Below, piece by piece: positions 1 through 54,769 of a stretch of 54,769 nt of DNA. The position numbers were made by a program, and so were the translations under genes. Source of the stretch: a virus. Where the stretch lies: IMG/VR virus record IMGVR_UViG_3300005532_000251, positions 1 through 54,769 of that record. One strand, 5' to 3'. The notes beneath the pieces are model-generated. The model searched no databases and was not told where the DNA came from. It worked only from the letters and a program-made list of their open reading frames with translations. How positions within the stretch are numbered: the first letter of the stretch is position 1; every line of letters starts with the position of its first letter.

Positions 1-1941
1 ATGGCGACCTACCCTCGCTGTCTTATTGAGCGGCTTGACCCCAGATTTTTTAAGCTGCGCGATGATTTACTCTACCTCTCCCCGCGCTGCGACATGGCGA
101 ACGCCGGAGCACTGCGGGTGCTGGAGACGAAGACCGATCAGCGCATTCAATACATTGGCGAGAAATACGGCATTCCCGATGGCTACATTCCGCCCGACGA
201 CTATCTCTGGCTTGATATATCGCTCCACGAATTTGAAAAGCTCTCATTGGGACTGCGCAAGCGCGCCTCCTATGCCCGCGCCCTCGCTGATCGCGCACCA
301 GAGACTGAGGTGCCTTCCCTCATCCAGCTTGGCTATGTCAGAGCGCGCATCGTCGCCTACTATGACCGGCTCGACAAACCAATGGCTGCGACCAGGATCT
401 ACCGCGATCATCTTGGTCGCTCGTTTGTCATCGTCGCTGATATGGCCGGGCAGTATTTTGGCCGCGATGGCCGTGTACACAATGCGATAGCCGAAGGCTT
501 CACACGGGTTTCCCGGCAATTTCTGCTGCTCTCTGATAATGTCAACGCAGCCATCGCGGCCCTTGATGACCGTGACCCGCCAGAGCCGCTGCCGCGCTGG
601 GAGATAGAGGACAGCGGTGGCAGAAGACACAAGAAAGGCACTGTCAATCAGGCGACGACGAATCCCAAGCTTGACAGCGCCCCGACATTGAATGACTCTT
701 TGCAGATCTCTGCCAACGAGATCCACGCCAATCGAGGGGGTATCCTTGAAATGGCAGGAAGTTCATTCATCTCAGAGAATATCACAGCCGTCGATGATCT
801 GTCTACCTCTGAGGCTGCCCCGGAAGCCCAAAATTCTCAGGGTTTCGACGGAAATTCATCAAAAACAGCGCTGTCCAAAAATGCATGGGGGGCCACTAAA
901 AATGCATGGGGGGGTGATGAAAGTGCAAGGGGCGCGCCTAAATCTTCCGGGGCCTCGCCCAAAAAGGCGCCCTTAAAGAATCAGAATCATTACAGAGATC
1001 TCACAGGAGATTCTAAGAAAGATTCTGCGCAGGCGCCTCTTTCTTTCTCTCTTTATCGAGAGAGCATTGATTTTGAAAAACTCCGCCAGGCCGAATGGTG
1101 CCCGGAAACCGTCGTCGGCCTCTTATCGCACATCCTCGCCATCCCTGCACAATCTGAGGTAAGCCCGGATGCCTGGCGCGCCGAGTGCCTTGAGCCTGCG
1201 GCGCGGCTCATGGAGCAGACGGCGGGCATGGCGCCTTCGCGCGCCTGGGAACGCATCGATACCGTTGCGCGCTATATGGCAACGCCGGGATCGCCGTCGT
1301 GGTGGCAGCAGCCTGTCACGGGTGGCGGGCGTACCACAAAGTCGCCTGTGACACCTAAAAACGTCGCTGACAACTTTGAACGGCAATATGCCGACTATGA
1401 CCGTCATCGCCATCTCTGGCATCCTACAGACTGGACACCCTACGATGGCCCGCCGCTCACCGAGTACGAGCGTGGCTATGGCGGCATCGATCCTGCTCCG
1501 CCTGTCGAAGATACAGCGCCCACCGCCGTACTCGGCGAGCAGGCGGAGTTGGGCGAAGCATTGCCCACAACCGACGAAGTGCCGATAGTCGAGATCGCGC
1601 CGGCCTCCCAGGCGATGGCGCAGCCTTTGTACGCCATGTCACGCGAGGAGGCCGCTGATCTCGCCGATCTCATCGCGGCGCAATATCCGATGCTTTCGCT
1701 CGGCTATCGCGAGGATTACGAGGATGGCAGTGTCGCGCTCTGCGTCGAGCATGCAGAGGACGCGTGGATTACGCTGCGTAGCCACAACGATTGGTATAAT
1801 CCGCCGCCGATTGTACAGCGCCTTATCAAGGCTGCCATTGCTTTCGGCGAAAGCCGTGCTGGCGAAGCTAGCGAAGGGAACAAGGAACACGATGGAGGCG
1901 CCGAGACTGGCGCTATATGCGAGGAAATGAGGACAACATGA
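1..1941 (+). CDS. Probable replication initiator-like protein (646 aa)
   Basis: No family is recognised with certainty. The N-terminal ~200 residues look like a compact globular domain rich in charged and aromatic residues. A low-complexity Ser/Asn/Lys linker (about 205-345) follows, then a helical domain (about 350-460) and an acidic C-terminal part. The linker carries a heptapeptide repeated three times (KNAWGAT, KNAWGGD, ESARGAP). At DNA level this is a 21-bp-phased repeat next to an A+T-richer stretch at about 973-1030, an arrangement like lambda gene O, whose origin iterons lie inside the initiator gene. A replication role is inferred from that and from the partition genes downstream. 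The ORF starts at the first base of the window, so an upstream start cannot be excluded. It overlaps the next gene by ATGA. Confidence 0.5.
   Translation: MATYPRCLIERLDPRFFKLRDDLLYLSPRCDMANAGALRVLETKTDQRIQYIGEKYGIPDGYIPPDDYLWLDISLHEFEKLSLGLRKRASYARALADRAPETEVPSLIQLGYVRARIVAYYDRLDKPMAATRIYRDHLGRSFVIVADMAGQYFGRDGRVHNAIAEGFTRVSRQFLLLSDNVNAAIAALDDRDPPEPLPRWEIEDSGGRRHKKGTVNQATTNPKLDSAPTLNDSLQISANEIHANRGGILEMAGSSFISENITAVDDLSTSEAAPEAQNSQGFDGNSSKTALSKNAWGATKNAWGGDESARGAPKSSGASPKKAPLKNQNHYRDLTGDSKKDSAQAPLSFSLYRESIDFEKLRQAEWCPETVVGLLSHILAIPAQSEVSPDAWRAECLEPAARLMEQTAGMAPSRAWERIDTVARYMATPGSPSWWQQPVTGGGRTTKSPVTPKNVADNFERQYADYDRHRHLWHPTDWTPYDGPPLTEYERGYGGIDPAPPVEDTAPTAVLGEQAELGEALPTTDEVPIVEIAPASQAMAQPLYAMSREEAADLADLIAAQYPMLSLGYREDYEDGSVALCVEHAEDAWITLRSHNDWYNPPPIVQRLIKAAIAFGESRAGEASEGNKEHDGGAETGAICEEMRTT
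877..936 (+). repeat. Three 21-bp-phased repeats inside the initiator-like gene
   Basis: TGCATGGGGG occurs at 882 and 903, and a diverged TGCAAGGGGC at 924, exactly 21 bp apart. The first two share a longer AAAAATGCATGGGGG context. Because 21 bp is two helical turns the sites face the same side of DNA, as replication iterons do. A flanking A+T-rich stretch starts about 40 bp downstream. The period also equals seven codons, so a peptide repeat is the alternative reading. Confidence 0.5.
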
Positions 1942-2456
1942 CGATGCGAGCTACGAAACCAACGAGTGGCAAGGCCACGAAGGCGGCGCCGCGCCTCAAA
2001 AACTATGCGAGCGAGGCAAGCCTTGAATCGATCTTCGCGGCGATCCGCACGACGCTCGCCACGCATAAGGCAAAGCGGATTATGTTTGATTACGACGAAG
2101 CTGGCCGCGCCACTGCCATCGAGTTCGTCGTGGAACTGGGCCGGACGCCGTATACGTTCCGGTTGCCTGCGCGCTTTGAAGCAGCGAAACCATTGGTGAA
2201 GAAAGCGCGCGAGGATGCCGGGGCATGGCGGATTTCCGAAGAGAAGCTTGATGAGCAGGCATATCGCGCTGTCTGGGCAACGATCCGCGACTGGGTGAGC
2301 GCTCAGATGGCGCTGATCGACATTGGCGCATCGAGGATGGAAGAGGTCTTTATGCCGTATCTCATCGTTGAGCCGGGGGTGACGATGTTTGAGCGCTTTG
2401 CAGAGCAGCGTCAGCTTCCGGCGCCAAAATTCAGCATCACGGAGGAAATGACGTAG
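1938..2456 (+). CDS. Hypothetical basic protein (172 aa)
   Basis: The start at 1938 is chosen because GAGGAAATGAGG lies just upstream and the ATG overlaps the previous TGA (ATGA), indicating translational coupling with the initiator-like gene. The N-terminus is Lys/Arg-rich (about residues 1-25). A mixed alpha/beta body with alternating hydrophobic strands follows (around residues 50-80, including EFVVELGRTPYTFRLPARF). The pattern resembles a small nucleic-acid-binding protein but no motif decides it. A short inverted repeat (GCCTGGC/GCCAGGC, about 2474-2499) follows the gene. Confidence 0.7.
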   Translation: MTMRATKPTSGKATKAAPRLKNYASEASLESIFAAIRTTLATHKAKRIMFDYDEAGRATAIEFVVELGRTPYTFRLPARFEAAKPLVKKAREDAGAWRISEEKLDEQAYRAVWATIRDWVSAQMALIDIGASRMEEVFMPYLIVEPGVTMFERFAEQRQLPAPKFSITEEMT

Positions 2457-2567
2457 TGCGTTGAACAGGAATGCGCCTGGCAAGGTGAAAGCTGCCAGGC
2501 GACGATCCGGCGCATGGGGATGCTCGGATCGAGGACATTATAGCAAAGCATGGGAAAGGTTAGCACA

Positions 2568-2885
2568 ATGACGGATCTCGTTCCCTACACCTTTGGGGAA
2601 AGCATGCTCCCCGCATCAGCGGGTGGCGCATTGCCGCCGGGGCAACTTCAAGGCGTTCACTTTACCGTGACAGCTCAAATTTCCTGGATTTTGGAGAAAC
2701 TTGAGCAGTGGTTTCGTGACCGCAATGAAGTCATCCTGGTCGCTCATGGATCAACACGGCAGGGCTTAGGCTTTGTCATCCTTGAATGGGAGGAGTGCGA
2801 GGTTGACCCGCTCTTCCTGGCTATCTTAGAGCATGAGGACATCGTGGCAGATTACGCCGTCTACACCCGCACGGCGGAGGTGTAG
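2568..2885 (+). CDS. Hypothetical protein (105 aa)
   Basis: The ATG at 2568 is preferred over that at 2550 because GGGAAAGG sits at ribosome-binding distance before it. The protein is acidic, with a central helix and beta-strand pattern (QISWILEKLEQWF, then EVILVAHGSTRQGLGFVILEW) and no membrane segment or signal. It ends two bases before the next start and probably belongs to the same maintenance operon. Function unknown. Confidence 0.65.
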   Translation: MTDLVPYTFGESMLPASAGGALPPGQLQGVHFTVTAQISWILEKLEQWFRDRNEVILVAHGSTRQGLGFVILEWEECEVDPLFLAILEHEDIVADYAVYTRTAEV

Positions 2886-2887
2886 CC

Positions 2888-3445
2888 ATGCGAGGAGCGA
2901 CAACGAACACGGCGAAAAGCGGCGGCGAGCCTCTGGCTCCGACGTTTCTCTATGGCTTACTCGAAGTTGGCACGGGCCTATTCTGCTCATTTCAGCAGCT
3001 TATGACGACGCATGACAGCATCGTCGGCATTCTGCAAGGTGGAATCATTGTCCCCTCGCACATGAGCGCGCAGGCTCTGCTCGCGTTCATTCAGAGCAAT
3101 ATGGACAAAGATAATCGTATTGCCTGGACGGTAGCAATCGTCACACAGGTTCTGTATTGGGGCGCGATGCTGCACGCCGGGCCATTCCAGCGAAGGCTCC
3201 TACACCGGCTGACGATCTGGGGATTCTTCGGCCTGGAGATTGTCACCGACCTCTGGTATAGCATCGCAACGAACACGACGCTCGGCGGCGCGTTCGTATG
3301 GATCTTTAATTTTGGTAACGGCGGCTGGCTGGTCAGCCTCTGCTATATCGCAGCGATGAGTGCCGGATCGATCTTCCTGGTATGGCGCGGCCTCTCGCGG
3401 CTCGGCAAGTGTGCAAGTGTGGTCTTTGCGAGCGAAAACCACTAA
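2888..3445 (+). CDS. Polytopic membrane protein (185 aa)
   Basis: A clear GGAGGTG ribosome site precedes ATG 2888. Three to four hydrophobic segments are visible: around residues 15-35 and 45-65 (weaker), 75-98 (WTVAIVTQVLYWGAMLHAG), 108-128, and 135-165. It lies 13 bp upstream of a membrane-anchored ATPase gene. A membrane partner for that DNA-translocase-like protein is a reasonable inference; no named family is recognised. Confidence 0.7.
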   Translation: MRGATTNTAKSGGEPLAPTFLYGLLEVGTGLFCSFQQLMTTHDSIVGILQGGIIVPSHMSAQALLAFIQSNMDKDNRIAWTVAIVTQVLYWGAMLHAGPFQRRLLHRLTIWGFFGLEIVTDLWYSIATNTTLGGAFVWIFNFGNGGWLVSLCYIAAMSAGSIFLVWRGLSRLGKCASVVFASENH

Positions 3446-3458
3446 GGAGGGATACGAG

Positions 3459-4970
3459 ATGGGCGATGAGCACGAAGAGGACAATGATGGCTTTGTCCCT
3501 CTCTCCACGGGAACCGAGGCGGGCATCGCAGCGTTCTTCGTGGGCGCGCCGTTTCTGGGCATGGCTTCGGCCATGCTCGGACTCGGCGAGGCTGGTATCC
3601 TGGCCGGCGTTATCGGCGGCGGGGCGCTCGCAATCGCCGCAAAGGTCGCGGTTGATGGCAATGCAGGAAAGAATCCTCACGTTACCCTGCCTGGGCTTAC
3701 ACAGCTACGCTCAGCCAACTGGCGCGCGCTGTTCGTGCCTACCGATATCGATGACCAGGTGCAGACCTTGACAACGAACGAAGCGTCGAGTCTTTCTCAC
3801 AATGAAAGCGAAGAATACATGGATCTTGGCAGCACCTTGCGTCCGCATGCCAACGCGATCTTCTCTGGCCGCAAGGCGCTCTTTGGTGCTTCGGATGCCG
3901 GCAAGTCGAATGCTGTCGCCGTGATCTGTGAGGAGATCGCGAAGTTCGGCGCGCCGCTCTTCCTGCTCGATACCGAGGATGAATACCGCGCGCTCTGCGA
4001 TAAGCGGTACTTTCCGCGCCCGGTGTGGGTGGAGAGTGCTCGCATCGCGCCATCGCAGGCATACGACTTTGCGCAGTGGGCGATGAATAAGCGCGCCCAG
4101 GTCGTCGTTAACCTGCAAAGCTACGAGGATGACGAGGCGGCCTGGCTGATGATCGATCTTATCAAGGGTATCCGAGCATGGGAGGAATCGCATGATCGCA
4201 TCCCATGCGAGGTCATCTTAGACGAGGCGACGGTGTGGCTGCCGCAGAATGTCGCTGAGAGCACCCTTGCACGCATCATGGTCGCTGATCCAGAGGCAGG
4301 CGAGGAAGGCAAGCAGATCTCATTGCTGGCGCTCTTACAGCGGGCCTTCTTTTCAGTCGTCGTGCGCAGAGGACGCAAGCGCGGCATGGGCTTTACCTTC
4401 GCTGCGCAGCGCATCGCTGAGATCGACAAGCGCGCGCTGCAAGCATCCTGGCTGATCCTGATGAAGCAGGCACAGCCGGCGGATTTCCGCATCTACAAGG
4501 AATTTGGCATCGAGGGAGACGCAGCGCTCTCTCTTGCCAAAGGCGAGGCGTTCGTCCAGGCCCCAGGCAAAACAATGGAACGACATCAATTCCGGCTGCG
4601 TCGCTCCCCGCATGGCGCCCACGCGCCGGGATTGGCGGAGCTGCGCAAGGCCGTTTCCGCGAGCGTTTCCCAACCTGGAAACAGCGGAAACGACGGAAAC
4701 ACCAATGGAAACAGCGCGGAAACGCCTCTACAGGCCAATGCAGCCAAGATCATTACGGATGTGTTTCCTGTTTCCCAGGATGGAAACGACGACCATTCGA
4801 GCGCAGGCAATGGCCTCCCTGTTTCCCCGGAAACGCGGAAACACATCGCCGCGATGCGCGAGGCAGGATACCCAGATCGGGACATTGCGCAGCTCGTTGG
4901 CTTATCCGGGCGCAAGTATGCGCTCTATCGGCAAGTCGTGGCATCGCTTGGCTCTACCCGCGAAGCATAG
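3459..4970 (+). CDS. Membrane-anchored HerA/FtsK-like ATPase with C-terminal HTH
   Basis: The 503-residue start at 3459 follows AAGGAGG. Two hydrophobic segments (about residues 20-42 and 46-64) would anchor it. The P-loop GASDAGKS is at 143-150, a second motif LFLLDTEDEY near 167-176, the Walker B EVILDEA at 251-257, and the sensor/arginine region RRGRKRGMGFTFAAQR at 303-318. That order fits HerA/VirD4/FtsK-class DNA-pumping ATPases. A Gly/Asn-rich linker (about 400-460) precedes a helix-turn-helix-like region (about 462-495, AGYPDRDIAQLVGLS). The linker DNA holds an unusual cluster of hexamers listed separately. A role in DNA translocation during transfer or segregation is inferred; family membership is reasonably firm. 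Confidence 0.75.
   Translation: MGDEHEEDNDGFVPLSTGTEAGIAAFFVGAPFLGMASAMLGLGEAGILAGVIGGGALAIAAKVAVDGNAGKNPHVTLPGLTQLRSANWRALFVPTDIDDQVQTLTTNEASSLSHNESEEYMDLGSTLRPHANAIFSGRKALFGASDAGKSNAVAVICEEIAKFGAPLFLLDTEDEYRALCDKRYFPRPVWVESARIAPSQAYDFAQWAMNKRAQVVVNLQSYEDDEAAWLMIDLIKGIRAWEESHDRIPCEVILDEATVWLPQNVAESTLARIMVADPEAGEEGKQISLLALLQRAFFSVVVRRGRKRGMGFTFAAQRIAEIDKRALQASWLILMKQAQPADFRIYKEFGIEGDAALSLAKGEAFVQAPGKTMERHQFRLRRSPHGAHAPGLAELRKAVSASVSQPGNSGNDGNTNGNSAETPLQANAAKIITDVFPVSQDGNDDHSSAGNGLPVSPETRKHIAAMREAGYPDRDIAQLVGLSGRKYALYRQVVASLGSTREA
4653..4842. repeat. Cluster of 13 GTTTCC/GGAAAC hexamers
   Basis: GTTTCC starts at 4653, 4665, 4763, 4770 and 4821. Its complement GGAAAC starts at 4677, 4686, 4695, 4707, 4718, 4782, 4829 and 4837. 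Several pair as inverted repeats with 2-6 bp spacers (4665/4677, 4770/4782, 4821/4829). The hexamer appears in all three codon phases, encoding GN, AET/PET, RKH, VS or VFP, so peptide selection does not explain it. It is probably a protein-binding DNA site. Confidence 0.8.
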
Positions 4971-4972
4971 GG

Positions 4973-5069
4973 ACAAGTACCGAACAAGCGCGGTACTTGT
5001 CTGTAGTAGAACACGCAATACCAGCAAAATAACACAGATAGACAAAGCAGTACCGCGCAAGTTCGGTAC
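4973..5069. promoter_or_regulatory. Centromere/operator-like inverted 21-bp elements upstream of parM
   Basis: One element occupies 4977-4997 (arms GTACCGAAC and GCGCGGTACT around two variable bases). The same element recurs inverted at 5049-5069, differing only at those two bases. The first is itself a hairpin (ACAAGTACC/GGTACTTGT). An A+T-rich spacer separates them. Position directly before an actin-like ATPase and its small partner matches type II plasmid centromeres, which also act as the operon operator. Confidence 0.65.
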
Positions 5070-5093
5070 AAGTTCAGAGCAAGGAGGAACACA

Positions 5094-6182
5094 ATGAACA
5101 TGAGATGGTATGGCTATGGGCATGACTTTGGCAACTCGGAGATCGGCGGCGTCACCGTCTGCGATGGCAAGATGCTCTCCGCATCTATTCCGACTGCCAT
5201 CGCAAAGATCGATACGGCAGCCATGCGCAATCTCGGCATCGACATCGCGGCAAGAGATGCACACATCATAGGGTTCGCCGATGAGGAGAGCACCTGGGCC
5301 GTCGGCGATCTCGCTTTACAACAGACGAGCGCCGCCTGGCATGGACGTGGCGATATCCAGAGATATGCGAGCAAGCAGAGCCTGCGCGGCTTGCTCACGG
5401 TGGCGTCCTCGCTCATCCCTGATCGCGAGTTCGGTCTCTACGTCGTCACCGGGCTGCCAGCGGAGATCTACATGAAAAACGATGCGTTGCGCAAAGACAT
5501 CAAGGCAGCCCTGGAAGGTCGGCATGTCTTCACGACTGACGGCGGCTCTACATGGCGCATTGCCCACGTTGAGGTTGCAAAAGTTGTCATGGAGGGCGCC
5601 GGGGCACTCATCGCCTACGGTAGCCAGCAAGAGCAGAATAGGTACGCTGCTGTCATCGATGTTGGAGGCCGCACAACGGATCTCTATGTGGCCCGTGCAG
5701 GCGTGCCGCAGGCTGAGTTCTGCCGTGGCAAACCGCTGGGAGTTGCCACGGCTGCTGAGGCGATCAAGGCTGCCTTCGAGGAGAAGCACGAGTATCCGCT
5801 GACGGACCTGGAGGCCCGCGACATTCTTCATGCCTATGTCAGTCATGGGAGCAAGAGCTACCCGGAGATTACCGCGTATGGCAAGGAAATCAATCCGCTT
5901 GCCATCGAAAAGGTTGTAAAGCAAGCCGTTACCGATGTTGGCGCCGAGATCGTCTCGTTCACAGCCAGCTCCTGGCGGCAAAGCGAGCGCGGCGCTGTCG
6001 CGGTGAGCTTTAAGCCAGTGCTCTGCATCGGCGGCGGGACCTTCTACTTCTATTCGTCGCTCAAAGAGCGCATACCGCATATCTCGCGTGTCAGTAATCC
6101 GGTGCATGCCAATGCTATCGGGTATTGCACACTCGCAGCGCAGCTCTATAACCGTCGTCCAACGCAGAGCGCAGCATCGTAA
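5094..6182 (+). CDS. parM: ParM-like actin-family segregation ATPase (362 aa)
   Basis: The start follows AAGGAGGAACACA. The actin-fold signatures are in order: phosphate-1 loop DFGNSEIG (11-18), phosphate-2 loop DVGGRTTD (189-196), and adenosine motif CIGGGTFYF (311-319), ending in NPVHANAIGY (335-344), typical of ParM/StbA proteins. Such proteins polymerise into filaments that push plasmid copies apart after binding an adaptor on a centromere. Upstream inverted repeats and a small downstream gene complete the expected three-part cassette. Alp-type actin homologues of phages that position DNA are the alternative; the fold assignment is firm. Confidence 0.85.
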   Translation: MNMRWYGYGHDFGNSEIGGVTVCDGKMLSASIPTAIAKIDTAAMRNLGIDIAARDAHIIGFADEESTWAVGDLALQQTSAAWHGRGDIQRYASKQSLRGLLTVASSLIPDREFGLYVVTGLPAEIYMKNDALRKDIKAALEGRHVFTTDGGSTWRIAHVEVAKVVMEGAGALIAYGSQQEQNRYAAVIDVGGRTTDLYVARAGVPQAEFCRGKPLGVATAAEAIKAAFEEKHEYPLTDLEARDILHAYVSHGSKSYPEITAYGKEINPLAIEKVVKQAVTDVGAEIVSFTASSWRQSERGAVAVSFKPVLCIGGGTFYFYSSLKERIPHISRVSNPVHANAIGYCTLAAQLYNRRPTQSAAS

Positions 6183-6196
6183 TCATGGAGATCGTC

Positions 6197-6490
6197 ATGC
6201 CGAAAGATCGTGAAAAGTTTCAGTACTATGAGGTCGGAATCCTGCGCGATTCCGACCTGCACCGAGATATCCTTGCCGATGCTGAGGCATCGCAGATGCC
6301 GGGGCATATTCCGTTGCTGCTCGCCGCTCGGCTCTCTGAGTACTATGCATTGCGTCGAGCTGGCGCGATCCCTGCTCTGTCAGCCACGGCCTCAAAACAA
6401 GGAGAGCATATCGAAGAGAGCGATGTCGTCACAGAGGCACCGCCAGGCGTGGCTGCGCAGTCAGCCCTCGGCTATGAGTGGCCGGATTAA
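6197..6490 (+). CDS. Candidate ParR-like adaptor (97 aa)
   Basis: The ATG at 6197 is preferred over that at 6185 because GGAG lies six bases before it. A predicted beta strand (FQYYEVGIL, about 7-15) followed by two helices (DLHRDILADAEAS and LLLAARLSEYYALRR, about 18-54) resembles a ribbon-helix-helix layout, followed by an acidic disordered tail. ParR adaptors are small RHH proteins encoded directly after parM that bind the centromere and filament end. Position is the main argument; sequence similarity alone would not prove it. Confidence 0.55.
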   Translation: MPKDREKFQYYEVGILRDSDLHRDILADAEASQMPGHIPLLLAARLSEYYALRRAGAIPALSATASKQGEHIEESDVVTEAPPGVAAQSALGYEWPD

Positions 6491-6509
6491 TCGAAGATTG
6501 GAGGGAATT

Positions 6510-6815
6510 ATGCCAATACAAACAATGACTTACGAAGCCCCGCTCGGCTCGCCGACGTACTGGCAGCGCAATGACTGGCCTGACGAGCTGCGCCGGGCCA
6601 TGAACGCATTTCTTCACCGACACGCGATGACTGCCGCGCAGATCGCGCTCGTCCGGGCGTATTTGCAGTATTACGTCGAGGCGCCGTGCTGGATCGTCGA
6701 GGACAAAGAAGAGCAGTGGCAGCGACTGCGTGAACGCGCAAAGACCGCCAGGAGCGCCGTCGAACTGCGCGATATCATCAATATATGCAAGGCGCTCGAC
6801 ATCGATCCGCTGTAA
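6510..6815 (+). CDS. Hypothetical helical protein (101 aa)
   Basis: A strong GGAGGGAAT site lies before ATG 6510. The protein is almost entirely helical, with an aromatic cluster YLQYYVEAPCW around residues 51-61 and a C-terminal ELRDIINICKALDIDPL. No catalytic or metal motif is seen. It sits 19 bp after the ParR-like gene and may be cotranscribed. Confidence 0.65.
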   Translation: MPIQTMTYEAPLGSPTYWQRNDWPDELRRAMNAFLHRHAMTAAQIALVRAYLQYYVEAPCWIVEDKEEQWQRLRERAKTARSAVELRDIINICKALDIDPL

Positions 6816-6831
6816 TGCGCGAGGAGGAATA

Positions 6832-7359
6832 ATGGATATTCAAGCATTGACGCAGCACGCCAAAGAATTTTTACTCCAGGACAGGGAACTCGCGCCGGTA
6901 CTCTTTGCCGAGCTTTCCGGCAAGGAGATCACACTGCATTTCTTTGCAACCTTCCCGAATAGCTTGCGTGCGCAGCGAGCAGCGATGTTCGAGCTTGGGC
7001 GCTCGCATGGCAAAAGGCATAAAAACGCAGAGATTACGCAACTCTGTCTTATTCAGGAAGTCTGGGGACAGACCTCAGCCTGCGGCGCGCCGATCCCGCC
7101 ATACAAACCATCGGAAGATCCGGCGCGCAAGGAATATCTGCTCGTTCATGTGCTCAATGTAGGGCCGGGCCAGCAGTATGAGTATCAGGGCCGTTTCATC
7201 GAAATCCTGAGAGCCGGTGGGAGCATTGATCTTGCGCCGGAGAGCGAGCCTTACGAGGCCAAAGAAGGATTGCTGGACTATTTCCTCGCTGGCTTTAGGA
7301 GCCGCGATCTCTCAGAGAAGAAGCTGAGAAAGCTGTTGAAAGCAGCGGTTTCACGATGA
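6832..7359 (+). CDS. Hypothetical protein (175 aa)
   Basis: The start at 6832 follows GAGGAGGAAT. The sequence is soluble and mixed alpha/beta, with a beta-rich centre (EITHLFFATF-like stretch near residues 30-40, EYLLVHVLNVGPG near 98-110) and a basic helical C-terminus (SRDLSEKKLRKLLKAAV). No recognised family. The preceding gene ends 16 bp upstream. Confidence 0.6.
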   Translation: MDIQALTQHAKEFLLQDRELAPVLFAELSGKEITLHFFATFPNSLRAQRAAMFELGRSHGKRHKNAEITQLCLIQEVWGQTSACGAPIPPYKPSEDPARKEYLLVHVLNVGPGQQYEYQGRFIEILRAGGSIDLAPESEPYEAKEGLLDYFLAGFRSRDLSEKKLRKLLKAAVSR

Positions 7360-7431
7360 TGGTCCGGGATCCGATCATAAACGCAAATGGTCGGCGTGCG
7401 CGAAGTTTGAGCAGTATACGCGAGAAAATCA

Positions 7432-7746
7432 ATGAATGTATTGACAACCATAGAAAATCCTTACTGGGACGAGGTAGCAGAACTTTTCACGCTGCCACCA
7501 ATGTCGTATGGCGACGATCTCGGAAGCCTCGCCTGGCGTCATCGTATAGATGCCCAGATACAGCAGTTCAGAGCGCGCGATGACTTTGTACGCCGCTATG
7601 CCTGGGCCGTGTCTGACCCGGCATCGCTCGACTTTGTGGCAGAGTGGCTTGGCGAGCGTGCCATTGAGATCGGCGCCGGCACAGGATATTGGGCCTGGCA
7701 GCTTGCGCAGCGCGGCACGGATATCATCGCCGTGGACGACGAATAA
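7432..7746 (+). CDS. Truncated class I SAM methyltransferase-like protein (104 aa)
   Basis: Residues 76-104 read AIEIGAGTGYWAWQL followed by DIIAVDD, the SAM-binding motif I and the acidic end of the next strand of a Rossmann methyltransferase. The reading frame stops there, although a working enzyme needs another ~100 residues including motif IV. No continuation is seen in other frames before the next gene at 7801. The N-terminal part (NPYWDEVAELF to VAEWLGE) looks intact. It is probably a remnant; a free-standing SAM-binding fragment is the alternative. An overlapping ORF from 7356 is judged unlikely. Confidence 0.6.
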   Translation: MNVLTTIENPYWDEVAELFTLPPMSYGDDLGSLAWRHRIDAQIQQFRARDDFVRRYAWAVSDPASLDFVAEWLGERAIEIGAGTGYWAWQLAQRGTDIIAVDDE

Positions 7747-7800
7747 AATCGAAGCGAGCAGCAATCCCGCTGCTTCTCATTAAAAATCGAGGGGGTAACT

Positions 7801-8262
7801 ATGACCACAGCACTTATCGCAACACCATCACCGAATGACACTGACGCGCAACTCCAGGCCGTTGCGGCAGAGCAAGCATCGAAGACGCCGGGGGCGTCAT
7901 TATTTCCGAAGGTCTACATTATTGCGCCGATGCCGAAGACGAGAGGCTCACGCGAGGCCGTCTTCAATCTCGAAACAGCGCCGCCAAAGGTCTTCGATGG
8001 CTGGCTCTACCAGCGCTGTGTTGAAGCGAAGATTACGCACCCCGACTTCATTGCCAAAGTAGGCAGCCTCGACTGGACAGCATGGAGCCTCGCTGATCGC
8101 TGGACGGCTATCGAGGCCCTGGCGAAGCATCTTGCCGAAGAGGGCAAAACGCTGCCCCTCTATGAGAGCAAGGCGGCAGCTCAAGCCGTGCTCATCGCCA
8201 AAGAAGCCCAGGCACAGCATTCCGCGTGCAATGAGAGCGAGGCCGTCGATGAGCAGCCATGA
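7801..8262 (+). CDS. Hypothetical protein (153 aa)
   Basis: The start follows GAGGGGGTAACT. The N-terminus is Ala/Ser/Thr-rich. A core (about 40-110) has conserved-looking Trp residues (DGWLYQRCVEAKI, DWTAWSLADRWTAIEALAKHLAEE). The C-terminus is acidic. The gene overlaps the next by 14 bp. No family recognised. Confidence 0.6.
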   Translation: MTTALIATPSPNDTDAQLQAVAAEQASKTPGASLFPKVYIIAPMPKTRGSREAVFNLETAPPKVFDGWLYQRCVEAKITHPDFIAKVGSLDWTAWSLADRWTAIEALAKHLAEEGKTLPLYESKAAAQAVLIAKEAQAQHSACNESEAVDEQP

Positions 8263-8617
8263 TGATTTGGGGGCCGTCGAGAAGATCGCAGAGGAAGTTG
8301 CGCGGAAAGCCTGGGATGACGCGGAGCGTCGCGAGCAATGCATCGAGGAGCGAATCCGAGCGGCAGTCGGCGCCCATCTTGAAAGCAATGGATGGCCTGG
8401 CTATGAGATTATCCACGTCTGTAAGCATGTGCTCCCTGATGGAAGGCCAATCTATGTGATCGGTGAGGTGCTTAAAACAACATTCTGGAAAGGACAAGAC
8501 CGCTATCAGAGCATCGAGATCGGCCATGACCTGGTGCTCTCCGATGGCGAAGGCTTTGTTATTTTGCCGAAAGCTGCGATGAGCAGCAAGAGTGAGGACG
8601 CCGATGGACAGCAATAG
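8249..8617 (+). CDS. Hypothetical protein (122 aa)
   Basis: The start at 8249 follows GAGCGAGG inside the end of the previous gene. A charged N-terminal helix (about 8-50) leads to a beta-rich domain (IIHVCKHVLPDGRPIYVIGEVLK, then QSIEIGHDLVLSDGEGFVILP). No motif identifies its role. It overlaps the membrane protein gene that follows, so the three genes are probably translated together. Confidence 0.6.
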   Translation: MSSHDDLGAVEKIAEEVARKAWDDAERREQCIEERIRAAVGAHLESNGWPGYEIIHVCKHVLPDGRPIYVIGEVLKTTFWKGQDRYQSIEIGHDLVLSDGEGFVILPKAAMSSKSEDADGQQ

Positions 8618-9035
8618 CCTGCTCTTTGCCGCACGCGCCTACACCGAGCTGATCGTCGTGCTCTTCGCGATCTGTATTGGCTGGCGCTATGCACAGCGCC
8701 GGAAAGTCCTCACCTGGTGGACGCTGTGGATCGGCGTGATCTTAGTTCTTGCGCTTGGCATTGAGCACATGCCGCCCATACCTCTACGGGGCTACCTTGT
8801 TGGCGCGGCCATCGTCCTTTTCGTGGTCTTTCTTCCCGGCTGGCTACGCGATGGAGGAGAGCGCGATCTGCGCCCGCGCTCCCTGTCCTGGGAGACCGAG
8901 CAGTTCATCGGCTTCATCGTGACAGATCGCGAGCGCGATGGATGCCGCATTATCCAGATCGACCTCGTTGACAATGATGGCAATACTCGCGTCGTCTATC
9001 GATGCGACAAAGAGGAAGCGAGGCCGAAGGAATGA
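8604..9035 (+). CDS. Membrane protein with cytoplasmic C-terminal domain (143 aa)
   Basis: ATG 8604 is preferred over GTG 8592, with GAGGA just upstream. Three hydrophobic segments are apparent: residues 10-28 (LIVVLFAICIGW), 35-50 (WTLWIGVILVLALGI) and 60-78 (LVGAAIVLFVVFLPGWL). A soluble tail of about 60 residues with beta strands follows. Function unknown. Confidence 0.6.
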   Translation: MDSNSLLFAARAYTELIVVLFAICIGWRYAQRRKVLTWWTLWIGVILVLALGIEHMPPIPLRGYLVGAAIVLFVVFLPGWLRDGGERDLRPRSLSWETEQFIGFIVTDRERDGCRIIQIDLVDNDGNTRVVYRCDKEEARPKE

Positions 9036-9208
9036 TGCTTGTCGGCGCAGCAGCGCTCGCACTCTTGCCCAGCGCTGCATTCTTCAGCTATGGCCTGTGG
9101 CGCTATAGTGGTCGCCGTCTTCCCTGGCGCGATCTTGGCTTAGCTCTGCTCTGGGCAGCGTTCGCGGCGATATTTCTCTGGTTCGCAGTGCAGGTCCTTT
9201 TGCATTGA
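9032..9208 (+). CDS. Small two-helix membrane protein (58 aa)
   Basis: ATG 9032 overlaps the previous stop as ATGA. Two hydrophobic helices flank a basic loop (YSGRRLPWRD): residues 3-21 and 33-57. The size and topology fit many phage accessory or holin-like proteins, but it lies far from the lysis genes. The stop codon overlaps the -35 of a promoter at 9205. Confidence 0.5.
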   Translation: MMLVGAAALALLPSAAFFSYGLWRYSGRRLPWRDLGLALLWAAFAAIFLWFAVQVLLH

Positions 9209-9234
9209 CGCGTGGATGGCGCGCGCGGTATACT
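9205..9234 (+). promoter_or_regulatory. Sigma70-type promoter TTGACG-18-TATACT
   Basis: TTGACG (9205-9210) and TATACT (9229-9234) are 18 bp apart. The -10 lies in an imperfect palindrome (GCGCG..TACGCGC), similar to one at 21086-21107, suggesting a shared operator. Transcription would start near 9241, only about 25 bp before a strong terminator, so a short untranslated RNA is expected. Confidence 0.6.
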
Positions 9235-9265
9235 ACGCGCATCCATATCATTTCTCCGTTCTATC

Positions 9266-9316
9266 GCCGAAGCCGCTGCGTCTGCCGGGGGGAGCGCAGC
9301 GGCTTCGGCGTTTTTT
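9266..9316 (+). terminator. Rho-independent terminator, perfect 15-bp stem
   Basis: GCCGAAGCCGCTGCG (9266-9280) pairs perfectly with 9295-9309 across a 14-base loop, followed by GTTTTTT. It closes the left operon and the short transcript from 9205. Confidence 0.92.
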
Positions 9317-9344
9317 ATGGTTGGACATCGAGGAGCGATGCTCC

Positions 9345-9374
9345 TCGACAAGAGGCAACACCATCTGCTATACT
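9345..9374 (+). promoter_or_regulatory. Promoter of the XRE regulator gene
   Basis: TCGACA (9345-9350) and TATACT (9369-9374) have an 18-bp spacer. The start would be near 9381, about 60 bp before the regulator ATG. A palindrome CGAGGAGC/GCTCCTCG (about 9329-9347) overlaps the -35 and is a candidate operator, perhaps for autoregulation. Confidence 0.65.
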
Positions 9375-9439
9375 TTCATTGATAAAAATGAATGAACCGT
9401 CTTCCAGGCAAGCAGAGTTGTTGCGGAGGGAGCGATAAC

Positions 9440-10804
9440 ATGGAACGGGCACAGTTATCAGCAGCACGGCACAAAAAGCACTGGTCTCTCGACGAGGCAG
9501 CCGCAGAGATCGGCATTGACCGCTCAACGCTCCTGCGTTGGGAGAAAGGGAGGACATCACCTCAGCCGATGCATATTCGCAAGCTCTGCGAGGTCTATGG
9601 GAAATCTGCGCATGAATTGGACCTGGAGGACGAACCCCCTCCGGTGCATCATATCCAGGGCGATATCGGAGACAATGAGGTCATCGCCGAATTCTCGCGC
9701 CAAGATCTTACCATGCGTCTCCTACAGATTGCCTGGAATTGGTCTGCACGCACTGCCCGATATCAAGACCTCCAGCGACTGATCGTCCTGGAGGTGGAGG
9801 GTAGCGATATGTCTGATGACCTCATCAGCCGGCGCGATGCACTGCGACGCCTGGCGCTGTTCCCCGTCGAGTTTTGTAGTCTTTCGGCGCTTATCCCTGT
9901 ACTCTCACGTCCCACCGAGGAGATCCTGACCTCCTGCGCAGCAGGCATTACTGCCTGCTGGGAATTGCGCAAGGGTCACGATCTCGCCTTTGCAGGCGAA
10001 GTCATTGAGAGATATCTGCCTACCTTGCAAGCTCTCTCTCAGCAAGGATCAAGCCACAACAGAACCGAGGCGGCGCATTTGCTCACCCAGGCGCTGCTCC
10101 TCAAGTCTATCCTGGCCCGGCATCTTGCTGGCTCGGCGCAGGCACTGCATTACGCAAAGCAAGCAGCCATGATCGCGCATCAGGCACATGACTCAGTATT
10201 GGAGATCGTCGTTGCCAGGAATGTCGCAACGGTCTACGATTCAATGCAGGATGTGCGGCCCTGGCGCGATGCGGCAGAGCGCACCGTGATGCTTGTCACA
10301 AACGCCTCGCACGTCCCTCCGGCCATTGCCAGCACCGCATATATCGGCCTGGCGAATGCCCTGTCCTATACGGGAGAGAAGCAAGATGCGCTCTCAGCGC
10401 TCAAAAAAGCAAAGGCGCTCTTTTTTGCCCAGGACCCCGGCGCGACACTTCCGATCTTCGCTGACTATGGCTGGGCAAATGTCCTTCTCAATGAAGGACA
10501 TGTCTACTACCATCTCGGCGATCCTGCGCCTTCCATTGCCGCCCTCGATCAATTACAGGAAGAGCGTGCCGCCAACGCCACCTGGAAAGCACAAGCCTAT
10601 ACCGAGCAGACCCTGGCCGAACTGATGCATCCTTCGCGTGATATGGAGTATGCCATTGATCGCTGGATAAAAGGAGCGCAGATCGCGCGCCAACTTTCCA
10701 GTCAGCAGCGTCGCCGTGAGAGTCTTTCGGCGCTCGTTGCTATGCAGTCTGCCTGGCCGGGTGAACGACGCATAGCTGAGCTTCGCGAGCACATCGTGCG
10801 CTGA
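9440..10804 (+). CDS. XRE-family regulator with TPR-like C-terminal region (454 aa)
   Basis: ATG 9440 is chosen for its GGAGGG site. Residues 5-60 form an XRE/Cro helix-turn-helix (WSLDEAAAEIGIDRSTLLRWEKGRTSPQP). The remaining ~390 residues are helical, with paired-helix repeats (QALHYAKQAAMIAHQA, KQDALSALKKAKALFF, APSIAALDQLQEERA) typical of TPR sensor domains. Proteins of this length and plan are numerous in Ktedonobacteria. It has its own promoter and is closed by a palindromic terminator, so it is an autonomous regulatory unit and a candidate lysogeny repressor or quorum-type regulator; the ligand is unknown. Confidence 0.85.
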   Translation: MERAQLSAARHKKHWSLDEAAAEIGIDRSTLLRWEKGRTSPQPMHIRKLCEVYGKSAHELDLEDEPPPVHHIQGDIGDNEVIAEFSRQDLTMRLLQIAWNWSARTARYQDLQRLIVLEVEGSDMSDDLISRRDALRRLALFPVEFCSLSALIPVLSRPTEEILTSCAAGITACWELRKGHDLAFAGEVIERYLPTLQALSQQGSSHNRTEAAHLLTQALLLKSILARHLAGSAQALHYAKQAAMIAHQAHDSVLEIVVARNVATVYDSMQDVRPWRDAAERTVMLVTNASHVPPAIASTAYIGLANALSYTGEKQDALSALKKAKALFFAQDPGATLPIFADYGWANVLLNEGHVYYHLGDPAPSIAALDQLQEERAANATWKAQAYTEQTLAELMHPSRDMEYAIDRWIKGAQIARQLSSQQRRRESLSALVAMQSAWPGERRIAELREHIVR

Positions 10805-10819
10805 AATTCGTTGATATCA

Positions 10820-10852
10820 GAGCATGTGAGGCGCCTCACATGCTCTTTCTTT
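10820..10852 (+). terminator. Perfect 26-bp palindrome with T-rich tail
   Basis: GAGCATGTGAGGC (10820-10832) is directly followed by its exact reverse complement (10833-10845), then TTTCTTT. It lies 16 bp after the regulator stop and acts most simply as its terminator, though a loop-free palindrome this long could also be a dimer-binding site. Confidence 0.75.
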
Positions 10853-10864
10853 AACGATATCACC

Positions 10865-11173
10865 ATGCGCGCACTGTTGGAAGGCGCCGGAATTATACCA
10901 GAAAAAGCGCACCCCGCGCATTTTCGGGCTAGCATCATGAAAGCGCTAGAAGACTTGACGAAGCAAAGAGGGGATAAGCCGCCGGTTGTGGGTAGCTACT
11001 GGCGCGTAGTGGATAGCTCACCAGACTGCGAAGAGAGAGAGAAGGCAGTACGTGAGCAGGCGTATGGATGGCTGGATTTGTGGCTTGAACAAGAGTGGAA
11101 TTTTGCGCCGCCAGAGTCGGTGCTAAAGCAATATCGGAAAATGCTTAGAGAGGCGCCAGAGCAGGGATCATAA
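10865..11173 (+). CDS. Hypothetical protein (102 aa)
   Basis: The reading frame extends upstream to a TTG at 10811, but that would place the start inside the regulator terminator, so ATG 10865 is preferred. No clear ribosome site is seen. The protein is helical and charged, with Trp-rich segments (VVGSYWRVVDS, YGWLDLWLEQEWNF). Function unknown. Confidence 0.45.
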   Translation: MRALLEGAGIIPEKAHPAHFRASIMKALEDLTKQRGDKPPVVGSYWRVVDSSPDCEEREKAVREQAYGWLDLWLEQEWNFAPPESVLKQYRKMLREAPEQGS

Positions 11174-11197
11174 GCCTGTAATCTTGTCCTGATAAGT

Positions 11198-11260
11198 CCA
11201 GAATGAAACGCGCAAATTCCAGAATGAAACGCGCAAATTCCAGAATGAAACGCGCAAATT
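11198..11260 (+). repeat. Three perfect tandem 21-bp iterons
   Basis: The unit begins CCAGAATGAA and ends GCGCAAATT. Identical copies occupy 11198-11218, 11219-11239 and 11240-11260. The two-helical-turn period and adjacent A+T-rich inverted repeat (ATTTAAC/GTTAAAT, 11284-11300) are typical of plasmid replication or copy-control iterons. The same core recurs inverted at 36849-36879 and singly at 28324-28344. Confidence 0.9.
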
Positions 11261-11460
11261 GAGCGAGAAAGGGGGGGTAATAAATTTAACGAAGTTAAAT
11301 GTGCACTCGCGCCGCTTGCTACGCGCGGCGCGGCGCGCTATGCTGCGGAAGGGCTACCTGCTGAGGCAGGCAAAGAAATTTTACCCCGCGCCTGCAAGAA
11401 GCGCATCAGGCGCGGGGGCTGTAACCAATAAGCGGTACGGGTATACCGCTTAGAAAAGGA
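11261..11460. other. Structured non-coding stretch downstream of the iterons
   Basis: It holds an inverted repeat ATTTAAC-GAA-GTTAAAT (11284-11300), an 11-bp perfect hairpin CCCCGCGCCTG/CAGGCGCGGGG (11384-11394 with 11407-11417) and an inverted repeat AAGCGGTA/TACCGCTT just before the next ribosome site. With the iterons it would make a plausible replication origin. A short ORF (TTG 11259 to 11453, very basic) crosses it but is probably not real. Confidence 0.45.
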
Positions 11461-11469
11461 GTAACGCCA

Positions 11470-12054
11470 ATGGTTGACAATTCTACTCCTCATTCTGAGG
11501 ATACCACAATCGCGCAACTGACGGCCAGCCTGGAATATGCCAATAAGCTTTTGAGCAGTATTGAGGGCATGCAGAACACGCTGGCGAATGCCAAGCGGCG
11601 CCATGATGGCGGCTTAGAGGCCGATCTGACGAAGGCGCTAGAGGCTGCGCAGAAATCGCTCTCTGATATAGAGCGTCAGGTAAGCACCTTTCCAGGCCGG
11701 CGCGGCGCGCTCAATGTTACCGATGTGTCCGGGTGTCTTATAAGCAAGCAGACATGCAACAAGATGCGCACACTATGCATCATGCCCCGTCTCTGCTTGA
11801 TCTGTTCCCCTCATCTGCAATCATCTGCCTGCACTTCATCGGCTATACTGATCTGTGGCGCTGCCCTTTATGGGCAGGGCTGGCGCGGCGATGACCGCCC
11901 GTTCTCGTCGCCGCGTCCCAGTAGTCGCAGCGCCGCGCGGCATATGGACCGTCACGCGCAGCGATGTGGCCGCCCAGGCAGCGATGCGCGCTCCGTTTCT
12001 GTGTTTCCAGAGTGCGCGCATGGGGATCGCTGCCTCTCTTTGATCGTGTTGTGA
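11470..12054 (+). CDS. Coiled-coil protein with doubtful C-terminal half
   Basis: AAGGAG precedes ATG 11470. Residues 1-80 are convincing: acidic helices with heptad spacing (TIAQLTASLEYANKLLSSIEGMQ, ADLTKALEAAQKSLSDIERQV). After about residue 85 the composition changes to Cys/Ser/Arg-rich sequence unlike the neighbours, as if the true frame were lost. A -1 or +1 frameshift, or a spurious extension over non-coding DNA, would explain it. A short alternative frame near 11757 encodes a Met-Gln-Gln-Asp start. The N-terminal part is reliable only. Confidence 0.45.
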   Translation: MVDNSTPHSEDTTIAQLTASLEYANKLLSSIEGMQNTLANAKRRHDGGLEADLTKALEAAQKSLSDIERQVSTFPGRRGALNVTDVSGCLISKQTCNKMRTLCIMPRLCLICSPHLQSSACTSSAILICGAALYGQGWRGDDRPFSSPRPSSRSAARHMDRHAQRCGRPGSDARSVSVFPECAHGDRCLSLIVL

Positions 12055-12075
12055 GTGCAAGGAGCATGATATGGT

Positions 12076-12315
12076 ATGGAAGAGTTACTCGATTACAGTA
12101 ACGAACTTGGCTGGCATTATTTCAAAGATGGCATGCTCTGTCTGCGCATGACAGACGCTGTGTTTCAGCGCCATGTCGAGGCGTATTTGAAACAGCAAGG
12201 GATCACGGAACCGACACAGGAGCAACGGATAGCAGCCAGGCAACATTGCCGGCGCGTGGCGTTCTGGGAAGGGTGTAGCGATCCAGAGGTAAAGCGGCGT
12301 ATACTCAAGAAATAA
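12076..12315 (+). CDS. Hypothetical protein (79 aa)
   Basis: An AAGGAG site lies about 13 bases before ATG 12076. It is a small mixed protein with two helices (DAVFQRHVEAYLKQQG, QRIAARQHCRRVAFWEG) and a basic end. No family recognised. The next gene follows after 28 bp. Confidence 0.55.
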   Translation: MEELLDYSNELGWHYFKDGMLCLRMTDAVFQRHVEAYLKQQGITEPTQEQRIAARQHCRRVAFWEGCSDPEVKRRILKK

Positions 12316-12343
12316 CTCAGCTTCTTTAAGGGGGTATCCTGGA

Positions 12344-12574
12344 ATGGCTATGAATCACAGCGAAGTGGCGCGCATCCGTGCGGCCATTGAGGCGGAATGC
12401 GAGGGCATGCGGCGCGGGCTTTCGGGCTATGCGATCACGGCCCAGCATCGGTTTATCAATGCGCGCTATGATCGCCTGGGAGAGTTACAAGACAAGCTCG
12501 CGGCGCACGTTGGAGAGCATGAGGCGACCAGGCAGGTCGTTGACCTCTACATCAAGGCGGTGGATGGCGATTGA
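12344..12574 (+). CDS. Hypothetical helical protein (76 aa)
   Basis: AAGGGGGT precedes the ATG. The whole chain is amphipathic helix (SEVARIRAAIEAECEGMRRGL, RLGELQDKLAAHVGEHEATRQVV), resembling small phage or plasmid accessory proteins. A strong terminator follows 20 bp after the stop, closing this operon. Confidence 0.6.
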   Translation: MAMNHSEVARIRAAIEAECEGMRRGLSGYAITAQHRFINARYDRLGELQDKLAAHVGEHEATRQVVDLYIKAVDGD

Positions 12575-12593
12575 GGTTCAAGGATTTCGCAGT

Positions 12594-12630
12594 ACTCCCC
12601 TGCTTCCAAAGAGAAGCAGGGGAGTTTTAT
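12594..12630 (+). terminator. Terminator with perfect 13-bp stem
   Basis: ACTCCCCTGCTTC (12594-12606) pairs with 12613-12625, followed by TTTAT. A second 9-bp hairpin ATCTCATGG/CCATGAGAT follows directly (12629-12656). Confidence 0.9.
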
Positions 12631-12689
12631 CTCATGGTTCAGAAACACCATGAGATTTGATGAAAATCTCAGAAATAGAGCGAAACCCC

Positions 12690-12718
12690 TTGACAAACCA
12701 CAAACCATCGTGTATCAT
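12690..12718 (+). promoter_or_regulatory. Consensus promoter TTGACA-17-TATCAT
   Basis: TTGACA (12690-12695) and TATCAT (12713-12718) are 17 bp apart. The predicted start near 12725 lies immediately before the terminator-like hairpin at 12732. Confidence 0.75.
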
Positions 12719-12731
12719 TAGTGTAATTAAC

Positions 12732-12766
12732 GAGGCATAGATCCCGGAGGACTATGCCTTTTTTTG
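12732..12766 (+). terminator. Leader terminator/attenuator directly after a promoter
   Basis: AGGCATAG (12733-12740) pairs with CTATGCCT (12752-12759), followed by a run of T. The transcript from 12690 would be about 40 nt unless read through into the gene at 12815. The loop contains GGAGG, so attenuation by ribosome or protein binding is possible; a tiny RNA is the alternative. Confidence 0.75.
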
Positions 12767-12814
12767 TTTTTAGCTGAGTTTTTCTACGACCTCACTGTGA
12801 AAGGCGGGGCCTCC

Positions 12815-13045
12815 ATGACCTCTCTTGAATCGTCTGCTGTTTCTTCACCGTCAATCATGGAGGCGCTGCGTCAGTTCAGCGGCTTCTGTGGTATCTCCTT
12901 GCAATTCGCTGTCGATCTTGCTGACGATCTCAAGCGGCTGGTCGCAGAAAAAGCGTATGCTGAACTGCACATTGAGATCAAGGCTGGCCGCGTCTTTCGG
13001 TGTGGTCTCATGGAGACAAAGCAGTACAGCGATACCGCGCTGTGA
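12815..13045 (+). CDS. Hypothetical protein (76 aa)
   Basis: ATG 12815 follows GGCGGGG; the longer frame would begin inside the leader terminator. Residues 10-55 form helices (SIMEALRQFSGFCGISLQFAVDLADDLKRLV), then strands (LHIEIKAGRVFRCGL). Expression probably depends on read-through of the leader hairpin. Confidence 0.5.
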   Translation: MTSLESSAVSSPSIMEALRQFSGFCGISLQFAVDLADDLKRLVAEKAYAELHIEIKAGRVFRCGLMETKQYSDTAL

Positions 13046-13097
13046 GTGATTCCTATAGCCTGTCCACTATTTCCGATGAAAACTGGAGGAAACCCTG

Positions 13098-13553
13098 ATG
13101 TGTGGTTTATGCGGGAATCCACTGGCTCTTCATTTCAGTACTGGGAGCAGCCCACTCTCACCCTCGCCCGCTCCGTCTCTTTCTACGCCACAAGGCATCG
13201 CGGCGGCTATCGGCGCACTCGATAAAAGCGCTGACATTACGCCGATTGCAGAGAAGGTCAAGCAGTGTGAGGCAGAGCACAAGAGTCGCATTGAAAAAGA
13301 CCTCGCTGGCCTGGCTGACCTGGAACTGCTTGGTGGCGCGAAGGGCCGCCGCTTTGTCCTTGCGTACTGGTATGAAAATGCCGCCCATATGACGCAGGGC
13401 ATTGAATATCCCAAGAGGGCATCGATCTACACGGTCTTCATCCTGGAAGCAAGATATCCGCTCCGTAGCGAGTGCTCTTCGATGGAAGATCTATGCAAGC
13501 GCCTTAATGAGCACAAGATTCCCTATCACATCGCTTACTTCGATAACAAATAG
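13098..13553 (+). CDS. Hypothetical protein with N-terminal CxxC (151 aa)
   Basis: GGAGGAAA precedes the ATG. The protein starts MCGLCGNPLALH, a possible half zinc site. A Ser/Pro linker and a helical plus beta domain follow (about 45-151; RRFVLAYWYENAAHM, ASIYTVFILEARYPL). It lies 11 bp before the terminase small subunit gene and may be packaging-associated, but no family is recognised. Confidence 0.55.
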   Translation: MCGLCGNPLALHFSTGSSPLSPSPAPSLSTPQGIAAAIGALDKSADITPIAEKVKQCEAEHKSRIEKDLAGLADLELLGGAKGRRFVLAYWYENAAHMTQGIEYPKRASIYTVFILEARYPLRSECSSMEDLCKRLNEHKIPYHIAYFDNK

Positions 13554-13564
13554 CCTGGAGAGCC

Positions 13565-14119
13565 ATGAATGCCGATGAGCAGCCCTGGGAACGACGAGCA
13601 GGTGAAAGTAATCTCTGGTATGATCGCTTTTGCCGCTACGTTCAGATGGGCGCGGCGCGCTCTGTGCGCGCGGTTTACAATGCTGAGAAAAATCATCCAC
13701 AAAGTAAACCGACGCCCTCTGCATGGACAGAAGCTGCGCATCGCTACGACTGGCGTGCTCGCGCCGAAGCCTACGATACCTGGTGGCGCGCGGTGCAGTT
13801 CGCGACAGGCAACGCGCAGGACACGGAGCGGATCAAGAAGCTCGATGCGCTTACGGAGCGCATGTACAGCCGTCTCATGGCAGACATCGACCAGGTGCCC
13901 GTCAACGAGAAATTCCTTGAACGCTTCGCCCAGGTCGTTGATCTCCTCGCAAAACACACCGGCGGCTATGCGCCACAGCGCGTCGAGCACACCGGCAAAG
14001 ACGGCAAAGCTATCGAGGTCAGCGAGGAGCGCAAAGTCGATGTCATCTTTTATCTGCCTGAAACAGAGCACATCGAGGAGAGCACTGATCGCGCAGAAGA
14101 TCAAGGCGGCGCTGTATAA
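13565..14119 (+). CDS. terS: Phage terminase small subunit (184 aa)
   Basis: Residues 14-75 (WYDRFCRYVQMG.ARSVRAVY, AWTEAAHRYDWRARAEAYD) match the helix-turn-helix plan of small terminase subunits: a putative DNA-recognition helix pair followed by a basic W-R-A-R-AEAYD segment. The C-terminal half is helical and acidic, as expected for an oligomerisation and TerL-contact region. The large subunit starts 156 bp downstream. TerS recognises the packaging site on phage DNA and loads the motor. GGAG lies before the ATG. Confidence 0.75.
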   Translation: MNADEQPWERRAGESNLWYDRFCRYVQMGAARSVRAVYNAEKNHPQSKPTPSAWTEAAHRYDWRARAEAYDTWWRAVQFATGNAQDTERIKKLDALTERMYSRLMADIDQVPVNEKFLERFAQVVDLLAKHTGGYAPQRVEHTGKDGKAIEVSEERKVDVIFYLPETEHIEESTDRAEDQGGAV

Positions 14120-14201
14120 CATCGCACTCGCTCTGGCTGTCATCCTGCTCTTTGTGCTGATCGGTGTTGTATTGGTGCTCAGGGCTACACCGATGCCGTA
14201 G
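14040..14201 (+). CDS. Possible small single-span membrane protein (53 aa)
   Basis: In a frame overlapping the end of terS, ATG 14040 follows GAGGAG by ten bases. The product has a basic N-terminus and one long hydrophobic helix (NIALALAVILLFVLIGVVLVL) before a short tail. It fills the gap before terL. It could be spurious, but a hydrophobic run of this length in random sequence is unusual. Confidence 0.4.
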   Translation: MSSFICLKQSTSRRALIAQKIKAALYNIALALAVILLFVLIGVVLVLRATPMP

Positions 14202-14274
14202 CGCCGGGCTCTATGAATCACTCAGCCATAATTTCGTACACATAGAATTCCTTGTAGCATCCTGAGATCCCCGC

Positions 14275-15723
14275 ATGACCTTCGCCGCTCGCAGCATTCC
14301 ACGGCCCGTCGAGGCCCTGGTCAGGGAACAGCAGAGCTTAGGCGTTGAGGTCATCGGGCCGCAGCGGGGGCCGCAGGAGCGATTCTTAGCCAGCCCTGCA
14401 AAGGTGGCAGTCTTTGGTGGCGGCGCCGGTGGCGGAAAATCGGTGTCACTGCTCCTCGATGCTTTGCGCTATGCGGCATTGGAGCCGCGCCCAGGATATC
14501 GGGCGGTGCTCTTTCGCCGCGTCATGCCGCAGATTACGCAGCCCGGCGGTCTCTGGGATGAGTCGCAGCGATTCTATGCAGAGGCCGGCGGCCATGCCAA
14601 CCAGAGCCGCTATGAGTGGCGCTGGCCCAAATTTGACACAAAGATCAAACTGGCCTCGATGCAATACGAAGCAGACCGCTTCGCCTGGCAAGGCAGCCAG
14701 CTTGCTTTTATCGGTTTCGACGAACTCACCCATTATACATCTGAGCAATTCTTTTACCTGTTTTCCAGGCTGCGCACAACCAGCGGCGCACCGGCGCGCA
14801 TCAGGGCAACGACGAATCCCGACGCAGACTCATGGGTCAAATCGTTCCTTGCCCCCTGGGTCGATGCGACCTATGAGCATCCGGCGCGCTCCGGGGAGAT
14901 TCGCTGGTTTATCAGAGATGGCGGCGCGATCCATTGGCTTGCCCCTGGCAAGCGACACCCCGACGGGGTATCCGTTACCTTCATCGCCGCCAGCATCTTC
15001 GACAATCCAGCGCTTCTCAACGCTGATCCATCGTATCTCTCATCGCTCAAAGCCCTGCCGCTCGTCGAGCGACAGCGCCTGCTCTATGGCGACTGGAATG
15101 CCAGGAACACCGGCAGCCTCTTTAAGCGTCACTGGTTCCCGCTGCTCGAAGCGGCGCCGGCGACAGACGACATCGCGCGCGCTGTGCGCTACTGGGACTT
15201 AGCCGCGACAGAGCCTTCAGAGAGCAGCCCAGATCCTGACTGGACCGTCGGCATCAAGGTGGCGCGCACAAAGGATGATCGCTATGTCGTCCTCGATATG
15301 CGCCGTGAGCGCACGACGCCGGCGAACGTCGAGGCGCTGGTGCGCAGAACGGCAGAGCAAGACGGCCATGATGTCGCCGTATTCATCGAGCAAGAGCCTG
15401 GTAGCTCAGGGAAAACGCTGATCGACTACTACCGGCGCAAAGTCCTCGCTGGCTTCGTCTTCACTGGCATCAAGACCACCGGCGACAAAGTATCGCGGGC
15501 GCAGCCAGTGTCGTCGCAAGCGCAGGGCCAGAACATCGCACTGCTGCGAGCGCATTGGAATGATGCGCTGCTCAGCGAGCTTGAAGCGTTTCCAACAGAA
15601 GGCGTCCACGATGACGCCGCAGACGCTCTTTCTGGGGCAATGGAACAATTATTCTCACGGAGCGCTGAAGGCCATGTGGCCTGGACGAAGAGATATCTGG
15701 AAGCGAGGCAAGGCAAGCCATGA
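14275..15723 (+). CDS. terL: Phage terminase large subunit (482 aa)
   Basis: This is the ATP-driven DNA packaging motor and headful/site nuclease. Walker A GGGAGGGKS lies at 48-56, Walker B FIGFDE at 145-150 and coupling motif ATTNP at about 179-183. The RNase H-like nuclease domain shows acidic residues in RYWDLA (D308), FIEQEPGSSG (E372) and HDDAADALSGA (D446/D447/D450). Length and motif order fit a complete protein. No strong ribosome site is visible before ATG 14275. It works with the TerS and portal products. Confidence 0.95.
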   Translation: MTFAARSIPRPVEALVREQQSLGVEVIGPQRGPQERFLASPAKVAVFGGGAGGGKSVSLLLDALRYAALEPRPGYRAVLFRRVMPQITQPGGLWDESQRFYAEAGGHANQSRYEWRWPKFDTKIKLASMQYEADRFAWQGSQLAFIGFDELTHYTSEQFFYLFSRLRTTSGAPARIRATTNPDADSWVKSFLAPWVDATYEHPARSGEIRWFIRDGGAIHWLAPGKRHPDGVSVTFIAASIFDNPALLNADPSYLSSLKALPLVERQRLLYGDWNARNTGSLFKRHWFPLLEAAPATDDIARAVRYWDLAATEPSESSPDPDWTVGIKVARTKDDRYVVLDMRRERTTPANVEALVRRTAEQDGHDVAVFIEQEPGSSGKTLIDYYRRKVLAGFVFTGIKTTGDKVSRAQPVSSQAQGQNIALLRAHWNDALLSELEAFPTEGVHDDAADALSGAMEQLFSRSAEGHVAWTKRYLEARQGKP

Positions 15724-15911
15724 CAGGCGGCAGGCGCTATCCATTCACGCATAGCAAGCAGAATGAGATCCGCACCTATGGCCTGCGCTATCACGCTGGA
15801 GGCTGGATTTACTTCGAGTATCAGCGCCGGCGCATTCGTCGCATATGGCGTAAGCGCGCCAGACGCGAGGCGAAACGCTCTCTAGAGGAGCAATGCTATG
15901 CCGGGCGATGA
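15720..15911 (+). CDS. Small basic protein (63 aa)
   Basis: ATG overlaps the terL stop (ATGA). The C-terminal half is strongly basic (YQRRRIRRIWRKRARREAKR), suggesting nucleic-acid binding. The coupling to terL hints at a packaging accessory role; unrecognised. Confidence 0.5.
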   Translation: MTGGRRYPFTHSKQNEIRTYGLRYHAGGWIYFEYQRRRIRRIWRKRARREAKRSLEEQCYAGR

Positions 15912-16089
15912 TACCTTCGTTTCCTCCGCTATCGATGCCGCGATCAGGACCCTCGTCGAGCTGGAGGCCACGCTTTCCGTCGCCAATATCCGCAAAATCC
16001 TCCTCATCGCCGGCGTTGGCGCTGTGATTTCGTCGAAAGCCATTGATGAGCGATTATCCCGGTATTTAGCACAGCATAAGGAGCAATAG
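15898..16089 (+). CDS. Hypothetical small protein (63 aa)
   Basis: GAGGAG precedes ATG 15898, within the end of the previous gene. A single moderately hydrophobic helix (IRKILLIAGVGAVISSKAI, about 31-49) could be a membrane or oligomerisation segment. The stop is two bases before the glycosidase start. Confidence 0.5.
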   Translation: MPGDDTFVSSAIDAAIRTLVELEATLSVANIRKILLIAGVGAVISSKAIDERLSRYLAQHKEQ

Positions 16090-16091
16090 CC

Positions 16092-17165
16092 ATGACAGTC
16101 TATGGCGTCACCGTCGGCTCAAAAGGGCCGCAACTCAACCCGCAAGTCATCACAGCGATGCGGGATCTTGGTCTTACCTCGCTGCGCTTTAATCTGTCGG
16201 CCACAGTGCTGACCGATGGCCGTGGCAGCTATAACTGGGCTGTCGCTGATAACTTTGTGCAGCAGTGTAACGAAGCCGGCATCGAAGCCTACTATGTGCT
16301 CAAGGATTTGCCGGCGGCCTGGCTTGACAGTCAAGGATTACCGACGCCTGCCGGGATGCTCGCGTATGCTTCGGCGGTAGCGAGCCGCTATAACGGCAAG
16401 ACTGGACATGGCAAGATCGGCGTCCTTGAGGTCGGCAATGAGGCGTACAGCCTCAGCTCGACGTTTTACGGCGCGCAGCTCGCCGCTGCGATGAACGCAG
16501 TGTACCAGCCTATCAAGAATATCAATGCTGATCTCCTGGTTGTCCCTGGCGCGCTCTTGCAGCGCAATACGCAGACCATTGAGAATGGCACGGCGACGCT
16601 TTTACAGCAGGCTGCGCACAGCATGGATGCGCTGAATTGCCATACCTACTTCGGTATCCCTGGAAACGGCCATATCGATCCCTCAGATGGCAGTCTCCCA
16701 AATATTCCCAGCTTCCCACAGTACATCGAAGCGATGCAGGGTGTGCTGGCCCAGCACACCATAAGCCTGCCGATCTGGGTGACAGAGTTTGGCTGGGCCA
16801 CCACGGCGAACTTTGGCCGCGCATTGCGCACCGTCGTCACTCCTGAACTGCAATGGCAATATGAGAAGTATTGCTACGACCAGGCGGCAAAGCTCGGAGT
16901 TCAACGCATGTACGTCTTTACCCTCGGCTTTGCGAACCCGCCTGACGGCACATCGCTGGTCCAGGCAGGCGGCGCGAAGACGGTGGCCTACAACGGTCTC
17001 AAGGCATACATTGCCGGCCAGCCGAGTAGCGACCCACCGCCGAATAATGGGAACGACGGCGGCAATGGTGGGAACAGTGGAGGCGGATCAGGGCCAACGA
17101 GCGCGCAGATCGCGCAGGCGGTATCGCTGCTCGATGAGGCGAAGCAGTTGCTGAGTGGTTCCTAG
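16092..17165 (+). CDS. Clan GH-A type glycoside hydrolase (357 aa)
   Basis: The chain folds as a probable (beta/alpha)8 barrel. VLEVGNEAY gives the Asn116-Glu117 acid/base pair at the end of strand 4, and LPIWVTEFGW gives nucleophile Glu232 at strand 7, the hallmark of retaining clan-A enzymes (GH5/GH39-like families). LRFNL and HTYFG segments fit strands 2 and 6. A Gly/Asn-rich linker (about 313-336) leads to a short helix that may dock to another protein. There is no signal peptide, so it is either virion-borne, degrading host capsule or cell-wall glycans, or released at lysis. Family is uncertain; enzyme class is likely. Confidence 0.75.
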   Translation: MTVYGVTVGSKGPQLNPQVITAMRDLGLTSLRFNLSATVLTDGRGSYNWAVADNFVQQCNEAGIEAYYVLKDLPAAWLDSQGLPTPAGMLAYASAVASRYNGKTGHGKIGVLEVGNEAYSLSSTFYGAQLAAAMNAVYQPIKNINADLLVVPGALLQRNTQTIENGTATLLQQAAHSMDALNCHTYFGIPGNGHIDPSDGSLPNIPSFPQYIEAMQGVLAQHTISLPIWVTEFGWATTANFGRALRTVVTPELQWQYEKYCYDQAAKLGVQRMYVFTLGFANPPDGTSLVQAGGAKTVAYNGLKAYIAGQPSSDPPPNNGNDGGNGGNSGGGSGPTSAQIAQAVSLLDEAKQLLSGS

Positions 17166-18121
17166 ATCCCGAACATTTCTTCGAGTTTGTCGCCGTAGGG
17201 GTTCTCAGCGCTGTGGAGCTGCTTCATATACATGGAGGTGGTTTTGAGGTCATTGTGACCGAGGCGTTCACCGATTTCAGAGAGTGAGGCGCCGGCCTTC
17301 TCCATATTGATCGCAAACGAGTGGCGCAGAACATGACCGCGCGGATCGTCCAGATACCTGTCGCAGATATCGGAGATGGACTGTGATGAGAGCGGCCCGC
17401 CATAGTTGTTGTGCGAAAGCGAAATCCAAATCGGCGAATCATTCTCGATGGAAAGCAAGGCTTCACCATAGACGGCGTGAAGGTATTCCATGAGTGCAGT
17501 TGCAGTCTTCGGCTTCAAGACATCGTGCATCACTTTGCCGCCCTTACAGCGGGGCCATGTAACCAGGATGCGCCGCGCTGAAATTGAGAGATGTCCATAG
17601 CGCATCGCCGCCAGCTCTCCGATGCGTCGCCCGGTCGTAAATCCAACGGAAAGCAGCGCGAAGTCACGCATGCCAGCAAGAGTTCGGCGATCAATCAAGG
17701 CAAGTCGCGCTGCAATCTCCTGGCTTGTCATGGGGAGGGCCGCATGCACGCTCACGCGTGGGCGACGCTCTGCAAGGTCAATAGGGTTCACGGCGACGAT
17801 CCTCCCGGTTCTGGCATAGCGATAGAAGCTACTGAGTATCGCCAGGCGCTGATTATGCGTTGCTGGCGCAATAGCGCGGCCATCGCGGCCTATCGATGCC
17901 CATGTCTCAGCAAATCGCGCTACCAGTGTAGCATCACTGTCGAGATCGCGTCCAGCTCGTTGCAACGCGGCGCGAAACTCTCGAATGGTCCATTCATAGG
18001 CTGTCTTCGTCTTCTCACTGCCAGAACGTCGCGTTTTCGTGGCAAGCCAGGTGGTAATGCACTCTTCAAGCGCACGAAGCCGGTCTGGAACAGCCTGGAG
18101 CATCCCGGAATACTCATCCAT
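17162..18121 (-). CDS. int: Tyrosine recombinase / phage integrase (319 aa)
   Basis: The C-terminal catalytic domain shows R166 (TTGRRIGELAAMR), K193/K196 (RCKGGKVMH), H263-x-x-R266 (HVLRHSF), H289 (LGHNDLKTT) and nucleophile Y298 (SMYMK). The N-terminal SAM-like core-binding domain spans about 15-120. It integrates or resolves circular DNA at att sites. The gene is convergent with the glycosidase, overlapping it by 4 bp, and reads leftward from its own promoter. No attP could be proved nearby; a tRNA-like sequence lies 6 kb away. AGGTG precedes the ATG. Confidence 0.92.
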   Translation of the reverse strand: MDEYSGMLQAVPDRLRALEECITTWLATKTRRSGSEKTKTAYEWTIREFRAALQRAGRDLDSDATLVARFAETWASIGRDGRAIAPATHNQRLAILSSFYRYARTGRIVAVNPIDLAERRPRVSVHAALPMTSQEIAARLALIDRRTLAGMRDFALLSVGFTTGRRIGELAAMRYGHLSISARRILVTWPRCKGGKVMHDVLKPKTATALMEYLHAVYGEALLSIENDSPIWISLSHNNYGGPLSSQSISDICDRYLDDPRGHVLRHSFAINMEKAGASLSEIGERLGHNDLKTTSMYMKQLHSAENPYGDKLEEMFGI

Positions 18122-18167
18122 CTAGGCACCTGTCCCAAGTACAACTAATCACCGTTCTTCCAAGTTC

Positions 18168-18196
18168 AGCTTAATTCAACACTGTCAATGTGTCAA
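18168..18196 (-). promoter_or_regulatory. Possible integrase promoter TTGACA-17-TAAGCT
   Basis: Reading leftward, TTGACA (18191-18196) is 17 bp from a weak -10 TAAGCT (18168-18173). The predicted start is about 40 bp upstream of the integrase ATG. Confidence 0.4.
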
Positions 18197-18226
18197 GCAA
18201 GCAGGCGCCATTTTCAAGGAGATCCG

Positions 18227-18439
18227 ATGAAAACAACGCTCATCACAAAGCTCGCGACGAATGTCACCGACTTTTCGCCGGCGCAAATCGAAGCCTACAA
18301 AGCCTTCATGCTCGCCAGCTTCGCCGATACCTTCAAGATCAGCTTCGAGGTCCTTCACGAAGACGAGGAGGCCCGCGCAACAGCGCTGCTCGACCAGGTG
18401 CGCGCCGAGTTCAAAGAGCATGACGAGGCCAGCCAATGA
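18227..18439 (+). CDS. Hypothetical protein (70 aa)
   Basis: AAGGAGATCC precedes ATG 18227. It is an acidic alpha/beta miniprotein (FSPAQIEAYKAFMLASFADTF, KISFEVLHEDEEARATALLDQV). It overlaps the next gene by ATGA, heading a four-gene coupled run transcribed divergently from the integrase. Confidence 0.55.
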   Translation: MKTTLITKLATNVTDFSPAQIEAYKAFMLASFADTFKISFEVLHEDEEARATALLDQVRAEFKEHDEASQ

Positions 18440-18618
18440 AGACGAGGATGACGCACAGGATCGTCGTGTCAACCGACATGTCAACCTGGAGCTATGAACA
18501 GATCGCCGAATATCAGCGCCGATGGAAAGAGATCATCAAGGATCTCGATTATGACGTAGAGGTCACGACGACTATCGAAGAGCATACGCCTGCGCTGCGT
18601 GCGGAGGATGAGCTATGA
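18436..18618 (+). CDS. Hypothetical protein (60 aa)
   Basis: ATGA overlaps on both sides show tight coupling. The product (IVVSTDMSTWSYEQIAEYQRRWKEII, YDVEVTTTIEE) resembles its upstream neighbour in plan, strand plus helix with acidic end, and the two may be diverged duplicates. Function unknown. Confidence 0.55.
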   Translation: MKTRMTHRIVVSTDMSTWSYEQIAEYQRRWKEIIKDLDYDVEVTTTIEEHTPALRAEDEL

Positions 18619-19127
18619 ATGCCGAGACCTCCTCTGATCTCAATGGGAATAAATCTAACGTCAAAACCGAAACGATGCCGCCGAAAATACTGATTACGCC
18701 GCGCAAACACGATGCGCCCGTTGTCCTGAACCGCGCACAGCGCCGCGCGCTCGCGAAGTACATTCGAGGCCGCGCCGCGCCGATGCGCAGATTACAGCGA
18801 GAGACCCGTGCGCAGACGACGTGCCAGCGCTGCGGCAAGATTGTCATTCTGGCAGCACAGACGCTGTTTGAAGTCGGCCTCAAGGACCGCATCGAGCGCT
18901 GTCAGTGCCCGGCAGCAGATCGGCATGCCTGCGCGATGTGTGGCGCTGTTTTCATGGCGTCACCGAAAGAATATCGCCGAACCAATGTGTGTGCACAGTG
19001 CGCTGAGCAGATCCGCGTACAGCGAGAACGCGAGGCGAAGAGCACAAGCGCTGCGCAAGAACGTTGGTATGCGCAGCGCTTGTGGGACGATGAGCAGCAC
19101 CGGCTTGCGCAGGAGAACAGGCAGTGA
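18615..19127 (+). CDS. Zinc-ribbon protein (170 aa)
   Basis: Three Cys pairs are visible: TCQRCG (about 69-74), CAMCG (about 106-110) and CAQCA (about 126-130), with a further C-Q-C near 97-99. This suggests two zinc ribbons. The N-terminus (about 37-66) is basic and helical and the C-terminus is a long charged helix. Such proteins often bind nucleic acid or are small phage regulators. Overlaps both neighbours. Confidence 0.65.
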   Translation: MNAETSSDLNGNKSNVKTETMPPKILITPRKHDAPVVLNRAQRRALAKYIRGRAAPMRRLQRETRAQTTCQRCGKIVILAAQTLFEVGLKDRIERCQCPAADRHACAMCGAVFMASPKEYRRTNVCAQCAEQIRVQREREAKSTSAAQERWYAQRLWDDEQHRLAQENRQ

Positions 19128-19519
19128 AGTACCGCGATCCTGTGACCGACGATGAGCTGTCGCGCGGCGAGTACATATCGTGGATGGTGCAATCGATCAT
19201 ACGGCGCTGGACCTTCCTCGGCGTCGTGACGCTGCTTACGCTCCTCGCCTGGTCAACGGTGTTCTGGCTGTCGCAGAGCGGCGCGGTGCTCACCTGGTGG
19301 AATCTGTGCGCGTCGTACCTCGCCATTGTGATCGAGTCTATCGTCGGCCTGGCGATGTTCGGCCAGACCAGGCGCGACGCCGTTATTTTGCGCCGCATTG
19401 CAAGAATGGATAACGTCAACGCAGCGCAGCTCGATAAGCTGGTCGCGCTGGAGGCCGCAACTTCGCAGCAGACCGCGATGCTCGTTGCGCTCTTAGAGAA
19501 GCATGAAGCGCAGGGATAA
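19124..19519 (+). CDS. Two-helix membrane protein with coiled-coil tail (131 aa)
   Basis: The start is GTG overlapping the previous TGA, with AGGAG upstream. Two hydrophobic segments (about 29-52 and 60-80) are followed by a charged helical tail (RRDAVILRRIARMDNVNAAQLDKLVALEAAT) with heptad-like spacing. Superinfection-exclusion or envelope-associated proteins have this plan, but nothing proves it. Confidence 0.6.
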   Translation: MKYRDPVTDDELSRGEYISWMVQSIIRRWTFLGVVTLLTLLAWSTVFWLSQSGAVLTWWNLCASYLAIVIESIVGLAMFGQTRRDAVILRRIARMDNVNAAQLDKLVALEAATSQQTAMLVALLEKHEAQG

Positions 19520-19590
19520 GCGCGGAGAGGCTGCGCTATTCAAGGAAAGACGCTGATTCTTTATTAGCGACGTGGCTTATTAAAGACTCG

Positions 19591-19908
19591 TTAAGATTCG
19601 AGGCTGGCAAGGTAGAGGGCGAGTTCCTGATAAATGGCATTGATATCGAGGTATGAGAGCGCTTCTGGATTGGTGATAGTGGTATCAATGCGCGCCGTAA
19701 AGCCGCACGGGAGAGGCATGAATTGCGCTGTCACGATGACTCCGAGATCTGGATAGTGCTCATCGAACCATCTCTGGATAACGCGAATGCGAATCGGCAG
19801 CCCTGCTTCGAGAACCTCGCGTGCACGCCGATACGCCTGTCGATATTCATGCTCATCGGTGAGGGCCTCGCCCGCCCGCGCGACTTGCAGCGCCTGCTCC
19901 TCGCTCAT
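19591..19908 (-). CDS. Hypothetical protein (105 aa)
   Basis: AAGGGAG precedes the leftward ATG. The N-terminal half is a charged helix (EEQALQVARAGEALTDEHEYRQAYRRAREVLEA) and the C-terminal half is beta-rich (LGVIVTAQFMPLPCGFTARIDTTI). It is a lone antisense gene between two rightward operons, a typical moron position. Unrecognised. Confidence 0.6.
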   Translation of the reverse strand: MSEEQALQVARAGEALTDEHEYRQAYRRAREVLEAGLPIRIRVIQRWFDEHYPDLGVIVTAQFMPLPCGFTARIDTTITNPEALSYLDINAIYQELALYLASLES

Positions 19909-19977
19909 TCGCCGACTCCCTTGTAATCTTTGTGGTTATATTATCACATCCTTTTTAACAGCACCGGAGGACGCCGC

Positions 19978-21021
19978 ATGCCAGGCCCGCTCATCGTCCC
20001 CGTCACCACTATTTCAAAGATCAGGCCGCACAGTAACGCCGATTCCCTCGAAATCGCTGAGGTCTTGGGATGGCAGTGTGTCGTGCAGAAGGATCGCTAT
20101 AACGTCGGCGACAAAGTGGTCTATTTCCCTCCTGATACGATGCTCCCCAAAGACAAGAGCGACTCCTGGGGTATCACGCAGTATCTCGATAAGCAGCGTA
20201 TCAAAGCGACGCGACTGCGCGGCGAACCATCGTTCGGCCTGGTCATGCCGTGCGAGGATGAATCATGGCAGATCGGTGAGAACGTCGCCGAGTATTACGG
20301 CGCGACGAAGTGGGAGCCACCGACACGCGAGGCCGCCTGGGCGAAGGCGATGCGAGGGCAGGGAAAGTTCGTCGCCAACCCTGATGCACTCCCTGGTAAT
20401 CCGCTCTTCCCTGAGTACACGCACATTCAGAACCTGCGCCACTTCCCTGATCTCTTCGGCGCCGACGAGCTGGTCGTCGTCACTGAGAAGCTGCACGGCA
20501 CCAATTCGCGGATCGGCATCATCAACGGCGAATGGATGGCAGGATCGCACCGGGTGCGCCGTGGCGAAGGTGACGCGCTCTACTGGTCGCCACGAAAACA
20601 GCGAGGTGTCGAGGCGCTGCTTACAGCGCTAGCTTCGTATCACCGCCAGGTCGTGCTCTACGGCGAAATTCTGGGCAGTGATGTGCAGAGCTTAGATTAC
20701 GGCTATGCGGGCCACGCTGGCTACAGAGCATTCGATCTCATGATCGATGGCCGCTATGTCGAGTTCGATGTCTTCCGCATGCTCTGTGTGCGCTACGATG
20801 TTGCGATGGTGCCGATGCTCTCCTATGGCTATCCCTTCAACCTCGATGAGATCCGCATGGAGGCCAGCGGCAAAACGGCACTCGGCTCGAATCATCTTCG
20901 CGAAGGCGTCGTGGTGAAGCCGCTCATTGAGCGCACGGATCCACGCATTGGGCGCGCCATTGCCAAGTACGTCAGCGATGATTTTCTGCTCGCGAAGCAC
21001 AGCGATTTTGCGGAGGTGTGA
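19978..21021 (+). CDS. RNA ligase, DRB0094 (Rnl5-like) family (347 aa)
   Basis: CGGAGG precedes ATG 19978. The N-terminal ~105 residues fit an OB-fold domain (TISKIRPHSNADSLEIAEVLGWQCVVQK, GDKVVYFPPDT, RLRGEPSFGLVMP). The nucleotidyltransferase domain follows: motif I VTEKLHGTNSRIG with adenylated Lys171, motif III-like LYGEILG, motif IV REGVVVKPL and motif V AIAKYVSDDF. This N-OB plus ligase order is that of Deinococcus DRB0094. Such ligases seal nicked RNA with a 3'-OH/5'-P. In a phage this suggests repair of tRNA or other RNA cut by host defence nucleases. Confidence 0.88.
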   Translation: MPGPLIVPVTTISKIRPHSNADSLEIAEVLGWQCVVQKDRYNVGDKVVYFPPDTMLPKDKSDSWGITQYLDKQRIKATRLRGEPSFGLVMPCEDESWQIGENVAEYYGATKWEPPTREAAWAKAMRGQGKFVANPDALPGNPLFPEYTHIQNLRHFPDLFGADELVVVTEKLHGTNSRIGIINGEWMAGSHRVRRGEGDALYWSPRKQRGVEALLTALASYHRQVVLYGEILGSDVQSLDYGYAGHAGYRAFDLMIDGRYVEFDVFRMLCVRYDVAMVPMLSYGYPFNLDEIRMEASGKTALGSNHLREGVVVKPLIERTDPRIGRAIAKYVSDDFLLAKHSDFAEV

Positions 21022-21065
21022 TGCTGGCGCCGCGTACTTCTCGGCACACGACGCCGCTACTCTGC

Positions 21066-21107
21066 CTACGCATGGCAGGCGAGCTATGCGTAGTATACTC
21101 TACGCAT
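21066..21107. promoter_or_regulatory. Triple CTACGCAT operator surrounding a TATACT -10
   Basis: CTACGCAT (21066-21073), ATGCGTAG (21086-21093) and CTACGCAT (21100-21107) make two overlapping palindromes. TATACT sits exactly in the centre of the second (21094-21099). No good -35 is seen, so activator dependence is possible. The gene's ATG at 21106 begins about where transcription should. Confidence 0.6.
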
Positions 21108-21504
21108 GAATGCTCTTGATGAACTGCTCGGTAAGTACTGCGATCCCGTTGCGCTGCATAAGCGCCAGTGGAAATCCGATGAGGTATGTAAAGCCGTCTG
21201 CGCGCTTTCTCTCGTCGTTCGCCATTATTTCTTCGGCTATTGCGACATCGCCATTGTCGCAGCGTCCCTCTTAGAGCAAAGCGAACCATTGGAGGCCCTT
21301 GACGCCTTTGCCCTGCCCGTGAAGAAAATGCAGGCACTCGCACACGTTGCCTATCGGCACTACGACGAAGCGCTGTGCATCCTCGATCCACTGCGCGCCG
21401 TGCATGCCGATGATCGCTTTATCACCGGGCTGCACAGCATATGTATGGAGCGACAGCCTGCGCGGCGCAGGCAAGGGCAACGTAGAGGCGGCGGGCCGAA
21501 GTAG
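21106..21504 (+). CDS. Hypothetical helical protein, possibly leaderless (132 aa)
   Basis: ATG 21106 lies 7 bases after a TATACT -10 and inside an operator half-site, so the mRNA may lack a leader. The helical body has hydrophobic segments (VCALSLVVRHYFFGYCDIAIVAASLLEQ) and TPR-like helix pairs (EALDAFALPVKKMQALAHVAYRHYDEALCIL). The tail is basic (RQPARRRQGQRRGGG). Function unknown. Confidence 0.55.
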   Translation: MNALDELLGKYCDPVALHKRQWKSDEVCKAVCALSLVVRHYFFGYCDIAIVAASLLEQSEPLEALDAFALPVKKMQALAHVAYRHYDEALCILDPLRAVHADDRFITGLHSICMERQPARRRQGQRRGGGPK

Positions 21505-21523
21505 CCGGGAGGGCGGTGATGTC

Positions 21524-21853
21524 TCATGGCTGCACCCAGGCGAGCGCTTCTTTCAACGTCTTCATCATTGCCTGTTCCTCGTCGGTCAGTGCAAGGTCGT
21601 CATCACCCAGGTAAGACGACAGATATGCAAAGGCAAGCCTGGTTGCCTCCTCGAACCTTTTGAGGCGCGTCGTTTGAGCGCTGCGCCAAATCGAGCGCTT
21701 TATCCAGTGTTGCCCTGCCTGACGCCGATCTGGCGTGATCTTATCGCATTCACGGCAAATCACCCAATCGCCAGGCCGTATGCTGTCTGCAACGTCTGCC
21801 TCTGCAACATCACGCTCACAGACAATGCAGATCATGAATAGCTCTTTGCTCAT
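21524..21853 (-). CDS. Small zinc-binding protein (109 aa)
   Basis: The leftward ATG at 21853 follows GAGGGG; the frame continues further upstream but without supporting signals. Residues about 9-36 contain CIVC and CREC separated by 21 residues (VICRECDKITPD), a four-cysteine zinc knuckle. The remainder is helical with an acidic C-terminus. It lies antisense, convergent with the gene ending at 21504, 47 bp from the portal start. Confidence 0.6.
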   Translation of the reverse strand: MSKELFMICIVCERDVAEADVADSIRPGDWVICRECDKITPDRRQAGQHWIKRSIWRSAQTTRLKRFEEATRLAFAYLSSYLGDDDLALTDEEQAMMKTLKEALAWVQP

Positions 21854-21899
21854 GCCGCCCCTCGCTATTTTCCCCTGATTATTCCACGAAAGCCCCTCT

Positions 21900-24263
21900 A
21901 TGTCACGCCGATCTCGACGACAACCAAAGATCAGCCCTGCGCAGATTGACCGCCTCATTGACGCCGCAATCGAGCGCCGCATTGCGTCGATGATGGGGCC
22001 GCCCGCTGTACCGCGCAACCCACGCCAGGAGGCATTGTGGAGCCAAATGGTCGCGCAACAGGCGCCGGCGAAGCAAGGCACGCCGATGTTCCCACCCGGC
22101 GCGCCGCTTGCGCCTCAACCTGGCATGGCATTGCCACAAGGGCCTCGCCAGTTCGTCTATCCCGTCGGCTACAATATCTATTCGCAGCCGCGCAGTACCG
22201 AAGCGACGAGCTTCGAGACGCTGCGCAACCTCGCTGCGCTCTATGATGGCATTCAACTCTGCGAGCAAGTATGGCTCGACACCGTAGCAAAGCTCAATCT
22301 CGTCATCAAGCCACGCGATGAGATCATTAACGAGCAGGGCAAGAGCGCCGCAACGCAGAAGTACGCTGACAGAATCAGGAAATACAGCGACTTCTTCGCC
22401 ATGCCAGATCGCGGCAATGGCTATGATTTGAAGTCGTGGCTGCGCGCAGCAGTCAGAGATCAGCTTCAAATCGATGCCGTTGCGATCTATATGCGGCGGA
22501 ATCGAGGCGGCGGGCTGTACTCAATGGAGCTGGTCGATGGGAGCACAGTGAAACCCCTGATCGATCCCAGAGGCCGCAGGCCCTCGCCGCCATTCCCTGC
22601 CTATCAGCAATTCGTCTATGGCGTCCCTGCCGGCTGGTATTCCAGCGATGAGATGCTCTATCAGCGCGAAACAACGCGCACAGAGAGCGTCTTCGGCCTC
22701 AGCCGCGTTGAGCGTATCATTCTCAGAGTCAACCAGGCGCTGCGCAAAGAGAATAGAGATCTTTCGCACTACACTGAGGGCAATGTACCGCCTGGCCTCT
22801 TAGAGCCGCCGGATGATGGCTCGCAATGGACGCCAGAGCAGCTCGCTGCCTATCAAATGCTCTGGGATGCGCTGCTCGCAGGGAACGACCAGGCGAGATC
22901 GCGCGTCAAGGTCGTGCAGCCAGGCTCAAAGTATACGCCGCTTTCCGAAGAGATCCCGACGACAGACTTCGACAGATTTTTGTTCAATGTGACCTGCGCG
23001 TGCTACAGCATGACGATGGCCGATCTCGGCTTCACTGAGACGGTCAACAAGTCGAGCGGTGAGAGCCAGGAAAACGTCTTTTATCGTCGCGCGGTGCAGC
23101 CCTTGATGGATCGCTATGCGACGCTGTTCACGCAGGTCCTGCGAGAATACTTCGGCGAAAATGACCTCGTTGTCTCATGGAGCGGCTTTGAAGAGTCGGA
23201 AGACTTCAACGCAATGGCAGCGTCCTACGTCGCGCTCACTGGCGCCGGCATTACATCGCCAACGGTGGCTGCACGGCAACTCAATATTCCCTGGACCGGC
23301 CCTGAGATCCCCAATTACGTCCTCACCAAAGATGGCCCTGTCTTCTTAGAGGACGCTGCCGATCCGCAGGTACGCAAAGCTGCCAATGACGCAAAGCTCG
23401 CCGGCTTGCAATTCACACAGCAGAATCCAGGTGGGCCACCGAAAGAGCAGCCAGGCGATGATGAGCAGGGGGACGACCAGGCGCCACCCAAAAAGGCAAC
23501 GGAAAGCAACGGAAAGCAACGCGCTCAAAGCAAACCGAAGCAACCATCATCTGCTCCAGATAGCGAAGATGATGCGGAGGGCGACAATGCGCAGCGTATA
23601 GAGCGCAGCGACGCCTGGCGCCGCCCATCGCAGCAGCAGATTACGCTGGAGGTGCAGCTTGCGCAGGCGATCCGCGACTTCATCGACCAGACGAAGCTCA
23701 GCAGCGATGGCGCGCAGATGCCCGATGAGCAGGCGCAAGAAACATTGCTCGACATTGTGAGCACATTGTTAGAAGATGCTGTGCATGAAGGCCGGCGAAT
23801 CGCAACCGGCATCGATGAGCGCGGCTTGATCTCCGCCGCCAAAAACGTCGCAGGTAGAGCGGTGCAAGCAGTCTCCGGCATCATGACGCAGCTCCACGAC
23901 AAAGCACAGCAGATTATCGATGCCATCTTCCATAGCGGAGAAATCAGCGATCCCGATGGCGCGCTCGACGAGGCCCAAGATCAGCTCGACTTGTGGCGCA
24001 TGCAGTATGCAGTAATGGTCGCGGAGACTGAGATCCACGCCGCCGTTGAAAGCGCAGTCCTCGATGAACTGCGAGCGCAGGGTGTGACGAAGATTGCTTG
24101 GGTGACGGACGGAGATCCCTGCGAGGTCTGTGTGAAGAATGCTGCTGCGTCGCCGCTGCCCATTGATGCGAAGTGGCCGTCAGGGGATACAGCGCCGCCA
24201 GCGCATCCTCGCTGTCGCTGCACAGTCACGCCGGCGGCATTGAGAGCAGGGGACGGGACTTGA
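21900..24263 (+). CDS. Portal protein fused to MuF-like minor head domain (787 aa)
   Basis: Residues 1-100 are a Pro-rich, disordered leader. Residues about 100-500 have the portal core (LRNLAALYDGIQLCEQVW, GSTVKPLIDPRGR, GLSRVERIILRVNQALRKE, TTDFDRFLFNVTCACYSM). A long polar linker (about 505-570) leads to a C-terminal domain ending AWVTDGDPCEVCVKNA and PPAHPRCRCTVTP, the Cys/His signature of Mu F/SPP1 gp7-type minor head proteins, normally a separate gene. The portal dodecamer is the DNA entry vertex and MuF domains sit inside the head and may be ejected. Only a weak ribosome site precedes the ATG. Confidence 0.88.
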   Translation: MSRRSRRQPKISPAQIDRLIDAAIERRIASMMGPPAVPRNPRQEALWSQMVAQQAPAKQGTPMFPPGAPLAPQPGMALPQGPRQFVYPVGYNIYSQPRSTEATSFETLRNLAALYDGIQLCEQVWLDTVAKLNLVIKPRDEIINEQGKSAATQKYADRIRKYSDFFAMPDRGNGYDLKSWLRAAVRDQLQIDAVAIYMRRNRGGGLYSMELVDGSTVKPLIDPRGRRPSPPFPAYQQFVYGVPAGWYSSDEMLYQRETTRTESVFGLSRVERIILRVNQALRKENRDLSHYTEGNVPPGLLEPPDDGSQWTPEQLAAYQMLWDALLAGNDQARSRVKVVQPGSKYTPLSEEIPTTDFDRFLFNVTCACYSMTMADLGFTETVNKSSGESQENVFYRRAVQPLMDRYATLFTQVLREYFGENDLVVSWSGFEESEDFNAMAASYVALTGAGITSPTVAARQLNIPWTGPEIPNYVLTKDGPVFLEDAADPQVRKAANDAKLAGLQFTQQNPGGPPKEQPGDDEQGDDQAPPKKATESNGKQRAQSKPKQPSSAPDSEDDAEGDNAQRIERSDAWRRPSQQQITLEVQLAQAIRDFIDQTKLSSDGAQMPDEQAQETLLDIVSTLLEDAVHEGRRIATGIDERGLISAAKNVAGRAVQAVSGIMTQLHDKAQQIIDAIFHSGEISDPDGALDEAQDQLDLWRMQYAVMVAETEIHAAVESAVLDELRAQGVTKIAWVTDGDPCEVCVKNAAASPLPIDAKWPSGDTAPPAHPRCRCTVTPAALRAGDGT

Positions 24264-24316
24264 ACCCGCGTTCCCGAGCTGGGATGCCCGATATCCTGCC
24301 ATTGAACGACACTGGC
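24245..24316 (-). tRNA. tRNA-Gly(CCC)-like element, probably degenerate
   Basis: Leftward, a tRNA outline is visible: GTTC/GGAT D-stem around AATGGCA, T-arm GCGGG-TTCAAGT-CCCGT, U73, G1-C72 and C2-G71, and an anticodon region ATCCCA that could present CCC. The acceptor stem pairs at only four of seven positions and the anticodon stem needs a six-base loop or mismatches. No CCA is encoded. It overlaps the last 19 bases of the portal gene on the other strand. A decayed tRNA or a tRNA-derived attachment sequence is more likely than a working tRNA. Confidence 0.45.
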
Positions 24317-24517
24317 CTATTGATCACTTTGTTCCGCCTGGAGGAGCAGCGATTGTAATTTTGCTGCGAGAAGCGCTGACATGAGACCGACCATCCCTAG
24401 CCGATCCTCGCTTGCAGGGCGAGCCGAAGCTTTTGCCATGAGATCCTCGATTTGTTGCTGCACCGCGCGGCGATTCCTCTCCGAATGCCGGCGTTCACGC
24501 TTGCTCTCTTTGGACAT
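24317..24517 (-). CDS. Small charged protein under its own promoter (66 aa)
   Basis: The leftward ATG follows GGAGGGG and a consensus-like promoter (24544-24572). The N-terminal half is very basic (SKESKRERRHSERNRRAVQQQ) and the C-terminal half hydrophobic-helical (LMSALLAAKLQSLLLQAEQ). The stop codon abuts the first base of the tRNA-like element. It lies antisense between portal and a divergent ParB-like gene. Unrecognised, but the promoter and ribosome site make it credible. Confidence 0.6.
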   Translation of the reverse strand: MSKESKRERRHSERNRRAVQQQIEDLMAKASARPASEDRLGMVGLMSALLAAKLQSLLLQAEQSDQ

Positions 24518-24543
24518 CGCTTCCCCTCCGTCGTGGTGGCGCT

Positions 24544-24572
24544 AGTATACCGCAATTTCCACGAAATCTCAA
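24544..24572 (-). promoter_or_regulatory. Leftward promoter TTGAGA-17-TATACT
   Basis: TTGAGA (24567-24572) and TATACT (24544-24549) read leftward with a 17-bp spacer, about 30 bp upstream of the 66-residue gene's ATG. The -35 abuts the start codon of the divergent gene at 24574. Confidence 0.7.
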
Positions 24573-24573
24573 C

Positions 24574-24852
24574 ATGATTAAGCAACACAGCCATCTTCGC
24601 ATCGAGCGCCTTCCCATCAGCGCCCTACACGTCACTGAATGTCAGCCGCGCTACGCTGATCGGCTGCTGCATTACATCGATCTCATGCAGAGATACCCTG
24701 ACGATGCGCCGGGCCTCATCTCTGTGCAGCCATCAAAGTACTACCCCGGCCTCTACGAACTTCTGGACGGACATCACAGGTACTGCGCGCATATACTCTG
24801 TGGCCGCAGCACAGTGCTCTGCCTGGTCATTGAAGAGCCTGAAACCGCATAG
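24574..24852 (+). CDS. ParB-like N-terminal-domain protein (92 aa)
   Basis: The pattern RIERLPISALHV followed by LISVQPSKYYPGLYELLDGHHRYCAHILCG matches the ParB/sulfiredoxin-like domain, including the G-H-H-R nucleotide-binding loop (about residues 66-71). It lacks the HTH and dimerisation domains of a full ParB. Such small versions in phages act as CTP/ATP-binding modules or DNA-modifying enzymes; the job here is unknown. It lies before the protease gene with a short gap. Confidence 0.6.
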   Translation: MIKQHSHLRIERLPISALHVTECQPRYADRLLHYIDLMQRYPDDAPGLISVQPSKYYPGLYELLDGHHRYCAHILCGRSTVLCLVIEEPETA

Positions 24853-24898
24853 ATTCCCCGCATACTTCCGTACTACCTAGCCTTCCCTGGAGAACTAC

Positions 24899-26413
24899 AT
24901 GCCCCCAACGAAATCAAAGCAGCCTGTAGAGCACCTTGATCCCGATGACATCTATCGGGCAAAGTGGACGACTGCGAAACGCGAAGCCTATCTCAAAGAA
25001 CACCCGGAGAACTTTGCCGGCCCAGATGGCAGCTACCCAATCGAGGATGCCAGCGATGTCAATGATGCCTGGCGTCTTGCCGGCCACGCTGACAACCCCG
25101 ATGCTGTGCGCCGCAAGATCAAGTCCATCGCCAAGCGTCTTGGTCTTGAGTCAGGGCTTCCTGATACGGCCAAAGAGGACAAAGATTCCTCTGAGCGCGC
25201 TGACCAGACTGATGAACACGCCGATACCTCCGATGCACAAGAGACACTCGGCGAACTCATCGAGCGCACGATGCCCGCCCCGGATGTGCATTACTACGCG
25301 CCAATCATCAGGGTCAACCAAGAGCGCCGGGAGGTGATCGGTGTCGCCACCGTCGAGACCAAAGACGCGTACCGCACGGTCATCGGCTACGAGGCCAGCA
25401 AGGATGCGTTCAACCGATGGCGCGGCAATATCAGAGAGATGCATGATCCCAAGAAAGCCGTCGGGCGCGCATTGGAGATCACGCCTGACGATGAGCATAA
25501 GCGCATCATTGTGCGTGCAATGATCTCGAAGGGCGCCGAGGATACGTGGCACAAAGTTCTCGACGGCACGCTCACCGGCTTCTCTATCGGCGGCAAAAAT
25601 GGCAAGTGGACGACGCGCGTCATTGAAGGCGAGGAGCTGCCGTATCTTGAGCGCTATGATGCTGTGGAACTCAGCCTCGTTGACAACCCTGCCTGCCCTG
25701 GCTGCAATGTGGAAGTTGTGCGCGCCGACGGCGTAGCCAGCGCGGTTCTCGCGTCAGCCTCAGAAATGGAGAAAGCAGCGAAGCCCTCGCAAGCCCCGCC
25801 CACTACCGAGAGCGTCGAGCGTGCCGGCGCCAGAATCAGCGCCGAGACCAGGGCTGCGATGCATATGGCGCGCGACCACGCGCACAATGCCCACATGGCG
25901 GCGGCCCAGACCTGCGGCTGCGATGAGTGCCAGGATCATATCGATGCGCTGAACCAGATCGGAAGGTCCGATGACAACGATGGCGACATGGACGCAAACT
26001 ATGTGTCGCCGGCTTCGATGCGGCGCCTGGTCGCTGACATTGTGCGTGCTGAAATCAGTGAGGCCCTGCGCGACCAGGTGGCGCCCATGACTGCCCGCGT
26101 CAATGCCCTGCTCGCCGCTGATGCGCAGCGTTCCGAGGATTCGCCAGAGATCACGCGGCGCGTCGATGGCATCGATGAGCAACTTAAAGCGATCAAAGAT
26201 CTCGTTGAGAAGATCGCCGCGCAGCCTACAGATGGCGGCCCGGTACTGCATGGTGCGCCTGTCGATAAACGCCTCGCGACACAGGCGACATCGCGTAGCG
26301 CCGATGACGCCGAGATTATGCGCCGCGCGCTTGAGCTTGGCTTCGCACCTCCCAGCAATCCCCAGGACCAGGTGAAGGCCGCAGCTCGCCTCATGCGTCC
26401 TATTCCCCGCTAA
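24899..26413 (+). CDS. Prohead protease with scaffold-like C-terminus (504 aa)
   Basis: An N-terminal module (FAGPDGSYPIEDASDVNDAWRLAGHA) resembles a small domain found on other phage head proteins. The protease region (about 122-275: IIRVNQERREVIGVATVE, MHDPKKAVGRA, DGTLTGFSIGGK, ELSLVDNPACPGC) resembles XkdF/U35-type prohead proteases, with His in MHD and Ser in GFSIGG as candidate catalytic residues. A Cys/His patch (TCGCDECQDHIDAL) and a coiled-coil region (about 365-440) follow, as expected for fused scaffold. It matures the capsid encoded next. Confidence 0.8.
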   Translation: MPPTKSKQPVEHLDPDDIYRAKWTTAKREAYLKEHPENFAGPDGSYPIEDASDVNDAWRLAGHADNPDAVRRKIKSIAKRLGLESGLPDTAKEDKDSSERADQTDEHADTSDAQETLGELIERTMPAPDVHYYAPIIRVNQERREVIGVATVETKDAYRTVIGYEASKDAFNRWRGNIREMHDPKKAVGRALEITPDDEHKRIIVRAMISKGAEDTWHKVLDGTLTGFSIGGKNGKWTTRVIEGEELPYLERYDAVELSLVDNPACPGCNVEVVRADGVASAVLASASEMEKAAKPSQAPPTTESVERAGARISAETRAAMHMARDHAHNAHMAAAQTCGCDECQDHIDALNQIGRSDDNDGDMDANYVSPASMRRLVADIVRAEISEALRDQVAPMTARVNALLAADAQRSEDSPEITRRVDGIDEQLKAIKDLVEKIAAQPTDGGPVLHGAPVDKRLATQATSRSADDAEIMRRALELGFAPPSNPQDQVKAAARLMRPIPR

Positions 26414-26482
26414 CTATGCTGTAAGCATAGGAAATACCCCCAGATCGTCCCCGTTTAGCAATGCCTTAAGCATAGCCTCATC

Positions 26483-28177
26483 ATGGAGACCTCCTTGAGT
26501 AACACCCCGAAACTCCCTCAGAAGTACGATGCGCTCATTGAACGGGTGCGCGGCCTCGATCCACAGCTTGCAACGCAGATGGTCGATGCCTTTGCGCCAG
26601 TTGTCAATGCCAGCATCGCGCAAACGCCGATCACTGAGCATCGGCAAGCCGTCGGCGACATCTATCGCAATACCACGCCGCCCAACGTGAGCGATCCGAA
26701 ATCCGATCTCTCCCAGGCAACCATCGATCTTGTCAAGAATAGCCAGGCCGATATTACCCGCGCCGGAACCAACCTCGCAACGGGCTTCCTGGGCTACGAT
26801 TTGCAGGCGCCGGCAGCGATGCTCGTTCCCTACCTCACGCCGCTCCTCAACATGACACCGCGTGAGCAGGGCGTGGGCATCGACACCCACCACTGGAAAG
26901 CGGTCACGGACCTCTTCGGCGGTAACGGTCCACAGAGCGTCATCGGCGCCGTTGATGACGGTGGCAATCCGCAGTTCGTGTCGCGCAACGTCGTACCGAT
27001 GTCGAACACGTTTCAGACCATCGGCCTCCAGGATAGCCTGACCTTCCAGGCCGAATGGCGCGGTCAAAGCTTCGAAGGCGATCTGCGCGCACTGCTCACG
27101 GCGCAGCTCCTCTACGCCTTGAAGCTCGTCGAGGAAAACTGGCTCATCAATATGAGCGATTACCTCTGGGCGCCGCCCTCGCCACTGGCTACCGCTGCCT
27201 CCACCGGCGGCACGATTGCCGCCGGCTCGTACTGGATCCAGGTCACAGCGACGAACGCGAACGGCGAGTCTCTGGCCTCGAAGATCATCGGCCCGATTGC
27301 GACGAGTGGCAGCACCTCCAGCATTGCCCTCACGCTCTTTACCGTGCCGAATGCCGCCGGCTACAACGTCTATGTTGGCTCTGGCGCCACGCAACCCGCG
27401 AACGGCGCCATGTGGAAGCAGGTCGCAGGCAATTTCCAGGGCGGCGCAACCCCCGTGCAGCCGGCAACGCCAACCACTGGCAACTTCGCCGCGACATTGA
27501 CCAGCCTTACCTCTAGCGGTGCCAATCCTCCCGCGACGAACACTGCCGCCGTCGCCCTCGGCGCATCCTCGCAGCCGCTGACCTTCCAGGGCGTACAGGC
27601 GATGATCTACGCGAATGCCGGCAACATCAACAATATCGTGACCGGCACGGGCGCCCTGAAGGCGCTGATCTCGCAGCCAGCAGCATCCACTGGCTACCTC
27701 GCACTCAGCGATATTCAGAACCAGTTCTACAACATGTTCACTGCGTCGCGCGCCGATCCTCGCTACATCTTCGTCAGCCCGCTCGACGCCATCACCATCA
27801 CCAACCTCGTCAGCAATGCCGGCAATACGCGCGTCGTGGTCACAGCGGATAACCTCAACGAGCAGAACAACCTCATCGCCGGCTACCGGGTGGCGAAGAT
27901 CCTCAACGAAGTCACCAATAACGTCGCGACGATCATCTCGCTGCCCTACCTCGCACAAGGCACGATGATCTTTGGCAGCCTGGAATTTCCCTATCCCGTC
28001 GCTGGCTACAATAAGCCTCCGTATCGCGTGATTTACAACCGCGATTACTACGGCGTCGATTATCCACCGACGCAGCAGAACCCGACAAAATGGGGCTTTG
28101 GAGATTTTGTGGATGAAACGCTCTGTATCGAGTTCCTCGGTGGCTGGGGAATTTTAAACGGCGTCGTGTATCATTGA
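26483..28177 (+). CDS. Major capsid protein with Ig-like insertion (564 aa)
   Basis: Position after the protease, length and the HK97-like pattern (an N-arm, then QTIGLQDSLTFQAEWRGQSFEGDLRALLTAQLLYALKLVEENWLI, and later FVSPLDAITITNLVSNAGNTRVVV) support the major capsid protein. Residues about 235-325 (GSYWIQVTATNANGESLASK, FTVPNAAGYNVYVGSG) form an Ig/Fn3-like beta domain inserted in the fold, probably surface-exposed and able to bind glycans. The upstream leader has a CTATGCT/AGCATAG hairpin (26414-26430). ATG 26483 lacks a ribosome site, and TTG 26495, six bases after GGAG, is a possible true start. Confidence 0.85.
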   Translation: METSLSNTPKLPQKYDALIERVRGLDPQLATQMVDAFAPVVNASIAQTPITEHRQAVGDIYRNTTPPNVSDPKSDLSQATIDLVKNSQADITRAGTNLATGFLGYDLQAPAAMLVPYLTPLLNMTPREQGVGIDTHHWKAVTDLFGGNGPQSVIGAVDDGGNPQFVSRNVVPMSNTFQTIGLQDSLTFQAEWRGQSFEGDLRALLTAQLLYALKLVEENWLINMSDYLWAPPSPLATAASTGGTIAAGSYWIQVTATNANGESLASKIIGPIATSGSTSSIALTLFTVPNAAGYNVYVGSGATQPANGAMWKQVAGNFQGGATPVQPATPTTGNFAATLTSLTSSGANPPATNTAAVALGASSQPLTFQGVQAMIYANAGNINNIVTGTGALKALISQPAASTGYLALSDIQNQFYNMFTASRADPRYIFVSPLDAITITNLVSNAGNTRVVVTADNLNEQNNLIAGYRVAKILNEVTNNVATIISLPYLAQGTMIFGSLEFPYPVAGYNKPPYRVIYNRDYYGVDYPPTQQNPTKWGFGDFVDETLCIEFLGGWGILNGVVYH

Positions 28178-28208
28178 TCGCGCTGCATAGTTGCGTATAC
28201 ACACAACT

Positions 28209-28237
28209 GACAGAGTGAGAATGATTCTCACTCTGTC
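28209..28237. other. Near-perfect 29-bp palindrome after the capsid gene
   Basis: GACAGAGTGAGAAT (28209-28222) and its reverse complement (28224-28237) flank one base. No T-run follows; the ribosome site of the next gene starts immediately. An mRNA processing or stability hairpin, or a partial terminator, is likely. Confidence 0.7.
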
Positions 28238-28249
28238 GAGGAGAAGACT

Positions 28250-28612
28250 ATGGCAGCCAGGAACACGAAGCCAGCCAAAGCAGTGCCAGGCACTCCCGAA
28301 TCCACAGAGAAAGCATCACCTATCCAGAATGAACGGCGCAATGTGAGCGCAGAAGCCGCCGCCACAAGCCCGGCAAAAGCCATGCAGGCCACATCGTCCT
28401 CGCCGCCGGCCTCTGAGCCACGCCTGGCCGTGACGCTGCGCGCGCGCAATGGCTTTGAGTACCACATCGACATGGCGCGCTCCGTTGCCGAGGCGCTCAT
28501 CGATCCCGATGTCCCCGATGCCTTCATCGAAGTACCAGGCCCGCGCGAGGGCATACGGCGCTTCCTGCATACCTCTGAAATCAAAGAGATCGACGTGCGC
28601 GGCCTCGAATAG
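28250..28612 (+). CDS. Hypothetical head-region protein (120 aa)
   Basis: CGAGGAGAAG precedes the ATG. An Ala/Ser/Pro-rich disordered half (1-57) precedes a compact domain (RLAVTLRARNGFEYHIDMARSVAEALI, AFIEVPGPREGIRRFLHTSEIKEIDVRG). The gene carries one copy of the 21-bp iteron core at 28324-28344. It may be a small capsid-associated protein. Confidence 0.55.
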   Translation: MAARNTKPAKAVPGTPESTEKASPIQNERRNVSAEAAATSPAKAMQATSSSPPASEPRLAVTLRARNGFEYHIDMARSVAEALIDPDVPDAFIEVPGPREGIRRFLHTSEIKEIDVRGLE

Positions 28613-28649
28613 CGCTGCGATCTCTTTGCCCCCATAAAGGACCTCATCG

Positions 28650-29486
28650 ATGCAAGAACTCATCAATATCCCCGATTACTGGCGCACGACCCAGGTGCGC
28701 CCACGTGGCTTCCTGGAAATCTGCGACATGGTGGAGACGCATGGCCGCATCACTGGTATCTGGGAAATAAAGCAGTGGAATCCGAAGACCGGCGAGATTG
28801 TGAAGCGTGTCGTCAACAAGAACGTCGTCACCGACAACGGCGCGATCAACATGTTAGAGCGCGCGATCAACTCCTCATCGGCGACGCTGCCGGCGCTCTT
28901 CAACAACCTGCTGATTACCAATAACAGCGGATCGACGACGCTGACTACGGGCTTAACGAATGGTCAGACCGGCATCACGAGCTTAGCAGTCGCAGCGCTG
29001 CCAGCGGCGATCCCCAGCGGCACCAACCTTACCATTGGGTACGGCGGCGGCTCGACGCAGACAGTAACGACCAGTGCGCTAGCCTCGCAGGGTGCAACCT
29101 CGATTTCTGTGACCAGCTTTACCAGCAACGCGACCTATGCGGCTGGCACCGCCGTTGTGCCACAGCCAAACGTCACTGACAATCCGACGAATACCCAGCT
29201 CACCGGCAACGCGACAACGCCGCTCACCAGCTACAGCGGCAATCTTGCAACCGGCGCCTTCACCTTCACACAGACGAGCGGCGCCGGCAACCGCTCCTGC
29301 CTCGTCAGCTTCACGTTTACCAATAGCGGCGGAAGCAACACGGCTGTCGGCAATTACACGGATTGTTGGATAGTAAACGTCAGTTCTGGCGCAACGACGA
29401 ATAACTATGTGGCGCATGAAATAAACACTCCGATGCGCTGTGACTCCTCAAATAACATAACGGCCTCTGTGACCATCAAGATCTGA
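28650..29486 (+). CDS. Phage structural protein, beta-rich (278 aa)
   Basis: An N-terminal part (IWEIKQWNPKTGEIVKRVVNKNVVTDNG) leads into Ser/Thr/Gly/Asn-rich beta repeats typical of fibres or decoration proteins (SGSTTLTTGLTNGQTGITSLAV, CLVSFTFTNSGGSNTAVGNY). The head part (NVVTDNGAINMLERAI) resembles NMLMNAGRTQLLNFVGS of the 45796 gene, suggesting related structural proteins. Role is inferred from position. Confidence 0.6.
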   Translation: MQELINIPDYWRTTQVRPRGFLEICDMVETHGRITGIWEIKQWNPKTGEIVKRVVNKNVVTDNGAINMLERAINSSSATLPALFNNLLITNNSGSTTLTTGLTNGQTGITSLAVAALPAAIPSGTNLTIGYGGGSTQTVTTSALASQGATSISVTSFTSNATYAAGTAVVPQPNVTDNPTNTQLTGNATTPLTSYSGNLATGAFTFTQTSGAGNRSCLVSFTFTNSGGSNTAVGNYTDCWIVNVSSGATTNNYVAHEINTPMRCDSSNNITASVTIKI

Positions 29487-29493
29487 GAAGTCC

Positions 29494-32292
29494 ATGACGA
29501 CGGCGTTATCGGTCTATGGCCTCAATGCCTCGGCAACTTCGCTCTCGACGGCCTATCAGCTCGCCACGGCCACCGGCGGCACTGGCGCCAATATCAGCAC
29601 CAAGCTCGGAACCGCGACGGGATGGGGCGAGGTCGATGGCACCTCCAATCCCTGGGCTGCCGGCAGTTCCATTGGCAGTCAGAGCGGGCTGGGCTGGCTG
29701 CTGGACAGCACTGTCTTAGAGGGCCAGCAGATCATTGCCGGGACGTGGAGCGCGTCGATCAGGCTCTCAGTCAGCACAGGCAGCATCGTCTGCACCATCA
29801 CGATGCGCGCCAGCAAGTGGAATGCCAGCTCCGGGTATACCACGATTGGTAGCCTCACCAGCAATAGCACGACGATCAATACGACATTGACGACCTTCAC
29901 GCTGAATAGCGCTTCGCTTTCAGCGATGAACTTCTCGACAGGCGATAAGCTCTATGTCGATGTATGGCTCGACATTACGAGCAATAGCACCTCGTCAACG
30001 TCGTCAATCAACTGTTCGGTGTCATCGACCACGACTGGCCTTGCTGGCCGTGTCGAGATGGACACGCCCGGCTACCAGACCGGCACGACGAACAATCTGA
30101 TGAGCTTCACTGACAGCCTGGTTGTCGCCGATAGCAATACCTTCGCCTATGTTGACCTCCCTACCGATGGCCTCACAGCGAGCGATGCCCCCACAGCCAC
30201 AGGGGGAGCATCGATCACCGATGCCCTCGCGACAGCCGATGCACTCCTCGGAACAGCGCAGGGGCTGCCCACCGATACGCTGAGCGCCGCCGATAGCTCT
30301 GCGCAAGTTGCGATCACGTTCCCCGTCGAAGCCTACCCGGTAGCCGATGTCCTCCTCGCAACAGACAGCGAAAGCTGGATAGATATGGCGAACATCAGTG
30401 ATAGCAGTGCATGGGCGGCCCTGGCAATCCCCGTCGAGGCACTCCAGGCCGCCGATGCAATGGCGCAGGGCAACACCTATCAGCCCATTGATGCCGGGAA
30501 TATCCTTGATAGCCTGGCTGGCACAGCAGGAAGTCAGGCCTGGCTTGATCTGCTCACCATCATTGACAGCCAGGCAGGCGGTGATGTCTACATTCCGCTC
30601 GATGCGCTGACAGCCTTCGATAGCTTTGCCTATTCGCCGACGACGCAGAATCTGATGGCGTTCCTCGATGCGCTGGTCATCGCCGATCAATCGTCGTGGA
30701 TCGTTGCATATCTGGCAACGGATGTACTCTCCGCGCTTGATCTCGAAGCGTATGCAGACAGCGTATCGGCCACAGATTCGCAAAGTATCGTCGAGGCAGC
30801 GCAGTGGCAGAACCAGGAAAGTGCTGTAGAGATCCTCGCAGTGCAGGATAGCAGCGTTTCGGCTGAAAGCTATTCCCCCGTCGATGTGAGCGCTATCAGT
30901 GACAGCCAGGCTGAAACGCAGATTGCGCAGGCAGGCGAGCAGATCCCGGCCTCCGATGTCATGCTAGGAGCTGGGCAAAGCCAATACAGCGAGCAGCCTG
31001 GCATCATCGATGTGCTCATTGCTCTCATCGCCGGCCAGCTCCTCGATGCTCTCACGGCAAGCGATGCCTACAACGCCACAGGCTCTGTTTCGCTCATTGA
31101 TATCGCCGGCATCGTCGAGAACATGACGAGCGCAGACAGTGCGGCACTCATTGAGAGTCTTTCCGCCGGCGATATTGGGAATTTGCAGCAGTGGGGCATC
31201 GATGCCGAGAGCATCCTTGATCTTTTTGCCGCAATGGAAGGCGTGACCGCCGTCGATGTCGCGGCGCTCTCTGATGTTCTGGGAAGCGCTGAAAACTATC
31301 AGGCCACAGATGCGCAGAGCATCGCCGATGTTACACAAGGAACGGCTCAGAATAACGCTACGGAGACCATAGCAGCCGCTGATCTCTTTGGAGATATCCA
31401 GCAACTCTCCGATGTAGAAAGCCTTGCTGTCATCGATCTTGATAGCTCTGCCGGGCTGTTTTCTGCGCAGGATGCATTGCCGCCCGGCGACCAGGCAGCA
31501 TATATCGAGGCGCTTTCAGAGACCGAATCCCTGCCACTTGCCGAAAGCTTCATACCTGCCATCGATTACAGCGTAGCCGATGCTGTGCCGCCAACTGACA
31601 GCGTGGGCTATGCCACGACCTCGATATCTACAGAGCAACTCGCCGCCCTCGATGCATTCATGGCAAGCCTGGCAAGCGCCTATAGCGAGGCGCTCACGGC
31701 AAGCGATAGCGTAGGCAACGCACCTACATTGCAGGCCGCCGAATCGTTGCCGGTCCTTGATGCTTTCCTTGCGCAGCTCTCCACAGCATACAGCGACGCG
31801 CTCACGATCCTCGATGCGCCAACGATGACGCAGCGCAGTCAGGCGAGCACATCGCTCACCCCGACGGACAGCGCCTCATACAGCACGGCGGCGATCCCAG
31901 TGGAGGCGATGACCGCCGTCGATCTCCTCATCGCGCAAGGCAGCAGCACATACAGCGACGCCCTCAGCGCTCTCGACGCGCTCTCGATGAGCGCGGTGCT
32001 TACCTCCATCGATGTGCTCATTCCCGGCACCAACATCGCCTATGGCAAGCTCTATGTTCCCGTCGAAGCATTGCCAGCCCTCGATGCGATGCTTGCCCAG
32101 GATAACGTGGTCGCGCTCGATGCCCTCACCGCCATCGATGGCTTTGTGTTTGTGCCAAACCCCTACATCGCGCCGCCACTCTTCCTCGTTGTCGCCACAG
32201 GCCGCGATGGCGATATTCAGGCAACGGGCCGCGATGGCTTCCTGGTCGGAAGCGCGCGCGATGGACAGCTCACGACCAGAGGAGGACGATGA
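29494..32292 (+). CDS. Giant repeat virion protein with jelly-roll-like head (932 aa)
   Basis: Residues 1-195 form a beta domain (GWLLDSTVLEGQQI, NFSTGDKLYVDVWLDI, RVEMDTPGY) that recurs in the tail protein at 42516. Residues about 210-890 are roughly 35 degenerate copies of an 18-20-residue unit with core (V/T/I)-(D/E)-x-L-x-A-x-D-(S/A), such as PVEALQAADAMAQGNTYQ. The regular acidic pattern suggests a fibrous beta-solenoid or helical rod, possibly binding cations. The C-terminus has three GRDG motifs (ATGRDGDIQATGRDGFL). A decoration or long fibre protein is inferred; no homologue is recalled. Confidence 0.6.
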   Translation: MTTALSVYGLNASATSLSTAYQLATATGGTGANISTKLGTATGWGEVDGTSNPWAAGSSIGSQSGLGWLLDSTVLEGQQIIAGTWSASIRLSVSTGSIVCTITMRASKWNASSGYTTIGSLTSNSTTINTTLTTFTLNSASLSAMNFSTGDKLYVDVWLDITSNSTSSTSSINCSVSSTTTGLAGRVEMDTPGYQTGTTNNLMSFTDSLVVADSNTFAYVDLPTDGLTASDAPTATGGASITDALATADALLGTAQGLPTDTLSAADSSAQVAITFPVEAYPVADVLLATDSESWIDMANISDSSAWAALAIPVEALQAADAMAQGNTYQPIDAGNILDSLAGTAGSQAWLDLLTIIDSQAGGDVYIPLDALTAFDSFAYSPTTQNLMAFLDALVIADQSSWIVAYLATDVLSALDLEAYADSVSATDSQSIVEAAQWQNQESAVEILAVQDSSVSAESYSPVDVSAISDSQAETQIAQAGEQIPASDVMLGAGQSQYSEQPGIIDVLIALIAGQLLDALTASDAYNATGSVSLIDIAGIVENMTSADSAALIESLSAGDIGNLQQWGIDAESILDLFAAMEGVTAVDVAALSDVLGSAENYQATDAQSIADVTQGTAQNNATETIAAADLFGDIQQLSDVESLAVIDLDSSAGLFSAQDALPPGDQAAYIEALSETESLPLAESFIPAIDYSVADAVPPTDSVGYATTSISTEQLAALDAFMASLASAYSEALTASDSVGNAPTLQAAESLPVLDAFLAQLSTAYSDALTILDAPTMTQRSQASTSLTPTDSASYSTAAIPVEAMTAVDLLIAQGSSTYSDALSALDALSMSAVLTSIDVLIPGTNIAYGKLYVPVEALPALDAMLAQDNVVALDALTAIDGFVFVPNPYIAPPLFLVVATGRDGDIQATGRDGFLVGSARDGQLTTRGGR

Positions 32293-32293
32293 T

Positions 32294-32620
32294 ATGCAGC
32301 AGCCGATCATGTGGGCCATAGGGCAGCTCGAACCGTTCTGGACGGTGCAGATCATCCAGGACAACAATCAGCCTCTTAATCTCGCCGGCGTCCAGACTTC
32401 CCAGCTTGCCTTTATCATCTACAATGCAAACTTTGCACAGATCGCTGTCGGCAATGGGGGCTGGACGATCATCAACGCCGCCGATGGGATTGTGCAGTAC
32501 GCCTTCGCCACCAATGATGTGCCGACGGTGCCGGGGACGTACTATGTCAGGATCAAGGTCAACTTTAATGGCAGCACGCCGTTTATGACTGACTACATCA
32601 AGTGGGTGATTCAGCCATGA
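32294..32620 (+). CDS. Small structural protein, BppU-N-like (108 aa)
   Basis: GGAGGA precedes ATG 32294. The chain is an all-beta domain (FWTVQIIQDNNQPLNLAG, QLAFIIYNANFAQIAVGNGGW, TYYVRIKVNFNGSTPFMTDYIKWVI), resembling the N-terminal beta domain of baseplate upper proteins, which attach to tail or head parts. It overlaps the connector gene by ATGA. Confidence 0.6.
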   Translation: MQQPIMWAIGQLEPFWTVQIIQDNNQPLNLAGVQTSQLAFIIYNANFAQIAVGNGGWTIINAADGIVQYAFATNDVPTVPGTYYVRIKVNFNGSTPFMTDYIKWVIQP

Positions 32621-33516
32621 CGAACACCTACATCGATCCCTTTGCCTACCTGCGCGCAGCGCCCGGCCTCGACACCGCGACGGTCATCGGGAATCTTTGC
32701 CGAGTGAGCACCAACGTTTCCGCCGGCGCCACGTCGATCTCGCTGTCTACTCCGCTGGTCTCGCAGCTCAACCAGTACGACCAGGTGTACATCTTCGATG
32801 GCGCAAATTCCGAGATCGTCACAGTGACTGCCCAGGCCAATGCGCTTACCTCGACGATCACGGTCTCGGCAACGATTTTCGCGCACAGCGCCGGCACGCC
32901 GATTTGCTCTGATGGCATCAAAGGCAGCTTAGCCTCAATGATCTGGAACGCGAGCGCCGATCTCGAAGCCTATTGCCGGCAGCCGCTCTTACAGGCATCG
33001 TATAGCAATGAGATGCTGCCACTGCGCTCGATGCGCGCCGCAGTGACCAGAGATTACACTTTGATGCTGCGCCCGAAACGCTTCCCGGTGACAGCGATCT
33101 CCGCTGCAACACTTGTGCTCACAGAGACAACGGTCAACCTCGACGTATCGAAGGCCGACATCGATGCCGATGCTCAGGTCGTACAGTTCCTTGACATGAC
33201 TTCGACGGGCGGGGCCAGCGGCACGCCATTCTGGGGCATTTTTAGCCCGCCGGCGAGGCAAACGACGCCCGGCTATGTGCAGATTACCTACAGTGCAGGC
33301 TATACTTACGGCGCTTTGCCCTACGATGTGCGCCAGGCCGCGATCTGGCTGACCTCCGATCTTCTTGCAGATCGGCGTAATCCAACGGGCGCCGCTGAGG
33401 TCGGCCTGGGCAAGAGCCGCGTCGTGACCAGGCTGCGCGGCGACACCTCTGGGCTTTCATTGCTCGCACTGCGCGCCTATCGCAACCTCGAACCATACCG
33501 GCAGAAGCCATTCTAG
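32617..33516 (+). CDS. Head-tail connector/adaptor (299 aa)
   Basis: The C-terminal part (PYDVRQAAIWLTSDLLADRRNPTGAAE, SLLALRAYRNLEPYRQKPF) has the helical layout of gp6/gp15-type adaptors that bind beneath the portal. The N-terminal part is a beta-rich insertion (AGATSISLSTPLVSQLNQYDQVYIFD). Start at 32617 overlaps the previous stop. Position between capsid and tail genes supports it. Confidence 0.65.
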   Translation: MTNTYIDPFAYLRAAPGLDTATVIGNLCRVSTNVSAGATSISLSTPLVSQLNQYDQVYIFDGANSEIVTVTAQANALTSTITVSATIFAHSAGTPICSDGIKGSLASMIWNASADLEAYCRQPLLQASYSNEMLPLRSMRAAVTRDYTLMLRPKRFPVTAISAATLVLTETTVNLDVSKADIDADAQVVQFLDMTSTGGASGTPFWGIFSPPARQTTPGYVQITYSAGYTYGALPYDVRQAAIWLTSDLLADRRNPTGAAEVGLGKSRVVTRLRGDTSGLSLLALRAYRNLEPYRQKPF

Positions 33517-33524
33517 GAGCATCG

Positions 33525-33833
33525 ATGGCAAAAGATATTACCGTCACTGTGAGGCGCGCTGGCAACATCGTCAACCCTGCGCTCGATTTGCGCCTCGACA
33601 ACATCAGTCCCATCGTCATCGCAGGCAGCGGGGGAGCCATACCATACAATTCTTATCTCGCCTTCACGCTCGGCGCCGTCTACGACGCGCTGGGCAATAT
33701 CCTCGTACAGCAAGGCGATCTCTGGACAGATATTGTGAGCGGCGAGCAGTACCGCGCGAGCGGCAATCCAGAGGTTTTCGATGAAGATCACATCGAGGTC
33801 CTCGCAGAGAAGACGAAAGTGAGCACGCCATGA
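33525..33833 (+). CDS. Putative head-closure protein (102 aa)
   Basis: An AGGAGC site is 6 bp before ATG 33525. The small beta-barrel-like protein (YLAFTLGAVYDALGNILVQQGDLWTDIVSGEQYR, PEVFDEDHIEVLAE) fits gp16-type stoppers by size, order and fold pattern. It overlaps the next gene by ATGA. Confidence 0.55.
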   Translation: MAKDITVTVRRAGNIVNPALDLRLDNISPIVIAGSGGAIPYNSYLAFTLGAVYDALGNILVQQGDLWTDIVSGEQYRASGNPEVFDEDHIEVLAEKTKVSTP

Positions 33834-34270
33834 CTGGCAGCTTTACCCTCAGCGTTATGGTCGATCCTGCGGCGCTGGCTGCCGCGCGCTCCATGCAGAA
33901 CTGGCTGCCAACTTTGCAGGCAGAGCTTGAGCCAGCCATCGAGACCTCCCTGCAAACGATGGAAACGACAGCCATCGGCTTCTGCTATGACCATTTCGCA
34001 AATCCCAGCGGCTACTTAGAGGGCAGCTTTACCATTCAAGGACCGACGACGAGCGGCAATGCAGTGCAGGGCTACCTCTCAAACGATGCGCCCCATGCCT
34101 GGCGCCGCGAGTATGGATTCAGTGGGATGACGGATTCGCTGGGCCGCTACTTTCCTTATGATCCGGGGATTATGTATCTGAACAATACGCTCACGAACAC
34201 CATGTCACAGACGTTGCTCGCTGTGCAGAACGCTGTAGAGATGGCGATAGCGAAGGTGGGCGCCGTATGA
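33830..34270 (+). CDS. Putative HK97 gp10-like neck protein (146 aa)
   Basis: The order and the pattern of an N-terminal beta strand, long central helix (AARSMQNWLPTLQAELEPAIETSLQTM) and later beta segment (GSFTIQGPTTSGNAVQGYLSND) match gp10-like tail-completion proteins. ATGA overlaps couple it on both sides. Confidence 0.55.
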   Translation: MTGSFTLSVMVDPAALAAARSMQNWLPTLQAELEPAIETSLQTMETTAIGFCYDHFANPSGYLEGSFTIQGPTTSGNAVQGYLSNDAPHAWRREYGFSGMTDSLGRYFPYDPGIMYLNNTLTNTMSQTLLAVQNAVEMAIAKVGAV

Positions 34271-34941
34271 ACGCGCCAAACACCACGGCGATTGCCAATG
34301 CCATCAAGGCGATACAGGCCGGTATGCCATCGCAGCTCCTGGGCTTCTCTTCGACGCCCATCGCCGCTTCGCCATCCCCGCAAGCGGTGACGCCGGCGTC
34401 GATGCTCGGTATCAGCGTCGGCCAGCAACTCAGCGTCGATGTCACGAACCCGGAGATTGTCACGGTTACAGCCGTGACCGGCTCGACGTTTAGCGCTGTG
34501 TTCCTCAAAAATCATGGCATCAATGGTGTGCAGTGGACTATCGGGATCGGCGCGCCGCTCTATACGCTGGTCAAGGTTGGCGCAGTCACAGATCCCACTG
34601 ATGTTGTAGCATTCTGCGCGATCACCTTCGACCAGGGCGCGACGAAGCGCTATGCGAGCGGCTGGCGCGTCGATGATCGGCCTGTGTTTCTCATTGAGAG
34701 CGGCTTCGATATGAGCGACTCGACGATAGCAGAGCAAGCAGTGATGACGGCGCGCGATGTGCTCATTCCGATCTACTTAGCTCAGATCAGCCTCAACGCC
34801 ACGCCAGGCGTCTATATCACGCTGCTCCCGCAGCCAGACAAAGCGGCCTATAAAGTGTATCCCCAGGGCCGTATCTATCGCGTGCATCACCTCATGGTCC
34901 AGGCCGCAGCCCAGTACAACATCGCCGTGGCGGCAATCTAA
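34267..34941 (+). CDS. Putative tail terminator / connector protein (224 aa)
   Basis: Position immediately before the tail tube gene favours the tail-terminator role. N-terminal helices are followed by a beta-rich insert (AVTGSTFSAVFLKNHGINGVQWTI) and an alpha/beta C-terminal part (RPVFLIESGFDM, AAYKVYPQGRIYRVHHLMVQ). Assignment rests mainly on gene order. Confidence 0.5.
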   Translation: MNAPNTTAIANAIKAIQAGMPSQLLGFSSTPIAASPSPQAVTPASMLGISVGQQLSVDVTNPEIVTVTAVTGSTFSAVFLKNHGINGVQWTIGIGAPLYTLVKVGAVTDPTDVVAFCAITFDQGATKRYASGWRVDDRPVFLIESGFDMSDSTIAEQAVMTARDVLIPIYLAQISLNATPGVYITLLPQPDKAAYKVYPQGRIYRVHHLMVQAAAQYNIAVAAI

Positions 34942-34950
34942 AGGAGTTCT

Positions 34951-35166
34951 ATGAAGATCATCACCATCGAAGGCGGCGGCTTCCATCCTGGCATCCCAGC
35001 GAGCGCAGCCGGCGGCAATTGCCGCGTAAAGCTGGGTGACGCCGGAGAAATCATCGAGGTCGTACCGCTGGGAAGCCTATTCAGCGATGAGCAGCCAGCG
35101 GCATCTTCGATGACAGAGCAGCCGCGGGAAGCCCCGCGCAAAGAGCGCAAAACCTCGCAATCTTAG
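34951..35166 (+). CDS. Hypothetical small protein (71 aa)
   Basis: AAAGGAG precedes the ATG. Compact beta start (MKIITIEGGGFHPGIP, CRVKLGDAGEIIEVVPLG) and a disordered charged tail. Conserved position before a tail tube gene is suggestive of a small virion part; unrecognised. Confidence 0.5.
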   Translation: MKIITIEGGGFHPGIPASAAGGNCRVKLGDAGEIIEVVPLGSLFSDEQPAASSMTEQPREAPRKERKTSQS

Positions 35167-35214
35167 TCCTTCCACCGATTATCCCCACACCACATAGCCC
35201 CATAGGAGATCTCA

Positions 35215-36843
35215 ATGGGATCAGTAGCACGAGGAACCTTAGCGCTTGCTTTGGAACCGACGACGAACCAGGGCCGCCAGGTCCTTCTCCCGGCCACCAC
35301 CGTCGCGGCCTCGATGAGCCTGACGACGCAGCCATCCTCGATAGTCCCTGCCGGCCATATGCACCTCATGATCGTCATTGCAGGAGCCACGGCGAGCGGT
35401 ACTGTGACCATCGCCGGCAAAAAGGCCGATGGTACAACGGCGGTCAGCGAGACCACACCGACGATCAACGCTGCGACAGCGAACCAGGCGCAGACCGTGT
35501 ACTGCACGGCGGCCAGCTATAACACCGTGAACGCCAATGGTATCACCACGACTGGCCTGACCAACGCAACCATCACGATCTACGGGGTCATCCAGGGCAC
35601 AAAGCTCGTCCCCGTCACCTTCGAGGTCAACGAAAAATTTGATTATCATGACCCCGCCGACCATCGCGGCATCGCCTACGGCCACTTTCGATACAATCAG
35701 CTCAACAAGCACGTCACGCTCTCGAAGCTGGACTCAGCATTTTACCCGGACACCGATCTCTGGCTGGCGCTCATGGCCGTCAATAACAATCCAACGGTGA
35801 CAACGATCCCATCGACGCCGACATCGCTCTTGTCGGCAACCGCTGTGAGTGGATCGCCGCTCTCGCTCACGACGCAGCCGACATCACCAGGGATGATGCT
35901 GGTGTTTACCGTGACCGGCACCAGCGCCTACGGCACCATCACCATCACCGGCACCACGGCAGCCGGCGCTGTCACTGAGACCGTTGTCTGTCCTGGCGGC
36001 GCCGGGACGTTCTATAGCAGCAATGTCTACACCAGCGTCGCAGCGTCCGGCATCAGCGTCACCGGCTTAACCTCTGGCAGCGTTGCCGTCGGTGGCATCT
36101 TCGGCACCGACTGGGTGTTTACGCTGCCAGGCAGCAACCTCTACACAGCAGCCTTCGGCATCTTCACCGGCACGGATTCCAGTGTGTACCCCTTCGGCTT
36201 CCTGGAAAGCGTCGAGATCGATCATGACGTGACAAAGGAAATGTCGCTGGTGATGAAGGCTGTGACGCAGGACCAGGTGATCCTCGGCAATCGCGCGACC
36301 TCGCCGCTCACACAGTCCCTGCTGCCCAGCCTCGGCCAGCCCTACGACATGCCGTATGCATCGTGGCCTGCGCAGATTTACCTTGATCCGCTGGGATCGA
36401 CGCCGTTCACGACGATCTACAACGACCTCATGAGCTTGAAGCTCACGATCAGCACTGGCCTCACGCCGACCTTCGTTGCCAAAGCGCAGCAGGTCTATGA
36501 TCGCGTCTACCAGGATGGTCCCAAAGTCGATGTGAAATTCGACGGTCAGATCGATTTCCGCGATGTCGTGCAGTACGAGCAGTTCCGCCAGAATCAGAAG
36601 CAGCTTCTCGGCATCAAATTCGCCAATCAGCAGTATGGTTACATCGGCAATGTCGGCGGCACGCTCTACTACAAATCATGGAGTTTCACGCTGCCAGCGA
36701 AATACAGCACCTTCGACGAGGATCGCAGCAAAGAGAAGGTCGAAGCGAAGATTTCAGGGATTGCCGAGTACGAGCCGACGCTGGGCTATGCGATGCGCTT
36801 AGAGGTGATAAATCAAGCAAGTCCAGCATACGCCACGACGTAG
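35215..36843 (+). CDS. Major tail (tube) protein with two Ig-like inserts (542 aa)
   Basis: A tube-like core is split by two similar beta domains. One (about 30-125: MSLTTQPSSIVPAGHMHLMI, GTVTIAGKKADG) resembles the other (about 213-300: LSLTTQPTSPGMMLVFTV, GTITITGTTAAG). They share the S-LTTQP start and GT-TI-G core, implying an internal duplication. The core includes FEVNEKFDYHDPADHRG and FDGQIDFRDVVQYEQFRQNQKQLLGIKF. Siphovirus tubes often carry such surface Ig domains. Location before the tail chaperone supports it. Confidence 0.8.
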   Translation: MGSVARGTLALALEPTTNQGRQVLLPATTVAASMSLTTQPSSIVPAGHMHLMIVIAGATASGTVTIAGKKADGTTAVSETTPTINAATANQAQTVYCTAASYNTVNANGITTTGLTNATITIYGVIQGTKLVPVTFEVNEKFDYHDPADHRGIAYGHFRYNQLNKHVTLSKLDSAFYPDTDLWLALMAVNNNPTVTTIPSTPTSLLSATAVSGSPLSLTTQPTSPGMMLVFTVTGTSAYGTITITGTTAAGAVTETVVCPGGAGTFYSSNVYTSVAASGISVTGLTSGSVAVGGIFGTDWVFTLPGSNLYTAAFGIFTGTDSSVYPFGFLESVEIDHDVTKEMSLVMKAVTQDQVILGNRATSPLTQSLLPSLGQPYDMPYASWPAQIYLDPLGSTPFTTIYNDLMSLKLTISTGLTPTFVAKAQQVYDRVYQDGPKVDVKFDGQIDFRDVVQYEQFRQNQKQLLGIKFANQQYGYIGNVGGTLYYKSWSFTLPAKYSTFDEDRSKEKVEAKISGIAEYEPTLGYAMRLEVINQASPAYATT

Positions 36844-36848
36844 TACGG

Positions 36849-36879
36849 TTCATTCTGGAAATTGCAATGTTCATTCTGG
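36849..36879 (-). repeat. Two inverted copies of the 21-bp iteron core
   Basis: On the - strand CCAGAATGAA occurs twice with a 21-bp period (36870-36879 and 36849-36858), followed by ATTGCAATTT between the copies. That matches the 11198 iterons except for a few central bases. A 10-bp inverted repeat GGCAACCGCG/CGCGGTTGCC (36878-36887 and 36946-36955) overlaps it. Confidence 0.75.
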
Positions 36880-36964
36880 CAACCGCGTCATTCCTCGATT
36901 AGCTCCACAGGCCGATGCATGCGATGTCGAAACACCGGATAACGTCGCGGTTGCCATTACTTCA

Positions 36965-37381
36965 ATGAAAGCAGAGTACCCTATGCCCCGACGCAGAACC
37001 TTCGCCCCCAAAGAAATCCACGCCGACTGGTGGGACAGCCATGAAGTCGTCATTATCCGGCCCCTCAGAGAAGAAGACAACGAAGTCATTCAGGATAATC
37101 TCAGCGAAATGATCGCAGGAGACGCGAAGAACGCCTCGATGGCCTTGAAGCTCGGCACCTCACGTCGGCTGACGATGCTCAGAGCAATACAGTCCTGGAC
37201 ACTCACTGATGAGCATGGCCGCGCGCTGCCACTCAATGAGCAGTCAATCAAGGATCTCGCGCCAGAGGACGCTGACTACATTTACAGCGAAATCAACGCC
37301 CTCAATGCGCCGATGAGTGAGGCCGAAAAAAAAGCCTCTTCGATGACTGCTACGCCTGGTTCGCCGGCAAGTCCCGCATAG
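36965..37381 (+). CDS. Tail assembly chaperone, short form (gpG-like, 138 aa)
   Basis: Gene order (tube, this gene, tape measure) and a compact helical protein with an acidic Ala-rich end (APMSEAEKKASSMTA) fit the lambda gpG role of chaperoning the tape measure. The start may be 36965 or ATG 36983 (MPRRRTFAPKE). An A8 run at 37326-37333 near the 3' end gives a plausible slippage site. The zero frame ends at 37381; the -1 frame stays open to 37554. Confidence 0.75.
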   Translation: MKAEYPMPRRRTFAPKEIHADWWDSHEVVIIRPLREEDNEVIQDNLSEMIAGDAKNASMALKLGTSRRLTMLRAIQSWTLTDEHGRALPLNEQSIKDLAPEDADYIYSEINALNAPMSEAEKKASSMTATPGSPASPA

Positions 37382-37554
37382 TTCCCGCCGCCATTATCGA
37401 ATCAGCAATGATCGAGCTTTTCGGCGGCTGGCAGAGCTATCAAAGCGCGCCGGCCATCGTTGTCGAAGAGCAGAGACTTGTATGGCTGGCCCGGCGCAAA
37501 GCTGAGTCAGACCGCGCCTCCGAAGAACGCTACGCCCTCGATACTCCTCGATAG
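37333..37554 (+). CDS. -1 frameshift extension of the tail chaperone (gpGT-like)
   Basis: If ribosomes slip by -1 on GAAAAAAAAG (A8 at 37326-37333), translation continues as SLFDDCYAWFAGKSRIVP through MIELFGGWQSYQSAP to LVWLARRKAESDRASEERYAL, about 73 codons before a stop at 37552. The extension has no start of its own at its beginning and looks like normal protein. Lambda and many siphoviruses make a gpG-T fusion this way at a low ratio. Confidence 0.65.
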   Translation, partial: SLFDDCYAWFAGKSRIVPAAIIESAMIELFGGWQSYQSAPAIVVEEQRLVWLARRKAESDRASEERYALDTPR

Positions 37555-37566
37555 TTCCAGACACAC

Positions 37567-37597
37567 AAAAATGCCCCGGCTTGTATTGCCGGGGCAT
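37567..37597 (-). terminator. Terminator of the antisense cassette
   Basis: Leftward, ATGCCCCGGC pairs perfectly with GCCGGGGCAT (37571-37580 with 37588-37597), followed by TTTTTGTGTG. It closes the three-gene antisense operon. Confidence 0.88.
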
Positions 37598-37608
37598 GGA
37601 TGGCGGAG

Positions 37609-37953
37609 CTATGCGCCGAGGCGGATGATTTTTTCCATATGCTTCATCTCACCACCGCCAGGGCGATTTGTGAGATGAGCATAGCCGCCATAGAAGTCAA
37701 TGAACTGCCTCTCAAGCCTATAGATCATCGATGGATCTCGTTGCGCATCGTCATGAATTGGAATAATAGTCACGATAGGCTCGCCGCCTTGCGCCCAGAT
37801 ATTACGGATGACCCTGTACCGCTCCTGCTGGCTGTGATTGCCCCTGGCGGCATAAAGATGAGAACGGATGCGACCAAGATATCCACAGCCAGAACCTTTG
37901 CCAACATAGAACACGTTGCCATTAGGATCTGCAATGGTGTAAACATAGCTCAT
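37609..37953 (-). CDS. GIY-YIG family nuclease (114 aa)
   Basis: AAGGAGATC precedes the leftward ATG at 37953. The GIY-YIG module is complete in outline: YVY (3-5), FYVGKG (15-20), Arg at 28 or 30 (LGRIRSH), Glu81 (LERQFID) and a later Asn96 (LTNRPGG). There is no extra DNA-binding domain except a short basic tail. The single-domain form occurs in homing endonucleases and in small mobile-element nucleases. It overlaps the preceding cassette gene by 4 bp, so it is coexpressed with the Cas8c-like protein. Confidence 0.85.
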   Translation of the reverse strand: MSYVYTIADPNGNVFYVGKGSGCGYLGRIRSHLYAARGNHSQQERYRVIRNIWAQGGEPIVTIIPIHDDAQRDPSMIYRLERQFIDFYGGYAHLTNRPGGGEMKHMEKIIRLGA

Positions 37954-38372
37954 GATGAGATCTCCTTTGCCCGCTCTCTGCGCAGTAATTCGCGGACAAA
38001 TTTTGATCCTCCTCGCTTGAGTACCCACTCTTTGAGCGATGGCTCAAGGCGTATAAGCAGTTGAGCAGTAAATTGTGTCTCTTCTAGCATCGCCACCTTT
38101 GAAAGAGACTTCGCTTTTTCCTGATAGTAGCCCAGTGGAAAATCCGCCTGGTCGGATGGTGACAAGGGCTGCCCATCAAAGGCATCCATCGGCAGCGTAT
38201 TCATCACGTCGATGATGGTATCAGCTTTCCCCATCTCGGCGAGGCGAGGCAAGGCAGGAACAATGATCTGCGTTGGACTCATGCTGGCAACCTGGTAATC
38301 CTGCGTATGCACTGCACCCTCGCGTTCGAGCTGAGCAAAAAGCTTGCCCAGCAAGTATCCTTTACTTGGCAT
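37950..38372 (-). CDS. Cas8c/Csd1 C-terminal (Cas11c)-like protein with RHH tail (140 aa)
   Basis: GGGAGGCGG precedes the leftward ATG at 38372. Residues 5-87 (YLLGKLFAQLEREG, ASMSPTQIIVPALPRLAEMGK, PLSPSDQADFPLGYYQEKA) follow the conserved pattern at the end of type I-C Cas8c/Csd1, which ends in Leu-(S/T)-x-x-x-Q-x-x-F-x-(L/I)-GYY and is also made separately as the Cas11c small subunit. Residues 101-133 (FTAQLLIRLEPSLKEWVLKR, GGSKFVRELLRRE) look like a ribbon-helix-helix DNA-binding module. No other cas gene or CRISPR array is in the window. The match is from recalled family patterns; function could be a decoy of Cascade, or a distinct DNA-binding role. Confidence 0.6.
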   Translation of the reverse strand: MPSKGYLLGKLFAQLEREGAVHTQDYQVASMSPTQIIVPALPRLAEMGKADTIIDVMNTLPMDAFDGQPLSPSDQADFPLGYYQEKAKSLSKVAMLEETQFTAQLLIRLEPSLKEWVLKRGGSKFVRELLRRERAKEISS

Positions 38373-38775
38373 ACGCCGCCTCCCATTCCTCTGCGAAGAT
38401 TCTGATACCCTCGCTACGATGATCGATCCAGAAACGAGCATCGCTACGACGGTTGATGATCGCCATGAATGTAGTCCTCGCCCGCACTGCCTCCTCCGGG
38501 CTTCCTTGTGCCTGCGCAAAGCGGCGCTCGAACTCATTCACAAATTCCTGGCGAATGGTCGCGGCCCAGGCGATTTGCTTCTCTGAGCCAATCAACGCGG
38601 CCAGCCCCAACTCTGCTGCCTGTGCGCTGGCTCGTGCCACCTGCTCACTGCGTTTGCATGCAGAACAAGGCTCTCTTTGTAGCCAGGTGATCTTACGCTC
38701 TCGCTCAGCCTCTTTGCCATAAAGTTCAACCTGCTCACTATGGCTGCAACTGTGAATTACCATGTATTTTGCCAT
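38362..38775 (-). CDS. Zinc-binding accessory protein heading the antisense cassette (137 aa)
   Basis: AAGGAGATG precedes the leftward ATG at 38775. An N-terminal C-x-H pair (HSCSHSEQVELYG, Cys10/His12) and CSAC (Cys37/Cys40) make a likely zinc site. A recognisable block LGLAALIGSEKQIAWAATIR (56-75) and a helical C-terminus follow. Proteins of this plan (Cys-His start, GSEKQ-x-AWA block) are recalled as common in phages and plasmids, with unknown function. It overlaps the Cas8c-like gene by 11 bp. Transcription is from the consensus promoter at 38818. Confidence 0.7.
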   Translation of the reverse strand: MAKYMVIHSCSHSEQVELYGKEAERERKITWLQREPCSACKRSEQVARASAQAAELGLAALIGSEKQIAWAATIRQEFVNEFERRFAQAQGSPEEAVRARTTFMAIINRRSDARFWIDHRSEGIRIFAEEWEAAYAK

Positions 38776-38817
38776 TGCCTTACATCTCCTTGTTTGTAGT
38801 AACGTTTGTATATACAT

Positions 38818-38846
38818 ATTGTATATCAATGGCGCTTACTTGTCAA
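38818..38846 (-). promoter_or_regulatory. Consensus leftward promoter TTGACA-17-TACAAT
   Basis: TTGACA (38841-38846) and TACAAT (38818-38823) read leftward with 17 bp between them, about 40 bp before the first cassette ATG. It lies antisense to the tape-measure leader. Confidence 0.88.
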
Positions 38847-38889
38847 CACTTTCCTTGACCACTTTTGAATTCTCGCTGAAAGTCACTGC

Positions 38890-41800
38890 ATGTCTGATCT
38901 CGCGCTGAACATCCTCATCAACGCTCAAGATTCGGCGAGCGCGATCCTGCGCAATGTCGGCACCGCGATCTCCGATCTCGGTTCTGGCAACGTGCTCGGC
39001 GCTGTCGCGGCTGTCGGTACGGCTGTCGTTGGCATTGGCGTCGGTGCGGTCAAAGCTGCCGGCGATTTCCAGGCTTCGATGACAAAACTTGTCACCAGCG
39101 CTGGCGAGAACAGCAACAATCTCCAGCTCATCAGCAATGGCATCAAGCAGATCGCCGTCGATACTGGAACTTCCACCGATCAGCTCGCGGCGGGCATGTA
39201 CTACGTGGAGAGCAGCGGCATCCATGCAGCCTCCGCACTCGCGACGCTTCGTGTGGCGGCGGAGGGCGCAAAATCAGAGAACGCCGACCTTACCACCGTC
39301 AGCAAGGCGCTCACGACGGTGCTCACCGACTATCACATGGATACCTCGAATGCCGCCGCAGCGACCCTGTCCTCAACGCAGGCGATGAACGGCCTCATCG
39401 CCACCGTCCAGAACGGCAAAACGAGCTTGCAGGAGCTGTCGTCAAGCATGGGCGCGGTGCTGCCGATTGCGTCATCCCTGGGCATCTCGTTTCCGCAAGT
39501 GGCCGGCGCGATGGATACCATGACCAATGCCGGCATGACCTCGCGACAGGCAGCGATGAATTTAGCCCATGTGCTCCTCGCGCTTTCATCGCCCTCTGGA
39601 GTTGCTGTCAAATCGATGGATGCGGTGGGCTTATCTGCGCAGCAGGTGAAGGACGCCCTCGTCCATCAAGGGCTGCCGGAGGCGCTGCAAATGATCGAGG
39701 ACGCCGTGGGGAAGAAGTTCCCGGCTGGATCGGTCCAGTATGAAACAGCGCTCAAGAACATTACCGGCGGTATCATGGGCTTCAAGCTCGCGGCCCAACT
39801 CACCGGCGACAGCCTCAAGCAAACCGAGGCAAACATTGAGAAGGTCACAGCGGCGATGGCTGGCGCGAAGAACGGCGTGCTCGGGTGGGATCTTGTTCAG
39901 CAAAATTTCAACTTCCAACTAGACCGGGCAAAGCAGGCGCTCCAGGTCCTCCTCATCAACATCGGTCAGCAATTACTTCCCGGACTCACAAAGATTGCCG
40001 CAGCGATCACGCCGGTCATTGTCGGCTTTGCCAACTGGGTATCGCAGAGCAATATCATTGGCAACGCGCTTTCCGCCGTCGGCACCGTCCTGCAATGGCT
40101 CTTTGGCCTGTTTCAGCAGGCATGGAGTGTTTTGCAACAAGTCGGCGCGGCCATTGCCCCGATCTTCGACAACTTAGCTTCCCAGGCGCAGACGTGGGGC
40201 CAGAACGTCATGGCGGGCTTCATCGCCGGCATCGAATCCCTCATCGGCGATCTTGAAAGCATCATGAACCAGGTCGCGCAGAGCATCGCTGATTTCATCG
40301 GTTTTGCTAGCCCGTCGAAGCGTGGCCCTGGGCGCAATTTGATGTCCTGGGGCCCGGCGATGGTCAAGGGCTTTGCTGATGGGATCCGTGCGGGCGCGGA
40401 CCGCGATATGGACGACGCGATCAGCCACGTCACGAAGCATTTCGGCAAGCTCCATGACAAAGATGATGCAAAGCGGCGAGGCAGGCGGCGAGCCGAGCAG
40501 GACCGCGATGCAGAAGTGCAGGCTGCGCAGACGAGCAGTGCCAGCAATGGCCCCAACTCAAACGGCGTGCTCGCTACCGTTTCGCTCGCCTCGTCTGGCG
40601 CCGGATCTGCGCACTCAAGGCTTACCAGCGCGCTGCATAGCAACACCTCGGCCTTAGCGCAGGCACGGCTTGCGCTCTCGGAGCAGAAACTGGCCCTCGA
40701 TCAGCACAAATTCGCCTTCACGAAAAGCCTCGATCAGCAGAAGCTCGCACTGGATCGCACGAAGGTCGCCTTGCAAGAGCATAAACTGGCCCTGGACCAG
40801 AACAAGCTCGCACTCACAAAGAGCGTCGATGCACAGAAGCTGGCATTGCAGGAGCAGAAGCTCCACCTGGAAGCGCTGAAAGCGAACACCAAAGCGCTCT
40901 CCTCGCGTGCCAAAGGCGGCGGCGCAGGCGGAGCGCTCGGCACTGCGAGCAATGCCGCAAAGCAGCTCTCGCAGATCAAAGTGCCTGATATTGGCAAGCA
41001 GATCAGCGATTCTGTGAAGCATGGCGTGGACCAGGCGAAGCAGCGCCTGACAGAGATGGTTTCGCCGATCACCAAAGATGTGAGCGTGGCTCTGAGTCGC
41101 CTTGCGCCGGCCTGGAAGAGCATCAAGGATGGCGCGATCTCCGTGTGGCAGGTTGTGCAGAGCGAGCTTATCCCATCGCTGAAACAGGTATGGCAGGCGC
41201 TCTCCCCTGCCTTCACTATGTTCAAGGAGCTTGCCGGGGATGCGCTGAAAGTGGGGCAAGCCATCGGGACCTGGCTGACAAAGGGCGGCGGCCTGGCTGC
41301 GATGTGGCAGGGCTTTATTGGCGTCGTGAAGATCGTCATTGCTGTCCTCTCGACGGTCTTCACCATCATCGGAAAGACGCTCGCGCCAGTGTTCCGCCAG
41401 CTTGCTCAGACGGTGCAGACACAGATTATGCCGGCGTTCAAGCAACTCTGGCAGGCGATACAACCTCTGCTTCCCACGCTCAGAGATATGGCTATCGTGC
41501 TCGGCGGGATTCTGCTTGCAGCGCTGGGGATTCTCCTCGGCGTCATCGGCGGCGTGCTACGCGGCCTGGCTGGCTTTATCTCTGGTATGATCCAGGCAGT
41601 CGGCGGCGTGATTCAGATTTTCTCTGGCCTTATCACGTTTTTCATCGGCTTTTTCCAGTTCATCATTGACCTTTTCAGCGGCAACTGGAGCAAGCTAGGT
41701 GACGATCTCAAAACGATGTGGAGTGGTATGGTCCTTATCGTGGAGGGCGCATGGAACACGATAGAGGGCATCATCAATGCCGGCATCGGGCTGGTCAAGG

Positions 41801-42516
41801 GCCTCATCTGGGGCTTCATCTCGACGATCATCACCTACTTCCAAAACCTCTACAATGCGCTCGTCGGACACTCCATCATCCCTGACCTCGTGAACGGCAT
41901 TCTGCAATGGTTTACAACGCTTATCACCGCCGGGCCACAGACGCTCCAAAAGCTGGTCGATTGGATGACCACGACTTTCAACAATCTTCTGAGTGACGCG
42001 ACGAACTGGGGCCGCAATCTCATTGGCAATATCATTAATGGCATCAATTCAATGCTGGGCAATGTTGCGCAGGCAGCCTCGAATGTCGCGCAGACCATCG
42101 CCAACTATCTCCACTGGGCTTCGCCAACGAAGAAAGGTCCTGGCGCCTCCTCTGATAAATGGGGCGGCAACCTTGTGAAGACCATCGCGCACAGCATGAC
42201 CGAGCACATCAGCTACATCAACGCCGCAGCAGGACAGATCGCCGCCGCTGCGAACCCCTGGGCCAGCCAGGCCAGCATTGTCAATGGCATCGAACTCCCT
42301 GATTACGCGACGGGAACTGGCTACTTCTCGATGAACACCCCGTATGCGCAGCCATCGCAGTCGGTCACCGTCGGCGCGATCCATGTCCACTTGAATACCT
42401 CAGATCGCGATGCTGAGCAGCACGGCAAAAAAGTCGCTGAGGTCGCAAAGCGCGAGCTAGCGAAGATGCTGCGCCAGCAGTCGATAGCGCCGCGCTACAC
42501 GTCGGGAGGGCACTGA
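38890..42516 (+). CDS. Tail tape measure protein (1208 aa)
   Basis: Length, Ala/Gly/hydrophobic segments and the typical N-terminal module (ALNILINAQDSASAILRNVG, then GDFQASMTKLVTSAGE, DTGTSTDQLAAGMYYVESSG) identify it. At 0.15 nm per residue it predicts a tail of about 180 nm. Residues about 590-675 are an unusual run of heptads (QKLALDR, KLALDQN, QKLALQE) forming a long coiled coil. Membrane-like stretches lie around 850-960. Two copies of the SPxKxGPG motif (SPSKRGPGRN near 477, SPTKKGPGAS near 1079) suggest a repeated terminal module. No strong ribosome site precedes it. Confidence 0.92.
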   Translation: MSDLALNILINAQDSASAILRNVGTAISDLGSGNVLGAVAAVGTAVVGIGVGAVKAAGDFQASMTKLVTSAGENSNNLQLISNGIKQIAVDTGTSTDQLAAGMYYVESSGIHAASALATLRVAAEGAKSENADLTTVSKALTTVLTDYHMDTSNAAAATLSSTQAMNGLIATVQNGKTSLQELSSSMGAVLPIASSLGISFPQVAGAMDTMTNAGMTSRQAAMNLAHVLLALSSPSGVAVKSMDAVGLSAQQVKDALVHQGLPEALQMIEDAVGKKFPAGSVQYETALKNITGGIMGFKLAAQLTGDSLKQTEANIEKVTAAMAGAKNGVLGWDLVQQNFNFQLDRAKQALQVLLINIGQQLLPGLTKIAAAITPVIVGFANWVSQSNIIGNALSAVGTVLQWLFGLFQQAWSVLQQVGAAIAPIFDNLASQAQTWGQNVMAGFIAGIESLIGDLESIMNQVAQSIADFIGFASPSKRGPGRNLMSWGPAMVKGFADGIRAGADRDMDDAISHVTKHFGKLHDKDDAKRRGRRRAEQDRDAEVQAAQTSSASNGPNSNGVLATVSLASSGAGSAHSRLTSALHSNTSALAQARLALSEQKLALDQHKFAFTKSLDQQKLALDRTKVALQEHKLALDQNKLALTKSVDAQKLALQEQKLHLEALKANTKALSSRAKGGGAGGALGTASNAAKQLSQIKVPDIGKQISDSVKHGVDQAKQRLTEMVSPITKDVSVALSRLAPAWKSIKDGAISVWQVVQSELIPSLKQVWQALSPAFTMFKELAGDALKVGQAIGTWLTKGGGLAAMWQGFIGVVKIVIAVLSTVFTIIGKTLAPVFRQLAQTVQTQIMPAFKQLWQAIQPLLPTLRDMAIVLGGILLAALGILLGVIGGVLRGLAGFISGMIQAVGGVIQIFSGLITFFIGFFQFIIDLFSGNWSKLGDDLKTMWSGMVLIVEGAWNTIEGIINAGIGLVKGLIWGFISTIITYFQNLYNALVGHSIIPDLVNGILQWFTTLITAGPQTLQKLVDWMTTTFNNLLSDATNWGRNLIGNIINGINSMLGNVAQAASNVAQTIANYLHWASPTKKGPGASSDKWGGNLVKTIAHSMTEHISYINAAAGQIAAAANPWASQASIVNGIELPDYATGTGYFSMNTPYAQPSQSVTVGAIHVHLNTSDRDAEQHGKKVAEVAKRELAKMLRQQSIAPRYTSGGH

Positions 42517-45500
42517 TGTATACCCTGGTGGCAAAGCAAGACCGCACCTCCAATGTGCCCGCCGAATCCATCGATATCGAAGGCGTTGCTGGCGATCCTG
42601 TTGGCAAGGCAACCTTCCAGGTGCGCGATCCAGGCAGCCAGATCGCGCTGCATTGCCTCGATGAAGTCATCATTGTCGATGAGAATGTTGCGCTCACGCC
42701 GTCAGGCACCGTTCCACAGCCGATCAACGAGGCGCTGACGACCAACGACCTCGCGGCGAACTGGACCTCAACGAATAACCCCAGTGGCAACCCTGCGACC
42801 TGGACATACAATGCGGGCAGCGGAGGGACTGCGCTTTCGCTCTATGGCACAACCGCGACATCCTCGACGCTCACCACAGCAGCAAAACTCGCATCAACGA
42901 CAGGGGGCGCTGCCTCATCGGTCACGACGACGATCAACGCCGGCAACGGCTACTATGAACTGCTTGGATTAGGGGGTACCTCGACGGCTGTGGGGAGCTT
43001 GCCAGCACCGACAGGCAAAGGCTGGCTGTTCGATACCACAAGCTTAGAGGGACAGAGCCTCTCTAGTGGCAATTACACCTTCATCGGGAAACTCGCGGTA
43101 GGCTCTGGTACGCTTGGCCCGGCGACGCTCACCATTCGCGTCTACAAACGCTCAAGCTCCGGCGTCTATACCGCGATCACGAGTGCCACGACATCATCAT
43201 TTACGATCACGACGACAGCCACTGCCAAGAGCAGTTCGGTCACTGGCATTGCAGGGGTGAGCTTTAGCACTGGCGACAAGATCTATGTCGATGCCTTCCT
43301 GAATGCTGCACCAGGCTCCTCGCGCAACATCGCCTTCAGCGTCAGTTCAACATCCTCCGGTGTCGCCCAGGACCTCGAAGTCGATACGCCAGGCTACGGC
43401 GCCACATCGCCGGCCAATATCACGGCGAGCGGCGGCGCATCGGCGCTGCTTCTGTACAACAACTGGATGGCGCAGAGCGTCTCACTAAGCTGCACCATGA
43501 CGCAGAGTGACTTCGGCGGCCTTGCGTGGAACGTCGTTGATACCAGCGATTACTATGAGCTTGCGGTGCGCGATGCCAGTTCGCCAGTGCCGAATTCCTT
43601 GCAACTCTTCAAAACAGTGAATGGCGTGCGCAGCACTATCGGGCCATCGAATGTCGCGATCAGCTTTACGCGCGGCACCTCGCACACCGTCTCCGTCAGC
43701 GCCGCCTACGATGGCACGAATACCTCGATTCTCGTCAGCTTCGATGGCGTACAAAAGATCAGCTATGTCGATACACAGCCGCTCGCAACAGGCCAGGTCG
43801 GCCTGCGCAATGACACGTTTAGCGGCGCATCATCCTCGATCTACACGGCATTTTCGGCGACCAGCAACGATATCCCGACGCTCATGGTGAGTGTGCCGAC
43901 GCATAATTATCTTGGCGATAATAATTTCAATTTTGGCGCACAGAGCTGGCATGATGTCGGGACGCTCACTGGCCTCATCACCTACCCCAATGGCAGCTAT
44001 CCGAGCAATGGCGTCTACGGAGCCGCAGCCGTCGCAACGCTGACCTTTAGCAACAATGCCGTCGGCACCGCGCTCGCGGCGCAGACGATCACGAACGTGG
44101 GTCTCGCTGCGACGAACTATGCGGTGGCAGGGCAGCAGTATTGCCTGTCGGCGACGATCAACGTCACCGCGCCGCTGGTCAATGCCTACGCGGAACTGCA
44201 AATCGCTTTCCTCGATGTCTCCGGGAGCATCATCGCGAGCGCAACGAGCAGCCAGATCACCTCAACCAACGGGGCGCAGCGCTTTTCTGTGCAGGGCACA
44301 GCACCAGCAGGCGTCGTGCAGCTCCAGGCCGTCTTTGGTGGCGGAACGCTCTCATCGACGAACTCCGGCACCGTGACCTTCACAGCGCTCCAGCTTGAGC
44401 CGATGTGGTTCCCTGGCATCTATAGCTATCCATCGCCGATCTGCGACTTTCTGCAATCAGACAGCATCACGCTCCCTGATGGCACGGCCTGCCGCATGGA
44501 TCGCGTCTTTTGCGGCTATATCTCACATCTCACGGTGTCGTATCTTGGCACAACGAGGATCTACGACGTGGAGGCGACGGGTTTAGACGGCCTCATGGAA
44601 AATATCACGCTGGTCAACGCGAGCTACACCAACCAGACCGACCAGGCGATCATCACCGGCATTGTCAATTCCTTGACGCAGAGCGGCAATATCTACGCAG
44701 CAACGCCCAGCCTGCAAAGCAATACGCCGCAGTCGCTCGCGTATCGCAATGTGCCGATTTGCTACGCCGGCGCCAACATTGCGGCGATCCAGTTCGCCGA
44801 CAACACGCTCAGAGAAGTCATCAATGCGCTCACAGCCATCACCGGCTTCCTGGCAGGCATCGATAATTATTACAATGTGTTCTACTATCCGCCGTTCTAT
44901 AACGCCGCGCCATATGGATTCAGCGATAGCCCTGATAACGTCACGACCTTTGCCTACTATGACTACAGCATTGAATACGATGGCTCGCAAATTCAGAATG
45001 CGCTGCGCGTGCTGGGGGCGACGGTTTCGGTGCAGGTCACAGAGACCTGGCATGCGCAGGATGGATCGCACACCGAGGGCGTAACGGGCGGCAAGACGTA
45101 TTACTTTGTGCTGTTCCACGTTCCCAACGCGGTCCCGACGCAGATCAAGTTCGGCTCGACGGTGCTGCAATGCGGCGAAGACACCAATGCCGGCTCAAAT
45201 TCTGCGCCGCTTCTGTGCAATCTTGGCAGCAATCCGACTGGCCCGCTCGGCATGATCTACATCTGGAACTCTACTGACAATGTTTCCGCTGGCACACAGA
45301 TCAGCGTGACCTACACCTACGACCAGGATACCTATGTCGAGGTGCGTAGCCCGGATAGCATCGCGCAGTATGGCCGGCCTTTGTATTCAAAGCTCAATGA
45401 TAGCAACCTCACCAGCGTTGCCGCAGCGGTGGCCGCCGGCGAAGCGCAGCTCCAAAGCTATGAATTGCCGCGTATCACGGTGAAATTCAAAACACAAAAA

Positions 45501-45782
45501 TTGGTGCTGCCAGGCCAGGTCATTGAACTTACCAGCGCCCAGGACGGCTTGAACCGCGCGCATTATGCCGTCCAGAAAGTCACCGCGCGCTATCTTGGCA
45601 ACGCCATCAATGAGTACGAGGTCGAGGCCGGGACCTACATCGATGATTTCGTCGATTTCTTCAGGAACACGCAGAAGGCCATTAACCGCGTCGATCACAA
45701 CCCTGCTGACCCCGTGTTGCAAACGAATTTGACGATGATTGACAGCGTGAGCTACACCGACAGCCTCAACATCCACACCTAA
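42516..45782 (+). CDS. Multidomain tail-tip protein (1088 aa)
   Basis: N-terminal ~60 residues (GVAGDPVGKATFQVRDPGSQIALHC) and the C-terminal half (about 640-1088, SLPDGTACRMDRVFCGYISHL, VNSLTQSGNIYA, LREVINALTAITGFLAGIDN) look like a gp27/Tal-type tail hub interrupted by inserted domains. Insert 1 (about 108-295: GWLFDTTSLEGQSLSSG, FSTGDKIYVDAF, LEVDTPGYG) is related to the head domain of the 29494 protein. Insert 2 (about 300-455) resembles a concanavalin/LamG sandwich. Insert 3 (about 470-640) resembles a carbohydrate-binding module. Together they imply host-glycan binding at the tail tip. The ATG overlaps the tape-measure stop. Confidence 0.75.
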   Translation: MYTLVAKQDRTSNVPAESIDIEGVAGDPVGKATFQVRDPGSQIALHCLDEVIIVDENVALTPSGTVPQPINEALTTNDLAANWTSTNNPSGNPATWTYNAGSGGTALSLYGTTATSSTLTTAAKLASTTGGAASSVTTTINAGNGYYELLGLGGTSTAVGSLPAPTGKGWLFDTTSLEGQSLSSGNYTFIGKLAVGSGTLGPATLTIRVYKRSSSGVYTAITSATTSSFTITTTATAKSSSVTGIAGVSFSTGDKIYVDAFLNAAPGSSRNIAFSVSSTSSGVAQDLEVDTPGYGATSPANITASGGASALLLYNNWMAQSVSLSCTMTQSDFGGLAWNVVDTSDYYELAVRDASSPVPNSLQLFKTVNGVRSTIGPSNVAISFTRGTSHTVSVSAAYDGTNTSILVSFDGVQKISYVDTQPLATGQVGLRNDTFSGASSSIYTAFSATSNDIPTLMVSVPTHNYLGDNNFNFGAQSWHDVGTLTGLITYPNGSYPSNGVYGAAAVATLTFSNNAVGTALAAQTITNVGLAATNYAVAGQQYCLSATINVTAPLVNAYAELQIAFLDVSGSIIASATSSQITSTNGAQRFSVQGTAPAGVVQLQAVFGGGTLSSTNSGTVTFTALQLEPMWFPGIYSYPSPICDFLQSDSITLPDGTACRMDRVFCGYISHLTVSYLGTTRIYDVEATGLDGLMENITLVNASYTNQTDQAIITGIVNSLTQSGNIYAATPSLQSNTPQSLAYRNVPICYAGANIAAIQFADNTLREVINALTAITGFLAGIDNYYNVFYYPPFYNAAPYGFSDSPDNVTTFAYYDYSIEYDGSQIQNALRVLGATVSVQVTETWHAQDGSHTEGVTGGKTYYFVLFHVPNAVPTQIKFGSTVLQCGEDTNAGSNSAPLLCNLGSNPTGPLGMIYIWNSTDNVSAGTQISVTYTYDQDTYVEVRSPDSIAQYGRPLYSKLNDSNLTSVAAAVAAGEAQLQSYELPRITVKFKTQKLVLPGQVIELTSAQDGLNRAHYAVQKVTARYLGNAINEYEVEAGTYIDDFVDFFRNTQKAINRVDHNPADPVLQTNLTMIDSVSYTDSLNIHT

Positions 45783-45795
45783 GCGAAGGGCCTCT

Positions 45796-46314
45796 ATGAG
45801 CAACAATATCCACTTTGAAGGCGTTGTGCGCGTCTACGAACTCAGCGATGCACAGCTCCTCGATGCTGATTTTCAGCGCTGGTGGCGGCGCTTTTCGCTT
45901 GCTGAGAAGGAACGCGAAGCGAGGCTGGTCGTCGAGACGCGCAATATGCTGATGAATGCCGGGCGCACGCAGCTCCTCAACTTCGTCGGCTCTAGCGGCT
46001 CGACGAATGCCTTTGCGCAGTACTATGCCGTCGGCACTGGCGCGATCTACACGGTGACGCCCTCGGATTCTTCGATTGCCGGCGAACTGTTCCGCGCGCA
46101 GCCGGCGTCGTACTCCATCGTCGGCAATGCGGTCACGGTCTCGACGAATTTCACGACAGCGCAGGCCAATGGCACGTACACGAATGCCGGGCTATGGGGC
46201 AACAATGCGACCTCGACGCTGGGGAGCGGTGTTTTAATGACGCATATGATCTATTCATATACGAAAACGAGCGCCAATGCCATAACATCGGATTATACGA
46301 TCACATTGACATAA
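45796..46314 (+). CDS. Tail-tip or fibre-associated protein (172 aa)
   Basis: It contains an N-terminal helix (FQRWWRRFSLAEKEREARLVVETRNML) then beta-rich Gly/Ser/Thr sequence (NAFAQYYAVGTGAIYTVTPSD, GTYTNAGLWGNNATSTLGSG). NMLMNAGRTQLLNFVGS resembles a block in the 28650 protein. Likely a virion accessory; name uncertain. Confidence 0.55.
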   Translation: MSNNIHFEGVVRVYELSDAQLLDADFQRWWRRFSLAEKEREARLVVETRNMLMNAGRTQLLNFVGSSGSTNAFAQYYAVGTGAIYTVTPSDSSIAGELFRAQPASYSIVGNAVTVSTNFTTAQANGTYTNAGLWGNNATSTLGSGVLMTHMIYSYTKTSANAITSDYTITLT

Positions 46315-46324
46315 GGATACTCCT

Positions 46325-46822
46325 ATGCCTCCACAGCATCGCGGCGACGATCTCTCCGCACTCGCCACCCTCATGCAATCCACGATTAATCCGCTGATCT
46401 CCAAGCTCCAGATCCTTGAGACCAAGGTGGACAGCTTGAACCAGGACCGTGTGACACGCACCGATCTCGAAAAGTTGCGCGGTGAGATCGTTGGGGGCTT
46501 TGTGGACCGGGCATCCTACGAGGCGCGGCATGCGGCGGTGGTTGATCGCTGTATGGCCCTCGATATGGCCGTCCGGGAACTGCGCAAGGATACCGAAGAC
46601 GAGTTCAAAAAGCTTATCGACATGGGGACCCAGAGCTGGCATCGCATTGATGCCAAACTCGATGCAATGGATAAGGTCATCGAAGATAAGCTGAAAGAGC
46701 AGCAGCAAGCACAGCTTTCAGCGACTGACCGCGCCTGGCTGCGCGCGACGCAACTGGCGAGCTATGCCGCGATTGGCCTCTCCGCCCTTGACCTCTTGCT
46801 GCGGCTCTTGCATGTGCAGTGA
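46325..46822 (+). CDS. Coiled-coil protein with C-terminal membrane helix (165 aa)
   Basis: Residues about 15-130 are charged heptads (LISKLQILETKVDSLNQDRVTR, RIDAKLDAMDKVIEDKLKEQQ). A hydrophobic C-terminal segment (about 138-163, ASYAAIGLSALDLLLRLL) anchors it. The plan suits a haemolysin XhlA-type lysis helper at the end of the tail operon. It ends the main + strand structural transcript. Confidence 0.6.
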   Translation: MPPQHRGDDLSALATLMQSTINPLISKLQILETKVDSLNQDRVTRTDLEKLRGEIVGGFVDRASYEARHAAVVDRCMALDMAVRELRKDTEDEFKKLIDMGTQSWHRIDAKLDAMDKVIEDKLKEQQQAQLSATDRAWLRATQLASYAAIGLSALDLLLRLLHVQ

Positions 46823-46838
46823 GTAATGCGGGCAGGCG

Positions 46839-46915
46839 GTGTTATCCCTGATTGATCTGTTCGTCATTGAATCAGATCAATGTATGATTTTTCAATGATA
46901 AGAGAGGGATAACAC
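46839..46915 (+). promoter_or_regulatory. Nested inverted repeats covering the ribosome site of the next gene
   Basis: GTGTTATCCCT (46839-46849) pairs perfectly with AGGGATAACAC (46905-46915). Inside it ATTGATCTG (46851-46859) pairs with CAGATCAAT (46873-46881). The right arm contains the GAGAGGG ribosome site of the gene starting at 46917. Either an operator pair or an RNA switch that hides the site is indicated. A possible -10 TATGAT lies inside. Confidence 0.65.
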
Positions 46916-46916
46916 T

Positions 46917-47609
46917 ATGAATCAATGGAATACTCCGCCGTCTTCATCGCTCTTTCAGCCGCCATCCCAGCCCTATCCATCACAGCCCTATGCCGCCTAT
47001 CCGCCGCCGCCTCCGCCGATCTCCTCGTATCCGCTACCAGCGCAAGCGCAGCCATCCATGCCCTATCCTGGTCAGCCGCCGCAGTTCATGCCGCCCTACA
47101 TGGCAGCGCCCCAGATGATGCAACAAAGCATCAATGTGAGCGTGGCCGGTCCGCGCGGGCATGGTTTCGTTGTGCGAGCGCTGTATTTCATCTTTATCGG
47201 TTCCTGGCTCGGCTTGCTGTGGCTGCATATCGGCTATGCGTTCTGCGCAGGCATCGTAACGCTGCCACTGGGCCTCTATATGCTCAATCGCTTGCCGCGC
47301 ATCATGACACTTCGCCAGCCTGGGCAAACGACAAAAATCAACGTCGCCACGACGCAGGCGCAGTTCCCCGGCGCAGTTCCCTGGATGCCACCGGGAGCCA
47401 TACAAACGATGCATGTCAACGTCAACATTGGCGCCACGCAGCAGCGCAACTTCTTGCTCCGTGCGCTCTACTATGTCTGCATTGGCTGCTGGCTTGGCTA
47501 CCTCTGGGCTATCGCCGCATATGTGTGCTGTGCGACGCTCGTACTGATTCCTGTGGGCGTCATGATGTTTGATCGGCTGCCAGCGATCTTGACGCTGCGC
47601 AAGAATTAG
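46917..47609 (+). CDS. Tandem YccF-like membrane protein with Pro-rich head (230 aa)
   Basis: Residues 1-65 are Pro/Gln/Tyr-rich and disordered. Two homologous segments follow: RALYFIFIGSWLGLLWLHIGY (about 87-107) with LPLGLYMLNRLPRIMTLR, and RALYYVCIGCWLGYLWAIAAY with IPVGVMMFDRLPAILTLR. Each resembles one YccF domain (a two-helix inner-membrane module), so this is an internal duplication. The function of YccF proteins is unknown; a host-surface or exclusion role is a guess. Start follows GAGAGGG sequestered by the inverted repeat. Confidence 0.75.
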   Translation: MNQWNTPPSSSLFQPPSQPYPSQPYAAYPPPPPPISSYPLPAQAQPSMPYPGQPPQFMPPYMAAPQMMQQSINVSVAGPRGHGFVVRALYFIFIGSWLGLLWLHIGYAFCAGIVTLPLGLYMLNRLPRIMTLRQPGQTTKINVATTQAQFPGAVPWMPPGAIQTMHVNVNIGATQQRNFLLRALYYVCIGCWLGYLWAIAAYVCCATLVLIPVGVMMFDRLPAILTLRKN

Positions 47610-47621
47610 CGGAGGTGCAGC

Positions 47622-48221
47622 GTGAATCCCTGGCCTCCAAAGCGGCCCTTGTTCCCAGAGGATATCCTGCTCGGCGCGGCTTGCCTGATCTTCCTCGTCG
47701 TCGTTGCGGTGGACATCGCTGTGCTCACGAGTCCTCGCGCGCCATCAAACGCCGCGCAAGTCTCGACGGCCACGACCACGCGAGGCGCGATGTCAGACGC
47801 TGCGCTATCGCCGGCGGCCACGGCGATCAAGGCGCCTTCACCGCAAGCCACAGCACAGCCCTCGACATCGCATACACAGCCGGCATCGCCTCCACAACCA
47901 ACACAGCCGCCTGCGACGAATCCAACGCAATCGACGCCGCCCACACAGCCGCCATCACAACCTTCGCCTTCGCCGTGTGCCAACGCGGTCAATGGTAATC
48001 CCTGGTGCTATACGTTCAGTGGCCCGATGGCGCGCCAGGTGATTACAAACCCGCCTGCCCAGTTCTGCGACGGGCAATACTTCAGTTGCGTCAGCGACTT
48101 CTGGACAGCTGATCGCGGCTATGTCGTCGAGTGCGCGAACGGCCTCTACAGCCATAGCGGCGGCGTTAGTGGCGCGTGTAGTCGCGATGGAAGTGTTGCC
48201 GCGACGCTGTATCAGCCATGA
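47622..48221 (+). CDS. Membrane-anchored, Cys-rich extracytoplasmic protein (199 aa)
   Basis: The start is GTG 47622 after GGAGGTG. One N-terminal membrane helix (about 15-36, DILLGAACLIFLVVVAVDIAVL) is followed by a Pro/Thr/Ser/Gln linker (about 40-117). A compact C-terminal domain (CDGQYFSCVSDFW, YVVECANGLYSHSGGVSGACSRDGSV) with paired cysteines resembles DUF3761-like domains. It would be displayed outside the membrane in lysogens, perhaps blocking superinfection. A strong terminator follows. Confidence 0.6.
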   Translation: MNPWPPKRPLFPEDILLGAACLIFLVVVAVDIAVLTSPRAPSNAAQVSTATTTRGAMSDAALSPAATAIKAPSPQATAQPSTSHTQPASPPQPTQPPATNPTQSTPPTQPPSQPSPSPCANAVNGNPWCYTFSGPMARQVITNPPAQFCDGQYFSCVSDFWTADRGYVVECANGLYSHSGGVSGACSRDGSVAATLYQP

Positions 48222-48232
48222 GTACACAAAGA

Positions 48233-48269
48233 ACAGCCCTGGATCTCATCGAGATCCAGGGCTGTTTTG
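48233..48269. terminator. Bidirectional terminator, perfect 15-bp stem
   Basis: ACAGCCCTGGATCTC (48233-48247) pairs with 48251-48265 around ATC, followed by TTTGTGT on the + side and by TTCTTTGTGT leftward. It separates convergent operons. Confidence 0.9.
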
Positions 48270-48277
48270 TGTATCCG

Positions 48278-48739
48278 TTACTTCCACTCGTAGCGCCGCC
48301 TGGTCCTGCGCTGGCTTTCTTTGATCTTGCGTAGATCAAGGATCTGCTCAGAGATTTCAGCGAGCGCGAGGCTCCCGGTTGCGAATTCTCGATCTGCGTG
48401 GCCTCGCAGCCATGCTATCGGCTCGCATTGGAGCTTGAGTCCCATGTGACCGATGAAGGCGCGGTTTCCCTCGAACTCGCCAATGATCTCGTTGGTGCCA
48501 ACGATAATCTTTGCGGATTTGCCGGCAAATTCCGCGAGCGACATGCCGAGAGTTCCGAGGCGCACGCGAGGATTATCGGCGAGCAGATAGTAGTAGCGCC
48601 GGATGCCTTCGTGCTTTGGGGGATGCATGGGCTTGTGCGTCTTTCTCAGATAGTCGTCGATGACGCGCTGGTCAGGCTCGCCTGCGTCCTCGAAGGCGGC
48701 GACAAATGCCACGTCAATCGTGGTAATTTTCCAGATCAT
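48278..48739 (-). CDS. Hypothetical protein (153 aa)
   Basis: GGCGGAGAA precedes the leftward ATG. A mixed alpha/beta protein with a central RRYYYLLADNPRVRLGTLGM and a strongly basic C-terminal helix (LDLRKIKESQRRTRRRYEW). It is the last gene of a repressible antisense operon; it ends 8 bp before the bidirectional terminator. Unrecognised. Confidence 0.6.
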   Translation of the reverse strand: MIWKITTIDVAFVAAFEDAGEPDQRVIDDYLRKTHKPMHPPKHEGIRRYYYLLADNPRVRLGTLGMSLAEFAGKSAKIIVGTNEIIGEFEGNRAFIGHMGLKLQCEPIAWLRGHADREFATGSLALAEISEQILDLRKIKESQRRTRRRYEWK

Positions 48740-48741
48740 GC

Positions 48742-48987
48742 TTAGTTCTCCGCCTTTTCCCAGTACTCCAGCATCTCATCATCGAGCGCATGGTCCTCTT
48801 GCCAGCGCTTATTGAGTCGCAGGCACTTGCCATAGGCACTTTGCCGGTTGAGGTAGGTTTTACGCGGTCTTAGTTCTTCCCAGGTGTTGCTGTGATTGTC
48901 AACCATTTCAACGACCTCATAGACATCGCCGCCTACTCCGATATTCTTGACGCGGTAGGGGCCAAATACCTTTTGCTTTGCTGGCAT
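48742..48987 (-). CDS. Hypothetical protein (81 aa)
   Basis: AAGGAGAAAAGCT precedes the leftward ATG. Beta-rich N-terminus (GPYRVKNIGVGGDVYEVVEMVDN) and charged helical C-terminus. First gene after a strong promoter with twin operators. Unrecognised. Confidence 0.6.
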   Translation of the reverse strand: MPAKQKVFGPYRVKNIGVGGDVYEVVEMVDNHSNTWEELRPRKTYLNRQSAYGKCLRLNKRWQEDHALDDEMLEYWEKAEN

Positions 48988-49024
48988 AGCTTTTCTCCTT
49001 AATCAATATCAATGCCATCTTACT

Positions 49025-49103
49025 GACATCACTTTGATGTCTTCCACAGCTAAAGAATACCATGACATCACTTTGATGTCAATCCCTTACACCACGAATT
49101 TCC
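49025..49103 (-). promoter_or_regulatory. Repressible promoter with twin 17-bp operators
   Basis: Leftward TTGACA (49077-49082) and TATTCT (49054-49059) are 17 bp apart. GACATCA-CTT-TGATGTC occurs at 49064-49080, between -35 and -10, and identically at 49025-49041, past the start. A dimeric repressor bound to both would block or loop the promoter. The 27 bp from the -35 upstream (49077-49103) match those of the promoter at 50954 at 23 positions. Confidence 0.85.
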
Positions 49104-49116
49104 TGAATAAGCAAAG

Positions 49117-49186
49117 AACCGCCCCGGATCGCATCGAGACCGGGGCGGTTGTGTGTCTTCAACCCATTCCATTTTGTAATGGGTTG
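49117..49186 (-). terminator. Tandem hairpins ending the upstream antisense operon
   Basis: Leftward from the stop at 49191 come a 9-bp hairpin (CAACCCATT/AATGGGTTG, 49160-49186) and an 11-bp GC-rich hairpin (AACCGCCCCGG/CCGGGGCGGTT, 49117-49150) followed by CTTTGCTTATT. Confidence 0.75.
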
Positions 49187-49190
49187 AATT

Positions 49191-49559
49191 TCAGCGCCGC
49201 AAGGACCTGACGACATCTCTGATCCGGCGCAGTTCCGCCTCGACTTCTTTGCGCTGCCTCCCTGCGTACTCAGAGAGATCAATACCTTCGAGCGCAGACA
49301 GCGCCAGATCGCAGGCGGTACGCTGTGCCGCACGGATCTCAGCCTGGATCTCACGAGCACGCCTGGCACGCTTCTCATTCTTCGCGCGCAATGCTTCCTC
49401 AGAAAGCTGCGCCTGGCGCAGCCGATCATTGACCAGCTTCGCGCCGGCAGGATCGAGGGCGCGGCATTCCTTGCACCAGGGCATGATAAAGCCGGATCGG
49501 CCCTGAAAGAGCACAAGGAATTTCTCCTCGCCACAGCGCTCACATTTCTTTGTTTTCAT
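49191..49559 (-). CDS. Zinc-ribbon plus coiled-coil protein (122 aa)
   Basis: ATG at 49559 is preferred over TTG 49565, which overlaps the previous stop. Residues 6-32 contain CERCGEEKF and WCKEC, a four-cysteine zinc ribbon like those in HNH-associated or RecX-neighbouring small proteins. The rest is a charged coiled coil (SEEALRAKNEKRARRAREIQAEI, RQRKEVEAELRRIRDVVR). No HNH catalytic residues are seen. A nucleic-acid-binding role is likely. Confidence 0.65.
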   Translation of the reverse strand: MKTKKCERCGEEKFLVLFQGRSGFIMPWCKECRALDPAGAKLVNDRLRQAQLSEEALRAKNEKRARRAREIQAEIRAAQRTACDLALSALEGIDLSEYAGRQRKEVEAELRRIRDVVRSLRR

Positions 49560-49561
49560 AT

Positions 49562-49789
49562 TCAATATCCTGCATCGTAGAGCCAGGCTTTCAGAATCTC
49601 ATTCACTGCTTCATCGACGCCCTGAAAACCTCGCTCTTCTATGCATTCGTTGAGCCGGCGTAAGGTCAGCGGCTGGACCTTGCAGCAAAGTTCCGCGCTC
49701 AAAGGATCAGCCTCATGCGCGGCGAGGATTGAGGCGGCCAGGAGATATTCTTTGAGGCCGGGATCTTCATTGAGAGATTCGTCATTCAT
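49562..49789 (-). CDS. Hypothetical acidic protein (75 aa)
   Basis: Leftward gene with helices (GLKEYLLAASILAAHEADPLS, LRRLNECIEERGFQGVDEAVNEILKAWL). It overlaps the start region of the zinc-ribbon gene and lies 7 bp after the next upstream gene, inside one operon. Unrecognised. Confidence 0.6.
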   Translation of the reverse strand: MNDESLNEDPGLKEYLLAASILAAHEADPLSAELCCKVQPLTLRRLNECIEERGFQGVDEAVNEILKAWLYDAGY

Positions 49790-49796
49790 TATGGCC

Positions 49797-50045
49797 TCAC
49801 AAGATCATCGCTTTTTGATCTTCTGATCGTCTTCCATAGACCTGCTTGATCGCAAAGAGTACCGCATCTTGAAGCTCCGCGCGTGTTGGGAAAGGTACGC
49901 CCTGCTGCATGAAGAAATCATACAGCAGGTCTACATCCGGCTTTTTGATGCGGATGACGACACTCTCATGCTCTCCTGGCTTCTCGGCATTTTTATTGCC
50001 AGGGGGCGCGCCTGGCTTGCGATCAGAGGAAATGCTACGAGCCAC
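49797..50045 (-). CDS. Hypothetical DNA-binding-like protein (82 aa)
   Basis: The start is GTG at 50045 after AGGAG. The N-terminus KPGAPPGNKNAEKPG is a basic, Gly/Asn-rich arm of the kind seen before small phage DNA-binding domains. Then comes a strand-helix-helix pattern (ESVVIRIKKPDVDLLYDFFMQQG, FPTRAELQDAVLFAIKQVYG), compatible with ribbon-helix-helix. It could be the repressor of the twin-operator promoter. It overlaps the preceding gene by 11 bp. Confidence 0.6.
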   Translation of the reverse strand: MARSISSDRKPGAPPGNKNAEKPGEHESVVIRIKKPDVDLLYDFFMQQGVPFPTRAELQDAVLFAIKQVYGRRSEDQKAMIL

Positions 50046-50244
50046 GCTTCAACTCCTGTTCTACGACAGCATGGATAGCCGCATTCATCTCCGGGGGCAA
50101 TTCGTCACCGATCACCCCCGCTTCGCGTGCGAGGCGCACACCGGCCCCCGTCGCCATCCATTTGATATCTTCCTCATCCATCCCCTCTTCGCGCGCCAGG
50201 GCAATTTCGCCCTGGATGGCCTTGACCAACTCTGGATTAAGCAT
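50035..50244 (-). CDS. Hypothetical protein (69 aa)
   Basis: AAGGAGGG precedes the leftward ATG. All-helical acidic protein (PELVKAIQGEIALAREEGMDEEDIKWM, NAAIHAVVEQELKRG). Unrecognised; part of the antisense operon from 50959. Confidence 0.6.
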   Translation of the reverse strand: MLNPELVKAIQGEIALAREEGMDEEDIKWMATGAGVRLAREAGVIGDELPPEMNAAIHAVVEQELKRGS

Positions 50245-50258
50245 TGATTCCCTCCTTT

Positions 50259-50882
50259 TTACCGTCGGATATACTGATCTCCCTGCTCATCACAGAGAAA
50301 TAATGATGCCGGGGACATGCGATTAGAAAGCGTGGCGCGAAGCAGTCGCCGTGCGCTGTCCAGGAGGAATGCATAATCTTCGCATTCCTCGTCATGGGGA
50401 TGGGCTGCATGCAACGCCTGCGCAAGTTGCTCGGCGGTAAAGATCGTCCCGGCAGGCATGGCCCGGACGGTTTCCGTCATTGTCTGGTCAGCGTCTACAC
50501 CGCGCTGATTGCGATAAAAAACGCTCATCACTTCGATGTGGGCGCTCTGCTGCGCATGTGCCTCTTCAACGACTGATTCTGCCTGCTGCTCGCTCGTTTC
50601 TGTCTGAGGGGCTGGTGGCTCCGGCGCAGGCCGGGCGACGATCACAATACGCTGACCAGCATCGGGACCGCGCATCTTTTCGTAGCGAGCCAGTTCAGCT
50701 TCGGCTTTGGCCTGATCCGTGGTCTCATAGCCGTTCCACCAGCATTGGCGATCTTGGTACCAGTACTGCACTGAAAAGAAGGTATCGGGCGTATCAGGCC
50801 CGAAGAAACTCAGATCACCAGCCTGATAGGCATTGGGCGCGCGGTTATTCAATTCGTTGAGGGCGATAACTTCGTAGGTCAT
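50259..50882 (-). CDS. Hypothetical protein heading the antisense operon (207 aa)
   Basis: AAGGAGAACAAC precedes the leftward ATG at 50882; an upstream in-frame start would lie inside the promoter. The N-terminal domain (about 1-85: MTYEVIALNELNNRAPNAYQ, FFSVQYWYQDRQCWWNGYET) is aromatic-rich. A Pro/Gln/Glu linker (about 88-115) and a helical C-terminal domain with a His-Pro-His (HPHDEECEDYAFLLDSARRLL) follow. Function unknown. Confidence 0.65.
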   Translation of the reverse strand: MTYEVIALNELNNRAPNAYQAGDLSFFGPDTPDTFFSVQYWYQDRQCWWNGYETTDQAKAEAELARYEKMRGPDAGQRIVIVARPAPEPPAPQTETSEQQAESVVEEAHAQQSAHIEVMSVFYRNQRGVDADQTMTETVRAMPAGTIFTAEQLAQALHAAHPHDEECEDYAFLLDSARRLLRATLSNRMSPASLFLCDEQGDQYIRR

Positions 50883-50930
50883 TGTTGTTCTCCTTACTTT
50901 TCTCTGTCCCGATTTCTCAGGTACAATTGA

Positions 50931-50980
50931 ATTGTAACACAACAATTCGATGCTGTCAACCCCTTGTGCCACGAATTTCC
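50931..50980 (-). promoter_or_regulatory. Consensus leftward promoter with conserved upstream block
   Basis: TTGACA (50954-50959) and TACAAT (50931-50936) are 17 bp apart. An inverted repeat GAATTGT/ACAATTC (50929-50948) overlaps the -10 as a candidate operator. The block GGAAATTCGTGG..AAGGG immediately before the -35 is shared with the promoter at 49077. Confidence 0.88.
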
Positions 50981-51119
50981 CCGCCTCCGCAAAAACTCAT
51001 TGATCCTCATGGATATCACCATAATGCCCTGATTTTGCCCTGATTTGTGCGAAATTCGTAGAACTTTTGTGCAGATCATTCGTTATACAAAGCAGAGCAG
51101 CAAGGAGACGACGAATCCC

Positions 51120-52088
51120 ATGCAATTCATCGCATCGCCGAACTACTGGGCAGGCCGGGCGGGGTATCGCCCGCGTTGGCTCATTGTGCATGGTACTGCC
51201 GGCGGCAGCTCCGCCGCAGGTATCGCCGCCTGGTTCGCGAATCCAGAGAGCCAGGTCAGCGCTCACTACGTTGTGGACCAGGCCGGCACGGTGATCTGCT
51301 GCGTCGAGGAGCAGGACACCGCCTGGTCCAACGGTATCATCACCGGGGCGCCGGCGACCTTGCCGTTCCGCACTGCCAGCGATGGCATCCACCGGGACGC
51401 CTGGTGGAGCGATGCCGTGAACCCCAACTATCTCACGATCTCCATTGAGCACGTCAAGCCCAGCACGGATAACAGCGATGCTTTGACGCAGGCGCAGCAG
51501 GCGGCGAGCTTTGCGCTTATCAAAGCGATCTGCGAGCGCTGGGGCATTCCAAAGCGATTCGCAGATAGCAATGGGGGCATCACCGGCCACTTTAGCATCG
51601 ATCCTCTGAACAGATCGCACTGCCCAGGGCCGTATCCGTGGTCGGCATTGTGGGCTTATTTACAACGAGGGGGAAGTATGGTTCCGCAAGGATGGAGCGA
51701 TGACGGCACGACACTCACTGCTCCCAATGGCGTCAAAGTCATCAAGGGATTCCGCGATGTTGTGCTCTTCAGCGCCTGGGATCCGCAAAATTATCCGCTG
51801 GAGGCGGAGCGCGGCGCCGATCCTTTGGAGGTCGGTAATCCATCGCTTGGCGCCGGGACACGTCAGACCTTCCGCTGGAGTCGCTTAGAATGGACGCCCT
51901 CACGCGGCGTCTTTCAGTGCTGGCTTGGTCAGGAGGCGCTGGCATTGGAAGCGAAGCTAGCGCAGCTCCAGCCGGCGCCAATCACCGCTGCGCAGGCGAG
52001 CATCGTCATCGCCGATCTTAAAGACATTGTAGAGAGTGCCGAGGGTGCCTTGCAGCAGCTCGGCGCCGGCACATCGTCATCATCGTAG
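51120..52088 (+). CDS. Endolysin: N-acetylmuramoyl-L-alanine amidase (322 aa)
   Basis: AAGGAG precedes ATG 51120. The Amidase_2/PGRP domain (about 8-180) has its zinc ligands in LIVHGTAG (His24), GHFSIDP (His157) and SHCPGPYPW (Cys168), with SAHYVVDQAG (47-56) and ISIEHV as further family blocks. It cuts the bond between muramic acid and the stem peptide. Residues about 187-290 (GWSDDGTTLTAPNGVKVIKGFRD) form a probable cell-wall-binding part, ending in a helix. A holin gene lies just downstream. No signal peptide, so holin-dependent release is expected. Confidence 0.9.
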   Translation: MQFIASPNYWAGRAGYRPRWLIVHGTAGGSSAAGIAAWFANPESQVSAHYVVDQAGTVICCVEEQDTAWSNGIITGAPATLPFRTASDGIHRDAWWSDAVNPNYLTISIEHVKPSTDNSDALTQAQQAASFALIKAICERWGIPKRFADSNGGITGHFSIDPLNRSHCPGPYPWSALWAYLQRGGSMVPQGWSDDGTTLTAPNGVKVIKGFRDVVLFSAWDPQNYPLEAERGADPLEVGNPSLGAGTRQTFRWSRLEWTPSRGVFQCWLGQEALALEAKLAQLQPAPITAAQASIVIADLKDIVESAEGALQQLGAGTSSSS

Positions 52089-52152
52089 CGCGTCCTTGTA
52101 GTGCGTCCTCGTAGTTTTCCACAGCTTATCCACAGAGAAAGCAGGTATTTCA

Positions 52153-52491
52153 ATGACAGACACTGCGCTTACCATCCCTGCCAGAACGTCCACCTCTGGT
52201 GAAATTACGCCGCAGGGCATCGTACCTGTGCCGAGTATCGGCGATCAGGTACTCTTTGTGCTCGACACCGGCCACTCTGCCGGAGAATCGCGCCCGGCTA
52301 TCGTCACCAGGACCTTTGCGGAAAAGACGGGCATGGTGAATCTCCAGGTCCTCACCGATGCCCTCAACGATTTCTCAGCGGGTGATCCCGGCTGCACAGG
52401 GATCATGTGGAAGACAGCGGTGCCCTACAGCGAAACCGGCGAGCGCGGCACCTGGCGCTATGGTACGCCATCCTATACCATCACTGGATAG
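52153..52491 (+). CDS. Hypothetical lysis-module protein (112 aa)
   Basis: It lies between amidase and holin. A beta-rich chain (VPSIGDQVLFVLDTGHSAGESRPAIVTRTF, MVNLQVLTDALNDF, TWRYGTPSYTI) looks like a small beta-barrel. This sort of protein appears beside phage lysis genes, but no function is known. A GAGAAAGCAGG site precedes the ATG. Confidence 0.6.
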   Translation: MTDTALTIPARTSTSGEITPQGIVPVPSIGDQVLFVLDTGHSAGESRPAIVTRTFAEKTGMVNLQVLTDALNDFSAGDPGCTGIMWKTAVPYSETGERGTWRYGTPSYTITG

Positions 52492-52495
52492 CGCC

Positions 52496-52960
52496 ATGAC
52501 GGTTCCACAGCCCTTCACATTGCTCCTGCCAGCACTGGCCTCAATGATCGCCGGGTGGCTCAAGGATGATAATTTGCCTGCCTGGGCTAACTTCGCGATC
52601 ATCGTTGCGCTCTTCGTCGTCTCAGTGGCTGCGTGCATCCTCGTCGGCGGCGGCCTCAGTGGCAACCCTGGCGCCGACATCAGCCTGATTATCGCCGAGT
52701 GCGCCGCCGTCTTTGGCTTGCTGAAGCCGGTGATGGACAGAGCAGCGGCGACAGTGCCCTCGCCGATAGCAGCGCTCGCCGAGAGCCGCGCAGAGGCAGA
52801 GGCGGTCTTCGCGGCGCCGATCACGCCGGTAGCCGTGCGCGCCAGTGCTGCACCGATCAAAGAGCAAAGCCCGGTGAGGCCGCAGATCACGTTGCCGGCA
52901 AAGCCGCCACCGCCAGAGTCTCCACCACCAGCGCCAGGCGGGGACGGCTCGGCCTCGTAG
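52496..52960 (+). CDS. Putative holin (154 aa)
   Basis: ATG 52496 is four bases after the previous stop. Two clear membrane helices (about 8-22 and 30-52: ANFAIIVALFVVSVAACILVGG) and a third weaker segment (about 60-80) fit class I or II holins. A long Pro/Ala-rich charged tail (about 85-154) extends into the cytoplasm. Position after the amidase is the main support. Confidence 0.65.
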   Translation: MTVPQPFTLLLPALASMIAGWLKDDNLPAWANFAIIVALFVVSVAACILVGGGLSGNPGADISLIIAECAAVFGLLKPVMDRAAATVPSPIAALAESRAEAEAVFAAPITPVAVRASAAPIKEQSPVRPQITLPAKPPPPESPPPAPGGDGSAS

Positions 52961-52984
52961 CCTCTGCCTCGCCTTACGCGCTGC

Positions 52985-53080
52985 TTGACATGGCGAGGCG
53001 ACGACTGCTATGATGGCGGTGTTTCCGAGACGGGAAGCGCGGGCCTCGACGATGCAACACGTCGAGGCCCGCGCTGCATT
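52985..53080 (+). ncRNA. Predicted small RNA unit A (promoter plus hairpin)
   Basis: TTGACA (52985-52990), 18 bp, TATGAT (53009-53014), then a perfect 15-bp stem GCGCGGGCCTCGACG (53037-53051 with 53060-53074) followed by TGCATTTTGG. The transcript would be about 60 nt and shows no credible ORF or ribosome site. Confidence 0.65.
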
Positions 53081-53088
53081 TTGGCACA

Positions 53089-53190
53089 TTGACAGCAGTG
53101 CTAGCATTGATATCGATACCTCTACCATCTGGCGCAGGCGATCACGGCCATTCTACCGCCAAATTATCATGGCCGTGATCGTTGTCCTCT
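53089..53190 (+). ncRNA. Predicted small RNA unit B
   Basis: TTGACA (53089-53094) lies 16 bp from TATCGA in an extended TGA-TAT context (53111-53116), a weak -10. It is followed by a 13-bp perfect stem CGATCACGGCCAT (53139-53151 with 53169-53181) and TTGTCCTCT. The promoter is less certain than in the neighbouring units. Confidence 0.45.
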
Positions 53191-53194
53191 AAGA

Positions 53195-53313
53195 TTGACA
53201 GCGCGGCCCACATCGCGTATTCTGTGAGCACGGGAAAAGTCAGGTATTTCAGTTGAGTACAGACACGATATGGCGCCTATCGACCAGCCCTCGATAGGCG
53301 CCATATCGTGTCT
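53195..53313 (+). ncRNA. Predicted small RNA unit C with a 23-bp perfect hairpin
   Basis: TTGACA (53195-53200), 17 bp, TATTCT (53218-53223). Then arms 53261-53283 and 53291-53313 pair perfectly over 23 bp around CCAGCCC. No T-run follows, so the RNA may continue into unit D or be processed. The end of the right arm is the first base of the next -35. Confidence 0.6.
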
Positions 53314-53433
53314 TGACGGAGCCTCTCTCGCATGCTACGATAGGGCTGCGATCCCATCGCGACTGCAATGTCATGCCAGGCGGCACCCAACACACAAAGA
53401 GGCCCTTGAAGCGCGGATTGCTTCAAGGGCCTC
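53313..53433 (+). ncRNA. Predicted small RNA unit D
   Basis: TTGACG (53313-53318), 17 bp, TACGAT (53336-53341), followed 58 bp later by the 14-bp perfect hairpin at 53399-53433. Rightward the hairpin has no T-run; it may serve mainly as the terminator of the antisense operon, which weakens this unit. Confidence 0.45.
53399..53433 (-). terminator. Terminator of the right-hand antisense operon
   Basis: GAGGCCCTTGAAGC (53399-53412) pairs perfectly with 53420-53433, and leftward it is followed by TTTGTGTG. It lies 16 bp after the antisense stop at 53449. Confidence 0.82.
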
Positions 53434-53448
53434 GATGATTCTCAACGC

Positions 53449-53709
53449 TCACACGATGATCGGCTCATCGCCCGCAAGGCGGGATTGATATGATGGCAGA
53501 TGCCACGTATCCGCCTTCGCTTTCGCCGAATACGCAACGCTTTTGACAACGCGCACGCCGTAGCCAGCGCTGACCAGGACATGGAGCTGGACGACGCCGC
53601 GCTCTTTGTCCTCAATGCCAGAGATGATGGCGGCGTACTCACGGCCTACCATGTCCACGTAGATCACGGTGCGGCCAAGCGCGGCGCCGGGGATCATCGT
53701 TGTTGTCAT
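53449..53709 (-). CDS. Hypothetical protein (86 aa)
   Basis: Last gene of an antisense operon, overlapped at its start by the upstream gene (ATGA). Beta-rich (VIYVDMVGREYAAIISGIEDKERG, QLHVLVSAGYGVRVVKSVAYS), possibly an SH3-like barrel. Unrecognised. Confidence 0.6.
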   Translation of the reverse strand: MTTTMIPGAALGRTVIYVDMVGREYAAIISGIEDKERGVVQLHVLVSAGYGVRVVKSVAYSAKAKADTWHLPSYQSRLAGDEPIIV

Positions 53710-54056
53710 AGCGCACGCATCCTCTCTGTTTCCCTCGTTTCAACGAGGGCCGCCCGCGCGGCAGCGAGGGCCTGGGCGATCTTCGGATCGGCGGCGATCT
53801 CGTCGCAACTAAGCGACTGCACGGCATTCATGAGCGTCATCGCCTGCATGGATTCTGTGTTGTGCCGGCTGTCTTGCAGCGCGCGCACGAGGACGAGGAT
53901 ATGCTGTGGCATCGGCGCCTCGCTCCGAGGCCGTGCATGGAAATACTCCATGATAGCCATGAAGAGAGCGCGCAGGGCCTCGCTTGTCGCTGGAGGCGTC
54001 TGCTCTCGTGTGTTGCGCAGCGCGGCCAGGCGCGGCGGTGTGGTCGTCATGGTCAT
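53706..54056 (-). CDS. Hypothetical helical protein (116 aa)
   Basis: ATGA overlaps on both sides. Mainly helical (LRALFMAIMEYFHARPRSEAPMPQHILVLVRALQ, IAQALAAARAALVETRETERM). No motif seen. Confidence 0.6.
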   Translation of the reverse strand: MTMTTTPPRLAALRNTREQTPPATSEALRALFMAIMEYFHARPRSEAPMPQHILVLVRALQDSRHNTESMQAMTLMNAVQSLSCDEIAADPKIAQALAAARAALVETRETERMRAL

Positions 54057-54478
54057 CGCAGCGCCTCCTGGTTCACAATGAGTTCGCCAGTTGTCCGGGC
54101 CAGCGCGCGATCTGTGGCGCGATCAACAAGTGCTGCGTCGCATTGATCGATCATGAGATTATGCGTACAGCGCGGCACGAGCACCGCGCCGAGTTCTTCG
54201 GCGAGACCAACGCTCACCTCGAAGAGACCGCAGGCTACGATGTCATCGGCATCCCCACAGCGCATGATGATAGTCACCGTTTCGCCATCGTTGGCGGTAA
54301 GGTCAAGCTCCGAGTCCCCGGTGACCAACTCATGGCAAACCGGACCATCAATGTTGCGCTCGTGGATCACCGTGATGATGGTGTTCTCATCACTGAGAGA
54401 ACTGTGCAGATGCACAGAGGCGCTGTAGCTCGTCTGCTCCGTATAGAGCACACTGAGCCAGGCTAATTTCGTCGTCAT
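54053..54478 (-). CDS. Hypothetical beta-rich protein (141 aa)
   Basis: AAGGGGGTATCC precedes the leftward ATG. Beta strands dominate (AWLSVLYTEQTSYSASVHLHSS, NTIITVIHERN, ETVTIIMRCGDADDI) with an acidic helical end (AALVDRATDRALARTTGELIV). Unrecognised. Confidence 0.6.
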   Translation of the reverse strand: MTTKLAWLSVLYTEQTSYSASVHLHSSLSDENTIITVIHERNIDGPVCHELVTGDSELDLTANDGETVTIIMRCGDADDIVACGLFEVSVGLAEELGAVLVPRCTHNLMIDQCDAALVDRATDRALARTTGELIVNQEALR

Positions 54479-54499
54479 TGGATACCCCCTTGATTGAAT

Positions 54500-54527
54500 G
54501 CAGCGCGCGCGTAATTCGGCGCGCTGC
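54500..54527 (-). other. GC-rich hairpin between antisense genes
   Basis: GCAGCGCGC pairs perfectly with GCGCGCTGC around a ten-base loop. No T-run follows, so it is at most a weak terminator or an operator. Confidence 0.5.
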
Positions 54528-54538
54528 GACTACAAAGA

Positions 54539-54769
54539 TTACATGTCGTTTTTTTCAGCAGATGGAGCAGCGCGCAATGGAAGCAGGCACTGCGTATTCA
54601 TCACCGATTGCGCCCAGATCCACAATGCTTCACCACGCTCGCCACGGAAAACCATCGCTTCTCGCAATCCGACACAGAGGACCTCGACGCGATCCTTGCA
54701 GTGGTAGATCGCAAGAATATTGTTGACGTAAAGGATAACGTTGCCAATTTGAATAAATGGTTTGTTCAT
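54539..54769 (-). CDS. Hypothetical protein at the window edge (76 aa)
   Basis: The leftward ATG is the last three bases of the window, so its ribosome site and promoter, or a longer N-terminus, lie outside. The N-terminal half is hydrophobic beta (FIQIGNVILYVNNILAIYHC), then mixed (EVLCVGLREAMVFRGERGEALWIWAQ), as in small SH3-like accessory proteins. Unrecognised. Confidence 0.5.
   Translation of the reverse strand: MNKPFIQIGNVILYVNNILAIYHCKDRVEVLCVGLREAMVFRGERGEALWIWAQSVMNTQCLLPLRAAPSAEKNDM

What the first reader, a model, noticed from the sequence alone, without database searches (positions are those of the whole stretch)
37567..38846. Self-contained antisense cassette with a solo Cas8c/Cas11c-like protein
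Three overlapping genes, read against the tail operon, have their own consensus promoter (TTGACA-17-TACAAT) and terminator. They encode a Cys/His zinc protein, a 140-aa protein whose residues 5-87 follow the C-terminal pattern of type I-C Cas8c/Csd1 (the Cas11c region) fused to a ribbon-helix-helix, and a GIY-YIG nuclease. No CRISPR array or other cas gene is present in the window. Possible roles are a decoy small subunit that blocks Cascade (anti-CRISPR), a self-regulated nuclease system aimed at rival phages, or a homing cassette. The conserved zinc protein beside it suggests a co-inherited pair with an undescribed function.
Basis: partly seen in the sequence, partly recalled or inferred. 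Interest (0 to 1): 0.9.

Follow-up and report, generated by a model that had tools for sequence, protein, structure and literature searches.

The report
Phage cassette: predicted self-regulated anti-CRISPR genes
A phage carries a small add-on gene cassette in its tail genes that most likely disarms bacterial CRISPR immunity: one protein is related to known CRISPR blockers and another is a copy of a CRISPR complex subunit fused to a DNA-binding switch that probably controls the cassette.

Summary
The cassette (37567-38846, minus strand) is a three-gene operon with its own promoter and terminator. Ten phages with related tail genes lack it, so it looks like an insertion (moron). Gene 2 (P0002) is a true stand-alone homologue of the type I-C Cas8c C-terminal domain (Cas11c). 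A profile built without any Cas8c finds Cas11c chains in the PDB (E 2.6e-7), and a model built without Cas8c matches them at Z 10.6. Its C-terminus is ribbon-helix-helix-like. Relatives occur in phages and Ktedonobacteria; in a sister branch of phages the same domain is fused to an XRE-HTH instead. Seven of eight ribbon-helix-helix-branch promoters carry a TAyrTA palindrome at or next to the -10, which points to autoregulation. Gene 1, the zinc protein, belongs to a phage family whose only PDB sequence relatives are the anti-CRISPRs AcrIF23 and AcrIE7, and it directly precedes the Cas8c-C/HTH-type gene in four or five other phages. Best reading: a self-regulated anti-CRISPR operon pairing an AcrIF23/AcrIE7-like protein with a Cas11c decoy. 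It resembles acrIF23-acrIF24 and AcrIB4 but is a different combination. Anti-CRISPR activity is inferred, not shown.

The parts
38818..38846 (-). Sigma-70-type promoter TTGACA-17-TACAAT of the cassette
   Evidence: 11 of 12 consensus matches, best of the region
38807..38825 (-). Predicted operator TATACAATATGTATATACA, overlapping and following the -10; core palindrome TGTATATACA at 38807-38816
   Evidence: Only exact TGTAYRTACA in the 54,769-base window, expected 0.01; matching palindromes at the promoters of related genes
38362..38775 (-). Gene 1 (P0001): zinc protein with invariant C10, H12, C37, C40 and a C-terminal AcrIF23/AcrIE7-like domain
   Evidence: Family alignment of 39; profile hits only AcrIF23 and AcrIE7 in the PDB; AF2 model pLDDT 94
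38365..38604 (-). AcrIF23/AcrIE7-like helical domain of P0001 (residues 58-137)
   Evidence: AcrIE7 9kjb Z 5.7, 66 residues, 32% identity; AcrIF23 7fia Z 5.2; Foldseek rank 1 is AcrIF23
37950..38372 (-). Gene 2 (P0002): stand-alone Cas8c-C/Cas11c-like domain fused to a ribbon-helix-helix-like domain
38103..38366 (-). Cas11c-like five-helix domain (residues 3-90)
   Evidence: AF2 pLDDT 88 or more in every block to residue 90, built without Cas8c; Cas11c 9jhc_A Z 10.6, rmsd 2.1, 87 residues
37962..38066 (-). Ribbon-helix-helix-like DNA-binding domain (about residues 103-137)
   Evidence: Family alignment; PF01402 RHH_1 above cut-off in member L029; helices 111-120 and 123-139 in the model, at low confidence
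37609..37953 (-). Gene 3 (P0003): GIY-YIG nuclease-family protein
   Evidence: PF22945 27.3 bits, cut-off 27; PADLOC PD-T4-3 E 8.6e-10
37567..37597 (-). Intrinsic terminator
   Evidence: 10-pair GC-rich hairpin plus T tract, -24.4 kcal/mol, z -4.0
36965..37381 (+). Left neighbour: tail assembly chaperone-like gene; the cassette lies between it and the tape measure gene
   Evidence: Conserved upstream of the tape measure gene in related phages that lack the cassette
38890..42516 (+). Right neighbour: tape measure protein
   Evidence: PF10145 E 9.4e-30; directly follows the chaperone in ten related phages

Best explanation
The cassette is a self-regulated anti-CRISPR operon carried as a moron in the tail module. 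Gene 1 is a zinc protein whose C-terminal helical domain is related to AcrIF23 and AcrIE7; it probably acts late in interference, on the displaced DNA strand or on Cas3 (inferred). Gene 2 is a stand-alone copy of the type I-C small subunit Cas11c that lacks conserved Cas11c loops. It is expected to enter or compete at the belly of type I-C Cascade as a defective subunit and so weaken R-loop holding or Cas3 action (inferred). Its C-terminal ribbon-helix-helix binds TGTAyrTACA palindromes next to the -10 and represses the operon (inferred from conserved sites). Gene 3 is an accessory GIY-YIG nuclease of unknown role. Shown here: the homologies, the fold, the operon, the operator-like sites, the insertion relative to related phages, and the recurring pair. 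Not shown: any CRISPR inhibition, DNA binding, or the phage's host.
For: Cas11c homology: a profile without Cas8c hits Cas11c PDB chains at E 2.6e-7 and Cas8c C-termini in genomes down to E 5e-13. A model built without Cas8c matches Cas11c at Z 10.6. P0002 starts where Cas11c starts: it aligns with Cas8c 495-611, and the small subunit is residues 489-612 in D. vulgaris. Loss of the NxTIxDRY and HHxxK elements while the core is kept. Zinc family: the only PDB hits up to E 10 are AcrIF23 (2.5e-4) and AcrIE7 (0.006-0.012), and these are also top or near-top fold hits. Pairing of the zinc gene with a Cas8c-C plus DNA-binding gene in L111, L124, L131, L159 and L190, where L124 and L190 are near copies. 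Swapped DNA-binding domains: RHH versus HTH_3, both above Pfam cut-offs in members. Operator-like palindromes at the promoter in 7 of 8 loci, G261 being a TATACGTATA match. Precedents: acrIF23 sits next to the dual Acr-HTH gene acrIF24 (PMC7648647); AcrIB4 is a Cas8b C-terminal homologue; AcrIE7 is reported to protect R-loop single-stranded DNA in I-E/I-C (PMC13131331). Insertion: ten phages with related tail genes lack the cassette.
Against: No activity was tested. Only 2 of 5 Ktedonobacteria with the chromosomal or prophage copies have a full Cas8c; the class rate is 5-6 of 47, so co-occurrence is not significant. Three bacterial copies are single genes outside obvious phage context. P0001 alone hits AcrIF23 only at E 0.92, and Z 5-6 is modest. 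The AcrIF23 match (residues 53-95) does not include its essential residues E25 and T26. The zinc family is widespread and may have a more general role. The host of this phage is not known.
Confidence: 0.6

Rival explanations
1. P0002 is mainly an Aca-type autorepressor. Its Cas11c-like half serves as a dimerisation or sensing module, for example detecting Cascade parts or single-stranded DNA, rather than as an inhibitor. Gene 1 and the variable neighbours are the actual anti-CRISPRs.
For: Operator-like palindromes are the most constant feature of the RHH branch. Neighbouring genes vary: zinc protein in the window, DUF5710-like in L013, a 74-aa protein in L014. The DNA-binding domain is swapped but not seen to be absent in the members examined.
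Against: Known Aca proteins, to my knowledge, do not carry Cas domains. The N-terminal half is conserved across branches whereas the DNA-binding half is replaced.
Confidence: 0.25
2. The family has no link to CRISPR any more: a Cas11-like nucleic-acid-binding bundle was recruited as a general phage or host regulator.
For: Single-gene chromosomal copies in Ktedonobacteria, three of five genomes without Cas8c. Loss of conserved Cas11c loops.
Against: The partner family matches anti-CRISPRs only. The pair recurs in unrelated phages.
Confidence: 0.12
3. The cassette is a homing or inter-phage weapon unit in which the GIY-YIG nuclease is the active part and the other genes regulate it.
For: A GIY-YIG gene overlaps the 3' end of gene 2 by four bases. 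Relatives have an empty site. PD-T4-3 similarity.
Against: The nuclease is not seen beside the other Cas8c-C/RHH genes by tblastn in seven loci, while the other two genes form a pair without it.
Confidence: 0.03

Closest known systems
Cas8c C-terminal domain / Cas11c of type I-C Cascade
   Same: Same five-helix fold, shared motifs GYxLGRLFA and FxLGYYHQ, same starting point as the internally translated small subunit
   Different: Stand-alone phage gene, no cas neighbours, two internal loops shortened, NxTIxDRY and HHxxK lost, DNA-binding domain added
AcrIB4 (and AcrIB3), Cas-derived anti-CRISPRs, as reviewed in PMC13131331
   Same: Small viral protein homologous to the C-terminal domain of a Cas8
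   Different: AcrIB4 is 9.1 kDa, resembles Cas8b and targets I-B; here Cas8c, fused to a DNA-binding domain and in an operon with a second candidate. Direct sequence comparison with AcrIB4 was not possible.
acrIF23-acrIF24 locus of a Pseudomonas prophage (PMC7648647)
   Same: An AcrIF23-type gene followed by a protein with a C-terminal DNA-binding autorepressor domain
   Different: The inhibitor half is Cas11c-like rather than AcrIF24-like; the DNA-binding domain is RHH or XRE; gene 1 carries a zinc module
AcrIE7 (R-loop single-strand binder)
   Same: Profile and fold similarity to residues 61-137 of P0001
   Different: P0001 has an extra N-terminal zinc-binding part; about 30% identity only; modest Z
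Aca proteins
   Same: DNA-binding protein encoded in the operon, palindromes at the promoter
   Different: Reported Acas have an HTH; here RHH in this branch, plus a Cas-derived domain

Membership tests
Cas8c/Csd1 (TIGR01863) | Full-length protein above the curated cut-off | tested here: not met
   14.7 bits against 218.65; 140 aa against 588 positions
Cas11c-like domain | Profile match to Cas11c | tested here: met
   E 2.6e-7 to 4e-7 with a profile that contains no Cas8c; Cas8c-only HMM 24.8 bits against a decoy maximum of 8.0
Cas11c-like domain | Five-helix Cas11c fold | tested here: met
   Z 10.6, rmsd 2.1, 87 residues; all ten rows listed are type I-C Cascade entries
Cas11c small subunit of Cascade | Encoded by an internal start inside cas8c of a cas operon | tested here: not met
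   Own gene; no cas8c in the window
Cas11c small subunit of Cascade | Assembles into type I-C Cascade | not testable with these tools
   Needs biochemistry
Anti-CRISPR protein | Inhibits CRISPR-Cas | not testable with these tools
   Needs a plaque or transformation assay
AcrIF23/AcrIE7 domain (P0001) | Sequence-profile relation | tested here: met
   AcrIF23 E 2.5e-4, AcrIE7 E 0.006-0.012, no other PDB hit up to E 10
AcrIF23/AcrIE7 domain (P0001) | Same fold over the whole domain | tested here: inconclusive
   Z 5.7 and 5.2 over 64-66 residues; first and third rows, but modest
AcrIF23 | Essential residues E25 and T26 | tested here: inconclusive
   The matched stretch is AcrIF23 53-95, so the site is not covered
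Ribbon-helix-helix (CopG/Arc) | RHH domain recognised above cut-off | tested here: inconclusive
   Met in member L029 (23.8 against 20.5 bits); P0002 itself has no Pfam RHH hit
Aca-type autorepressor | Conserved operator at its own promoter | tested here: met
   TGTAyrTACA-type palindromes next to the -10
Aca-type autorepressor | Helix-turn-helix DNA-binding domain | tested here: not met
   RHH-like in P0002; HTH_3 only in the sister branch L111, L124, L131
GIY-YIG nuclease | Family match above cut-off | tested here: met
   PF22945 27.3 against 27; PF01541 22.1 against 22.6, just below

The most novel reading that the evidence does not exclude
A new class of dual CRISPR decoy-regulators: the Cas11c-derived half binds host Cascade or R-loop DNA, and this frees the swappable DNA-binding half (RHH or XRE) from its operator, so that the phage turns up its anti-CRISPR operon only when it meets CRISPR immunity.
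Probability: 0.15. Interest if true: 0.92.

Novelty: new variant of a known kind. Interest (0 to 1): 0.76.

Why it matters
A 2024 review (PMC11656645) calls it an enigma that viruses rarely recruited Cas proteins as CRISPR inhibitors; a few cases, such as AcrIB3 and AcrIB4, are now described (PMC13131331). Here a type I-C small subunit appears to have been captured and fused to at least two unrelated DNA-binding domains. It also repeatedly sits beside a zinc protein related to AcrIF23 and AcrIE7. If confirmed, the family gives markers (the fusion gene, its operator and the zinc gene) for finding new anti-CRISPRs in phages of Chloroflexota and other poorly studied hosts, and a direct test of the Cascade-decoy idea for type I-C.

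Tried and rejected
Single-protein scans with P0002 in viral and genome contigs found nothing; only alignments reached relatives. phmmer of P0002 against the PDB gave no hit. The only phage-collection tblastn hit for P0002, MT836291, is a bacterial-type I-C locus, not a phage relative. A type I-C-like solitary repeat (RNA anti-CRISPR) was sought with GTGGATTGAAAC and up to 2 mismatches: none; Rfam gave only chance-level matches. A regulon of paired GTACGTAC sites in Ktedonobacteria was not found: two genomes matched, no more than the reversed control. Short Cas8c-like ORFs L072 and L080 in Actinomycetota are truncated or interrupted Cas8c genes beside cas7, not solo genes. Zinc-gene adjacency was first judged absent and revised after the zinc-family scan. 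The charge difference between solo domains and Cas11c is slight and was not used. The primary papers on AcrIF23 and on the origins of anti-CRISPRs were not held; AcrIF23, AcrIE7 and AcrIB4 are cited through papers that are held. The hosts of L111, L124 and L131 were not determined.

Full report
1. The observation. The cassette is real. Three minus-strand ORFs lie at 38362-38775, 37950-38372 and 37609-37953, with 11- and 4-base overlaps. By eye each has a purine-rich ribosome-binding site. The promoter at 38846-38818 matches 11 of 12 consensus positions and is the best of eight sites in 9 kb. The terminator at 37597-37571 is a 10-pair hairpin. The cassette lies against the direction of the tail operon, between a tail-chaperone-like gene and the tape measure gene. 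The window is a virus record of 54,769 bases. Ten viral contigs with a related major tail protein (31-39% identity) have the chaperone directly followed by the tape measure gene, with no cassette. It is therefore an insertion, in phage terms a moron.

2. Gene 2 is a Cas8c-C/Cas11c homologue. Library HMMs hit only weakly (Pfam Cas_Csd1 E 0.032, NCBIfam 0.0085, PADLOC 0.0023), so the case was built independently. tblastn against plasmids ranks Cas8c C-termini first. The alignment shows shared GYxLGxLFA, AS..P and DQxxFxLGYY motifs, and hhalign against four Cas8c C-termini gives E 3.6e-10. An alignment-led scan found solo relatives in phages L013, L014 and L015 that include the C-terminal extension. 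Profiles made only of solo proteins then found, in whole genomes, two things. One is more solo proteins, in 5 of 47 Ktedonobacteria. The other is full-length Cas8c in Chloroflexota, Actinomycetota and Bacillota, with E down to 5e-13. Among about 1200 genomes of these phyla, solo RHH forms were seen only in Ktedonobacteria. A Cas8c-only HMM scores P0002 at 24.8 bits and eleven of twelve family members above 15 bits, while 2400 shuffled sequences reach 8.0 at most. AlphaFold with seven solo sequences gives a confident helical domain for residues 1-90. Foldseek's first six hits and all ten rows listed by VIA-align (Z 9.3-10.6) are type I-C Cascade entries. The same profile hits Cas11c sequences in the PDB at E 2.6e-7. 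P0002 aligns with D. vulgaris Cas8c 495-611, and the natural small subunit is residues 489-612 (PMC7684278), so the phage gene begins where Cas11c begins.

3. How it differs from Cas11c. Against 26 Cas8c C-termini, the solo proteins keep the core of the first and last helices. They lack the conserved N-x-T-I-x-D-R-Y loop and the H-H-x-x-K element, and two inter-helix segments are shorter. Cas11c normally lines the path of the non-target strand (PMC7684278). A subunit that can pack but lacks conserved elements is what a decoy would look like; that step is inference.

4. The C-terminal half binds DNA, by prediction. In L029 it passes the Pfam RHH_1 cut-off (23.8 bits). The others align to it with the pattern strand-helix-GG-helix. 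The promoters of the operons carry a repeated palindrome: TGTACGTACA twice in L013, TGTACGTACA and TGTACGTACT in L014, TACGTACA-type sites in G324, G331 and G268, TATACGTATA in G261, and TGTATATACA in the window, at or directly after the -10. In the window this is the only exact TGTAYRTACA in 54,769 bases, with 0.01 expected. The Thermosporothrix copy is the exception. This is good evidence for autoregulation, though binding itself is untested.

5. Gene 1 is anti-CRISPR-like. The zinc protein belongs to PHROG 16123, function unknown, and at least 173 viral loci encode relatives. The family keeps C10, H12, C37, C40 and a GSxKQxAWAxxIR...SAxxWIDxR domain. Its AlphaFold model has pLDDT 94. Foldseek's first match is AcrIF23; VIA-align puts AcrIE7 first (Z 5.7, 32% identity over 66 residues) and AcrIF23 third (Z 5.2). 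These scores are modest, but the family profile against 177,635 PDB sequences hits only AcrIF23 (E 2.5e-4) and AcrIE7 (E 0.006-0.012) up to E 10. P0001 alone gives only E 0.92 to AcrIF23. AcrIE7 is reported to bind the displaced single strand in the R-loop and to block degradation in I-E/I-C systems (PMC13131331). AcrIF23 inhibits Cas2/3 (PMC13381967).

6. The pair recurs. Among 79 zinc-protein loci, four (L111, L124, L131, L159) have, directly downstream, a gene with the same Cas8c-C-like domain fused to a different DNA-binding domain. This is HTH_3 in L111, L124 and L131 (E 1e-14 to 1e-11) and a YdaS-like region in L159 (weak). L111 passes both the Cas_Csd1 and the HTH_3 cut-offs. A scan with the HTH-type domain alone, without reference to the zinc gene, found five loci, and four of them carry the zinc gene immediately upstream (two of these are near copies); L188 does not. 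In the RHH branch only the window has the zinc gene. In L013 the first gene is a weak DUF5710 match, and in L014 it is a short unknown protein.

7. Mechanism. The arrangement mirrors the acrIF23-acrIF24 locus, where an AcrIF23 gene neighbours a dual anti-CRISPR/HTH protein (PMC7648647), and AcrIB4, a stand-alone Cas8b C-terminal homologue that impairs type I-B immunity (PMC13131331). The most likely function is a self-limiting anti-CRISPR operon against type I-C, with gene 1 and the Cas11c-like half acting at the R-loop or Cas3 step and the RHH half limiting expression. Steps shown: homology, fold, operon, operator-like sites, insertion, recurrence. Steps inferred: inhibition, Cascade binding, DNA binding, I-C specificity. 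Type I-C occurs in 5-6 of 47 Ktedonobacteria and in two of the five with a solo gene, which is not a significant association.

8. Verdict. This is not an artefact. It is a new variant of a known kind (Cas-derived anti-CRISPR plus autorepressor) with a combination I did not find described in the papers I could search.

Noticed in passing
window 37326-37333: A run of eight A lies near the end of the tail-chaperone-like ORF (36965-37381), and an overlapping reading frame in the -1 frame continues to 37554. This fits the programmed frameshift of G/GT tail chaperones.
   Followed up: no
L159 3473-3994: A Cas8c-C-like domain is fused to a region with a weak YdaS-like match, possibly a third type of DNA-binding partner.
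   Followed up: partly
L013 5707-5982 and L014 5776-6000: Short first genes of the palindrome-controlled operons, a weak DUF5710 match and a protein without Pfam match, are candidates for new anti-CRISPRs by position.
   Followed up: partly
L013 6430-6891: An ORF three bases after the Cas8c-C/RHH gene encodes a transposase-type zinc ribbon (PF14690, above cut-off) without a transposase body in the part read.
   Followed up: partly
L050 about 9919-10400 (G331): The chromosomal Cas8c-C/RHH gene of this Ktedonobacterium is split by a frameshift inside the RHH part, while its close relative in G324 is intact.
   Followed up: yes
L004 (MT836291.1): A record filed among phages carries a type I-C cas8c-cas7-cas4 run and looks like a bacterial CRISPR locus.
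   Followed up: partly
window 5094-6182: An actin-like (ALP/MreB-like) protein, possibly for plasmid-like segregation or phage positioning.
   Followed up: no
window 19930-21021 and 3360-4970: An RNA ligase with an OB-fold (PF09414, PF21189) and a HerA-type ATPase in the same phage.
   Followed up: no

What the first reader, a model, noticed from the sequence alone, without database searches (positions are those of the whole stretch)
52985..53433. Array of promoter-plus-hairpin units: candidate phage small RNAs
A gene-free stretch of about 490 bp holds up to four repeats of one design: a sigma70-like promoter (TTGACA/G, 16-18 bp, TATGAT, TATCGA, TATTCT, TACGAT) followed by a perfect 13-23 bp hairpin. 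Stems differ in sequence, so this is not simple duplication. Unit C's hairpin ends exactly in the next -35. Structured short RNAs could act as antisense regulators, sponges, or decoys for host nucleases or defence sensors. Units A and C are the best supported.
Basis: partly seen in the sequence, partly recalled or inferred. Interest (0 to 1): 0.75.

Follow-up and report, generated by a model that had tools for sequence, protein, structure and literature searches.

The report
Prophage small-RNA genes beside lysis genes
In the gap between two converging gene sets of a temperate phage of unknown host lie at least two likely RNA-only genes, each a strong promoter followed by a long perfect hairpin; this looks like a new, unstudied example of the small RNAs that dormant phages are known to carry, and what these ones do is not yet known.

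Summary
The 488-bp gap 52961-53448 has four perfect hairpins (16, 13, 23 and 14 bp). A third-order random model gave no 488-bp segment with four, and no other part of the window has even two. Three sigma70-like sites all point right. Promoters A (52985) and C (53195) are well supported. Only six exact TTGACA boxes in the whole 54.8 kb have a good -10 at the right distance, and all six are intergenic. Three of the other four start leftward gene operons and one starts a 44-nt terminator-hairpin RNA. One correction changes the picture: hairpin D is most likely the terminator of the leftward operon 54769-53449, with the same TTTGTGT-type tail as other leftward terminators. Promoter B has a poor -10, and hairpins B and C have no convincing U-tract. 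Best reading: two, perhaps three, independently promoted short structured RNAs ('RNA morons') of a temperate phage, enclosed between operon ends. This resembles the short sRNAs at the moron site of lambdoid prophages. No relative carries the region, so stem covariation, transcription and targets are untested. I class it as a new member of a known kind, with function inferred only.

The parts
52961..53448 (.). Convergent, gene-free gap between the rightward lysis genes and the leftward small-gene operon
   Evidence: ORF ends at 52960 (+) and 53449 (-); negative coding score in all six frames
52985..53014 (+). Promoter A: TTGACA-18-TATGAT, TG before the -10
   Evidence: 11/12 match; one of only six exact-TTGACA promoters in the window, all intergenic
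53021..53083 (+). Predicted RNA A, about 63 nt: 15-nt leader, 16-bp hairpin 53036-53075, tail GCATTTT
   Evidence: RNA fold z -6.9; tail U-score 3.15, at the 99th percentile of the window. It may also end the rightward lysis operon
53089..53116 (+). Weak promoter B: TTGACA-16-TATCGA
   Evidence: -35 exact, -10 only 3/6; not found by the scan
53139..53181 (+). Hairpin B: 13-bp perfect stem, 17-nt loop
   Evidence: fold z -4.1
53195..53223 (+). Promoter C: TTGACA-17-TATTCT
   Evidence: 10/12; same hexamers as the leftward promoter at 49082
53230..53316 (+). Predicted RNA C, about 87 nt or longer: 31-nt leader and 23-bp perfect hairpin 53261-53313; no U-tract, so the 3' end is unknown
   Evidence: fold z -8.5; tail U-score 0.91
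53313..53341 (+). Candidate promoter D: TTGACG-17-TACGAT, TG before the -10
   Evidence: 9/12; would drive RNA through hairpin D and antisense to the leftward genes
53399..53433 (-). Hairpin D: terminator of the leftward operon, tail TTTGTGTGTT on the minus strand
   Evidence: minus-strand U-score 3.28 against 1.60 on plus; TTTGTGT-type tail shared with leftward terminators at 37571 and 48226
51090..52088 (+). Endolysin (Amidase_2), first gene of the rightward lysis genes
   Evidence: Pfam PF01510 E 1.1e-22; listed ORF starts at 51045; the start codon is uncertain
52496..52960 (+). Holin-like membrane protein, last gene before the array
   Evidence: hydrophobic N-terminal half read from the translation; no family hit
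53449..54769 (-). Leftward operon of four small unknown genes ending at hairpin D
   Evidence: ORFs and start contexts, coding scores

Best explanation
The gap holds a small cassette of non-coding 'moron' genes of a temperate phage. Promoters A and C (and perhaps B) are host sigma70 promoters, so they would be active in the lysogen like the phage's leftward moron operons. A makes a RNA of about 63 nt that ends at its own hairpin. C makes a leader followed by a 23-bp perfect hairpin whose 3' end is set by RNase III, Rho or read-through. Hairpin D is the terminator of the converging leftward operon, and hairpin A also stops the rightward lysis operon, so the cassette sits insulated between two operon ends. 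Most likely the single-stranded leaders and loops pair with host or phage RNA, with the hairpins giving stability. Promoter and hairpin anatomy is shown by sequence; transcription in the lysogen, the 3' ends and base-pairing action are inferred.
For: Hairpins and promoters far beyond chance. All six exact-TTGACA promoters in the window are intergenic; 179 permuted hexamers give a mean of 0.12 and at most 2, and none but TTGACA gives two in the array. Three of the six precede SD+ATG starts of leftward operons and one precedes a 44-nt RNA ending in a T7 terminator. RNA fold z -6.9 and -8.5 for A and C. No coding signal over the gap as a whole. The tyrosine integrase at 17162-18121 supports a temperate life style. 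Precedent: Tree et al. 2014 (PMC4104026) found 51-60-nt convergent sRNAs at the moron site of lambdoid prophages.
Against: C and B lack U-tracts, so a defined short transcript is not assured. No RNA data. No relative carries the region, so no conservation or covariation. The nearest relative found (G002, terminase 51% identical) has no hairpin with a stem of 9 bp or more in its convergent gap at about 17.8-18.1 kb, but its lysis region is not homologous. No Rfam family matches.
Confidence: 0.55

Rival explanations
1. The gap is simply a terminator/insulator zone between two converging operons. A ends the rightward lysis operon, D ends the leftward operon, B and C are extra or decayed terminators, and the promoter-like sites are incidental.
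For: A has a T4 tail on + and D a T-rich tail on -, each facing its own operon. The phage's other operon ends carry similar hairpins at 37571, 48226 and 49112.
Against: Two sites of the phage's rare exact-TTGACA promoter class lie here. B and C have no convincing T-tract on either strand, and terminators do not need 23-bp stems or promoters between them.
Confidence: 0.22
2. Promoters C and D drive rightward RNA that crosses hairpin D and runs antisense to the leftward genes 53449-54478, repressing them; the hairpins are processing or pausing sites.
For: Promoters C and D point into the leftward genes, and the scan shows no + strand terminator between D and the end of the window. Hairpin D is a weak terminator on +. 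A prophage antisense RNA with a role is known: STnc6030 of BTP1 (PMC7067206).
Against: Does not explain unit A, which has its own T-tailed hairpin, nor the 23-bp stem in C.
Confidence: 0.12
3. The inverted repeats work or arise as DNA: protein-binding or recombination sites, or perfect palindromes made by template switching, with no RNA role.
For: Perfect stems without detectable sequence relation between units fit template-switch repair; the DNA strands also fold stably.
Against: Each hairpin lies 20-60 bp downstream of a same-strand promoter-like site. The integrase, near which an att site is usual, is 35 kb away. Loops of 7-17 nt are unlike operators or parS.
Confidence: 0.07
4. Unit C is an eroded or leader-peptide copy of the start of gene 52153: CAGGTATTTCA...CAGACAC is shared and would start a 14-codon ORF from TTG 53253 (MSTDTIWRLSTSPR).
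For: Local alignment of the two leaders: score 16.1, 0 of 1000 shuffles of the C leader reach it against that stretch.
Against: Against the whole window, shuffles reach 18.0, so the match was picked post hoc. The mini-ORF has a negative codon score.
Confidence: 0.04

Closest known systems
Short convergent anti-sRNAs of lambdoid prophages (EcOnc01/AgvB, EcOnc02/AsxR, EcOnc03; Tree et al. 2014, PMC4104026)
   Same: Short RNA genes in the moron site of a temperate phage, in an intergenic gap beside late genes; 51-60 nt there, about 63 nt predicted for A
   Different: No sequence relation known; there the 3' part is conserved and the 5' part variable, here the units share nothing detectable; Hfq binding and targets untested; here units A and C are tandem on one strand
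Prophage Pas sRNAs of pathogenic E. coli (PMC13192938)
   Same: Intergenic prophage sRNA genes
   Different: Multiple Pas copies lie far apart, not in tandem; different host and sequence
RNA anti-CRISPRs (Racr / solitary repeat units, PMC10651486)
   Same: A phage promoter followed directly by a short structured non-coding RNA
   Different: Racrs mimic CRISPR repeats; the 13-23-bp stems here are longer than is usual for repeats (own knowledge), and no Rfam family matched
Type III toxin-antitoxin RNA (ToxI)
   Same: A promoter and structured RNA units in a row
   Different: ToxI units are near-identical repeats before a terminator and toxin gene (own knowledge); here the units are unrelated and no toxin gene was identified nearby

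Membership tests
Phage moron (independently transcribed extra gene) | Own sigma70-type promoter | tested here: met
   A and C met; B not met
Phage moron (independently transcribed extra gene) | Own terminator | tested here: inconclusive
   A has a hairpin plus T4 (U-score 3.15); C and B lack a convincing U-tract
Phage moron (independently transcribed extra gene) | Absent from related phages at the same place | tested here: inconclusive
   The nearest relative G002 lacks it, but its lysis region is not homologous
Phage moron (independently transcribed extra gene) | Expressed in the lysogen | not testable with these tools
   needs RNA-seq of a lysogen; the host is unknown
Lambdoid prophage anti-sRNA (AgvB/AsxR group) | Conserved 3' region shared among members | tested here: not met
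   no significant similarity among units A-D; no match in the phage collection
Racr (RNA anti-CRISPR) | Similarity to a CRISPR repeat | tested here: inconclusive
   no Rfam match, but the library may not cover this host's repeats and the host is unknown
Type III toxin-antitoxin | Tandem near-identical RNA repeats beside a ToxN-like gene | tested here: not met
   units not alike; neighbouring genes have no ToxN match
Intrinsic terminator (hairpin D, minus strand) | GC-rich stem followed by a T-rich tail at the end of an operon | tested here: met

The most novel reading that the evidence does not exclude
A tandem cassette of RNA-only accessory genes, each a separate promoter plus a long perfect hairpin of different sequence, maintained by a temperate phage as a swappable set of RNA tools, for example dsRNA-like decoys or sponges against host nucleases, sRNAs or defence sensors.
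Probability: 0.12. Interest if true: 0.7.

Novelty: new member of a known kind. Interest (0 to 1): 0.38.

Why it matters
Prophage small RNAs are studied mostly in enterobacteria. This locus suggests that a phage far from those models, with no close relative in the collections searched, also carries RNA-only accessory genes, several side by side. It also shows a way to find them from DNA alone: look for the phage's rare moron-type promoters that are followed by a hairpin instead of a gene.

Tried and rejected
Close relatives for covariation: one viral-contig scan each for the 53449- protein, endolysin, holin-like protein and 54053- protein, plus an exact search for the core of stem C, found nothing. 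The only near-identical record (G001) covers the window up to about 28.6 kb and does not contain the region. BLASTN of the gap in phages and plasmids: nothing. Distant relative G002: no array and no homologous lysis region. Rfam: no gathering-level hit; the miRNA matches below cut-off only reflect a perfect stem. tRNA or tmRNA: none. Coding: the 60-aa ORF 53010-53192 scores 0.11 bits per codon and starts inside promoter A's -10 with no good SD; judged not a gene. Diverged duplication of units: no pair beats shuffles clearly. Exact antisense matches to the rest of the phage: none longer than 13 nt. Type III toxin-antitoxin, Racr and parS readings: see the membership test and rivals.

Full report
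What is there. The window is a virus record of 54,769 bases, 57.6% G+C, with a terminase, portal, tape measure, endolysin and tyrosine integrase, so it is a tailed and most likely temperate phage. No host could be named. The finding lies in the 488-bp gap 52961-53448 between rightward lysis genes (amidase endolysin, a small gene, a holin-like membrane protein ending at 52960) and four small leftward genes, the last ending at 53449. The gap scores as non-coding in all six frames, while its neighbours score as coding.

Is it more than chance? Yes. Four perfect inverted repeats (16, 13, 23 and 14 bp) lie at the stated places. In 4000 simulated 488-bp segments from a third-order model only 0.1% had even one such hairpin, and no part of the window away from this gap has two in one segment. 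Three or more promoter-like sites on the + strand occurred in 0.025% of simulations. The whole stretch folds as RNA at z = -10.4.

Are the promoters real? The strongest argument is internal. An exact TTGACA with an acceptable -10 at 16-18 bp occurs only six times on both strands of the window, and all six are fully intergenic although about 91% of the window is coding. The 179 other orderings of the same letters give on average 0.12 intergenic sites and never more than two (the gene list was my own, drawn from ORFs). Three of the six drive leftward operons that start with good SD and ATG (38846, 49082, 50959). One (12690) drives a 44-nt RNA ending in a hairpin and T7. The remaining two are A and C. 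B has a perfect -35 but no -10. D is a 9/12 site.

Hairpin D should be reassigned. On the minus strand it is followed by TTTGTGTGTT. The leftward operons at 38846-37571 and 49082-48226 end in hairpins with the same TTTGTGT tail, and the one at 50959-49112 ends in a variant (TTCTTTGC). D therefore most likely ends the leftward operon 54769-53449. Hairpin A, with a T4 tail (U-score at the 99th percentile of the window), may serve both its own RNA and the end of the lysis operon. B and C have no convincing U-tract on either strand.

What it most likely does. I read A and C as two RNA-only moron genes that use the phage's moron-type promoter, and B as a possible third. RNA A would be about 63 nt; RNA C would carry a 31-nt leader and a 23-bp perfect hairpin, a natural RNase III substrate (established knowledge). 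The phage has another unit of the same plan at 9205-9316: promoter, 16-bp hairpin, T6. Shown: anatomy, statistics, gene context. Inferred: transcription in the lysogen, ends, targets.

Conservation. Scans for the flanking proteins and for stem C, and BLAST of the gap, found nothing. The one near-identical record stops before the region. The best distant relative, G002 (39.4 kb), shares terminase, portal, capsid and tail genes but has a different lysis region, and its convergent gap at about 17.8-18.1 kb has no hairpin. Perfect stems could also arise by template switching without selection.

Known kinds. Closest are the 51-60-nt convergent sRNAs at the moron site of lambdoid prophages, two of which antagonise host sRNAs (PMC4104026). 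A well-mapped prophage transcriptome (BTP1) held nine candidate ncRNAs, most uncharacterised (PMC7067206). The present units share position and design with these but no sequence. I file the locus as a new member of a known kind and not as a member of any named sRNA family.

Slips of mine that did not affect the result: an early holin query used a wrong frame and an early script read a missing file; both were redone.

Noticed in passing
window 12690-12768: A textbook small-RNA-like unit: TTGACA-17-TATCAT, then about 17 nt to a hairpin (GGCATAG...CTATGCC) and T7; predicted RNA about 44 nt with GGAGG in the loop. Two more hairpins (12594-12625, 12629-12656) lie just upstream. Better supported as a discrete RNA than the reported array.
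   Followed up: partly
window 9205-9316: TTGACG-18-TATACT promoter followed by a perfect 16-bp hairpin and T6, upstream of a second promoter (9345) and an XRE-HTH/TPR regulator gene (9441-10804); a short RNA or an operon terminator.
   Followed up: partly
window 49022-49082: Two copies of TGACATCACTTTGATGTC, one overlapping the -35 of the leftward promoter at 49082: likely operators of a phage or host repressor.
   Followed up: no
window 37571-38846, 48226-49082, 49112-50959: Three leftward moron-like operons inside the rightward late region, each with an exact TTGACA promoter and its own hairpin terminator.
   Followed up: partly
window 19930-21021: A predicted RNA ligase (phrog_968, E 4.8e-47) in a phage with no tRNA genes in the window.
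   Followed up: no
L182 1750-1900 (G002 about 21.75-21.9 kb): In the distant relative, a hairpin with a 17-bp perfect core (95% over 22 bp) lies between two promoter-like sites that face each other into it.
   Followed up: no
L006 1-2097 (record G001): The near-identical record begins 2.75 kb upstream of the window with a leftward transposase-like ORF and an ArsR-like regulator (read by eye), so the window is cut at a gene boundary on the left.
   Followed up: no
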